This document shows positions 1 through 40,995 of a stretch of DNA of 40,995 nucleotides, piece after piece. The DNA comes from an uncultured Rubritalea sp. (lineage in GTDB: Bacteria; Verrucomicrobiota; Verrucomicrobiia; Verrucomicrobiales; Akkermansiaceae): positions 1-40,995 of the forward strand of contig CAKZNV010000154.1 in the NCBI GenBank assembly GCA_937132085.1, given 5' to 3'. Each line of letters opens with the position of its first letter. The stretch's first letter is position 1. The notes beneath the pieces are model-generated. The model had not been told where the DNA came from. It worked only from the letters and a program-made list of their open reading frames with translations, and ran no database searches. The position numbers were made by a program, and so were the translations under genes.

Positions 1-16
1 TTTGTTCTTTGTTTTA

Positions 17-61
17 ATAGGGATGCGTCGCTTCGCTTCTTTCCCTATTCTGGTATAAATT
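17..61. repeat. Dispersed intergenic repeat, copy 1
   Basis: This stretch matches, in inverted orientation, the one at 29229-29272. The shared parts are GGGATGCGTCGCT at one end and TCTGGTATAAATT at the other, with a similar purine/pyrimidine-rich middle. Both copies are intergenic. It looks like a REP-type element with no coding content. Two copies are seen directly; the number in the genome is unknown. Confidence 0.6.
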
Positions 62-130
62 TCCCCGATTGGGGAAAGGGGAATTGGGTGATGACTCTAA
101 TAAAGTTGAGGCTTGAGTCGTTAGATAGCT

Positions 131-601
131 ATGAAGGTATATCTATGTGTTTTTTTGTTGGGGGCTTTGAATCTGGTTTGTGTGCCTCAGGGGAATCCTG
201 TGCGGAAAAACGTGAATGTCTCGACTGAAGTGCCGAGGGGAATAGAGAAGATGAAGAAGGGTGAGTGGGCTGAAGCGATTAATCATTTTAATCGATTTAC
301 AGATACTATAGGAGATCGAGGTGAGGGACTTTTTGGAGTTAGGTATTTTATAATTACTTACAACAGAGGATATTGTCAGCTCAAACTAGCGATTGAAGAG
401 TCTGATGAAACGAAGAAAAGAGCTCTTTATATGGTCGCTTCTAAGAGTTTTCAGTTAGCTCGTAAGAAGCTTAAAGTGGGTTCATTGCCTCAGATAAGGT
501 CACTACTTTATCAGGCGAGGGCTGAGCAGGGTGCTGAGAACTATGCTCTGGCTATTGAGCTGTATAAGCAATTTAAGCGAGAGATAGAGGCGATGAAGTG
601 A
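131..601 (+). CDS. Hypothetical exported protein with TPR-like helices
   Basis: I do not recognise a named family for this 156-residue protein. Residues 1-20 form a hydrophobic signal peptide, so it is probably exported to the periplasm. Two segments read like tetratricopeptide helices: GEWAEAINHFNRF near residues 44-56 and AENYALAIELYKQF near residues 134-148, each with the W/Y-A-E-A-I/L-x-x-Y/F pattern. A TPR-type scaffold role is therefore possible. It ends in TGA, five bases before the end of the convergent gene at 607-1473. The ATG at 131 has no Shine-Dalgarno motif, as is usual in this window. Confidence 0.7.
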   Translation: MKVYLCVFLLGALNLVCVPQGNPVRKNVNVSTEVPRGIEKMKKGEWAEAINHFNRFTDTIGDRGEGLFGVRYFIITYNRGYCQLKLAIEESDETKKRALYMVASKSFQLARKKLKVGSLPQIRSLLYQARAEQGAENYALAIELYKQFKREIEAMK

Positions 602-606
602 AGCTT

Positions 607-1473
607 CTATTGTTGGCTAAATTTAACTAACTGCTTTTGGACATTGATTTGCTCTTGAGCCAGAAGATTAAACTCAATTCCCGCATCGTTGAATGTTTTA
701 ATGACGTCAGGAGAGAGGGCTGTGTCAAAAGTAGGAGCTTTTCTCGTGGGGTTGAATTTCCAGTTGCCTAGATTTTCCTTTAAAATATTGAGACGTTGAA
801 TGACTATTTTACACATTTTTTTATCAAGCTCTCTCATCTCTAGGTAGAGTGGTTTCTGTAAGTCATAATATGCGTCAAACCTCAATAAGTAGTCGATACG
901 TTGGTCATCAGAAAAACCTTCTTGTTTAAGTAAATCTACGATGTGAGACCGTAGACCTTTAGCGTGAAATGTTTTCAGCTGATTATTAATAACGAGGTAG
1001 TCATTTACGATCGTTATTTTGCTGTCAATATCTTCGGTTGTTTTGATGTCCGAATGATCTTGAGCTGTCAGAAGTTCTTTAATTTTATCAGCTTGAGGCT
1101 TAGTTTCTTCTGCCAGCTTGGATAATGCTAAGGTGCCAACTTTAGCTTCTTTTGCGATATGTCCAGTCTGAGATTCTTGGTAGTCCTTGGCTGATTTAAG
1201 TAGTTTTTCTACATGCTCTGAATGTTCATCTAAGTCTTTGATAGTTCCTATCTTGTCGCTCTTTTCTTGCTGTAGTTTTAGATGCTCTTCATCAAATTTT
1301 CTTTTTCCTTCCTCTGCCTCTAATTCCTTTAGCATCTGCTGTAAACTGGCATTCGCCTGTTCTTTAGCATCTTCATATTCCTTTCTAGTTTCCTCTGTCG
1401 ATTTCCTGTCTTTGCAGGAAACCGAGAGGAAGCTGATTGAGGCGGCAAAGGTAATATAAAGGAGCGTCTTCAT
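607..1473 (-). CDS. Hypothetical coiled-coil lipoprotein
   Basis: The family is not recognised. The 288-residue protein opens with a short positive N-terminus, a hydrophobic stretch and a possible lipobox ending in Cys20 (LSVSC). The -3 residue is Ser, so lipidation is likely but not certain. Residues about 25-130 are very rich in Glu, Lys, Gln and Leu and look like a long coiled coil; the rest is mixed helical sequence without cysteines except one. It probably sits on a membrane facing the periplasm. It lies downstream of lysA on the same strand with an 11-nt gap, so it may be co-transcribed with lysA. Confidence 0.7.
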   Translation of the reverse strand: MKTLLYITFAASISFLSVSCKDRKSTEETRKEYEDAKEQANASLQQMLKELEAEEGKRKFDEEHLKLQQEKSDKIGTIKDLDEHSEHVEKLLKSAKDYQESQTGHIAKEAKVGTLALSKLAEETKPQADKIKELLTAQDHSDIKTTEDIDSKITIVNDYLVINNQLKTFHAKGLRSHIVDLLKQEGFSDDQRIDYLLRFDAYYDLQKPLYLEMRELDKKMCKIVIQRLNILKENLGNWKFNPTRKAPTFDTALSPDVIKTFNDAGIEFNLLAQEQINVQKQLVKFSQQ

Positions 1474-1483
1474 GAGTTGGCTA

Positions 1484-2734
1484 CTAGCTTAGCTCAGGGA
1501 TGATCTCTACGGCAAGCATGTCTTTGAGTGCTTGTGGTTGTTGGATGACTTTGAATTCTCCGCTGTCTAGTAAGAGCTGTGGTGTTGTTGGGAAGGAGTT
1601 GTAGTTCTTGAGTGACATGGAGGCACAGTAGGCGCCGGCTCCTTCGATGACTACGAGATCGCCGATGTTTGCAGTGTTTAGCTCGCGGGTGGTGAGGTTG
1701 TCGTTTTCATCCACGGTGAACATGTCGCCGCTTTCACAACAATGACCGCAGACTACGTAGTTGGTAGTTTCTGTGTTGTCATTTAGGATGACGATTGGGT
1801 GCTCAGAGGCGTAGAGTGCCGGACGGGTGATGGTGTCCATTCCTGTGTTTAGCTTGAGGAATGTGTAGCCATCATCGCCTGTGTTGGTGATGTCATCGAC
1901 ATCGCAGAGGAGTGATCCACAGTTGGCTGAGAGGTAAGTTCCTGGTTCGATCTCTAGCTTGTATTCGTTTCCAGTCTTTGCAGCATGGGCGACGAAGACT
2001 TGCTTGACGAATTCACCTACTTCTTGGAGATCGGTGCTTTTCTCGCTGCTCATGCGGGCGACTTTGAAGCCTCCGCCGAGGTTCACTGTGTGGACTGCTG
2101 GGAATTTGTCTGCTTGTGCTAGAGTCATTTCAGCGACTGCTTTCCAGACTTCTGGATCTGAGCCTGAGCCGATGTGTGAGTGGATGCGGGTGATGTTGAG
2201 ATTATGCTTAGCTGCGATCTCTGCGACCTGGTCAGCCTGATCATGCCAGATACCGAATGAGGCGGATGGTCCGCCTACGTTGGTCTTTCTGTTAGAGCCA
2301 GATCCTGTGCCTGGGTTGATGCGGAAGGAGACATTGGCTCCTGGGTAGGCTTGACCGAACTCGTCTAGTTGACGTAGTGAACAGGCATTGAAGAGAACAC
2401 CAGCATCGATGATTTCTTTGAGGTGCTTGCGTGGGAACTGCTGGCCAGTGAGCTGGATTTTCTCAGCTGGGATGCCTGCATGGAGACAGCGCATGGCTTC
2501 GAATTCTGATGATGCGTCAAAGTGGAGTCCCATACGGTCGATGAGCTTGAGCACAGCGAGATGTGGATTGGCTTTGAGTGCGTAACGAGCATTAAAGCCG
2601 TAAGCATTCGGGAAATTGAGAACTTCTTGGCAGCGCTGTTCTATAGTGTCACGTGAGTAAATATAGACTGGTGTGCCGAGGGTATCTGCTGCTTGCTGAG
2701 CGAGTTCAGGTGTGAGGAAGTTGAGTGATTCCAT
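1484..2734 (-). CDS. lysA: Diaminopimelate decarboxylase family enzyme
   Basis: This is a PLP enzyme of the fold-III decarboxylase family, which converts meso-diaminopimelate to L-lysine. Visible motifs are YALKANP with the PLP lysine (K54), HSHIGSGS, the glycine loop LGGGFK, EPGTYLSANCG, and CESGD near the C-terminus, which contributes the active-site cysteine in trans. The length of 416 residues is normal. I placed the start at ATG 2734 because MESLNFLTPE resembles family N-termini. An in-frame TTG at 2782 has AAGGAG eight bases upstream and would add 16 residues, so that start is a real alternative. Carboxynorspermidine decarboxylase is a relative, but the CESGD context favours LysA. Confidence 0.85.
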   Translation of the reverse strand: MESLNFLTPELAQQAADTLGTPVYIYSRDTIEQRCQEVLNFPNAYGFNARYALKANPHLAVLKLIDRMGLHFDASSEFEAMRCLHAGIPAEKIQLTGQQFPRKHLKEIIDAGVLFNACSLRQLDEFGQAYPGANVSFRINPGTGSGSNRKTNVGGPSASFGIWHDQADQVAEIAAKHNLNITRIHSHIGSGSDPEVWKAVAEMTLAQADKFPAVHTVNLGGGFKVARMSSEKSTDLQEVGEFVKQVFVAHAAKTGNEYKLEIEPGTYLSANCGSLLCDVDDITNTGDDGYTFLKLNTGMDTITRPALYASEHPIVILNDNTETTNYVVCGHCCESGDMFTVDENDNLTTRELNTANIGDLVVIEGAGAYCASMSLKNYNSFPTTPQLLLDSGEFKVIQQPQALKDMLAVEIIPELS

Positions 2735-2863
2735 AATGTGGTTGGTAAAATTTGTGCCAGAGATTGGTGCTAGTAATGACAAATTGCAACTCCTTAGCCT
2801 GACAGAATGTATTTTTTAGCTTGGTGATTAGAGTTCTTAGCGTTTATAGAAATAAGACCGACT

Positions 2864-3943
2864 ATGAGTGCTGATAAGTTAAAATTTCCAAGCTGCCGAG
2901 ATGGCTCCGCTGATAGCTCCGCGGGTGGCCGACCAGTGCTGTCTCTAGCGCCGATGCAGGACGTGACAGATCTAGCATTCATGCGTGTGATGAAGCACTT
3001 CGGTGGGCCAGATTACTTTGTGACCGAGTATTTTCGTGTGCACCCTGATAGTGCGCCTGAGAAGAAGATATTGCGATCGATCACTGAGAATGAGACCGGG
3101 ATTCCTATTTTTGCTCAGATGATAGGGATGGATATTCCTTCACTGGTGAGGACATCGAAGTTTCTGCTAGAGCGAGATATTCTGGGAATGGATATTAATT
3201 TAGGCTGTCCAGCACCGACTGTTTGTAGAAAAGATGCGGGTGGTGGCTTGTTGAGAAATTTAGATCAAGTGGATCGTATCTTAGGTGCGATGAGGGATGT
3301 GTGCTCAGAGGCTGGTAAGTTATTTACGGTGAAGACTAGGATCGGCTATGAGGATGAGAAGGAGTTTGATAAGATTTTAGCGGTGTTTAAGAAGCATGAT
3401 ATTGATGCTTTAGCGATTCATGGCAGGACGGTGAAAGAGAAGTATCAGACGCCAGTGCATGATGAGCATGTGAGGCAGGCTGTGCAGGAGATGAAGTGTC
3501 CAGTGATGGCGAATGGCAATATTGTGAATGTGTCTACTGGTAGATCGTATCATGATAAAACTGATGCGGCTGGGCTGATGATCGGTCGTGGGGCGATTCG
3601 TAGTCCGTGGATCTTCCAGCAGCTGAAAGCAAGTTTTACAGGTGAGGTGGCAGTGACGCCAAGCAGGAGAGATCTGCATGAGTATGTGACGGTGCTTTTC
3701 GCTGAGCTAGCGGTAGAATGGATCGGTTACGATGAAGCTAAGCACGTCAATAAGATGAAGAAATACATGATCTACATTGCTCAAGGACTGGATGCAGCCT
3801 TCGAGTATGAGATCCGCAGAGTGCGTTGTGAGAAGGAATTTTTCAGAATCTGTGATCACTATCTATTAAATGATGATCTACTGCCAGACCTACCACCGGA
3901 GAACTCTAAGTTGTTCTGTGGGTTTAGTGCGTTGTTGGAGTAA
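2864..3943 (+). CDS. dus: tRNA-dihydrouridine synthase
   Basis: This is an FMN-dependent enzyme that reduces uridine to dihydrouridine in the D-loop of tRNAs. Diagnostic segments are LAPMQDVTD near residue 28, TEYFRVH, INLGCPAPTVCRKDAGGGLLRN carrying the catalytic cysteine, VKTRIGYED, AIHGRTVKEKY, ANGNIV and the phosphate-binding LMIGRGAIRSPWIF. At 359 residues it is slightly long because of about 25 extra N-terminal residues rich in Ser and Gly. It is transcribed divergently from lysA. Which Dus subfamily it belongs to (DusB- or DusC-like) cannot be fixed by eye. Confidence 0.9.
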   Translation: MSADKLKFPSCRDGSADSSAGGRPVLSLAPMQDVTDLAFMRVMKHFGGPDYFVTEYFRVHPDSAPEKKILRSITENETGIPIFAQMIGMDIPSLVRTSKFLLERDILGMDINLGCPAPTVCRKDAGGGLLRNLDQVDRILGAMRDVCSEAGKLFTVKTRIGYEDEKEFDKILAVFKKHDIDALAIHGRTVKEKYQTPVHDEHVRQAVQEMKCPVMANGNIVNVSTGRSYHDKTDAAGLMIGRGAIRSPWIFQQLKASFTGEVAVTPSRRDLHEYVTVLFAELAVEWIGYDEAKHVNKMKKYMIYIAQGLDAAFEYEIRRVRCEKEFFRICDHYLLNDDLLPDLPPENSKLFCGFSALLE

Positions 3944-3948
3944 GGGGG

Positions 3949-3977
3949 ATTTGAGATTTGAGATTTGTGATTTGAAA
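3949..3977. repeat. Short tandem GATTTGA-type repeat
   Basis: Just after the dus stop codon, units of GATTTGA recur three to four times with small changes, ending in a GAAATTGATTG tail. It is a local low-complexity repeat with no coding potential. Confidence 0.5.
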
Positions 3978-4020
3978 TTGATTGTTACTTCGTAAGTTTT
4001 AATGGGGGCACATCTTTGGA

Positions 4021-4044
4021 TGATAGTATCATGTGATACTATCA
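4021..4044. promoter_or_regulatory. Perfect 24-nt palindrome, possible operator
   Basis: Arms of 11 bases (TGATAGTATCA and TGATACTATCA) flank a central TG. The palindrome lies between dus and the aminotransferase gene, 72 nt before the latter's start. No T-run follows, so a terminator is unlikely. The A+T-rich, dyad-symmetric form fits a protein-binding site, but no regulator is identified. Confidence 0.5.
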
Positions 4045-4115
4045 GGGTGGTTTTACTGATAGATTATTAACCACAGATTGACATTTCTGGGGGGATCGCA
4101 GATAAGCGCTGTGTA

Positions 4116-4916
4116 ATGAATAGTGTAAATTTTAATGGTGATCTGATGGATCGATCTGAGGCGAATGTTAGAGTCGGTTCTGAGGGGGTGCAGTTGGGGA
4201 TGGGTGTGTTTGAGACCATGCTGGCGGTGAACGGTGTGGTGGATGGAATGGATCTGCATATGCTGAGACTGAAAAAGGGGATGGATCGTCTAGGCTATGT
4301 GATGGAACTGAAGAAACCACTACAAGATGTGATCTCAGAGGTGATCAGTGATAATGATTTACAGGAAGCTAATGCTAAAGTGCGAGTGACTACGATGCGT
4401 GGAGTCTGCCTAGTGGAGGCTGAGCCAGCTCCAGAGAGGAGCGAGGTCTGCACAGTGATCGTGAGTGACTATGTGTGTAATGAACGTAGTGCTGTGGCCG
4501 GAATAAAATGTAGTTCCTACGCTGAGAATCTTTTAGCATTTAAGGCTGGGCAGTCAGAAGGTGCAGATGAGGTGATCATGCTGAATACTCTGGGTGAGGT
4601 GGCTGAGGCTGCGATGGCGAATTTATTTTTAGTGAGTGATGGTGCATTGATTACACCACGTTTAGAGAGTGGATGTCTGCCTGGTGTGACTAGAGAGCTA
4701 GTGATGCGTAGGGCGAATGCTGCTGGAATAGATGTGCGAGAAGAGGTGGTGCTTTTAGAAGATGTGATGGATGCTGATGAGGTATTTCTGACGAATTCGC
4801 TAGTGGGGGTGCGTGGGGTCTGCAAGATAGGATCGCAGGAAATCCAGGAAGGTTCTGAGGAGATGGGGGCGGTGACAGCAAACGTGAAAGAGATTTATCA
4901 AAATGGCGACCAATAG
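4116..4916 (+). CDS. Class IV aminotransferase / aminodeoxychorismate lyase-like
   Basis: This is a fold-IV PLP enzyme of 266 residues, the family of branched-chain aminotransferases, D-amino acid aminotransferases and PabC (4-amino-4-deoxychorismate lyase, folate pathway). Family marks are GVQLGMGVFETM near residue 28, the probable PLP lysine in the IKCSSYAENLLAFKAG segment, the EVAEAAMANLFLV signature with the catalytic-loop Glu, TPRLESGCLPGVTRE, and the C-terminal EVFLTNSLVGVRGV. The length and the GCLPGVTRE motif resemble PabC, but substrate cannot be fixed by eye. Its last 14 nt overlap rnhC, so the two are translated from one message. Confidence 0.85.
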   Translation: MNSVNFNGDLMDRSEANVRVGSEGVQLGMGVFETMLAVNGVVDGMDLHMLRLKKGMDRLGYVMELKKPLQDVISEVISDNDLQEANAKVRVTTMRGVCLVEAEPAPERSEVCTVIVSDYVCNERSAVAGIKCSSYAENLLAFKAGQSEGADEVIMLNTLGEVAEAAMANLFLVSDGALITPRLESGCLPGVTRELVMRRANAAGIDVREEVVLLEDVMDADEVFLTNSLVGVRGVCKIGSQEIQEGSEEMGAVTANVKEIYQNGDQ

Positions 4917-5826
4917 TTATACCTCAAAAATCGAGAAAGCTGATGTCGAGAAGCTGCGAATTATTTGCGAAGAGCGAGGGTTCGAGTTCGGTGAGAAGCA
5001 GTGGGCGATCTGGCATGCTAAGAAGAAGGACTCTAGCGGAGCTACCAATGTGACAGTTTATGCGAAGGGACCTAAAGTGCTGGTGCAGGGCAAGGGGACG
5101 GAAGATTTTGTGAAGTTTATCTTAGAGCCTGAGATCATCGGTGAGGCGAGGATGGGCAATGAAGAGATCTTGATGCCAGAGATGTTTGAGCCTCATTTTG
5201 GGGTGGACGAGAGTGGCAAGGGTGATTTTTTTGGTCCTCTGGTGGTGGCTGGAGTGTATGTGAATAAAGAGATTTCTCGTGAACTGCTGGAAAAAGGTGT
5301 GATGGATAGTAAACGCATCAGCAGTGCGGCTAAGATTAAGAAACTAGCGAAGATCGTGCGTGAGATCAAAGGCGTGGCTTGGGAAGTAATCTTGTTTAAG
5401 CCAGAGAAATACAACGAACTGTATCATAAATTTGGCAATTTGAACCGATTGCTAGCGTGGGGACATGCCAGAGTGATTGGCAGTCTGGCTGAGAAGGTGC
5501 CGAGCTGTCCTAGTGCGCTGAGTGATCAGTTTGCTAGAAAGGAGCTACTAGAAGGAATGCTCAAGCGTGAAGAGTCAGCTCAGCATATAGAGCTGAACCA
5601 GCGGACCAAAGGGGAGAGTGATGTGGCGGTGGCTGCGGCTTCGATCCTTGCTAGGGAAGCATTTGTGAGCTGGATCGAGAGAGGTAGTGAAGCTGGTGGT
5701 GTGACGATGCCTCTGGGGGCTGGTGATAACGTCGTTGAAGCGGCGAAGCTAATGAAGCAAAAGCATGGTGTGGAAATGTTAGATAAAGTGGCGAAAATGC
5801 ACTTCAAAACGGCAAATTTAATCTAG
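4903..5826 (+). CDS. rnhC: Ribonuclease HIII
   Basis: RNase HIII cleaves the RNA strand of RNA-DNA hybrids in the cytoplasm. The hallmark DESGKGDFFGPLVVAG begins at D102, giving the first catalytic acidic residues (DEDE-type active site). DSKRIS and the C-terminal segment around ESDVAVAAASILARE supply the others. The N-terminal 90 residues form the TBP-like substrate-binding domain typical of HIII and absent from HII (QWAIWHAKKKD, VTVYAKGPKVLVQGKG). The length of 307 is normal. It overlaps the upstream aminotransferase gene by 14 nt, with start ATG 4903. Confidence 0.93.
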   Translation: MATNSYTSKIEKADVEKLRIICEERGFEFGEKQWAIWHAKKKDSSGATNVTVYAKGPKVLVQGKGTEDFVKFILEPEIIGEARMGNEEILMPEMFEPHFGVDESGKGDFFGPLVVAGVYVNKEISRELLEKGVMDSKRISSAAKIKKLAKIVREIKGVAWEVILFKPEKYNELYHKFGNLNRLLAWGHARVIGSLAEKVPSCPSALSDQFARKELLEGMLKREESAQHIELNQRTKGESDVAVAAASILAREAFVSWIERGSEAGGVTMPLGAGDNVVEAAKLMKQKHGVEMLDKVAKMHFKTANLI

Positions 5827-5968
5827 TGTTTATCTAAGTGATTCATTCTGAATGAAAAATAAAACAAGTTTATTCACATTCGTAGTAGACAAACTAATAA
5901 AGATGGTTTAAGTAGACGTCATCAGCTAGCCAGAATTTTAGTAGGCGAACTGAAACAACAATAATATT

Positions 5969-6172
5969 ATGAACACAGGAACAGTAAAATGGTTTAACGC
6001 GGAAAAAGGATACGGCTTCATCACACCAGACGAAGGCGGCAAAGATCTATTCGTGCACCACTCAGAAATCAAAGCTACAGGCTATGCTTCTCTTGAAGAG
6101 AACCAAAAAGTTACTTACGAAGTAGGCGAAGGTGCTAAAGGACCTTGTGCTACAGGCGTTGAAGCTCAATAA
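5969..6172 (+). CDS. csp: Cold shock protein, CspA family
   Basis: This 67-residue single-stranded nucleic acid binding protein has one cold shock domain. RNP1 is KGYGFI (residues 13-18) and RNP2 is LFVHHS (27-32), and the entry [16 protein letters not shown] is canonical. It acts as an RNA chaperone. The gene is isolated by a 142-nt A+T-rich leader (5827-5968), a layout common for csp genes with post-transcriptional control, although I cannot prove a thermosensor. No Shine-Dalgarno motif precedes the ATG. Two hairpins follow, the second a strong terminator. Confidence 0.96.
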
Positions 6173-6187
6173 TTTTTAGTTAGATCT

Positions 6188-6215
6188 GTATTGGTCAGTG
6201 AAAACTAACCAATAC
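6188..6215 (+). other. Hairpin with GAAA tetraloop in csp 3' UTR
   Basis: GTATTGGT pairs with ACCAATAC, then a C-A mismatch, then AGT/ACT closes a GAAA loop. There is no T-run after it. It lies 15 nt after the csp stop codon and upstream of the terminator, so it may stabilise the csp mRNA. Confidence 0.5.
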
Positions 6216-6233
6216 TAAGTAATAAAGAATTCC

Positions 6234-6275
6234 AACTAGCTCTCAGGAGATATTCTCCTGAGGGCTAGTTTTTTT
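6234..6275 (+). terminator. Rho-independent terminator of csp
   Basis: A 17-bp stem (AACTAGCTCTCAGGAGA with TCTCCTGAGGGCTAGTT, one G-U pair) closes a TAT loop and runs into a T-tract. Confidence 0.9.
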
Positions 6276-6339
6276 GTGGGGTGGAATGTTTTAGTTTAGG
6301 CGATCGTTGCATGCTAGACGTTTTCTGTAGCTTCGCTAC

Positions 6340-6427
6340 GTCAGAGGTCATGAGTTAATTAGTCATTTGTCCTGTGCTTTGCTCCGTCATGCTGGAACCA
6401 ATGACGAATGACCAGGAAACCTCTGAC
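6340..6427. repeat. Imperfect inverted repeat in the csp-cysS gap
   Basis: The gap 6173-6522 holds no gene. After the csp terminator, GTCAGAGGT (6340-6348) pairs with ACCTCTGAC (6419-6427), and inside it GGTCAT/ATGACC and other short complementary blocks form a nested, imperfect inverted repeat of about 88 nt. It resembles a dispersed intergenic element. The rest of the gap shows nothing I can name, apart from the expected cysS promoter region. Confidence 0.4.
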
Positions 6428-6528
6428 AAACCCGCAGGGTTAAAAGGGCGTTCTTATGATCCTTTTCCAGTCCACTGAATAATCGATTCTAGTGTTGAAC
6501 TTTCTACAAATGTGTTTAGACCGTGGAC

Positions 6529-7944
6529 ATGCGTCTGTATGATACACTGAAGAGGGAACTTAATGAGCTGAAGCCTATTGATGGAGATACATTTGGTTTC
6601 TATTGCTGTGGACCTACTGTCTACGGACCTGCCCATATTGGAAATTTCAGAACGTTTGTGGTGCAAGATGTATTCCGCAGAGTGTTAGAACTTGGCGGAG
6701 TCGCTACGAAGCACGTGCGTAACTTGACTGATGTGGATGATAAGACAATCCGAGATTCTCAAGCTGCTGGTAAGACACTGACTGACTTTACTCGGCTCTG
6801 GACGGAGAAATTTCATACTGACTGTGCTGCTCTTAATTGTCTAGAGCCACATATAGAACCTAGTGCTGTAGAGCATATTCCTCAGCAGATCACGATGATT
6901 GAGGAATTGATCGAGAATGGTCATGCCTACGCGGCTGAGGACGGTTCTGTTTACTTTAAAATCTCATCATACCCTGAATATGGTGCTTTATCGCATCTTG
7001 AGGAGAGAGAGCTAGATTTGGGAAGAACTCAGGAAGCCAGAGCGAATAATTCAGATGAATATGAGAAGGATAGCGTGGCTGACTTCGTGCTATGGAAGTC
7101 TAGACGTGACGAAGATGGTGAGAACTTCTGGCAGAGCCCATGGGGTGAAGGTCGTCCAGGTTGGCATCTGGAGTGCTCGGCGATGATTCGCGAGTATCTT
7201 GGCGATAGCTTTGACCTTCATTCAGGTGGCGAAGACTTGGTTTTCCCACACCATGAGAATGAGATAGCCCAGAGCAAGTGTTCTTGTGGTGGTGACTTTG
7301 CTGCACATTGGTTTCACATTACTCACTTGCTGGTGGATGGATCTAAGATGGCGAAGAGTAAGGGCAATTTTTACCGACTAGAAGATCTGATAGCGAAAGG
7401 TCATTCTGCCGCTGAGGTTCGATACACGTTGATTGGTGCGCATTATAGAAAGCAGATGAATTTCACTCTGAGTGGACTCCATGCGGCTAGTGAAGCGCTG
7501 GGTAAACTGAGAAAAGCTGAACGTGCGCTCGCTGAGAAGGCTGGTGTGACAGATGCGGATGCTCCTAGTTATGAGGAACTTTTAGGTCTTAAGGATCTAG
7601 GTTTATTCGATAATGCATGGCTGGGTCTGAATGAAGATTTGAATACGCAACGAGCAATCGGAGCCATGTTTGGTGCGCTGAAGAGAGCTCAGAACGAAGA
7701 TAATGCATTGGTGCAGTGGAAGGGCTTACATTTTATACTTCATGCATTAGGGGTTCAGTTACCAGAGATCGTAGAGGACGCTTCTGTAGAAATTCCTCAA
7801 GAAATCCAGAAACTAGCGGAACAACGCTGGGAGGCGAGAGCAGCTAAAGACTGGGCGAAAAGCGATGAACTCAGAGATGAACTCAAAGCTCAAGGCTGGA
7901 TCGTTAAGGATGGTAAAGATGGTTGGTCAGTGTCAGAGCTTTAG
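6529..7944 (+). CDS. cysS: Cysteinyl-tRNA synthetase
   Basis: This class I synthetase charges tRNA-Cys. Signatures are CCGPTVYGPAHIGN (zinc cysteine plus HIGH motif), HLECSAM, DLHSGGEDLVFPHHENEIAQS, and KMAKSKGNF, the KMSKS loop with Ala in place of the first Ser. The length of 471 is normal. I chose ATG 6529, which gives MRLYDTLKRE; a GTG at 6523 is two codons upstream and in frame. The next gene starts 44 nt after the stop. No frameshift or missing domain is seen. Confidence 0.95.
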   Translation: MRLYDTLKRELNELKPIDGDTFGFYCCGPTVYGPAHIGNFRTFVVQDVFRRVLELGGVATKHVRNLTDVDDKTIRDSQAAGKTLTDFTRLWTEKFHTDCAALNCLEPHIEPSAVEHIPQQITMIEELIENGHAYAAEDGSVYFKISSYPEYGALSHLEERELDLGRTQEARANNSDEYEKDSVADFVLWKSRRDEDGENFWQSPWGEGRPGWHLECSAMIREYLGDSFDLHSGGEDLVFPHHENEIAQSKCSCGGDFAAHWFHITHLLVDGSKMAKSKGNFYRLEDLIAKGHSAAEVRYTLIGAHYRKQMNFTLSGLHAASEALGKLRKAERALAEKAGVTDADAPSYEELLGLKDLGLFDNAWLGLNEDLNTQRAIGAMFGALKRAQNEDNALVQWKGLHFILHALGVQLPEIVEDASVEIPQEIQKLAEQRWEARAAKDWAKSDELRDELKAQGWIVKDGKDGWSVSEL

Positions 7945-7988
7945 TTTTCATGTTGATTTATCCGACTCATGTGAGAAGCTAATGAGTT

Positions 7989-8576
7989 ATGAAATCTAAA
8001 TTAATCATCGCTTGTTCAGTGGCCATTCTAATGGCCTCATGCAGCAAGAAAGAAACTGCAGCAACTCCTGAGGAGAAGCCAGCTGAGACACCAGTGGTAG
8101 CACCGGTTGAAAAGCCTGAAGTTATTGAAAAGAAAGAAGTCGTTCTGACACAGGTAGCGAGTGATCTTAAAGGTCATGTATATGCCTTAGAAGCTGATAA
8201 GTATGTATCAGCGGAGGTTTCTTCTGATGCAGAATACTATTTAATCTATGTATCAGCAAGTTGGTGACCACCTTGTAAAAGAGGAGCTCCACAGTTAGTG
8301 GAGAAGCACAATGAATTCATAGCTAATAATGATAAAGTTCAAATGATTCTAATGAGTCGTGAGAGAGGAAATAAAGCACAGGTCGAAGCGAGTGCCCTCA
8401 AGTGGGCTGTTAAGGAGAACTTTCCTTGGCTCACAGTCTTTGCCTATGATCGCCAGCTTGGTTTTTTAGCTGACCTTAAGACCAGATTTGTTCCGACTTA
8501 CATTCTAGTGGATAAAGATGGAAAAGAATTACTCAGAGGTGAAAACGAGATCTTTGAGAAGATCAAATCACTTTAA
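7989..8576 (+). CDS. Thioredoxin-fold selenolipoprotein, copy 1 (Sec93 at in-frame TGA)
   Basis: Read through the TGA at 8265-8267, this is one 195-residue protein. Residues 1-18 form a lipoprotein-type signal ending in MASC (Cys18). Residues 19-50 are a Pro/Glu/Lys/Ala linker. The rest is a tryparedoxin/TlpA-like thioredoxin fold: YLIYVSASW, then Sec93-Pro-Pro-Cys96, then KRGAPQLVEKHN, and the cis-Pro segment FVPTYILVDKDG near the C-terminus. TGA replaces the first active-site cysteine of WCPPC. A hairpin lies 20 nt after it. A pseudogene is unlikely because the downstream frame is intact and the neighbouring paralogue has TGA at the same site. It is probably a lipid-anchored thiol-disulfide enzyme outside the cytoplasm. 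Its substrate is unknown. Confidence 0.85.
8265..8303 (+). promoter_or_regulatory. Sec UGA codon and SECIS-like hairpin, copy 1
   Basis: UGA (8265-8267) is followed by C, a weak termination context. The hairpin is CTCCAC (8287-8292), loop AGTTA (8293-8297), GTGGAG (8298-8303). The loop begins 26 nt after the UGA and carries G as its second base. Both features fit the known bacterial SECIS pattern. The paralogue has the same stem and loop. Confidence 0.75.
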
Positions 8577-8601
8577 GTAATTACTTGAAATTGGTATTTT
8601 A

Positions 8602-8637
8602 ATGACCTCAGTCTCGATAGAGATTGGGGTCATATAG
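8602..8637 (+). terminator. Terminator after selenoprotein copy 1
   Basis: ATGACCTCAGTCTC pairs with GAGATTGGGGTCAT around a GATA loop (two G-U pairs), followed by ATAGTTTTT. The matching hairpin after copy 2 differs at paired positions in a compensatory way. Confidence 0.75.
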
Positions 8638-8706
8638 TTTTTATCCTGATAGTTACTTTAGTTTTTCATGTTGATTTATTGTCATGATGTGAGAAGTTAG
8701 CTCGTT

Positions 8707-9309
8707 ATGAAATCTAAATTAATAATTGCTTGTTCAGTAGCCGTAGCAATGGCTTCTTGTAGCAAGAAAGAAACTGCAGCTACTCCTGAAGAGAAGCCGG
8801 CTGAAACACCAGTGGAAGCACCGGTTGTTAAGCCAGTTGAAGCGCCAGTCGAAAAGCCAGTCGAAAAGCCAGTAGTCGTTCTGACAAAAGTAGCTGAGAG
8901 TCTTAAAGACATGACGTTCGCTCTTGAAGGAGATAAGTTTGTAAACAAAGATGTTTCTAATGATACAGAGTATTTTTTAGTCTATTTCTCTGCTAGTTGG
9001 TGACCACCTTGTAGATCTGGAGCTCCACAGTTAGTGGAGAAACACAACAGCTACGTTGCGACAAATGATAAAGTAGAAATGGTTCATGTGAGCTTAGAGC
9101 GAGGTGCTAATGGTGCTGATAAAGCTCTAAACTGGGCAAATAAGGAAGGTTTTCCTTGGTTGACCGTGATGCCTGGTAAAATGGGTGAGACTATTTTCAA
9201 AGATATCAAGGTGCAGTTCGTTCCTACCTACGTTCTCGTAGATAAAGACGGCAAAGAGCTACTCAGAGGCGAGAAAGAGGTTTTTGAGAAGATCAAATCA
9301 CTTAAGTAA
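8707..9309 (+). CDS. Thioredoxin-fold selenolipoprotein, copy 2 (Sec99 at in-frame TGA)
   Basis: This tandem paralogue of 7989-8576 has 200 residues when the TGA at 9001-9003 is read as selenocysteine. The signal peptide and Cys18 lipobox are nearly identical. The linker is about six residues longer and built of repeated PVEKP/PVEAP units. The active site reads YFSASW, Sec99-Pro-Pro-Cys102, RSGAPQLVEKHN, with the cis-Pro segment FVPTYVLVDKDG. The thioredoxin parts of the two copies have diverged clearly, yet the TGA, the PPC and the hairpin are retained. Frame continuity before and after the TGA argues against decay. It is likely an exported, membrane-tethered thiol oxidoreductase. Confidence 0.85.
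9001..9039 (+). promoter_or_regulatory. Sec UGA codon and SECIS-like hairpin, copy 2
   Basis: UGA (9001-9003) is followed by C. The stem is CTCCAC (9023-9028), loop AGTTA (9029-9033), GTGGAG (9034-9039), at the same 20-nt spacing as in copy 1. All synonymous positions from the codon before the stem through its 3' arm are identical to copy 1, while the codons just upstream differ. Confidence 0.75.
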
Positions 9310-9331
9310 TTATAACAATATTCATATTTTG

Positions 9332-9368
9332 AATAGCCTCAGTCTCGTATGAGATTGGGGCTATTTTA
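9332..9368 (+). terminator. Terminator after selenoprotein copy 2
   Basis: AATAGCCTCAGTCTC pairs with GAGATTGGGGCTATT around a GTAT loop, followed by TTATT. It is homologous to the hairpin at 8602-8637. Confidence 0.75.
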
Positions 9369-9407
9369 TTGCTATACATCAGCGAGGTTTCAGCTTTAAA
9401 TATCGCT

Positions 9408-10382
9408 ATGATTCAGAGACCACATAGACCGAGACGTAATAGAAAATCGGCTGGAGTTCGTAACCTTGTGAGAGAGGTGAGCCTGTCTGCACATGATTTT
9501 ATCTATCCACTGTTTGTGCAAGAGGGTGATGCTGATGAATCGATCGATGCGATGCCTGGCTGTAAGCGTTGGTCGCTGGTTGGTCTTGTAAAGGAAGCGA
9601 GTGAAGCATTTGCGCTTGGAGTTACTTCTGTGGTGATTTTCCCAGCAGTGGACGAGAGCCTGAAAAACAAAACCGCTGATGAGAGTTGGAATGATAACGG
9701 CTTGATTCCGAGAGCAATAAAAGCTCTGAAGCAGGCTTGCCCTGAGCTGGTAGTTGTTACTGACGTCGCTCTAGATCCTTATAACATCGATGGCCATGAT
9801 GGAGTCGTGAGAGATGGGGAAATCGTCAATGATGAGACGGTAGAAATTTTATGCAAACAAGCTCTGTGCCATGCTAAGGCAGGCGCAGATATTGTGTCAC
9901 CGAGTGATATGATGGATGGTCGAGTAGGAGCGCTACGTGAAGCTCTGGATGATGCTGGCTATCAGAATGTGTCGATTCTATCTTACACAGCCAAATACGC
10001 TTCGGCCTATTACGGTCCATTCAGAGGAGCTCTCGGATCTGCTCCTAAGGCTGGTGATAAGAAGAGCTATCAGATGGACTACGCCAATGTGCGAGAGTGC
10101 GTGAGAGAGGCAATTTTAGATGAAGAAGAGGGAGCTGACATGATCATGGTGAAGCCAGCTGGAGCTTATCTGGACATTATTATGAGGCTAAAAGAAGTCT
10201 CAACTCTGCCGATAGCTGCGTATCAGGTCAGCGGTGAATATCTGATGATTAAGAGTGCAGCGGAAGCTGGTTGGCTCGATGAAAAGGCAGTAGTGCTGGA
10301 GAGTCTTACTGCGATCAAGAGAGCTGGAGCGGATGTGATTTTGAGTTACTTTGCGAAGGATGTAGCTGGTTGGTTGAAATAA
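9408..10382 (+). CDS. hemB: Porphobilinogen synthase (delta-aminolevulinate dehydratase)
   Basis: HemB condenses two 5-aminolevulinate molecules to porphobilinogen in haem synthesis. The two Schiff-base lysines lie in SYTAKYASAYYGPFR and MVKPAGAYLDII. The metal-site segment reads DVALDPYNIDGHDG, in which the three zinc cysteines of the E. coli type are replaced, so it should be the Mg-dependent class. I chose ATG 9408 (MIQRPHRPRR), which gives the usual 324 residues; the longer frame from TTG 9369 begins at the end of the preceding terminator. The yggS-like gene follows 17 nt downstream. Confidence 0.95.
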   Translation: MIQRPHRPRRNRKSAGVRNLVREVSLSAHDFIYPLFVQEGDADESIDAMPGCKRWSLVGLVKEASEAFALGVTSVVIFPAVDESLKNKTADESWNDNGLIPRAIKALKQACPELVVVTDVALDPYNIDGHDGVVRDGEIVNDETVEILCKQALCHAKAGADIVSPSDMMDGRVGALREALDDAGYQNVSILSYTAKYASAYYGPFRGALGSAPKAGDKKSYQMDYANVRECVREAILDEEEGADMIMVKPAGAYLDIIMRLKEVSTLPIAAYQVSGEYLMIKSAAEAGWLDEKAVVLESLTAIKRAGADVILSYFAKDVAGWLK

Positions 10383-10399
10383 TCTATTGATAAACTGAG

Positions 10400-11077
10400 A
10401 TGAGCGTTGCGGAGAATTTAGCAGAAATCAAAGGTCGAGTCAGTGAAGCTTGTCGCCGATCTGGACGAGACGAATCAGAGGTTTCGCTGATAGCAGTGAG
10501 CAAGACTTGGCCAGCGGAACATGTGCAGAAAGCTGTAGATGCTGGACAGAATGTATTCGGCGAAAATAAACTGCAGGAAGGCCAAGATAAGATTCCTGTG
10601 ATGGATTCAGATCTAGAGTGGCATTATATCGGTGGATTACAGCGTAATAAAGTGCGCAAGGTGCTCGGCTTATTTCATGTAGTGCATAGTCTGGATAACT
10701 TGAAGCTGGTTAAATACACAGACGGTGTAGCTAAAGATATGGGGATTAATCCTCGGGTTTTATTGCAGGTGAACATCGGTGAAGAGGAGAGCAAGGGAGG
10801 ATTCTCTGCTGATCAGCTTAGAGAGAATTTTGCAGAAATTAGTAAACTAGAGAATATCACCGTAGTCGGTCTGATGTGTATCCCTCCAGCAGTGGCGGAG
10901 CCTGAGCTAGCCAGAGTCTGGTTCAAGAAGGTGAGTGATCTGAGAGATGAGCTTCAGCAACTACATGAGATTTCCTTACCTGAACTAAGCATGGGGATGA
11001 GTGGAGATTTCGAAGTAGCAATCGAGGAAGGCTCAACGATGGTTAGAGTCGGAACGAGTATTTTTGGAACTCGTTAG
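10400..11077 (+). CDS. yggS: YggS/PLPBP-type pyridoxal phosphate homeostasis protein
   Basis: This 225-residue single-domain TIM-barrel PLP-binding protein is involved in vitamin B6 and amino acid homeostasis and has no known catalytic reaction. LIAVSKTWP carries the PLP lysine (K35). FGENKLQEGQDK, WHYIGGLQRNKVR, VHSLDN, LLQVNIGEEESKGGF, GLMCIPP, LSMGMSGDFEVAIEEGSTMVRVGTSIFG are all family hallmarks. It probably shares a transcript with hemB. It ends 3 nt before the end of the convergent pseudouridine synthase gene. Confidence 0.95.
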   Translation: MSVAENLAEIKGRVSEACRRSGRDESEVSLIAVSKTWPAEHVQKAVDAGQNVFGENKLQEGQDKIPVMDSDLEWHYIGGLQRNKVRKVLGLFHVVHSLDNLKLVKYTDGVAKDMGINPRVLLQVNIGEEESKGGFSADQLRENFAEISKLENITVVGLMCIPPAVAEPELARVWFKKVSDLRDELQQLHEISLPELSMGMSGDFEVAIEEGSTMVRVGTSIFGTR

Positions 11078-11080
11078 TCG

Positions 11081-11797
11081 TTACTCATCTAACAGTTTTT
11101 GGAACAGCGGATCTGTTGTCTCTATTTTGAGTGTTTCTCCCGTGACAGGATGCTCTAGTTCTAGCGATTTTGCTAACAATAGCATTCTCGTTCCGGTGCC
11201 GAGAAGTTCACCGTCCGAGTCACATGCTTCTATTCCTGCATAGCGATAGTCACCGACGATGGGGTGACCTGCTTCGAGTAAATGTCGGCGGATCTGATGA
11301 AATCTCCCAGTATGAGGAGTCGCCTCTATTAGCGAGAGTTCTGTTCCTGAGCTATGCTGAAATGTTTTTAAGCAGGTAAAGCTGGTGTGCGCATCTCTGA
11401 CAGGAGCTGTTTCATGTTTCTGGATAGAGGCGTGGCAGTCCCATTGTTGCTGTGTTGGTTTTCCTTTGATGATTGCCCAGTAGGTTTTCTGCATCTCTTT
11501 TTCAGCGAGATTTTTATGCAGTAACTTAGATGCTTCACGATCAATGCCGAAAAGTAACACTCCAGCAGTAGGGCGATCCAGCCTATGAATGCTGTAAACT
11601 CGTTCTTCTATCTGATCTCTAAGGATCTTCATAGAGACGAGATCATCTGGTTGGGGTGTCTCGGTAGGGTGGACGAGGTGGCCAGCAGGTTTATGAATGA
11701 CCGCTAGCCACTGGTCTTGGTAGAGTATTTCTAGTGGAATAGAAGGATCTGCTGACTTTAGTCTTGGGTGTGGTTCATCCATGTGTGCGCGGAGCAT
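11081..11797 (-). CDS. truC: RluA-family pseudouridine synthase, TruC-like
   Basis: This enzyme isomerises a uridine in RNA. HRLDRPTAGVLLFG contains the catalytic aspartate (D74), and the HRLDRPT form is characteristic of TruC, which modifies U65 of some tRNAs. Other blocks are the N-terminal LEILYQDQWLAVIHKPAGHLVHP, QKTYWAIIKGKP, TGRFHQIRRHL and HPIVGDYRYG-like sequence (HPIVGDYRYA). At 238 residues it lacks an S4 domain, as TruC does. The substrate is inferred from the motif only. Confidence 0.85.
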   Translation of the reverse strand: MLRAHMDEPHPRLKSADPSIPLEILYQDQWLAVIHKPAGHLVHPTETPQPDDLVSMKILRDQIEERVYSIHRLDRPTAGVLLFGIDREASKLLHKNLAEKEMQKTYWAIIKGKPTQQQWDCHASIQKHETAPVRDAHTSFTCLKTFQHSSGTELSLIEATPHTGRFHQIRRHLLEAGHPIVGDYRYAGIEACDSDGELLGTGTRMLLLAKSLELEHPVTGETLKIETTDPLFQKLLDE

Positions 11798-11875
11798 AGG
11801 CCATAGAGCAGTGTAAAACTAGTAGAATTCTCAGCTTGCCTTGCAGTTCTCAAACAGTAAGATGCTCAGAGTTTT

Positions 11876-12487
11876 ATGAAGCATCTTTTTACTATTCCAT
11901 TCTCATCCAAGCGCTGGTTCTCAGCGTTGCTTGCCGTATTCGTTGTGTGCTTAGCATCATGTGCTAGTGAGCAAACAACGACGATGAAGAAAGTCAGAGC
12001 GAGCACAGGCATGGAAAAATACGGAGGCGACTACGAATACACTAAAGATAAAAACGGCATGATGCGTGCAACTTCTGATAAGCAGAGTGAATTTGCTTCT
12101 AAAGGTGAGTTTTCTACAGCTAGAAATTTCAAAGGCAAAGACTACGGTAAGGAAAGCTATCGTAAGAAGCGCTGGGGCAATAATACTGACTACAATACGA
12201 AGCAATACGCAGGTAATACTGATGGTAGCCAGTTCAAGAGTTCGCCACACTATGTGCAGAAACAAGCACTTGCTGGAAGCAGAGACTCTCGCTTTAACAG
12301 AAGTAAGTTTGGCACTAATTCTGTAGCAAAATCTAATGCTCAGGAGACTAATTCTACTAGCGTTAAAAAGGGGCAAAGTGGTTATGTCTCAAGTAGAGGC
12401 GACTATGGTGATACTAGAGTCATGTCTAAGAAGGAATACGCTGAGCTTAGTGTTAGACAGACTAACAGCCTACTAGGTAGAGAATAA
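11876..12487 (+). CDS. Hypothetical basic lipoprotein
   Basis: The family is not recognised. The 203-residue protein has a twin-basic N-terminal region, a hydrophobic segment and a canonical lipobox LASC with Cys29. The mature part is hydrophilic and rich in Lys, Ser, Gly, Tyr, Asn and Thr, with low sequence complexity and no cysteine, suggesting an extended or disordered surface protein. It is followed by the CBM9-like gene after 8 nt, so the two are probably co-transcribed. Confidence 0.7.
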   Translation: MKHLFTIPFSSKRWFSALLAVFVVCLASCASEQTTTMKKVRASTGMEKYGGDYEYTKDKNGMMRATSDKQSEFASKGEFSTARNFKGKDYGKESYRKKRWGNNTDYNTKQYAGNTDGSQFKSSPHYVQKQALAGSRDSRFNRSKFGTNSVAKSNAQETNSTSVKKGQSGYVSSRGDYGDTRVMSKKEYAELSVRQTNSLLGRE

Positions 12488-12495
12488 ATCCTGTT

Positions 12496-13233
12496 GTGGC
12501 TGTGAAAAAATATCATTGTCAGAGGGCTAGTCAGCCAATTTCTATCGATGGTGAGATCTCTGATAAAGTATGGGATAATACTGAATGGACCGATGATTTT
12601 ATCGATATCCGTGGAGATGACCATACCAAACCAAGGTTTCGCACCAGAGCGAAGATGATGTGGGACGATACGTATTTTTATATCGCTGCTGAACTAGAAG
12701 AGCCTGATGTCTGGGGCACACTAACAGAAAAAAATAGTATCATCTATCACGACAATGATTTTGAAGTTTTCATAGATCCAGATTGCGATGGCTTAAACTA
12801 CTACGAGTTTGAAATCAATGCTCTAGGAACGATCTGGGAACTGACCTTAGACAAGCCCTACCAGGATGGGGGAGTTGCTGATCTCGGAACTAACATCGAT
12901 GGACTTATTTCTAAAGTGTCGATTGATGGAGTTCTCAATGATCCAAGCCATACAGACAAAGGCTGGAAAGTAGAGATGGCGATTCCATGGGGAGGTCTGA
13001 AAAAACATCACCGCGATGGTGTGAGTCCACCTAAGATCAATGATATGTGGAAGCTGAACTTTTCACGAGTCCAGTGGCATCATGAAATAGTCGACGGCCA
13101 CTACAAGCGCATTCCTGAGCATGGAACAGAAATTCCGTGGACTGAACATCCAGAAGATAACTGGGTCTGGAGTCCACAAGGAGTGATCAATATGCATGTC
13201 CCCGAGATGTGGGGAGAAATTATTTTTTGTTAA
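12496..13233 (+). CDS. Carbohydrate-binding family 9-like protein
   Basis: The 245-residue protein resembles CBM9-like domains. ISIDGEISDKVWDNTEWTDDF near residues 16-36 is the typical opening. RTRAKMMWDDTYFYIAAELEEPDVW and HDNDFEVFIDPDCDGLNYYEFEINALGTIWEL follow, as in proteins that bind sugars in a beta-sandwich. No signal peptide is visible from the GTG start at 12496, so it may act in the cytoplasm or the start may be wrong. It overlaps the convergent CxxC gene by 4 nt at the 3' end. Confidence 0.8.
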   Translation: MAVKKYHCQRASQPISIDGEISDKVWDNTEWTDDFIDIRGDDHTKPRFRTRAKMMWDDTYFYIAAELEEPDVWGTLTEKNSIIYHDNDFEVFIDPDCDGLNYYEFEINALGTIWELTLDKPYQDGGVADLGTNIDGLISKVSIDGVLNDPSHTDKGWKVEMAIPWGGLKKHHRDGVSPPKINDMWKLNFSRVQWHHEIVDGHYKRIPEHGTEIPWTEHPEDNWVWSPQGVINMHVPEMWGEIIFC

Positions 13234-13778
13234 AGAAACATCGGTTTGCCTTTGTAATTTGGCAGGTCGACTTCGCTTGGTGGTCCTGGGAAATTTTCTT
13301 CGTAGAACTTATTTTTTACATCTTTGGTGCTCTCGGAAAGGTTCTCAGACATGTCGTCTTGGCATTCATCGCAGATCATCATCGGCATAGGCCCAGGGAT
13401 CAGATGAGAACCTATAAATAAGCCTGAGTAGCTGTATTCCTTGCATTCCGAGCGGAGTTTTCCACAGGTGAGACATTCATCGATCTGTTCCAATGCTTGA
13501 TCCGTAGAATAGTCAGCAGGGGGCTCTACCAGCTCAGCGTGATCGAATAGAAAGTCATACAGAGCTTCCTTCGATTTAGCTGACATTTGTTGGTCTAGAT
13601 TGTCTTTACAGCCTGAGCAGAGAGCGAATTCCATGATGCATTCTTTACCAGAAAAAACCTTCTGCACGATATAGGTCTCAGCAGATATGATTAATTCCTT
13701 ACTACAGTCACAGCAATGACTGAAAGGTGCGTCAGTCTCGAAAGAATGAAAAGATTCAGGGATTTGGCTCATGGTCAA
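13230..13778 (-). CDS. Hypothetical protein with four CxxC motifs
   Basis: The family is not recognised. The 182-residue protein contains four CxxC pairs: CCDCSKEL near residue 22, CSGCKD near residue 54, CLTCGKL near residue 98, and CDECQDD near residue 137. This spacing suggests two zinc ribbons or similar metal sites. There is no signal or membrane segment, so it is probably cytoplasmic. It is directly downstream of the exonuclease III gene (ends abut), pointing to one operon. Function is unknown. Confidence 0.75.
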   Translation of the reverse strand: MTMSQIPESFHSFETDAPFSHCCDCSKELIISAETYIVQKVFSGKECIMEFALCSGCKDNLDQQMSAKSKEALYDFLFDHAELVEPPADYSTDQALEQIDECLTCGKLRSECKEYSYSGLFIGSHLIPGPMPMMICDECQDDMSENLSESTKDVKNKFYEENFPGPPSEVDLPNYKGKPMFL

Positions 13779-14537
13779 TTAGTTGATTTCAATTTGAACT
13801 GGGCAATGGTCTGAGCCTAAGACATCGGCTAGAATGCTGGCTGAATTGAGTCTAGGGACGAGGCTTTCTGAGACGCAGAAGTAATCGATACGCCAACCTA
13901 CGTTCTTGCCACGAGCGCCTGCTCTATAACTCCACCAGCTGTATGCAGCTTCAGTGTCTGGCTCAAAATGACGGAACGTGTCTACGAACCCAGCATCGAA
14001 GATGCTATTAAGCCCAGCACGTTCTGGGTCTGAAAATCCTGCGTTCTTTCGGTTAGCTTTAGGTCGAGCTAGGTCGATATCATTGTGAGCGACATTGAGG
14101 TCACCACAGAAAATCACTGGCTTAGTGCGCTCTAGATCTTTTACGAAGGCTAAGAACGCTTTGTCCCAATCCATTCGGTAATCAATACGAGCGAGGCCGT
14201 TCTGAGCATTTGGAGTATAGACAGTCACGAGGTAGAAATCTTCGTATTCAGCTGTGACGACTCTACCTTCAGTGTCATGTTCATCGATGCCAATACCATT
14301 CTGGACGCTGATTGGCTTTGTTTTAGAAAGGATCAGTGTGCCTGAGTAACCTGGCTTTACTGCAGAATTCCAGAGTTGATGATAACCAGCGAATTCTAAT
14401 GGGAGATCGACTTGTTCAGGTTTCGCCTTAGTTTCCTGCAAACACAGCATGTCTGGCTGCACTTCAGCGAACCATTCTGCTAAGTTTTTCTTCAGCACCG
14501 CACGGATGCCATTCACGTTCCAAGAAATGATTTTCAT
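13779..14537 (-). CDS. xthA: Exodeoxyribonuclease III
   Basis: This AP endonuclease / 3'-5' exonuclease acts in base excision repair. The EEP-fold motifs are all present: [12 protein letters not shown] at the start, LCLQETKA with the metal-binding Glu, [12 protein letters not shown] with the catalytic Asp and Asn, [16 protein letters not shown], and the final [10 protein letters not shown] with catalytic His. The length of 252 is normal. It lies between the membrane protein gene (22 nt upstream) and the CxxC gene. Confidence 0.95.
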
Positions 14538-14559
14538 GTAATTAGGTAAGTTTGAGAGA

Positions 14560-15315
14560 TTAAAAAAGAGGCCATTTGCCTTCTAGATTCAGCTTTTTAG
14601 GAGTGGATATACTAAATTTCCCACCTTTTGGTAAGTTCCAAGGAGCTTCATAGACTAGAGGCACAATAGTGAAATTCATTATGGGATCATCGTCGGTGCG
14701 CTCAATGCGTTCGACGTTGATGATGGAAGTGAAGAAGGGGTTCTTACTCACCTCTAACACGGTTCCCGGTTTAATATCCTTGGCTGCTGAGGCAGGTGCA
14801 TTCGGCAGGATGAACTCGACCCAGACAGGAAATGATCTCGCCTGAGCATGCTTGGCTTGCTTAAGAACAGCTGATGCTTGAACTACGATGCCATTTGTAA
14901 AGAGGTCATCGTCGGTGAGCACTCTTGTCCTGATGACTCTGAAGTCACCTTGGATGTAGTTATTGATATATTCGTATTTGAAATTACCAATGTAGTTTTT
15001 GATCAGCTCATTGTTATGCTTGATCAGCTTGTCTTCGGTGAATGGTCGGAATTGATTGTAGAGAGTTTTGACATCACGGATATCACCCTCTGGTGGCTCT
15101 AGAGCTTTGAATGATTTGATCTCAGGTAGACGGCCAATTTTATCCAGAATCTTATAGTTCTGTGGATAATGAGGATTATTAAAGATAGCAGGGACGTAAA
15201 TCCAGCTGGTAATAGCGAGCACAACACAGACGATAATGGTGAGTGTCCACCAGAAATACTGGGGCTTACTCTGAACTAGTCGTTCTGACCAGGTTTCTTG
15301 TTTCTGCTTTGGCAA
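14560..15315 (-). CDS. Hypothetical membrane-anchored protein
   Basis: The family is not recognised. The 251-residue protein has one N-terminal transmembrane segment at about residues 22-45 ([20 protein letters not shown]), preceded by a short polar cytoplasmic tail, and a long C-terminal domain of mixed alpha/beta sequence likely outside the cytoplasm. No cysteine motif or enzyme signature is visible. It sits between the A-type Fe-S carrier gene and xthA on the same strand, with about 20 nt between genes. Confidence 0.75.
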
Positions 15316-15336
15316 AACTAGCGTGGTGGTTGTGAT

Positions 15337-15702
15337 TTATTTACAGTCGTCAGCTGGATCATAGCTGCCTTCTTCACCTTTTGCCTCAAATGATGTGCCG
15401 CAACCACATGAGCGTGCTGCATTAGGGTTACGGATCTTAAATCCTGAATCAGTCAGACCATATTCGTAGTAAACTTCACAACCTTGTAAATACTCTAGGC
15501 TCTCAGGATCTAAATAGAGTGATGCGCCATCTCTGGTCATGATCTTATCGTCTTCATGAGAATCTGAAACTTCCATCACGTATTGCATTCCTGCGCAGCC
15601 ACCTTTTTGGACTGATAGGCGGAGGCCTGTTCCTGCTGGGAGATTCTTACTTGCTGTGAGGTTGTTGAGCTCTTTGGCTGCGTTTTCTGTGAGTCCGATC
15701 AT
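15337..15702 (-). CDS. A-type iron-sulfur cluster carrier (IscA/ErpA/SufA family)
   Basis: This family delivers Fe-S clusters to client proteins. The three conserved cysteines are visible: one in QKGGCAGMQYVMEV and two in the SCGCGTSF motif near the C-terminus. LTENAAKEL at the start and DSGFKIRNPNAARSCGCG are diagnostic. The 121 residues include about 15 extra C-terminal residues ending DPADDCK. Whether it is ErpA-, IscA- or SufA-like cannot be told from sequence alone; no other isc or suf gene lies nearby. Confidence 0.92.
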   Translation of the reverse strand: MIGLTENAAKELNNLTASKNLPAGTGLRLSVQKGGCAGMQYVMEVSDSHEDDKIMTRDGASLYLDPESLEYLQGCEVYYEYGLTDSGFKIRNPNAARSCGCGTSFEAKGEEGSYDPADDCK

Positions 15703-15826
15703 GGTAATTTGGAGTGCTTAGTTTGTGTCCAGACCATAAGCTCTAATTGGTGCTCGGGCTAGTTAATCTTTTGATTCTTTTCAAAAAAAGATTGGATAAT
15801 AATGAGGCGCAGTCTAGGCATGAGCC

Positions 15827-16813
15827 GTGAGCATTATTATTACCGATTTTATGTGGATTCTGGCTGGATTCGTCGCCCTCTATTACGGAGCAGAATTCTT
15901 AGTTAAAGGAGCATCAGAGATTTCTCTGAAATTCGGAGTGTCACCTCTAGTCGTAGGTTTAACAGTCGTAGCCTTCGGAACTAGTGCTCCAGAGCTTCTC
16001 GTATGTCTTGAAGCGAATGCCGCTAATGCTGCCGACCAGGCCTTCGGAACCATCATTGGCTCTAATATTTGTAACATTGCCCTCATTCTAGGTGTCGCAG
16101 CCTTGATCAAACCTGTCCGCATCGATCGGCAGATCATCCGTCGTGAAATTCCTATACTCCTTATAGCCAGCATCGTCTTCATGGTGATGCTCTCAGATAA
16201 ATACATCGCACAATGGGAAGGCTGGGTCTTGTTCGCAGGTATCATCATTTATGTCATCTCTAGTCTGCGTATGGCTAAGGATGAAATCGGTGCTGATGAA
16301 TCTGAAGATTTTTCTAAAGAAGAGGTGGAGCTAGCTAAGAAAGCTGGGCCTGCTCAGTTGGCTCTGAGCTTTGTTTGGATCGTTCTCGGCTTCGTAGCTC
16401 TTAAGTTTGGCTCTACTTGGCTAGTGACGCACGGCACCTCAGTGGCGACAGAGTTCGGTATTTCCGAGGCTATTATCGGTCTCATCCTGCTAGCATTTGG
16501 CACCTCACTACCTGAGCTAGCCACGTCTATTGTGGCGGCTAGAAAAGGTCAGGGAGACATCATTACAGGAAATGCAGTCGGATCATGTATTTTTAACCTA
16601 CTAGCAGTGATCGGTATCACAGCAACAGTGAAGAGCATGCAGGCTCAGGATATTAACTGGATCGATCTAGGTGTTATGGCAGGTGTCATCGTTCTCATCT
16701 TACCGATGATGCGCAGCAAGATGACACTGAGTAAACGAGAGGGATTCATCCTGCTAGCGATCTACCTAAGTTACACTGTCACTAGGTTTATGATGACTCC
16801 ACCGGTAGTTTAA
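15827..16813 (+). CDS. Calcium/sodium antiporter, CaCA family
   Basis: This inner-membrane cation exchanger of the YrbG type has 328 residues and about ten transmembrane helices. The two alpha-repeats are clear: VAFGTSAPELLVC near residue 50, with GTIIGSNICNIALILG following, and LAFGTSLPELATSIVAARKG near residue 225, with GNAVGSCIFNLLAVIG. The acidic residues in both repeats bind the cation. The loop between the halves is charged (near residue 160). I kept the GTG at 15827; the ATG at 15851 would be too close to the first helix. Confidence 0.92.
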   Translation: MSIIITDFMWILAGFVALYYGAEFLVKGASEISLKFGVSPLVVGLTVVAFGTSAPELLVCLEANAANAADQAFGTIIGSNICNIALILGVAALIKPVRIDRQIIRREIPILLIASIVFMVMLSDKYIAQWEGWVLFAGIIIYVISSLRMAKDEIGADESEDFSKEEVELAKKAGPAQLALSFVWIVLGFVALKFGSTWLVTHGTSVATEFGISEAIIGLILLAFGTSLPELATSIVAARKGQGDIITGNAVGSCIFNLLAVIGITATVKSMQAQDINWIDLGVMAGVIVLILPMMRSKMTLSKREGFILLAIYLSYTVTRFMMTPPVV

Positions 16814-17037
16814 GACATATATCTTAATGAGTAGAAGCTAAGGGTTTTACGTGTTCTTTTGGGGATGCTAGCTTTATGGGTGCTCTGGATGAAGCAAGAT
16901 GCAAGAAGCACGTAGCCGCAAGCGTTTGACCGGGGTTTAATAGCTTCTCGCTTCGTGCTTCACGCTCCAAAGGTAAAGATTCTGCTTCTCCATACTCTGA
17001 CTTAATAACGTATCATCGGCATAAATCTGAGCACAAA
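16814..17037. repeat. Gene-free stretch with an imperfect inverted repeat
   Basis: The whole gap between the antiporter and the AP2-like gene is 16814-17124. GAAGCACG (16905-16912) is matched by CGTGCTTC (16954-16961) with further partial pairing around it, giving an imperfect inverted repeat rich in GAAGC-type words. It looks like a dispersed intergenic element. Apart from the terminator at 17038-17066 I see nothing else in the gap. Confidence 0.35.
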
Positions 17038-17066
17038 AAAGCTGCTAAATTTTCATTAGCAGCTTT
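17038..17066 (-). terminator. Terminator of the AP2-like gene
   Basis: A perfect 11-bp stem (AAAGCTGCTAA with TTAGCAGCTTT) has a 7-nt loop. On the minus strand it is followed by a run of six T. It lies 59 nt past the stop codon of the minus-strand gene. Confidence 0.85.
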
Positions 17067-17124
17067 ATAGATGTTTATTGGGAGATAACTTAGAAAGTTA
17101 TATGGGGTAGTCTCTAAATATTAA

Positions 17125-17385
17125 TTAAGCGTCTTTTAAGAGCTTCTGTGCCTTTTTAGTTGTAGTCTGACTGAGCTTGCCGTTGACCTTGCGTGAGCCG
17201 TCTAATAGCTCAGCGAGTTCAGTTCTAGCAGTTTCAGCAGCCTTCAGAGCCTTACGCTCACTACCATACTTCTTATCAGAAAAGTATTTAGTGAAAGTAG
17301 TGCCAGTGCGGCTTAGACAAAGTCTCCATCCTTGGAACGCTGTTGTCTCATAGGTAAAGCGGGTTAAGTTTTTCTTAGATTTCAT
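17125..17385 (-). CDS. Small AP2-like DNA-binding protein, putative
   Basis: The protein has 86 residues and is strongly basic. The segment GWRLCLSRTGTTFTKYFSDKKYGSERKAL-KAAETARTEL has the layout of an AP2/integrase-type three-strand sheet plus helix: a WxxxxxRxG strand pair, KYFSD with alternating residues, then an alanine-rich helix. Such domains bind DNA. The call is from pattern only. It has its own terminator and is monocistronic. Confidence 0.65.
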   Translation of the reverse strand: MKSKKNLTRFTYETTAFQGWRLCLSRTGTTFTKYFSDKKYGSERKALKAAETARTELAELLDGSRKVNGKLSQTTTKKAQKLLKDA

Positions 17386-17497
17386 AGAGTCAATGAGTTG
17401 TGTTAACAGTTAGACTACTATAGAAGTATAAATTTTTATATGTGTCAAAATAAATGTTAGATAATTTTGAAAAACTAACTATTCAGCATAGTTATAT

Positions 17498-18931
17498 TTA
17501 AAAACTTTCGCAGACCTTAGCGACCTGAAGAATAACTTCTTCGCCAAGCTGTGGGCCTAGGATCTGAAGCCCTACAGGAAGCTTGTTTCCAGCACTGTTA
17601 GAGATAGTTCCAGCAGGAACGGAGATTCCCGGGATACCAGCTAGGTTAGCAGCGATAGTGCAGATGTCAGCGAGATATTCCTTGAGTGGATCATCGCTAT
17701 TTTCACCATGTTTAGGTGCCGCAGTAGGGCAGACTGGTGAGACGATTGCATCTACTTTTTCAAATGCATCGGTGAAATCTTTCAAAATCAGGGTGCGAAC
17801 ACGCTGAGCTTTATCATAATATTTATGATCATAGCCAGATGAGAGAGCGTAAGTTCCTAGAATGATACGGCGTTTTACTTCAGATCCGAATCCTTCTGAA
17901 CGTGATTTCTTATAGGTATCGATGAGGTTGTCAGCTTGTGAAGAGCGGTTTCCGTAACGGATACCGTCGAAGCGTGACAGGTTAGATGATGCCTCAGCAG
18001 GAGCGATGATGTAGTAAGTCGCCACCGCATACTCGGTATGTGGGAGAGAAATCTCTACGATTTCTGCGCCAGCGGCTTTGAGCTGATCGATCGCTTTATC
18101 GACTACTTCTCTGACAGCAGGATCAATTCCAGCTGCAAAGTATTCTGTAGGGATACCGATCTTCATGCCAGCTACGCCAGCATCGAGATTTGCTGTGAAA
18201 TCTGGAACTTCTACCTCTAGTGAGGTGCTGTCCATGGTGTCAGATCCGCTGAGGACGTTGAGCATGAGAGCTGCGTCTTCGACAGATTTAGTAAGTGGTC
18301 CTACCTGATCTAGTGATGAGGCGAATGCTACTAGTCCGTAACGAGAAACTCTGCCGTAAGAAGGCTTGAGGCCTACTACTCCACAGTGTGAAGCTGGCTG
18401 ACGGATAGATCCACCAGTGTCAGATCCTAGGGAAGCGATCGCTGTGTCCGCTGCGACAACCGCCGCAGAACCACCTGATGAACCACCAGGAACGTGATCA
18501 TAATCGTGTGGGTTGTTTGTGCGCTGAACTGCTGAGTTATCAGTAGTAGAACCCATGGCAAATTCGTCTAGATTCAGTCGGCCGAGAGGGATAGCTCCAG
18601 CTGCCTTGAGCTTAGTAATGACTGTAGCATCGTAGGGTGAGACGTATGAGTCGTAGAGGAATTTAGAAGCACAGCTGCATGGCTCACCTTTGACGTTGAT
18701 ATTGTCCTTGATGGCAATAGGGATGCCGCCGAGGGGTAATGATAGGTCAGCAGACTTAGCAGCTTCGCGAGCTGCATCGAAATCGTAGCTAGCAGGGTTA
18801 ATATAGCCACCGATAGCGCCATCTTTTTCTTTGATGGACTGCTCTAGAGAGTCGATGATTTCAACGGCAGTGATCTCACCAGCAGTGAGCTTAGCGCGGA
18901 GTTGAGTAATAGTTTGTGATGAAAGGCTCAT
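17498..18931 (-). CDS. gatA: Glutamyl/aspartyl-tRNA amidotransferase subunit A
   Basis: GatA releases ammonia from glutamine for the GatCAB complex, which converts misacylated Glu-tRNA(Gln) (and often Asp-tRNA(Asn)) to the correct amide form. The amidase Ser-cisSer-Lys triad is visible: K75 in PIAIKDNI, and serines in the GGSSGGSAA and SLGSDTGGSIRQPAS segments. GLKPSYGRVSRYGLVAFASSLDQVGP is diagnostic. The length of 477 is normal. It follows gatC on the same strand with a 42-nt gap. gatB is not in the window. Confidence 0.96.
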   Translation of the reverse strand: MSLSSQTITQLRAKLTAGEITAVEIIDSLEQSIKEKDGAIGGYINPASYDFDAAREAAKSADLSLPLGGIPIAIKDNINVKGEPCSCASKFLYDSYVSPYDATVITKLKAAGAIPLGRLNLDEFAMGSTTDNSAVQRTNNPHDYDHVPGGSSGGSAAVVAADTAIASLGSDTGGSIRQPASHCGVVGLKPSYGRVSRYGLVAFASSLDQVGPLTKSVEDAALMLNVLSGSDTMDSTSLEVEVPDFTANLDAGVAGMKIGIPTEYFAAGIDPAVREVVDKAIDQLKAAGAEIVEISLPHTEYAVATYYIIAPAEASSNLSRFDGIRYGNRSSQADNLIDTYKKSRSEGFGSEVKRRIILGTYALSSGYDHKYYDKAQRVRTLILKDFTDAFEKVDAIVSPVCPTAAPKHGENSDDPLKEYLADICTIAANLAGIPGISVPAGTISNSAGNKLPVGLQILGPQLGEEVILQVAKVCESF

Positions 18932-18973
18932 AAAAATTAGTTAGAGAAAATGGTTAGAAACGTGATGTGTGGA

Positions 18974-19267
18974 TTACATTTCTTCGATGACCTTAGGCAC
19001 ACGGAGCTGGTCATTGATGGTGTCTGGGGCGATATTGAGGAAGTCGTCACGGTCGATACTCGGCTTTGCGATATCTTCACGGACTCTATCGTAGACTCTA
19101 GCGACGTGGTCGGTAGGTTCTACGTTTTCAGTATCTAATTCATTGAGTTTCTCGATATAGCCGAGAATGTCTTCTATTTGACGTTGAAATGTGGTGGTTT
19201 CGTCCTGAGTGAGTTCTAGTCGAGCTAGATTTGCCACGTAGGTTACATCGATGTGATCAGTTGCCAT
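18974..19267 (-). CDS. gatC: Glutamyl/aspartyl-tRNA amidotransferase subunit C
   Basis: This is the small 97-residue subunit that wraps around GatA and holds the complex together. The N-terminal pattern IDVTYVANLARLELTQDE, with ILGYIEKLNELDTENVEPTDHV and the C-terminal VRED...NAPD-like tail (LNIAPDTINDQLRVPKVIE), is typical. It lies directly upstream of gatA in the gatC-gatA order, so the two form an operon, with gatB elsewhere. Confidence 0.94.
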   Translation of the reverse strand: MATDHIDVTYVANLARLELTQDETTTFQRQIEDILGYIEKLNELDTENVEPTDHVARVYDRVREDIAKPSIDRDDFLNIAPDTINDQLRVPKVIEEM

Positions 19268-19335
19268 AACAGGGGCAGTGAAACGATAAATGAGCTCTGT
19301 GAAAAGCCTTTAAATGAAGAATGACTAGAAAACTT

Positions 19336-20061
19336 TCATTCTCCGGATTGAATGATGTTCGCTTTACGGTATAAGGTTTTATTTGAGGTCTGAAATTCTA
19401 CCTTGAGGCGGACTTTGAGTTTGGACAGATCCACGAGATTCCAGCTACCAAATGTCCAGTTACCATCGACTCCATCATGGCTGACCCCTAGTAGCAGATG
19501 AACGGCATCATCTTGGATTTTCATCGTTCTTGTCTTTGGCTCAAAGTAAAAAGTGCGTAGACTCGATGCTTTAGACTTCTGTTCATAGAGCTTCGGGTCG
19601 AGATAGAAAATACTTCCGCTGGCTAGATGTTTGATTCTTAGATCAGGATATCCGCTACGTTGTTGTTTTTCCTGAGTATTCTTAGGTATAGAGCACTCTA
19701 GATGTTCCATCGCAGTGAGCTTCTTGAGTAAAAGTTCTTCAAAATATCGAGAGGCTTCATTGATGCGGCGTAGCTTTTTGACAGGGGAGTTTTCATGGTT
19801 CAGTTCCTCTATAGATGAAATAATAGCGAGCTTGATCGCTGTGGAGACTTCTGTGTGTGCTGTGTTTTCAGCGTTAAAGCTGATTACTTTTTTACCCGAT
19901 GAATTCGCTACCACATCAGCAAATGAAAAGGTGCGAATTCCTAAGTCTTCTTTCATTAATTGCTTCACCAGCTCCGCGTCACTGGATTTCTCAGTTTGGA
20001 TGTCTTGAGCGATGGCTAGATTAGTAAGGAATAGAAACGCAATTAGTGAAGATAATTTCAT
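19336..20061 (-). CDS. Hypothetical exported protein
   Basis: The family is not recognised. The 241-residue protein has a clear signal peptide (about residues 1-18, cleavage after LAIA before QD) and so is probably periplasmic or secreted. It is of mixed composition with one cysteine (in HLECSIP). The second half is rich in aromatic and basic residues in strand-like patterns. It stands alone between gatC and the divergent clpB. Confidence 0.7.
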   Translation of the reverse strand: MKLSSLIAFLFLTNLAIAQDIQTEKSSDAELVKQLMKEDLGIRTFSFADVVANSSGKKVISFNAENTAHTEVSTAIKLAIISSIEELNHENSPVKKLRRINEASRYFEELLLKKLTAMEHLECSIPKNTQEKQQRSGYPDLRIKHLASGSIFYLDPKLYEQKSKASSLRTFYFEPKTRTMKIQDDAVHLLLGVSHDGVDGNWTFGSWNLVDLSKLKVRLKVEFQTSNKTLYRKANIIQSGE

Positions 20062-20154
20062 ACAGATTCCATCCTATAGCAGTTCTTATTCTGGTCAAGC
20101 TGTCGTAAAATAGGTGATAATTAATTTCATAATAGCTATTTGTTGCAAATTTGG

Positions 20155-20182
20155 TTGCTATGACGGTTTTTTATGGTATAAG
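20155..20182 (+). promoter_or_regulatory. Possible promoter of clpB
   Basis: TTGCTA (20155-20160) and TATAAG (20177-20182) are 16 nt apart, about 60 nt before the clpB start. They resemble a housekeeping promoter. No heat-shock CIRCE repeat is visible in the gap. Confidence 0.3.
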
Positions 20183-20242
20183 GAATGTAATAAAGTGAAT
20201 CGAAACTGATTCAGAAAGTAAAATCGAACCCATTTAAAGACT

Positions 20243-22807
20243 ATGAATAAAATGACAATCAAACTACAGGAGGCGCTCCAGAGTGCTCAGCAGCTGGCAA
20301 CACGCTCAGCTCATCCTGAATTAAAATCTTCCCACGTATTGTTTGAACTACTTCAGCAAGACGGAGGCATCGTAGTGCCTATTTTAGAAAACGCAGGGCT
20401 AGATCTAATACAGCTAAAAGCAGCTGTGACTAATGAGATAGCAAGCATGACTACGGTAAAGGGAGCCAGTGGTGATCCTCAGATCAGCTATGGCTTGAAA
20501 TCAACACTAGATGCAGCTGACCAAGCTCGTATCAAGCTAGGTGATGAATTCGTGAGCGTAGAACATTTCATCATGGGTGCTCTCAAGGATCAGAGCCCAG
20601 CTGGTAAAATACTCAAAGAAGCTGGCCTAACAGAAGATAAACTACAAGCTGCTCTGAAAAGCATCCGAGGCAGCCAGAAGGTGACTGACGAAGACCCAGA
20701 GGGGAAATACCAATCACTCGAAAAATACGGAACTGATCTCACTGAGCGAGCTAGAGCGGGTAAAATTGACCCAGTGATAGGTCGTAACGACGAAATTCGC
20801 CGAGTGCTTCAAGTGCTCAGCCGCAGAACGAAAAACAACCCAGTGCTCATCGGTGAGCCTGGAGTGGGCAAAACTGCGATTGCTGAAGGTTTAGCTCGTA
20901 GAATTATCAGCGGTGATGTGCCTGAGTCAATGAAAGGCAAGCGACTTATCTCAATGGATATAGGTAGCATGATCGCTGGTGCCAAGTATCGAGGAGAGTT
21001 CGAGGAAAGGCTAAAAGCATTCCTCAAAGAAGTCACTGATAGTAATGGTGAGATCATTCTCTTCATAGATGAACTTCACACTATCGTGGGCGCAGGTGGA
21101 AGCGAGGGAGCAGTCGATGCCTCAAACTTACTCAAGCCGCAGCTCGCTCGTGGTGAACTCAGAACCATTGGTGCGACTACGCTGAACGAATATAAGAAAT
21201 ACATCGAAAAGGACGCAGCGCTAGAACGACGTTTCCAGCCTGTGCTGGTGGAAGAGCCAAGCGTGGAAGATTCCATAGCGATCCTCCGTGGTCTAAAAGA
21301 TCGCTACGAGGTGCACCATGGTGTGCGTATCAAGGACAGTGCTTTAGTAGCAGCGGCAACTCTTAGTGATCGCTATATCTCCGATAGATTTCTACCCGAC
21401 AAGGCAGTGGATCTGATGGATGAGGCCGCATCTCGACTTAAGATAGAGCTAGATTCTAAACCGACAGAAATTGATCAAAAAGACCGCCAGCTCATGCAGC
21501 TAGAGATGGAACGTCAAGCTCTCGAAAAAGAATCTGATTCAGCTAGTGTCAAGCGACTCGAAAAAGTCAACGAAGAGATGGCGAACCTTAATGAAGAACT
21601 CTCTGGCCTCATGGCTCAGTGGAGAAACGAGAAGGACGTCATCGATATCGTGAATCATGCGCAAGAACAGATCGACGAACTTCGAACTCAAGCAGATCAG
21701 GCGAAGCGTATCGGTGATCTCTCTCTAGCCTCTGAAATCACCTATGGTCAGATTCCCGATGCTGAGCAGCAATTAGTCGAAGCTACGGAGAAACTTACGC
21801 AGTTACAGAAAACTAGCAGCATTCTCAATGAAGAAGTGTGCGAGGAAGACATCGCCCAAGTAGTCGCTACATGGACAGGTATTCCAGTGAGTAGATTGCA
21901 AGAAGGTGAGCGCTCCAAGCTAGTGAAGATGGAACAGCGACTCGGCGAACGAGTCATCGGTCAGCATCAAGCTATAGAAGCTGTAGCCAATGCTGTGCGC
22001 CGTGCCAGAGCAGGGCTTCAAGATGAAGATAGACCAATTGGTTCGTTCTTATTCCTAGGTCCTACTGGTGTGGGTAAAACGGAATTATCTAAAGCTCTAG
22101 CGGAGTTTTTGTTCGATGATGAGCAGGCAATGGTCCGACTCGACATGTCAGAATACATGGAAAAACACAGTGTCTCTAGATTGATAGGAGCGCCTCCTGG
22201 CTACGTGGGTTACGACGAAGGTGGACAGCTCAGCGAGCACGTCCGACGTAAGCAGTATTCAGTCGTTCTGTTAGATGAGGTAGAGAAAGCTCACCCAGAT
22301 GTTTTCAACGTATTGCTCCAAGTGTTAGACGATGGTCGCATCACAGATGGGCAGGGTAGAACGGTAGATTTCCGCAACACGGTGATCATCATGACCTCTA
22401 ACATCGGCTCACAGTATATCATGGAAGAGACTAATCCTGAGCAGCGTGAAGCGAAGGTGAACGACGCTCTCCGAGGACATTTTAGACCAGAATTTCTAAA
22501 CCGTATCGATGAAACTGTCATCTTTGATAGGCTCGATAAAGAGGAGTTAAGCTCTATCATTGATATTCAGCTCAAGCGAGTAGTGAAGCGTCTGCAAAAG
22601 CAGGGGATTTCACTAGATCTCAGTGATGCGGCTAGGGACTACATCGCAGAGCAAGGTTACGATCCAGCCTATGGAGCAAGACCTCTCAAGCGTGCGATTC
22701 AGAAGCATCTGTTAGACGCCCTGAGTTTAGCAATACTGGACGGTGACTTCTCTGAAGGAGATACGATCATAGCAGACTATCAAGGCGGTAAAATGGTATT
22801 TAACTAA
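20243..22807 (+). CDS. clpB: ATP-dependent disaggregase ClpB
   Basis: ClpB is a cytoplasmic AAA+ hexamer that dissolves protein aggregates together with DnaK. Domains in order are the N-terminal Clp repeat (residues 1-145), AAA-1 with Walker A GEPGVGKT at residue 204 and the [11 protein letters not shown] block, the coiled-coil M domain (about 405-525, Glu/Gln/Leu-rich), and AAA-2 with Walker A GPTGVGKT at residue 606, [26 protein letters not shown] and the C-terminal small domain. The M domain separates it from ClpA/ClpC. At 854 residues it is full length. It has its own promoter region and terminator. Confidence 0.97.
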
Positions 22808-22828
22808 ACAAAAATCATTCAATATCCT

Positions 22829-22866
22829 AAGCCTAGCAGTGTCTAAAACATTGCTAGGCTTTTTTA
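22829..22866 (+). terminator. Terminator of clpB
   Basis: AAGCCTAGCA pairs with TGCTAGGCTT, with further pairing inside, followed by a T-run. It overlaps the last codon of the convergent ModF-like gene. Confidence 0.85.
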
Positions 22867-24342
22867 ATTTAAAGAATGCTGCTCAGTCCGATATGCTGGA
22901 GTCTTCTCATCATGCGTAACACAGGGAATGAACTGGAGTTCGTGTGTGAGACAGGGCAAGTGGTCTTCGGAGTCGTGAGAAATGTAGAGGATCTGAGCTA
23001 TTTCTTGCTCAGCGATTTGCTGAATGAGTTGCATCACCAAGGCTCGATTGATCGGGTCGAGTCCTTGGCACGGTTCATCAAGTAGCAACAGGCGAGGTCG
23101 TTTTATGAGAGCTCGTGCGATGAGGATCATACGCTGCTGACCGAATGATAAACTCTGGAAAAGTGTAGTCTGCTGAGCTTCTAAACCTATGAATGATAAC
23201 CATTCAGCAGCTACCTTTCGCTGTTCAGCTGTGACCTGAGCATAGATGCCGATGGTATCAAAAAATCCTGAAAGTAATACTACCTCACAGGTGACATGCA
23301 CTCGGTATTGCTGGTGGAGCGCTGTGGACATCAGCCCCATGTGATGCTTTATATCCCAGATCGACTCACCTTGACCTCTGAGGTTTCCTAAGATGTAAAT
23401 TTCATTACGGTAGCACTGCGAATGATCGCCTGAGACTAGGCTTAATAGAGTGGATTTACCTGATCCGTTAGGTCCACTGATTTTCCAATGCTCTCCTGGC
23501 ATCATCTTCCAATCAAGCCCTCGAATGATTTGTTTATCATGATAGCCTACATTAACTGAGCGCATTTCTATCACTGGCTCATCGGCGCTATGATTAGGTG
23601 GCTCTGTGCCAGGTAGAGTCGCAGGCATAGGACGTGGGGTGCTATGAATCGATTGGAGTTGTTTCCAGAGTGAGCTAGATTCAATTTCTTCACGTGCTCC
23701 AGCTAGCACTAAATCCATGTTATGCAGGCAGGCTAGATGGCTGATGTGATCGCCTAGGTGCGACATCCTGTTGACGATGATCACCACGGGAATTTGTTGG
23801 CTGAGATCAGCGATGACCTCTTTTAAGTGAGATTCAAAGGCATGATCCAGACCATCATATGGCTCATCTAAAACTAACATCTGAGGAGCCTGTGATAGAG
23901 CACGTGCGATCATCATACGTCTTCGCTCACCAGTAGAAAGGATGCGAAAACCTGTGTGAAGAAAGGCCTCCAGCTGCATCGTCTGAATGATGGCCTCAAG
24001 ATCTACTTCAGGGTGATGGTGTTGAGTGATGAGTTCATGCGTAGTGCGACCTTGATCTACTTTATCAATAAACTCACTATCATCCTCGTAGATCTCTTTT
24101 TCTAGCAGTCGTTGTTCTTCTTCAAACGATACGCAAAGAACTCTTTCAAATTGTGTTGATCGCTGCGCTTCACTAAGTTGAATTTCACCAGCTAACATAG
24201 CGGCAAAGGTAGATTTACCAGATCCATTACCTCCTATAATCGCCCAGTGTTCACCAGACTTCATCTCAAATTTGGAGACAGCAACTTTACGTGAGCCGCG
24301 TTTGGAAATATCAGTTAAGTGCATAGATGAACCATTGATCAT
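22864..24342 (-). CDS. Duplicated ABC ATPase, ModF/PhrA-like
   Basis: The 492-residue protein carries two ABC ATPase domains in one chain and no membrane segment. Domain 1 has Walker A GGNGSGKST (near residue 37), signature LSTGERRRMMIARAL and Walker B MLVLDEP. Domain 2 has GPNGSGKST (near residue 289), LSFGQQRMILIARAL and LLLLDEPCQGLD. The layout is that of E. coli ModF (PhrA), a protein linked to molybdate or photorepair but poorly understood. No mod genes or permease lie nearby, so its partner is unclear. It is convergent with clpB. Confidence 0.85.
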   Translation of the reverse strand: MINGSSMHLTDISKRGSRKVAVSKFEMKSGEHWAIIGGNGSGKSTFAAMLAGEIQLSEAQRSTQFERVLCVSFEEEQRLLEKEIYEDDSEFIDKVDQGRTTHELITQHHHPEVDLEAIIQTMQLEAFLHTGFRILSTGERRRMMIARALSQAPQMLVLDEPYDGLDHAFESHLKEVIADLSQQIPVVIIVNRMSHLGDHISHLACLHNMDLVLAGAREEIESSSLWKQLQSIHSTPRPMPATLPGTEPPNHSADEPVIEMRSVNVGYHDKQIIRGLDWKMMPGEHWKISGPNGSGKSTLLSLVSGDHSQCYRNEIYILGNLRGQGESIWDIKHHMGLMSTALHQQYRVHVTCEVVLLSGFFDTIGIYAQVTAEQRKVAAEWLSFIGLEAQQTTLFQSLSFGQQRMILIARALIKRPRLLLLDEPCQGLDPINRALVMQLIQQIAEQEIAQILYISHDSEDHLPCLTHELQFIPCVTHDEKTPAYRTEQHSLN

Positions 24343-24430
24343 GTCAGGATGTTTGTTGAACTTGAGCTCAAAGTCTAACCTGAAATCAATTTCATTGAAT
24401 ATAATGCAGATAGTTTTAGTCTATTAGGTA

Positions 24431-25069
24431 ATGAAATTGTTTCTCAAACTATTAGTTCTCGTCGCCTGTAGCGTATTGATTTCTTGCTCTACAGCTCAGC
24501 GATTTTATCAAGCTCATACAGCTAGCCCTCATCAGCCTTGGGACGGCAGCAGCGGGAAATGGGGTGGTTACAAAGAGTCAACAGCGAGTAATGGCCAATT
24601 CAACATCGAATACACAGCATTTAATAAACCATCGAGAGAAGCCGTGAGTTATTTCACCATGGTCAGAGCTGCCGAGAGGTCATTGATAGAAGGCCATACT
24701 CTCTTTTTTGCTACTCAGCCTATTAAGCTCAATAGTGATTCAGAACAAAGCTATTTCCCAGCTTACGTGATCCCCGGTAGATGGGAGACTGAAAGAGAGC
24801 AGCACTGCACCAGATGTAGAAAAACAGGTGAGCGAGAATGTCACTATGATGATGTCCGAGTCTGGTATCCAGCAGAGTATGTCCCAGAAAGATATGTGAC
24901 AAACTACATCCACAAATCAACGATGAGAATAGGATTCAAGAGCGGTGGAAAAAAATACAACGCACTAGAAATAGCTAGTAATGCTCTCAATAATACAAAG
25001 AAATTCGGTAAGCCAAAGCTAGATCCCAGAGTAATGGGAATGCTCAAAAAGCATGGGGTTGTAAAGTAA
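24431..25069 (+). CDS. Lipoprotein resembling the CC0125/CC1285 family
   Basis: The 212-residue protein has a canonical lipobox LISC with Cys19. The segment GGYKESTASNGQFNIEY followed by PSREAVSYFTMVRAAERSLIEGHTLFFA fits the CC0125/CC1285-type lipoprotein pattern (strand, then helix with LLRAAE). A cysteine cluster CTRCRKTGERECHYDD near residue 124 is unusual and could bind a metal or form disulfides. The role is unknown. It ends 9 nt before the convergent M28 gene. Confidence 0.75.
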   Translation: MKLFLKLLVLVACSVLISCSTAQRFYQAHTASPHQPWDGSSGKWGGYKESTASNGQFNIEYTAFNKPSREAVSYFTMVRAAERSLIEGHTLFFATQPIKLNSDSEQSYFPAYVIPGRWETEREQHCTRCRKTGERECHYDDVRVWYPAEYVPERYVTNYIHKSTMRIGFKSGGKKYNALEIASNALNNTKKFGKPKLDPRVMGMLKKHGVVK

Positions 25070-25078
25070 GTAAGGTTG

Positions 25079-26080
25079 TTACCTAATCGTCTCAGACGTA
25101 TCTAAAATAAGCTCTAAAGCAAATTTGATACTGGTAGCGAGACTGTCCTCTGAAATGATGTCAAAACTATCGTTTGTAGTGTGCCACCAGCTTGTTCTGT
25201 TGAAGTCTCCTATGATATCAATAGTGGGGACTTTAGCGATTTCATTCATAGGAACATGATCGTCGGTAATGCGATGATTTGCTACTTTGAAAGTCTTCTC
25301 TAAACGATGCTTGGCCGCAATGTCCATGTAAGAAATGAGCAGTGAATGAGGTGTGTCAGACGGGATTGAAATAGACAGATTCTTATGGCCTATCATATCT
25401 AACAAAACTCCAAACTTAGGACGTTTTTGATAGGTCTTTTTTTCAGACGCTAGGTCTCGATTCAGGTATTTAGAGTAGAAGGTGCTTCCATAGATACCAT
25501 CCACACCCGGAACAAGATTTTTCTTCAGCGCTTCCTCTCCATCAAAGAAAACTAGCTCAATCATTGGAGCTATTGAGTCAGTCTGTTTCGGTAAATAATG
25601 TGCCATTTCTAACAAAGCACCCACACAGCTAGCCGCATCATCTGCACCTAGAAAACCATCGATCATCTTAGAATCGTAATGCGCCGCAAGGAGGATTTCC
25701 GGAGAATTTGTTTTCGCTTTTTCTCCCTGTTTCGCCACATTGTATCTTGCCACGATGTTAGTGAAACTCCTCATTCCATAAGGTGTCTGCGTTTCGAACT
25801 CTTGTTTAGTGACGATCCACCCAGCCTTTGTGAGCTCAGAGCTGATATACGCTTGCACATTCTTATGCGCCCCAGATTCTATAGGTCTTGGACCATATTT
25901 CAGGATCTTCTCTGTATGCGCATAGGCGGACTTCCCGTAAGGCCAATCCTTAATTTGTGTGAATCTACTGTTAGACTTTGGAGGCAATGAACTCGTTTCA
26001 GGCTTGCATGAGAGAGTTGCAATAATGCCAACTACGGCCAAGAGGGGAGTGAACTTCAGTAAGCTTCTTAATGAACGCAT
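25079..26080 (-). CDS. M28-type glutaminyl-peptide cyclotransferase-like lipoprotein
   Basis: The 333-residue protein is probably exported: a hydrophobic N-terminus ends in a weak lipobox TLSC (Cys25). The zinc-fold residues are visible: LAAHYDSK, FLGADDAASCVGALLEMA, FFDGEEA and DHVPMNEIAKVPTIDIIGDFN with WWHTTNDSFD at the C-terminus. This order matches animal and bacterial glutaminyl cyclases, which form pyroglutamate at peptide N-termini, and the related M28 aminopeptidases. The WHTTND end favours glutaminyl cyclase. Activity is inferred. parB lies 18 nt upstream. Confidence 0.82.
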   Translation of the reverse strand: MRSLRSLLKFTPLLAVVGIIATLSCKPETSSLPPKSNSRFTQIKDWPYGKSAYAHTEKILKYGPRPIESGAHKNVQAYISSELTKAGWIVTKQEFETQTPYGMRSFTNIVARYNVAKQGEKAKTNSPEILLAAHYDSKMIDGFLGADDAASCVGALLEMAHYLPKQTDSIAPMIELVFFDGEEALKKNLVPGVDGIYGSTFYSKYLNRDLASEKKTYQKRPKFGVLLDMIGHKNLSISIPSDTPHSLLISYMDIAAKHRLEKTFKVANHRITDDHVPMNEIAKVPTIDIIGDFNRTSWWHTTNDSFDIISEDSLATSIKFALELILDTSETIR

Positions 26081-26098
26081 GCTATTAGACTGGGTAGA

Positions 26099-27013
26099 TT
26101 AAAAGTCTGTTAGAGACACTCCTAGTAGATCAAGAATGCGGTTGAGATCTTTATTTCCGTAATACTCGATCTCGATCTTACCTTTCTTTGCGGTGTGGTG
26201 AACTTGCACTCTAGTAGAAAAGTCGCTTTGTAGTTGTTCTTGGATCTTCTGTATCAGAGCGGACTCTTCAGCAGTAGAATCTCCAGTATTAGTTACTGTG
26301 CTAGTAGTTTTAGGCTTATTGAAGTCCTGAGCTAATTTCTCAGTAGCACGCACTGTGAGCTTCTTCTTGATCACTTGATCCGCTGCTAACAGCTGAGAAT
26401 CTGCATCCTTTAGTGATAGGATCGCTTTCGCATGACCTACTGAAATACGACTCTGAGCCACCATGCTCTGGACGTCTTCGTGGAGGTCTAGCAAACGCAT
26501 TGCATTCGCCACACTAGCACGAGATTTACCCACTCGGTTAGCGATCTCATCCTGTTTTAGAGTAAATTCTTTCGCAAGGCGCACATAACCTGCCGCTTCT
26601 TCAATGGCGTTGAGGTCTTCACGTTGCAAGTTCTCGATCAATGCCATTTCAAGCACATCACGGTCGCTCGCGTGCTTGACGATCACTGGCACTACTTTCA
26701 GGCCTAGGTTAGTAGAAGCTCTCCAGCGGCGCTCACCAGCGATGAGTTCCAGCTGACCGTTTACTTCACGGACGATGAGTGGTTGAATGATTCCATGCTG
26801 AGCAATCGAGTCCATCAAGTCATCGAGCATGCCTTCCGTAAAATGCTTACGAGGCTGAAGAGGTGAGGGGATAACCGAAGTGATAGGAACATTGCGAACA
26901 TCATTTTCATGAGTTCCCGGACCTGTCTTGACGTTATTAGACGTGATACTAGAGGTGCCTTGAGTTTTGATCAATGCGCCTAATCCTTTTCCTAATGCCT
27001 GCTTCTTTGCCAT
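26099..27013 (-). CDS. parB: Chromosome-partitioning protein ParB
   Basis: ParB binds parS sites, spreads on DNA as a CTP-dependent clamp and helps segregate the chromosome. The 304 residues show a Lys-rich start KKQALGKGLGALI, the ParB box I (IQPSPLQPRK-like, VIPSPLQPRKHF), box II LIAGERRWRASTNLGL, the helix-turn-helix DEIANRVGKSRASVANAMRLLDL, and the C-terminal dimer domain. parA is not in the window. The order here, next to the M28 gene, is unusual because parA often adjoins parB. Confidence 0.95.
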   Translation of the reverse strand: MAKKQALGKGLGALIKTQGTSSITSNNVKTGPGTHENDVRNVPITSVIPSPLQPRKHFTEGMLDDLMDSIAQHGIIQPLIVREVNGQLELIAGERRWRASTNLGLKVVPVIVKHASDRDVLEMALIENLQREDLNAIEEAAGYVRLAKEFTLKQDEIANRVGKSRASVANAMRLLDLHEDVQSMVAQSRISVGHAKAILSLKDADSQLLAADQVIKKKLTVRATEKLAQDFNKPKTTSTVTNTGDSTAEESALIQKIQEQLQSDFSTRVQVHHTAKKGKIEIEYYGNKDLNRILDLLGVSLTDF

Positions 27014-27257
27014 ACGGCGGTGAGTTTAAGCCTAGAAGCAGTCGATTAGCAAAGATGTTTTATTTATTTCGCTTTCACTGACCATTGTGAGCGTATTGTG
27101 AATAAGTTTTTGCGCTTTTGTGCTCAAAATTGAGATTTCTTACACAAATTTAGAATAAAATCAGTTTGGTAACGCTCTAAGTGCAGAAAGTAATAATAAT
27201 CGACTGCTGAAAAGCCTCAAATTATTATTCTGATTTAAAATTAACACACCAAATATT

Positions 27258-28400
27258 ATGAAAAAATTAACATCAGTAGCACTCGCTACACTAGGTCTCG
27301 TAAGCTTTGCTAACGCTCAAGCTACTAAGGAAGAAGTTCCAGCTAAGAAAGCAGACGCACCAGCAAAGCCAGCAACTGATAAGCTAGCAGTCGGTTCAGC
27401 AGCTCCAGCGATCGCAGGCGCTACTTGGGTTCAAGGCGAGGAAGTCTCTAAGCTAGATAAAGCAGGTGAACTATACATCGTAGAATGCTGGGCAACATGG
27501 TGTGGACCATGTGTAGCTATGATTCCTCACATGAACGATCTTCATAAGAGCTACGGAGACAAAGGTCTCACTATCGTAGGAATGAACGTCTGGGAAGACG
27601 GCCTCGATAAAGTAAAAGGATTTGTAAAAGAAAAAGGTGAAGGAATGAGCTATCGTATTGCTTACTCTGGCGGTCAGAAAAGCACATTCGCTGACACATG
27701 GCTCACACCTTCTGGAACTAAAGGGATTCCTACAGCATTCGCTGTAAAAGACGGTAAGATCATCTACATCGGTCACCCATCTGATCTTGAAGAAGACGTA
27801 GTCAAGCAGATGATGGGCAAAGATTTCGACGCTGCTAAGTTCGCTAAAGAGCAAGAAGCTAAGAAAGAAGCTGAAAAAGCATTCCACGCTAAGCTCCGCC
27901 CACTCATGCAGGCTCAAGACTGGGCAGCTGTTAAGACTCTCGCGACCACTGATCCTTTGACTAAAGGTAAGGACCTCGGTCTAAGACTTCTCATCCACGC
28001 TAACACAGCAACTAACGATTGGGACGCACTTTCAGCTCTAGCTACTGAAGTTAAAGCAGGAAAATTCGGTGAAAAGGCAACAGCAAACTCACTTGTCGTA
28101 ACATTCCTAGACGCTAAGACTGATGATAAAGTGAAGGCATTTGCTACTAAACTTATCCCAATGCTTGATACAAAAGCTCTCTCAGAGTCTGAAGACGTAA
28201 TGCAGAGAATGGGTTACGCTCGTGCTCTATTCATCACAGGCAAAGCAGAAGAGTCTCAGAAAGCAATCACTTCTGTTGTCGCTTTCATCAATGAAAAATA
28301 CAAAGGTAACAAAGGTGCTGAGGAGTTTGCTACTAAGCTAGCTTCTATCATTGAGAAAATCAAAGGTGGATCATTCCCACCAATGTCAGAACTTCGATAG
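27258..28400 (+). CDS. TlpA-like thioredoxin-domain protein, exported
   Basis: The 380-residue protein has a signal peptide (residues 1-20, cleavage after FANA), an Ala/Pro/Lys linker, and a TlpA/redoxin domain whose active site is WC82GPC85 (TWCGPC), with the cis-Pro segment KGIPTAFAVKDGK near residue 170. The last 190 residues are helical and lack cysteine; I do not recognise them. It is the ordinary cysteine counterpart of the two TGA-containing genes at 7989-9309 and probably works in the periplasm as a thiol-disulfide protein. It has its own terminator. Confidence 0.85.
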   Translation: MKKLTSVALATLGLVSFANAQATKEEVPAKKADAPAKPATDKLAVGSAAPAIAGATWVQGEEVSKLDKAGELYIVECWATWCGPCVAMIPHMNDLHKSYGDKGLTIVGMNVWEDGLDKVKGFVKEKGEGMSYRIAYSGGQKSTFADTWLTPSGTKGIPTAFAVKDGKIIYIGHPSDLEEDVVKQMMGKDFDAAKFAKEQEAKKEAEKAFHAKLRPLMQAQDWAAVKTLATTDPLTKGKDLGLRLLIHANTATNDWDALSALATEVKAGKFGEKATANSLVVTFLDAKTDDKVKAFATKLIPMLDTKALSESEDVMQRMGYARALFITGKAEESQKAITSVVAFINEKYKGNKGAEEFATKLASIIEKIKGGSFPPMSELR

Positions 28401-28452
28401 TCGCTCCTAGACAATATTAAAAAATTCATTTCATATTAATTGAGTTATAGCT

Positions 28453-28488
28453 AAAGGATGTGAGCCTCACGGTTCACATCCTTTTTTT
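28453..28488 (+). terminator. Terminator of the TlpA-like gene
   Basis: AAAGGATGTGA pairs with TCACATCCTTT around a 10-nt loop and runs into seven T. Confidence 0.9.
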
Positions 28489-28560
28489 ATTTTTTATCAT
28501 CTTAGTTTTTGACATTTCTCAGAAAAGATACAGCATGCGCACGCATTTGATGCCTCACAT

Positions 28561-28641
28561 GCCGGTGTGGCGGAATTGGTAGACGCGTTCGATTCAAAAT
28601 CGAATTCCTATGGAGTGCGGGTTCGATTCCCGCCGCCGGTA
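28561..28641 (+). tRNA. tRNA-Leu (CAA)
   Basis: A class II tRNA of 81 nt. The acceptor GCCGGTG pairs with CGCCGGT (G-U at the first pair and one inside) with discriminator A. The anticodon stem is TTCGA/TCGAA around loop TTCAAAA, so the anticodon is CAA and it reads UUG. The T-arm is GCGGG TTCGATT CCCGC. The variable arm is 12 nt. CCA is not encoded. TTGACA lies about 50 nt upstream. Confidence 0.95.
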
Positions 28642-28706
28642 TTTTTCTATAAATGATAATAATTATCGTTTGATTTTATAGCGATTAGTGCGAGTATTCA
28701 GATGTA

Positions 28707-28742
28707 GCTGATCTCAACAATCAGCCAGTAGTTTCAAACTAC
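28707..28742 (+). other. Paired hairpins between tRNA-Leu and tmRNA
   Basis: GCTGAT (28707-28712) pairs with ATCAGC (28720-28725), and GTAGTTT (28728-28734) pairs with AAACTAC (28736-28742). They lie in the 115-nt gap before the tmRNA. They may shape the precursor for processing or belong to the tmRNA promoter region. No T-run is present. Confidence 0.4.
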
Positions 28743-28756
28743 GCCACAGCTAATGT

Positions 28757-29113
28757 GGGGGCGTTTTGGTTTCGACTGGATGTTGGAAGGATAGGTCGCA
28801 TGTAGAGGTTGATCGGCTGGCCTCTTAAAAAGCCGTTCAAAAAAATAATTGCAGACTCTAACGAGCTAGCACTTGCTGCTTAATTGCCGCAAACGCCGCC
28901 GCCTGATCGTTCACGTAAGGTCGCCGCGAAAAACTAGTGAACTGGCCATGATCTCGGGTTTCCGGAGAGATTGGTAAGACTAAACAGGAAAATCGAGAAG
29001 GCGTAAGTTGTTAGCATGCGATCGCCTCTCTAAACAAAAGTTGCTAACTAAACATGTAGAAGCTTACTTGAAAGGCATTTAGGACACGGGTTCGACCCCC
29101 GTCGCCTCCACCA
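28757..29113 (+). ncRNA. ssrA: Transfer-messenger RNA (tmRNA)
   Basis: This RNA rescues stalled ribosomes together with SmpB. The 5' end GGGGGCG pairs with 3' CGCCTCC, followed by A and an encoded CCA (29111-29113). The 5' part carries the conserved TTTTGGTTTCGACTGG, and the 3' end the T-arm GGGTTCGACCCCC. The tag reading frame runs 28851-28883 and encodes ADSNELALAA before TAA; the LALAA end is the usual protease signal. The total length of 357 nt is normal. It follows tRNA-Leu(CAA) by 115 nt. Confidence 0.95.
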
Positions 29114-29119
29114 GCTATG

Positions 29120-29148
29120 AAGGCTCAGACTAACCATCTGAGCCTTTA
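29120..29148 (+). terminator. Hairpin after tmRNA
   Basis: A 10-bp perfect stem AAGGCTCAGA / TCTGAGCCTT with a 7-nt loop directly follows the tmRNA. The T-run is short (TTTA), so termination is likely but less certain. Confidence 0.6.
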
Positions 29149-29163
29149 TGGTGTCTGGGTGAT

Positions 29164-29191
29164 TAGGTTTTAGGTTTTAGGTTTTAGGTTT
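29164..29191. repeat. TAGGTTT tandem repeat (4 units)
   Basis: Four perfect consecutive 7-nt units occupy this stretch in the gap between the tmRNA and pyrH (29114-29438), which holds no gene. A dispersed repeat follows. No function is visible. Confidence 0.7.
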
Positions 29192-29228
29192 CAACGTGCA
29201 CCCACATTTCTCCTTTGGCTGAATGCCA

Positions 29229-29272
29229 AATTTATACCAGACGGGGGAAAGGAGCATAGCGACGCATCCCCC
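29229..29272. repeat. Dispersed intergenic repeat, copy 2
   Basis: Reverse-complement match to 17-61. AATTTATACCAGA and the GCGACGCATCCC end are shared, with several mismatches in the middle. Confidence 0.6.
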
Positions 29273-29438
29273 GATCTCTACACCAAACCCAGCGTTCGCT
29301 GAAAGTGAACTTTATGCTGTAATTGTTTCTGGAACATCCAAAACTGAATCCAATTCTCCTGCCCTTCTCTTTTTTAGCCATTTCTTAAGATTTGTCTTCC
29401 CAATTTCCACTTAGAATTGTTTCTTAAGTGCAGACGAT

Positions 29439-30164
29439 ATGAGCAATTCTGAATTCCCATTTAAACGAGTAGTTCTCAAGCTTAGCGGTGAAGCGCTGCG
29501 TGAGGTAGGTAGCCAAGACAATATTTCACCGGAGATTGTTGAGCGTATAGCGAAAGAAATCACCGCTGCACATAAAGAAGGTGTAGAAATAGCCATCGTA
29601 GTAGGTGGCGGAAACTTCTGGAGAGGTGCTAGTGCTAGTGCTCGTGGCATGGACCGTGCTACTGCCGACTACGTAGGTATGATGGCGACAGTCATGAATG
29701 CTCTCGCTGTCCAAAGTGCTATCGAGGCTGAAGGCGTCAACTGTATCGTGCAAAGTGCGATCGAGATGAAAAACGTTGCAGAGCCATTCATCCGCAGAAA
29801 GGCATCACGTCAACTCGGTGAAAACTACGTAGTAATCTTCGCTGCTGGAACAGGTAGCCCATTCTTCTCTACTGATACTACTGCAGCGCTTAGAGCGAGC
29901 GAAATGTCAGCCAATGCGATTCTCAAAGCCACGATGGTAGACGGAGTTTACAACGCAGACCCTAAGAAAGACCCAACTGCTGTGAAGTATGAAACAATCG
30001 ATTTTGAGACCTGCATCAACGATCAGCTCGGTGTGATGGACTCAACCGCATTCTCACTCTGCATGGACAATAACATCCCGATCATGGTGTTTGATCTTAA
30101 CGTCCCAGGTAACATTACTAAAGCTATCCTCGGTGAGAAAATCGGCACAGTGGTCAGCAACTAA
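29439..30164 (+). CDS. pyrH: Uridylate kinase
   Basis: UMP kinase phosphorylates UMP to UDP in pyrimidine synthesis and, in bacteria, is a hexameric amino acid kinase-fold enzyme. The motifs KRVVLKLSGEAL, VVGGGNFWRG, DYVGMMATVMNALA, IFAAGTGSPFFSTDTTAALRA and DGVYNADPKKDP are all present. At 241 residues it is exactly the usual length. frr follows after 34 nt, the common pyrH-frr arrangement. Confidence 0.97.
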   Translation: MSNSEFPFKRVVLKLSGEALREVGSQDNISPEIVERIAKEITAAHKEGVEIAIVVGGGNFWRGASASARGMDRATADYVGMMATVMNALAVQSAIEAEGVNCIVQSAIEMKNVAEPFIRRKASRQLGENYVVIFAAGTGSPFFSTDTTAALRASEMSANAILKATMVDGVYNADPKKDPTAVKYETIDFETCINDQLGVMDSTAFSLCMDNNIPIMVFDLNVPGNITKAILGEKIGTVVSN

Positions 30165-30198
30165 TTTTTAATTTAAAACATCTAAACCAAGTAATAAT

Positions 30199-30765
30199 AT
30201 GGAACCAACACAAGCAATATCAGAAATGGAAATGGCTATGGAACAAGCCGTGGAATATATGGGTAAAGAGTTCGCATCAGTGCGCACAGGTAAGGCATCA
30301 CCAGCGCTCGTAGAGAATGTGAATGTAGAAGTGAAAGCTTACGGCAGCAAAATGAAACTCCGTGATCTAGCTATCATTACTACTCCTGAGCCACGCCAGA
30401 TCGTGATCCAACCACACGACCCTAGCACCGCTGATGATATCGACCGTGCGATCCGTGAAGCTCAACTCGGCTTCAACCCAGTAAACGAAGGCAAGCGTCT
30501 CCGTCTACCAATCCCAGAACTGAACGAAGAACGCCGCCAGGAAATGGTAAAGCGTGTCCGCACCATCAGTGAAGAATCTAAAGTAAGAATCCGTGGCTGC
30601 CGTAAAGATGCAATGGATGCAGGCAAGAAAATGAAGAGCGAGAAAGTTCTTACTGATGACTCTGCAAGAGACTTTGAAGGAGAAGTGCAGGATATTACTA
30701 ATAAATACACTAAGAAGATCGACGAAGAATCAGCTTCTAAAGAAAAAGAAGTAATGACAGTTTGA
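30199..30765 (+). CDS. frr: Ribosome recycling factor
   Basis: RRF with EF-G splits post-termination ribosomes. The 188 residues show the family pattern: FASVRTGKASPALVENVNVEVKAYGSKMKLRDLAIITTPEPRQIVIQPHDPS, GFNPVNEGKRLRLPIPELNEERRQEMVK, and the long C-terminal helix. It uses TGA as its real stop at the expected length, which shows that TGA still ends translation in this genome. It lies between pyrH and trxB. Confidence 0.97.
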   Translation: MEPTQAISEMEMAMEQAVEYMGKEFASVRTGKASPALVENVNVEVKAYGSKMKLRDLAIITTPEPRQIVIQPHDPSTADDIDRAIREAQLGFNPVNEGKRLRLPIPELNEERRQEMVKRVRTISEESKVRIRGCRKDAMDAGKKMKSEKVLTDDSARDFEGEVQDITNKYTKKIDEESASKEKEVMTV

Positions 30766-30811
30766 TTTGTAAATAACTGGAATAAACAATCTTCAATCTA
30801 CTCTAAGAAAT

Positions 30812-31774
30812 ATGGAAAATGTAATTATTATCGGCACTGGACCTGCCGGCTACACCGCTGCTATCTACTCTGCACGTGCTGATCTATCACCACTCATTCT
30901 CACTGGCTCACAGCCAGGAGGCCAACTTACTACGACTACAGACGTAGAGAACTTCCCAGGATTCCCAGACGGTATCATGGGGCCTGAGCTCATGGTTAAA
31001 ATGCAGCAACAGGCTGAGCGCTTTGGCACTCGTGTCGAAAATGGTATCTCTGTCACTAAACTAGAGCAAAATGCTGACAAGACATTCACCATTCATGCTC
31101 ACAATGTGTTCTCACCTGATGACAAGAAGACTTATCAAACCAAGACTGTAATCATCGCATCTGGTGCTTCTGCTCGCTATCTAGGTCTCCCAGGAGAAAT
31201 GGATCTCGTGAAGTCTGGAGCTGGTCTCACTGCATGTGCTACATGTGATGGAGCATTCTACAGAGATGTTCCTGTCTGTGTGGTAGGTGGTGGAGACTCC
31301 GCTGCGGAAGAGGCTACATTCCTTACTAAGTTTGCTAGCAAGGTCTACCTCATCCACCGACGCGATGAGTTACGTGCTTCTAAAATCATGGCTAACAGAG
31401 CTCTCGCAAACGAGAAAATCGAACCAGTTTGGAACTCAGGAATCACTGAGTATCTACTCGACGACAACAAGCGTATCCGTGGTGTTAAACTCGAAAGCAC
31501 AGTTGACGGTTCAACATCTGAGCTAGAGCTAGAAGGTGTCTTCATGGCAATCGGTCACACTCCGAACACAGACTTTATCGATACAGCCTTAGTTGATCTT
31601 GACGAATCAGGATATATCCTACAGATCCCTGGTAAGACAGCGACTAAGACTCCTGGGATCTATGCCGCTGGTGATGTAGCTGACACAGTTTACCGTCAGG
31701 GCATCACTGCTGCTGGACAAGGCTGTGCAGCGTCTCTAGAAGCTGAACACTATCTTGCTAATCTCGAAGGATAA
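30812..31774 (+). CDS. trxB: Thioredoxin reductase
   Basis: This FAD/NADPH enzyme reduces thioredoxin. The 320 residues show FAD-binding [22 protein letters not shown], redox-active C142-A-T-C145 ([11 protein letters not shown]), NADPH-binding [15 protein letters not shown] with the [10 protein letters not shown] motif, and FAD-binding [22 protein letters not shown]. It is the last gene of a probable pyrH-frr-trxB operon and ends in a strong terminator. It could feed electrons to the exported thiol proteins found in this window, but that link is inference. Confidence 0.96.
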
Positions 31775-31800
31775 GCAATTCACAGTATCAAAATTTTTAG

Positions 31801-31832
31801 GCCTCAGCTAGTGATCTAGCTGAGGCTTTTTT
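31801..31832 (+). terminator. Terminator of trxB
   Basis: A perfect 11-bp stem GCCTCAGCTAG / CTAGCTGAGGC with a TGAT loop is followed by six T. Confidence 0.92.
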
Positions 31833-31937
31833 ATGTTATGCCATTTGGCTAGTTAGAGTGAAGGTATAGCCACACAATATGGGGCATGTCGAAATCCTTA
31901 TTCTTGCGTGTTTATAAAATTGCCGTAAAGTTGGGAC

Positions 31938-33167
31938 ATGAAAAGATTCACCATTATTTTTACAGCTCTCATTCTATGCGTATCAAACGTAGTAATGGCT
32001 CAGAAGATGACTCGGAAGATGGAGTCAGCAGCCGAAAAGTATGTTAAAGCTTGGGTCAGAGCCGATCCCGGTATGTCCGAAGGAAAGCGCAGTTCTGAAG
32101 CGAGAGAGGAAGCTATGAAGATTCTTAAGGGGCGTAAAGTTTTAGAAGTAGACGCTGCGACTGAAAAGAAGCTTAAGAAGCGTGAAGAAGTGGTCTCAGA
32201 TGCTCAGCTGAATTCTGGCTTGGACGGAATCAAAGAGCTAAAAGATAAAGAAACTGATCTGCTCAGAACTTTAGTGGCAAGTGGTAAGCTTAAAGGTGAG
32301 CCTAGATTACTGATTCACAGACTTATAAGTTTCAAAAATAATGAGCTTAAAAAAGCTAAGGCTCAAGAACTCTCGGACGCTAGAGCTGCTCGGGAAGATG
32401 CGCTTAGAGATCTCTACAAGCATTTTAAAAGTAGAAGCGCGGAACTAAATAAACCACCTATAAATTCAACAGAATTAGCACTTCCTGAGGAGCTTGTGAA
32501 ATTTAATGAAGATACTGATTGGCTCTTTCTTGGTGGGCCTCTCCGCAAATACACCACTAAGAAAGGCAGACTTGTCTTTATTGAGCCAGTTGGTGATGCA
32601 GAGGGCAAAGCATTTGCAATTACTGATTTAGGAAATGTAGTCACTCTTGATGCTACTATTTATCTGAAAAAAGTCTTAGAAAACGAAGCTAAATTAAACA
32701 AATTGCCTCAGCCGACTCCAGCTGATGAGAAAAAAGAAGCTAATAAAAACGACCCAAGTGTAGCAGATGAATACGATGCTAAAGTAGGGACTCAACTACG
32801 TAAAATGCTTCAATTAGTAGCTAAGAACAGTAAAGATAATCGTAAAATGGCAAGGACTCTCGCTGAAGTGGGAATTGTAGGTGATGATGCGGTATCTGTC
32901 TCTAAAGATGGTTCTCAAAAAGCAAAATGGCATTTTCTAGGTGATAGGGTGAAAGCTGATGTAGGAAATGGAAAATTTGTTATCATCATCGCTCCGTTTG
33001 TTGGTTCCGATGGAAGCCATCTCGCTGTATTGAACGATGGGGTATTAGCTCGACTTAAGCCTGCTCAAGTGAAGCAAATTACAGATGCATTAGAACAAGC
33101 GCCTAAACCAACTCCTAAACCTCCTAAGAAAAAGGATAATAAAGAGGAAGACTTCGTCCCTCAGTAA
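31938..33167 (+). CDS. Hypothetical secreted protein
   Basis: The family is not recognised. The 409-residue protein begins with a signal peptide (residues 1-21, cleavage after VVMA before QK). The first third after it is very charged and likely helical. Two similar blocks follow with segments DTDWLFLGGPLRKYTTKKGRLVFIEPVG and AKWHFLGDRVKADVGNGKFVIIIAPFVG, each then AFAITDL or HLAVLND, suggesting an internal repeat of a small beta domain. The C-terminus is Pro/Lys rich. No cysteine motif is seen. Confidence 0.7.
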   Translation: MKRFTIIFTALILCVSNVVMAQKMTRKMESAAEKYVKAWVRADPGMSEGKRSSEAREEAMKILKGRKVLEVDAATEKKLKKREEVVSDAQLNSGLDGIKELKDKETDLLRTLVASGKLKGEPRLLIHRLISFKNNELKKAKAQELSDARAAREDALRDLYKHFKSRSAELNKPPINSTELALPEELVKFNEDTDWLFLGGPLRKYTTKKGRLVFIEPVGDAEGKAFAITDLGNVVTLDATIYLKKVLENEAKLNKLPQPTPADEKKEANKNDPSVADEYDAKVGTQLRKMLQLVAKNSKDNRKMARTLAEVGIVGDDAVSVSKDGSQKAKWHFLGDRVKADVGNGKFVIIIAPFVGSDGSHLAVLNDGVLARLKPAQVKQITDALEQAPKPTPKPPKKKDNKEEDFVPQ

Positions 33168-33173
33168 GCGCCA

Positions 33174-35114
33174 CTACAATAACGCTATTGATTGAGCCAG
33201 CACCTCATCGTAACTACAGTCTTCCAGTAATCCAAAACTAGGATGCTTGTAGAGGTAGAAGTGCCGATTATAGGGCGTAGGAATACCGCATAGGAAACGC
33301 GTGAGTTTCTGCGGTGTGTTTAGTCTACGTCCCTTTTTTACTAGTAGTGCTTGGATTTCTTCTAAGTGCTGCTCATTGATTTCCGTTTCTTTCTTACGAG
33401 GTAGTTTTCGTGGTCGGAACTCTTCAAGACATGATGAGCATTTCCCGCAAGCCTTGTTGCGCTTAGCAGGAGGCACACTGAACCATTTTTCAAACTGCGC
33501 CGGAATACAGGCTTTAGTCGTTGCTATCCGTAACACTTCTTTCAGCCGTTCTTCTCCATCGGCTAGTTGCTGTTGGTGATACTCGTAGAGTTTCTGTGAA
33601 ATTTCACGAAGCTCATCTTTACTGACGTTTTTGAGTATTTTATAATGCTTTCTCCAGCCAGAAAACCTCACTCGGTATTCTCCTGATTGCTTGATGTCCT
33701 CCAGTGTCTGATAGAGCTTCTCAGGTGCTATATTAAAATCCTCTCTGCTCTGTTCTAAATCATAACGATAGTATTCTTGCTTAGGACCTTCGCTGTTCTT
33801 AATGATGTATTCCAGTGCTTTTCTATGCGATTTAGGATAATCATTCAGATCGAAGCTTCTACCAAATATCTGCCACATCGTCACATAGCGCCAACTAGTG
33901 TGACTGTAGCGAATCAGCTTTGTTAGCTCTAGCTTAGCCAATAAAACATCCAGTGTAGAACTCAGTATCTCTAGATCCACTCTAGTCTTATAGGGCTGAA
34001 TGGCTGCCGTTTTTCCCTGTGATGAAATAGTATCTAACAAGCTCCTAATCGTCGATTCCTTCAGCTCCCGTGCTCGTATGAAATTAGTCAGCGGGATGAT
34101 GTCATCACCACAAGCCAAGAGATAAGCGTGAGCATCCAAACCGTCTCGTCCAGCTCTGCCACTCTCTTGTAGCCAGCCTTCTGGGGACTTAGGTAAATGA
34201 TAGTGAATGATGCTGCGAATGTTAGATTTATCGACACCCATACCAAACGCTATCGTAGCTACGATCACATCTACCTCATCATTGATAAAAGCGTCCTGAA
34301 CCTTCTTCCGAGGATCATTAGACATTCCCGCATGATACGAACGAGCATTGAAACCCTGCTTACTCAGTTTACCTGCGATTTCCTCACACTGCTCCTGCCT
34401 CATCGCATACACCACTGCTGGCAGGTGATTTGGTTTTGAAAGCAGCGACACTAGTTGATTGTCTCGCACTTCACTCAGGCAAGGCAGCACATGATAACTG
34501 AGGTTGTCACGGGTAGGTGAGATCGCAATGTGCTCAGCTACTTTCACCTTAAATGCTTTGCGGATATCTGATGCTACTTTCCTCGTAGCCGTCGCTGTTA
34601 GAGCTAGTAGAGCATGAGGTTTGAGTGATCGGCAGAGCAGGGGTAGCGACAGATAAGAAGGGCGAAAACTATGTCCCCATTCAGAATAACAATGTGCTTC
34701 ATCAATAGCGATCACGCTGATTTGGATACTCTTTAAAACATCCAACAAATCTTTAGAAGCCAAGGTCTCGGGCGATGTGTAAACGAGCTTAACCTCACCA
34801 TCCGCTATGCTAGCCAGATTCTCAATACGTTGTTTATCAGTTAATGTAGAATCAATCTGACTAACAGCGATTCCTTGTGAATCCAGCTTCTGCACTTGAT
34901 CACGGATCAATGAGAGCAGGGGGGAGACAACGATGACTGTGCCTGGTAATAGAAAAGCAGGAAGCTGAAATGTTAGAGATTTACCAGATCCAGTCGGCAA
35001 TGTAGCCAGTGTATTCTTACCAGCCAGCAGATTCTCGATGACTTCTAGCTGAGCAGGTCGAAATTCTGTGAGCCCAAAGTGCTTTTCGAGAGCCTCAAGG
35101 GGAGAAATGATCAT
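33174..35114 (-). CDS. recQ: ATP-dependent DNA helicase RecQ
   Basis: RecQ unwinds DNA 3'-5' in repair of stalled forks and recombination. The 646 residues show the RecQ N-terminal motif FRPAQLEVIENLLAGKNTL, Walker A LPTGSGKSLTFQLP, DEAHCYSEWGHSFRPSYL with the DEAH box, TATAT (motif III), SGRAGRDG (motif VI), and the Zn-binding RQC region with four cysteines ending CGKCSSC near residue 560. Compared with E. coli RecQ (609 residues) the C-terminal part is longer and has no clear HRDC domain. It is convergent with the secreted-protein gene. Confidence 0.93.
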   Translation of the reverse strand: MIISPLEALEKHFGLTEFRPAQLEVIENLLAGKNTLATLPTGSGKSLTFQLPAFLLPGTVIVVSPLLSLIRDQVQKLDSQGIAVSQIDSTLTDKQRIENLASIADGEVKLVYTSPETLASKDLLDVLKSIQISVIAIDEAHCYSEWGHSFRPSYLSLPLLCRSLKPHALLALTATATRKVASDIRKAFKVKVAEHIAISPTRDNLSYHVLPCLSEVRDNQLVSLLSKPNHLPAVVYAMRQEQCEEIAGKLSKQGFNARSYHAGMSNDPRKKVQDAFINDEVDVIVATIAFGMGVDKSNIRSIIHYHLPKSPEGWLQESGRAGRDGLDAHAYLLACGDDIIPLTNFIRARELKESTIRSLLDTISSQGKTAAIQPYKTRVDLEILSSTLDVLLAKLELTKLIRYSHTSWRYVTMWQIFGRSFDLNDYPKSHRKALEYIIKNSEGPKQEYYRYDLEQSREDFNIAPEKLYQTLEDIKQSGEYRVRFSGWRKHYKILKNVSKDELREISQKLYEYHQQQLADGEERLKEVLRIATTKACIPAQFEKWFSVPPAKRNKACGKCSSCLEEFRPRKLPRKKETEINEQHLEEIQALLVKKGRRLNTPQKLTRFLCGIPTPYNRHFYLYKHPSFGLLEDCSYDEVLAQSIALL

Positions 35115-35131
35115 TATAAAATGCTAAACGA

Positions 35132-35659
35132 TTAAGTCATTTTCTCTTTAGAAAAAGTGATGATCAAATGCACTTCGCCATTTTCTTTTCCAGTTCCTAG
35201 GTAGATGAATCCATCATTAGTTTGCCACTCATGGGAAAAGCGAATTCCGCCATTTTTGAGAAGACTAGCATTAGGATATTCACCCGCATTCTGAGTTTTA
35301 CCGTGGATGCTAGAGAGTAGCTGGATCGCACTATTCCATAAGCTTTTCAGCTGAGTGTTATAGCTTGCAGTATTATAAGCAGTGGATCTAAACGTAAGTT
35401 CATCAAGCGAGTCCGCATCCGACCAGTTAAAGTAGAGAAGGAATTTCTTACCTTTAAGAGCATTCACAGTCTTAAAGCTGCCATTGAGACCCACACGAGT
35501 CAGCATTGTCGGAGGAACCTCAGATTTCACCACTTGGCTCTTTTGTAGCTTCTTGGTCACATCATCTCTGCCGTCTCCAAAGTTTATACCAGAAATAAGT
35601 AAGTCAGCTTGAGCTAAGCAAACTGTGAAGAAGAATAATGCGATACCAATGAATTTCAT
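35132..35659 (-). CDS. Hypothetical exported protein
   Basis: The family is not recognised. The 175-residue protein starts with a signal peptide cleaved after about residue 18 (AQA before D). The body has no cysteines and a beta-rich pattern, with GKKFLLYFNWSDADSLDELTF near residue 70 and DGFIYLGTGKENGEVHLIITF at the end. It is directly upstream of recQ on the same strand with a 17-nt gap, but an exported protein is unlikely to work with RecQ. Confidence 0.7.
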   Translation of the reverse strand: MKFIGIALFFFTVCLAQADLLISGINFGDGRDDVTKKLQKSQVVKSEVPPTMLTRVGLNGSFKTVNALKGKKFLLYFNWSDADSLDELTFRSTAYNTASYNTQLKSLWNSAIQLLSSIHGKTQNAGEYPNASLLKNGGIRFSHEWQTNDGFIYLGTGKENGEVHLIITFSKEKMT

Positions 35660-35762
35660 GACTTCCTAATTTATAAACCATTCACTATGGGATTGGCAAT
35701 ACATCTATCGAACATGACATCATTTTGTTTTACTAGCGCACAGAATCCTTTAGAAAAACCTC

Positions 35763-37502
35763 ATGGAAATAATGCGTGAAGATGTAGCCGACATTTTAGA
35801 AGAGATAGCTCTCTTGTTAGAGCTGAAAGGAGAGAATGTCTTCAAGACGAGAGCCTATAAAAATGGTGCTGAAGTCATGCGTAATGCAGAAGAAGATGTC
35901 CTCCAGTTAGCTAGAGACAATAAGCTAGGCGAACTCAAAGGCTTCGGTAAAGCACTCCAAGAAAAAGTCTCAGAGCTCGTCCAAACAGGTAAGATGACCT
36001 ACTACGAAAACCTCCGCGGCGAATTTCCTCCGGGACTCTTTGACCTATTCGATCTCTCAGGCCTTGGCCCCAAAAAGATCAAAGCCCTCTACGATAAACT
36101 CAATGTAGACTCTATACCAGCGCTCAAAGAAGTCTGTGAGTCTGGTAAAGTAGCCGAACTCAGTGGATTCGGAGCCAAAACAGTCGATAAGATTCTCGAA
36201 GCCATCGAACTCAAGGAAAAGTTCGCTAGCCATTTCCGACTAGGCAGTGTCGCTGTCATGGCAGAAACATTGTTAGACTATGTTAGAGCGCATCCAGCCA
36301 CACTCAGATGCACGCATGCAGGATCCTATAGACGCTCAAAAGAAATCCTTCACGATATCGACATCCTCGTAGCCACCGATAAACCAGCAGAACTCACCAA
36401 GTTTTTCTCTGAGCTAGATGAAGTAGAATCCATCATCGTCTGTGGCGACACCAAAGCATCAATAAGACTAGACCACGGCCTCCAATGTGATCTCAGAGCC
36501 GTCTCAAATGCCGCTTACCCCTTCGCTCTCCAATATTTCAGCGGTAGCAAAGAGCACAACGTAGAAATGCGCCGCAGAGCCAAGACCAAAGGCTGGTCGC
36601 TCAACGAATACGATTTCCAAGGCGAAGACACATCCATCGAACTTCCAGAAGTAAACGAAGAAGCTGATATCTACCGAGCTCTAGGACTCGACTTCATCCC
36701 ACCAGAACTACGTGAGAATAGAGGTGAATTTGAAGCCGCGGAGCAGGGGGCGATACCAAAATTAATCGAACTAGAAAACCTACGCGGAACATTCCATAAT
36801 CACACCACCGCATCTGACGGTAGAAACTCTCTGCAAGAAATGGCGGATGCAGCAGTAGAGCTAGGTTTAGAATACCTCGGAATCGCTGATCACAGTAAAT
36901 CATCATTCCAAGCCAATGGACTCTATGCCGACAGATTACTCAGGCAAGTCGAAGAAATCGCTAAGCTGAACCAGCAGTGGGACGGAAAATTCAGAATACT
37001 AGCAGGCTCAGAAGTGGATATACTAAAAGACGGTAGCCTAGATTTCCCAGATGATGTCCTCAAGGAGCTCGACTACTGCGTAGCCTCAGTCCACAACGCC
37101 TTCACACTTCCAGAAGACGAAATGACTGCCAGAATCATCCGTGCGATGGAAAACGAACACGTCACCATGCTCGGCCATCTAACAGGACGTCTACTTCTCA
37201 AGCGCAATCCCTACCAAGTCAACGTCGATAAAATCATCGACTGCGCCGCAGAGACAGGAACAATCATCGAGCTAAACTGCAACCCAATGCGACTCGACAT
37301 GGACTGGCGTCATTGGCGCAAGGCCAAAGAGAAGGGAGTCAAATGCTCGATCAATCCAGATGCCCACAAGATCGATCAGCTTCAATTCCTATCCTACGGA
37401 GTCCGACTAGCTAGAAAAGGCTGGCTCACTAAAGACGACGTCGTCAATACCAAAAATCTCACTGAAATCGAAACCTTACTCAATTTACAGTCATGCAAAT
37501 AG
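35763..37502 (+). CDS. polX: DNA polymerase/3'-5' exonuclease PolX
   Basis: This family-X polymerase fills gaps in base excision repair and has a proofreading PHP nuclease domain. The 579 residues show the 8-kDa helix-hairpin-helix part (GENVFKTRAYKNGAEVM), a second HhH motif (LSGFGAKTVDKILEAI), the palm GSYRRSKEILHDIDILVATD with metal-binding aspartates, and a third Asp in CDLRAV. The C-terminal PHP domain has FHNHTTASDGRNSLQEM, IADHS, EVDIL, and ELNCNP. It overlaps the DUF2293 gene by 10 nt. Confidence 0.94.
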   Translation: MEIMREDVADILEEIALLLELKGENVFKTRAYKNGAEVMRNAEEDVLQLARDNKLGELKGFGKALQEKVSELVQTGKMTYYENLRGEFPPGLFDLFDLSGLGPKKIKALYDKLNVDSIPALKEVCESGKVAELSGFGAKTVDKILEAIELKEKFASHFRLGSVAVMAETLLDYVRAHPATLRCTHAGSYRRSKEILHDIDILVATDKPAELTKFFSELDEVESIIVCGDTKASIRLDHGLQCDLRAVSNAAYPFALQYFSGSKEHNVEMRRRAKTKGWSLNEYDFQGEDTSIELPEVNEEADIYRALGLDFIPPELRENRGEFEAAEQGAIPKLIELENLRGTFHNHTTASDGRNSLQEMADAAVELGLEYLGIADHSKSSFQANGLYADRLLRQVEEIAKLNQQWDGKFRILAGSEVDILKDGSLDFPDDVLKELDYCVASVHNAFTLPEDEMTARIIRAMENEHVTMLGHLTGRLLLKRNPYQVNVDKIIDCAAETGTIIELNCNPMRLDMDWRHWRKAKEKGVKCSINPDAHKIDQLQFLSYGVRLARKGWLTKDDVVNTKNLTEIETLLNLQSCK

Positions 37503-38170
37503 AAACTCTAGAAGTCAGAACCAGCTCAAAGCCTGGCCACGTCACTAGCCAAGAAGGGGAGTTGTTAGAAATTCCAGTAGGCTGGGCATTATTACCTCCT
37601 GGCGATGCAGCCCTCAGCCGAAGAATCAAAAAAGACGGCCCAACATGGACAGTCAAAGAACCGAAAGGCAGAAAGATGTTCTCCCGTGGCATCTACGCCC
37701 CTGCAGGACGAATAGATGCTCTAAGACAAGAGCTACTGATCGAACGTGACGACCCCAGCTATCAGAAAAAACTTGATGCCGGCAGAGCTCGTAGAGAAAA
37801 GGAACAAGAGATCTACAAAAAGGAGTTCTGGAAAGCCATTATAGACTTCCTAGCATTCCACCCAGATGTCGAAGACCTAGCCACTGACATGGCATCACGC
37901 ATCACAGATCATGCTGTCCCAGTAGGTAGCGGAACCGTCGCTAGAACCCAGCGAATCCCTATCGAAAAGAGAGCCGAAGCCGCCACCATCGCATGGATGC
38001 GCCACCAAACTACCGCCTACGATGACATGACTATCCCACGCGAAAAAGGCAAACGCAGAGAAGTTCGCAAAATGCTAGCCCAGCGCTCAAAAAAACTCCT
38101 AGAACGCTACCGAAACGGCAGCGCCGACCTAGAGACATGTCCGCTATATAAGGTGTTGAGCGACTTTTAA
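37493..38170 (+). CDS. DUF2293-domain protein
   Basis: The 225-residue basic protein ends in a segment that fits DUF2293: FHPDVEDLATDMASRITDHAVPVGSGTVARTQRIPIEKRAEAATIAWMRHQTTAYDDM, in which the GSGxVxRT and (R)HxxTxYD motifs stand out. The N-terminal half is unfamiliar and rich in charged residues. The overlap with polX (10 nt) shows coupled translation, which may link it to DNA repair. Function is unknown. Confidence 0.82.
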   Translation: MQIETLEVRTSSKPGHVTSQEGELLEIPVGWALLPPGDAALSRRIKKDGPTWTVKEPKGRKMFSRGIYAPAGRIDALRQELLIERDDPSYQKKLDAGRARREKEQEIYKKEFWKAIIDFLAFHPDVEDLATDMASRITDHAVPVGSGTVARTQRIPIEKRAEAATIAWMRHQTTAYDDMTIPREKGKRREVRKMLAQRSKKLLERYRNGSADLETCPLYKVLSDF

Positions 38171-38180
38171 GTTGTCAGTA

Positions 38181-38204
38181 GCACGGAGCACGGAGCACGG
38201 AGCA
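38181..38204. repeat. GCACGGA tandem repeat
   Basis: Three full 7-nt units plus three bases. The reverse complement word TCCGTGC recurs in the array at 38327-38352, so the two blocks face each other across 122 nt. Both lie in the gap 38171-38423, which holds no gene. Confidence 0.75.
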
Positions 38205-38230
38205 GTCCTGGAGGGACGACATGTTCAAAG

Positions 38231-38250
38231 CCTAGGACTTCAGTCCTAGG
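38231..38250. repeat. Perfect palindrome CCTAGGAC/GTCCTAGG
   Basis: Eight-base arms flank a TTCA loop between the two GCACGGA/TCCGTGC arrays. There is no T-run, so it is not an obvious terminator, but it would form a stable hairpin in RNA. Confidence 0.7.
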
Positions 38251-38326
38251 TCGGGATATAGAAGAGCAAAAAGCCCTGAAAGTGGCGACATAAGCCCATC
38301 AACCAAGTTCCGCTCCAACAAGCCAG

Positions 38327-38412
38327 TTCCGTGCCTTCCGTGCTTTCCGTGGTCAAAAAAATTCAACAACCCAAGCCCATCGTGCACCACTCCATAACCC
38401 GTGGTCAAAAAA
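38327..38412. repeat. TTCCGTG array and CCGTGGTCAAAAAA direct repeats
   Basis: Three 9-nt units (TTCCGTGCC, TTCCGTGCT, TTCCGTGG) occupy 38327-38352. The 14-mer CCGTGGTCAAAAAA occurs at 38347-38360 and again at 38399-38412. Such words are often dispersed in genomes and lie between genes. No coding function is visible. Confidence 0.65.
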
Positions 38413-38423
38413 GCTGCAGCAAC

Positions 38424-39215
38424 CTACTTACTCTTTTGCAAAGCCTTCTCAGACCTCAAAAACACCAACTCACTATCCGTGCTATCAGCCTTACTGAATT
38501 TATATCCAGCTGTCTTAAACTTCTTCAACTCAGACACATCCACAATCTCATTGCGAACAATGTAATCCGCCATCATCCCACGTGCTTTCTTGGCATAGAA
38601 TGAAATGATCTTATACTTACCACTCTTCTCATCCTTAAACACAGGGGTAATCAGCTCTCCATCCAGCTTAGCCTTCTTTACCGATGAAAAATACTCGTTA
38701 GAAGCCAGATTCACCACAATATCCCCACCACTCTTTTTCAAGTCTTGGTTCAGTTGCTTAGTGATCGACTCACCCCAAAACTCATAGAGATTCTTACCAC
38801 GCGTATTATCCAGCTTCGTTCCCATTTCCAGACGATAAGGCTGCATCAGATCCAGCGGTCTCAGCACACCATAAAGCCCAGACAGAATACGAATCTGCTT
38901 CTGTGCCGAGTTAAACTCAGCAGTCTTCCACTTAGCGAGCTCCAGCCCCTGATAAACATCACCCGTAAAAGCAAACAAAGCCTGACGACTATTCTCTGGT
39001 GTGAAATCCTTCTCCCAAGAAGTGTATCTCTCAGCATTCAGATCCGCTAGCTTATCACTAATCGACATCAGCTTACCAAGCTGCGCTGGAGACATCTTAC
39101 GCAGTTGATCCACTAAAACTTCAGAATCATCCAGAAAACGAGGAAGCGTATTCTTCTTCGTTGGGAGAGGGGACTTGTAGTCGAGTGACTTCGCTGGAGA
39201 CAGTAGAATGAGCAT
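38424..39215 (-). CDS. yaaA: Peroxide stress protein YaaA (UPF0246)
   Basis: YaaA lowers intracellular iron during peroxide stress in E. coli and binds DNA. LILLSPAKSLDYKSPLP at the start, ISDKLADLNAERYTSWEKDFTPENSRQALFAFTGDVYQGLEL, LSGLYGVLRPLDLMQPYRLEMGTKL and NLASNEYFSSVKK are all typical of the family. I chose ATG 39215 (MLILLSPAKS) because E. coli YaaA starts MLILISPAK; an ATG five codons upstream (39230) is possible. The length of 263 is near the usual 258. The spacing to rplT and the terminator between them suggest independent transcription. Confidence 0.9.
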   Translation of the reverse strand: MLILLSPAKSLDYKSPLPTKKNTLPRFLDDSEVLVDQLRKMSPAQLGKLMSISDKLADLNAERYTSWEKDFTPENSRQALFAFTGDVYQGLELAKWKTAEFNSAQKQIRILSGLYGVLRPLDLMQPYRLEMGTKLDNTRGKNLYEFWGESITKQLNQDLKKSGGDIVVNLASNEYFSSVKKAKLDGELITPVFKDEKSGKYKIISFYAKKARGMMADYIVRNEIVDVSELKKFKTAGYKFSKADSTDSELVFLRSEKALQKSK

Positions 39216-39330
39216 GAAGCCAATCTTCATTCAGCACAGGCATTTTGCAAGGAAGAATCCTGAAAAATAATAAGTCCTATAAGCCTCATAAGATCTATCC
39301 CAGCAACCAGGCCTCAGCCAACAATAAAAC

Positions 39331-39358
39331 AGCCACTAGGAAATAAATCCTAGTGGCT
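39331..39358 (-). terminator. Terminator of rpmI-rplT
   Basis: A perfect 11-bp stem (AGCCACTAGGA / TCCTAGTGGCT) with loop AATAAA; on the minus strand it is followed by GTTTTATTG. It lies 33 nt past the rplT stop codon. Confidence 0.85.
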
Positions 39359-39390
39359 ATCTTAATAAGTATTGTTATTAGTCTGACTAA

Positions 39391-39759
39391 TTACGCATGC
39401 TTTTTAACGAGTGCGTCTTTAGCTAGCTCAACGATAACGTTGAATGCAGTGATGTCGTTGACCGCTAGGTCAGCGAGGATCTTGCGATCCACATCGATGC
39501 TTGCTGCTTTAACACCTTCCATGAAGCGTGAGTAAGTGAGCTGCTGCGCACGTGATGCAGCGGAAATTCGCTGGATCCAGAGGCGGCGGAATGCTCCCTT
39601 ACGCTTTTTGCGGTCACGGTATTCGTATTGACGTGCTTTGAAAACAGCGTCTTTCGCGTAGCGATATAGCTTTGAACGGAAACCACGGAAACCTTTCGCA
39701 CGGAGAAGAATTCTCTTGCGACGAGCTCGTGATGCCGGACTGTTTGTTGCTCTTGGCAT
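39391..39759 (-). CDS. rplT: Ribosomal protein L20
   Basis: L20 is an assembly protein of the large ribosomal subunit and in many bacteria represses its own operon. The 122 residues open with PRATNSPASRARRKRILLRAKGFRG and contain KRKGAFRRLWIQRISAASR and the C-terminal LAVNDITAFNVIVELAK, all standard. It lies 175 nt after rpmI with a structured gap between them (39760-39934). No infC precedes the pair. Confidence 0.97.
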   Translation of the reverse strand: MPRATNSPASRARRKRILLRAKGFRGFRSKLYRYAKDAVFKARQYEYRDRKKRKGAFRRLWIQRISAASRAQQLTYSRFMEGVKAASIDVDRKILADLAVNDITAFNVIVELAKDALVKKHA

Positions 39760-39819
39760 TGTTCTATTTTTCTTTAACGGACTGTTTTTATCCTATCTCC
39801 CACAGTCTCGTCCATTGTA

Positions 39820-39869
39820 TTCCGGCTGGGCCGGAAAGGCTGTGTAGAGTCTACTCGAATCGCGAGTAG
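39820..39869 (-). promoter_or_regulatory. Structured rpmI-rplT spacer, candidate control element
   Basis: Two perfect 7-bp hairpins lie in the 175-nt spacer: TTCCGGC/GCCGGAA (39820-39836, loop of 3) and CTACTCG/CGAGTAG (39851-39869, loop of 5). The usual rpmI-rplT spacing is much shorter. An autoregulatory L20 site is a reasonable guess, but no known motif was matched. Confidence 0.45.
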
Positions 39870-39934
39870 GGGCGCCGGGCGAGTTGCCTAGCTTCTTAGT
39901 GCACTGATATTAGTAAGTTACTTCGTTTTCAAGA

Positions 39935-40144
39935 TTAGTGGAAAGGCAATGAAGCCTTTACTCTCTTGATGTCCGCGTCGGAGACAAGTGTCGCTTTCCC
40001 GAGGGAACGCTTACGCTTGCTGCTCTTCTTTTGCATGAGGTGACGAGCACCTTGCTTGCGGCGTAGTATCTTACCAGTTCCAGTTACCTTGAAGCGCTTA
40101 GCTACTGCCTTACGTGTCTTGGCTTTACCTGATGTTCTGGCCAT
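39935..40144 (-). CDS. rpmI: Ribosomal protein L35
   Basis: The 69-residue basic L35 of the large subunit shows GKAKTRKAVAKRFKVTGTGKILRRKQGARHLMQKKSSKRKRSLGKATLVSDADIKRVKASLPF, the family pattern throughout. The start codon at 40144 is preceded in the mRNA by CCUCCU, which equals the anti-Shine-Dalgarno core and so cannot serve as a ribosome binding site. rplT follows on the same strand. Upstream is the divergent cyclophilin gene in place of infC. Confidence 0.95.
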   Translation of the reverse strand: MARTSGKAKTRKAVAKRFKVTGTGKILRRKQGARHLMQKKSSKRKRSLGKATLVSDADIKRVKASLPFH

Positions 40145-40269
40145 AGGAGGCGGAAGCTAAGAGGATTCCATAGAATATCAAGCTAAATATCATCTGATTC
40201 ACACATTTTCTCAGTTTTATTCAAAATTAAGTTGAAGCCCACATCATATAAGTGTTCCTTAGCCGCACT

Positions 40270-40776
40270 ATGAGCGATATTTCAGATATTAAAATTACCG
40301 TAAAAACTTCTAAAGGCGACATCAAAATAACAATGTTCGCACACGACGCACAGGTCACCTGCGCAAGTTTCCTCAACCTAGCAAGCCGTGGCTTCTACGA
40401 TGGAATCAAATTCCACCGCGTCATCCCAGACTTCATGATCCAAGGAGGAGATCCTACAGGTTCAGGAATGGGTGGCCCAGGCTACAAATTCGAATGCGAA
40501 TGTAAGCCACACCTTAAGCACGACAAGCCAGGCATTCTTTCAATGGCGAACTCAGGACCTAATACAAATGGCTCACAGTTCTTCATCACCCACGTCCCTA
40601 CACCTCACCTAAACGGAAAGCACACAGTTTTCGGTGCAGTAACAGAAGGCCAGGACGTAGTTGACTCAATCGTAGGTGGAGACAAAATCCAAAGCATCGA
40701 GATCCATGACGACACAGCAACACTCTTCGCAGCTCAAGCTGACCGCATCATTGAGTGGAATAGCAAACTAAGCTAA
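40270..40776 (+). CDS. ppiB: Peptidyl-prolyl cis-trans isomerase, cyclophilin type
   Basis: This cyclophilin speeds proline isomerisation during folding. The 168 residues from ATG 40270 show [39 protein letters not shown] with the catalytic Arg and Phe/Met/Gln core, [34 protein letters not shown], and the final VDSI. The ORF from GTG 40252 adds six unlikely residues. No signal peptide is seen, so it is cytoplasmic. It is transcribed divergently from rpmI and ends in a hairpin terminator. Confidence 0.95.
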
Positions 40777-40784
40777 ATTTCTAA

Positions 40785-40816
40785 AACTAGCTCATTTTAT
40801 TATAAATGAGCTAGTT
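40785..40816 (+). terminator. Terminator-like hairpin of ppiB
   Basis: A 13-bp perfect stem AACTAGCTCATTT / AAATGAGCTAGTT with loop TATTAT follows the stop codon by 8 nt. The T-run is weak (TTGTGA), so its efficiency is uncertain. Confidence 0.6.
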
Positions 40817-40919
40817 GTGAATTGGCTGCGAAAAAAGTTTCATTTTTAAGCAAAGATTTTCTTGCCATTCTTAGAAAATAGCTTAGAAAGCCGTCGCAGT
40901 CAACACGACTCACCACTCA

Positions 40920-40995
40920 GCTCGGGTGGCGGAATTGGTAGACGCGCCAGACTAAGGATCTGGTGTCCATTGCGGACGTGGGGGTTCGACTCCCC
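40920..40995 (+). tRNA. tRNA-Leu (AAG), partial at window end
   Basis: A class II tRNA with acceptor 5' strand GCTCGGG, D-arm GGCGGAATTGGTAGACGC, anticodon stem CCAGA/TCTGG around loop CTAAGGA, and a long variable stem GTCC/GGAC. U33 and G37 fix the anticodon as AAG, which reads CUU (CUC and CUA as well if A34 becomes inosine). The 3' end is cut by the window. A34 in a leucine tRNA is unusual in bacteria. Confidence 0.85.

Follow-up and report, generated by a model that had tools for sequence, protein, structure and literature searches.

StoA, ResA, TlpA and DsbE are extracytoplasmic oxidoreductases whose active sites carry cysteine, and StoA, ResA, DsbE and tryparedoxin act as reductants. 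Selenocysteine-containing relatives with a UxxC motif have also been described. As far as the accessible parts of these sources go, a thiol-disulfide isomerase-like UxxC family first came from the Sargasso Sea paper (PMC1088965) and stands under Thioredoxin_8 (pfam13905)/cd02966 in reviews of 2022 and 2026 (PMC9312934, PMC13188914). The accessible portion of the GOS survey lists Trx-like 1 (COG0526) and Trx-like 2 (cd02953), both UxxC, and also SelD among its selenoprotein families (PMC2398784), and one published table, likewise in its accessible part, gives the NF041057 Rcas_1661 family as DsbG-like with UxxC. The string 'verrucomicrob' is absent from the available main text of the selenoprotein papers checked, and among the matches listed in the open-licence literature there was no recognised account of a UPPC family or of a selenocysteine DsbD in the order Verrucomicrobiales.

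The locus described here lies in a window of 40,995 nucleotides, the whole stretch of DNA that was analysed, from an uncultured Rubritalea sp. of that order. Two genes, copies A and B, follow one another on the forward strand between what are presumably cysS-like and hemB-like genes, named from a reading of their translations. The features of the pair are the following.

7945..7988, + strand: 5' leader of copy A, repeated ahead of copy B
7989..8576, + strand: copy A, predicted selenocysteine-containing thioredoxin-like lipoprotein, 195 aa, U93
7989..8042, + strand: putative signal peptide and lipobox LMAS-C18 of copy A (sequence, simple heuristic)
8265..8267, + strand: predicted selenocysteine UGA of copy A, first active-site position of UPPC
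8287..8303, + strand: SECIS hairpin of copy A, CUCCAC-AGUUA-GUGGAG, loop 25 nt past the UGA
8602..8633, + strand: terminator-like hairpin 3' of copy A, -22.9 kcal/mol, z -5.55
8663..8706, + strand: 5' leader of copy B
8707..9309, + strand: copy B, predicted selenocysteine-containing thioredoxin-like lipoprotein, 200 aa, U99
8707..8760, + strand: putative signal peptide and lipobox AMAS-C18 of copy B (sequence, simple heuristic)
9001..9003, + strand: predicted selenocysteine UGA of copy B
9023..9039, + strand: SECIS hairpin of copy B, CUCCAC-AGUUA-GUGGAG, loop 25 nt past the UGA
9331..9366, + strand: terminator-like hairpin 3' of copy B, -26.2 kcal/mol, z -5.59, inner part 9341-9362

Elsewhere the window holds a Redoxin/thioredoxin-like protein with an ordinary WCGPC (27258-28400), an Acido-Lenti-1 RNA match on the reverse strand (38204-38250, 45.5 bits against a cut-off of 37) and a borderline permuted-tmRNA Rfam match (28583-28883, 48 bits against 47), which overlaps a standard tmRNA.

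Copy A runs from the ATG at 7989 to the TAA at 8574-8576, and copy B from the ATG at 8707 to the TAA at 9307-9309. An earlier note on this DNA had claimed that both genes keep one reading frame across a TGA placed at the first cysteine of a WCPPC site, and this is what the frames contain: a single TGA each, within SASW-U-PPC. Also as that note had it, the standard code splits each gene into two ORFs (92 and 92 aa in copy A, 98 and 91 aa in copy B), and the resemblance to thioredoxins extends across the TGA, since the readthrough products hit Pfam Thioredoxin_8 with E-values of 1e-7 and 9.6e-13 (32.6 and 48.7 bits; cut-off 27); Redoxin and AhpC-TSA are among the other Pfam matches. The two proteins are 68% identical. 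Upstream of the TGA the pair has a dN/dS of about 0.31 (dN 0.39, dS 1.27) and downstream of it one of 0.20 (dN 0.30, dS 1.49), both with a dS above 1 and hence near saturation, and the latter value makes the part past the TGA look to be under protein constraint.

AlphaFold models copy B with a mean pLDDT of 88.8, the thioredoxin fold of residues 61-200 being confident and the N-terminal part low in confidence. In the PDB the best Foldseek match is StoA, followed closely by a worm thioredoxin, tryparedoxin, DsbE and ResA; among the matches listed, query TM-scores range over 0.42-0.53 and target TM-scores over 0.55-0.72. The window copies have their fold and likely location in common with the StoA/ResA/TlpA/DsbE oxidoreductases, and they miss the NCBIfam cut-offs for StoA, ResA, DsbE and TlpA (at most 31.3 bits against 123-359). 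A lipobox-like M-A-S-C stands behind a hydrophobic stretch in both copies, and on this motif heuristic both are likely to be lipid-anchored. The name of the NF041057 family denotes a thioredoxin-like (seleno)lipoprotein, which the window copies are predicted to be as well; membership in it was rejected, the scores being 12.0 and 11.3 bits against 190 and confined to the N-terminal signal and linker.

In their Thioredoxin_8 match, selenocysteine as the first residue of UxxC, bacterial SECIS and cysteine homologues, the window genes resemble the Sargasso Sea UxxC family as its accessible account describes it; unlike that family they have a lipobox and form a tandem pair, and the likeness is drawn through published tables. 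Trx-like 1 (COG0526), as given in the part of the GOS survey available, is a further point of comparison (PMC2398784). The earlier note granted that selenocysteine thioredoxin-like families exist and did not recognise the present arrangement; the kind of protein is already catalogued, both in the UxxC Thioredoxin_8/cd02966 tables, in so far as these are accessible, and in NCBIfam as a Trx-like (seleno)lipoprotein. The window genes, as predicted selenoproteins, fit the catalogued UxxC type, of which they are a new member and a lineage expansion.

The host assembly (4.46 Mb, 254 contigs, 98.7% complete) contains all four of selA, selB, selC and selD, the genes for which the earlier note had proposed a search. 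SelA scores 502.6 bits against a cut-off of 268, SelB 305.6 against 242 and SelD 373.4 against 125, and the tRNA-Sec, with anticodon TCA, scores 58.3 against 47, with ARAGORN in agreement. Besides copies A and B, three host genes have a TGA of the selenocysteine type. SelD is itself a predicted selenoprotein, with an in-frame TGA at SCGGU (L185:1486-2529, contig C201) and a hairpin ACGCA-AGUUU-UGCGU about 32 nt past the UGA; its family is unrelated to the thioredoxin-like copies, yet it has the same AGUU loop. The second is a DsbD, described below, and the third a further paralogue (L020:1501-2007, contig C110) with SASWUPPC, a hairpin loop AGUUU and a signal-peptide-like N-terminus in which no lipobox was scored.

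The bSECIS model, as set out in the accessible part of its description, allows a loop of 3-9 nt, an upper stem of 4-16 bp, a G in the first two loop positions, a distance of 16-37 nt from the UGA and an MFE of at most -7.5 (PMC13188914). Both copies fall within this model, with the loop AGUUA, 6 bp, G in second place and 25 nt. The 45 nt past the UGA fold at -12.5 kcal/mol in copy A and -10.0 kcal/mol in copy B; set against dinucleotide shuffles, copy A has a z of -2.77 and copy B, at -0.85, is no better than the shuffles. A scan of the genome with a model of the hairpin returned the window copies and the third paralogue, followed by a gap to E 0.31; it misses SelD and DsbD, so that it is no general SECIS finder.

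The family has a match in 310 of 386 genomes of the order, 150 rows being the matches listed. At the column of the first cysteine, the fetched loci, which take in 20 of 40 further Cys-type regions and leave out one listed TGA region (G187:C20), have U in 108 rows, C in 23 and D in one, and removal of duplicates leaves 104 U and 23 Cys homologues. The expectation of the earlier note that relatives would have TGA or cysteine here, and not random stops, is thus borne out. Where a TGA lies inside the domain, it falls in this column in 108 of 109 fetched rows, with no second TGA, the exception being G197. The U set reads UGPC in 49 cases, UPPC in 41, UGGC in eight and six singletons, and the second cysteine is kept in 103 of the 104. 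The remaining homologue (L074, G249) reads UPSA and is possibly in decay. On the protein tree the U and C labels need 6 changes against 20.6 when shuffled, window copies A and B are sisters (SH-aLRT 97), and the close pair L087/L113 (99) suggests that switching between U and C has been recent. Beyond the order, a phylum sample of 387 genomes had no internal stops among the matches listed, and a wider contig scan gave one weak match, in a Chryseobacterium MAG (L051).

The hairpin follows the TGA through this set. A loop A-G-N-U starting 25 nt past the TGA occurs in 104 of 104 TGA genes, and a stem of at least four contiguous pairs at that fixed position in 74 of them, where synonymous shuffles lead one to expect 12.5 and reach at most 24 in 500 rounds; the other 30 have fewer than four. 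Among the Cys homologues such a stem occurs in 6 of 23, against 3.2 expected and a shuffle maximum of 7. With the position left free, folding gives a hairpin in 75 of 104 TGA genes against 30.4, and in 8 of 23 Cys homologues against 6.0. The stem also covaries: 91.8% of cells are paired against 79.7% in shuffles, and both partners of the pair have changed in 49 cells, compared with 6.0 when shuffled and 6-17 in slid versions; such changes affect all six stem pairs, the sole measure that is not clear-cut, as 21 of 500 shuffles reach it too. These hairpin and covariation counts are not independent, because the sequences are related; when the TGA genes are thinned to 20 with less than 50% identity, AG is found in 20 of 20 loops and a stem of at least four pairs in 14. 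One divergent clade with SASWUGGC (L104, L105, L106, L109, L110, L111) keeps the AGUU loop, its stem sequence being mostly rewritten.

The same material bears on the possibility that the genes are paralogues in decay and their TGAs ordinary nonsense mutations or errors of sequencing. Nonsense codons do exist in the wider family: G097 has an internal TAG in its family match, and G080 (genus code g2, L183), with no selB above the cut-off, has a TGA at the tryptophan of SASWCGPC, which on its sequence is to be read as a plain nonsense codon adjoining the selenocysteine site. A TAA or TAG also lies within the match of two TGA rows (G354, G244). Against decay stand the one column shared by the TGAs of 104 distinct genes, none of which has another in the domain, the apparent constraint past the TGA in the window pair, the covarying hairpin and the co-occurrence with selB given next, and we regard decay as extremely improbable.

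SelB is above the cut-off in 104 of the 386 genomes, and three more, with matches of 208-238 bits, were counted as having partial copies. Among the matches listed, 77 genomes have TGA genes, and 71 of these have selB (69 above the cut-off, two partial) and six do not; the remaining genomes of the order comprise 36 with selB and 273 without (odds ratio 90, p 8e-43, for TGA genes from the matches listed in 386 genomes). G197, whose gene reads WCPPC and has its TGA elsewhere, was left out of this count, which lowered the TGA genomes from 78 to 77. Five of the six TGA genomes lacking selB have selA above the cut-off, and the sixth (G230) is 54% complete. Of 38 genomes whose listed matches are all non-TGA, 33 have no selB.

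A genome-wide reading of TGA as tryptophan, cysteine or another standard amino acid, or its reading by a suppressor tRNA, could point to the rarity of TGA as a stop, a use seen in just one of 36 hand-picked window genes (30199-30765). The complete selenocysteine machinery with its tRNA-Sec (TCA), the use of TGG for the tryptophan that directly precedes the TGA, the hairpin specific to TGA genes and the occurrence of the Cys forms in genomes mostly devoid of selB all argue against it, and its probability is minimal. Both the nonsense-mutation and the code-change readings were rejected, on column conservation and the TGA-specific hairpin. The TGA in copies A and B is near certainly read as selenocysteine, to go by these comparisons.

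The two copies arose by a head-to-tail tandem duplication of a self-contained gene. Repeats 718-736 nt apart span leader, gene and terminator; since the duplicated unit takes in the leader and the terminator-like hairpin, each copy looks like a separate gene. Paired changes separate the two terminators near the foot of their stems. The segment reaching from the UGA to the end of the SECIS hairpin ranks among the best-conserved DNA of the two copies. The earlier note had found a tandem lipid-anchored pair unfamiliar. The pairing as such is not peculiar to this window: among the matches listed, 14 genomes, the host included, have such close pairs of UxxC genes in the same orientation, at 16 loci in all and with 495-1014 nt from one UGA to the next, and ten of the 14 belong to genus code g11, where at 12 loci a lipobox gene lies just 5' of a partner that has RTWTS at its N-terminus and is predicted to be secreted. 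The window copies cluster on the tree and the g11 partners fall in separate clades, so that pairs arose more than once. A side-by-side pair of clear lipobox copies, however, was found only in this window among the U genes scored by the heuristic, which detects a lipobox in 23 of 103 U genes. In the G250 cluster the third gene has a weaker LST-C, which the heuristic leaves unscored.

A possible source of electrons is encoded in the same genome. The full-length host DsbD (L132:895-3228, reverse strand, contig C107) comprises DsbD_N, DsbD_TM and Thioredoxin_7, and carries a TGA in frame where its C-terminal domain would have its first cysteine (VDFTADT-U-VTC), with a hairpin GAGAAC-AGUGU-GUUCUC. 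Two further DsbD_TM-like matches in the host lie in a 238-aa protein (L133) and, below the cut-off, in a frame of 1385 aa (L134). Selenocysteine in an interchange-protein domain is also found in Trx-like 2 (cd02953, UxxC), by the accessible account of that family, a kind that the host DsbD fits, and in TsoB; the host DsbD scores 137 bits against the TsoB cut-off of 805. We take cd02953 to be the DsbD gamma domain. In the alignment of 30 best-match loci, the host among them, U occupies the first-Cys column in 29, which is no rate, as these loci were chosen as the top matches of a U-type query. By eye, 26 of the 29 loci with U have a hairpin loop 23-25 nt past the UGA (not L204, L220 and L222); G244 has a cysteine in its DsbD, no such hairpin, and selA with no selB match. 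A DsbD with TGA occurs in at least 45 genomes among the matches listed, 39 of them with selB.

Taken as a whole, the best explanation, which we hold to be very probably correct on the sequence evidence, is a tandem pair of selenocysteine thioredoxin-fold lipoproteins that arose from a duplicated gene, are decoded by the genome's own selenocysteine system and hairpin, and may be fed by DsbD. SelA, SelB, SelC and SelD would decode the UGA as selenocysteine, directed by the AGUUA-loop hairpin 25 nt on, and selenocysteine would be the catalytic first residue of W-U-P-P-C in both paralogues, which stem from a head-to-tail duplication of a gene with its leader and terminator. The protein would be exported, anchored by lipid at Cys18 and face the periplasm. 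Its selenolate would attack oxidised substrates, either disulfides or sulfenic acids, the second cysteine would resolve the selenenylsulfide, and electrons may arrive through membrane DsbD by way of its selenocysteine-type C-terminal thioredoxin domain (DTUVTC).

The presence of an in-frame UGA, which can be read as a stop too, raises the question of whether it might mainly serve as a selenium-dependent switch, giving a truncated lipoprotein at low selenium and the enzyme at high selenium, the more so as the N-terminal part alone retains the lipobox and linker. Besides the SECIS hairpin no regulatory element was noticed, and the same UGA site is found in homologues without a scored lipobox, both of which speak against a switch; we consider it very unlikely. 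The stronger competitor is a selenocysteine thiol oxidoreductase mainly for disulfide formation, isomerisation or peroxidase-type work that does not need DsbD. Redoxin and AhpC-TSA among the Pfam matches favour it, as does the distribution of the two gene types: among the matches listed for 107 selB-positive genomes, the TGA types of DsbD and of the thioredoxins occur independently of each other (27/44/12/24, p 0.68), so that a DsbD relay is possible in the host and not obligatory across the order. The neighbours give no hint of a substrate either; across 19 fetched loci and the window, no conserved neighbour pointed to one, and no family was common beyond pairs of loci, except the genes themselves and an overlapping opposite-strand frame. 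The place of StoA, ResA, DsbE and tryparedoxin, reductants all, among the top fold matches weighs slightly against a non-reductant role, an argument made weak by the failure to reach any curated subfamily cut-off. A DsbD-independent role appears to us unlikely, though a good deal less so than a switch; our best guess, with chances about even, is a reductant of the periplasm that receives its electrons from DsbD.

For the order as a whole, the splitting of such genes by the standard code means that a widespread thiol-redox family can go unnoticed throughout it. The 104 selenocysteine and 23 cysteine homologues, some with the SECIS hairpin and others lacking it, form a good set on the retention and loss of selenium. 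We put forward, tentatively and as somewhat short of an even chance, an extracytoplasmic selenium relay, in which a selenocysteine DsbD would pass electrons to two lipid-anchored and one predicted secreted selenocysteine paralogue, and whose donor and acceptors would have switched repeatedly between selenium and sulfur in the order. With selenocysteine-type sites in DsbD as well as in the proteins that it may serve, a faster, selenium-based export of electrons from the cytoplasm becomes open to test.
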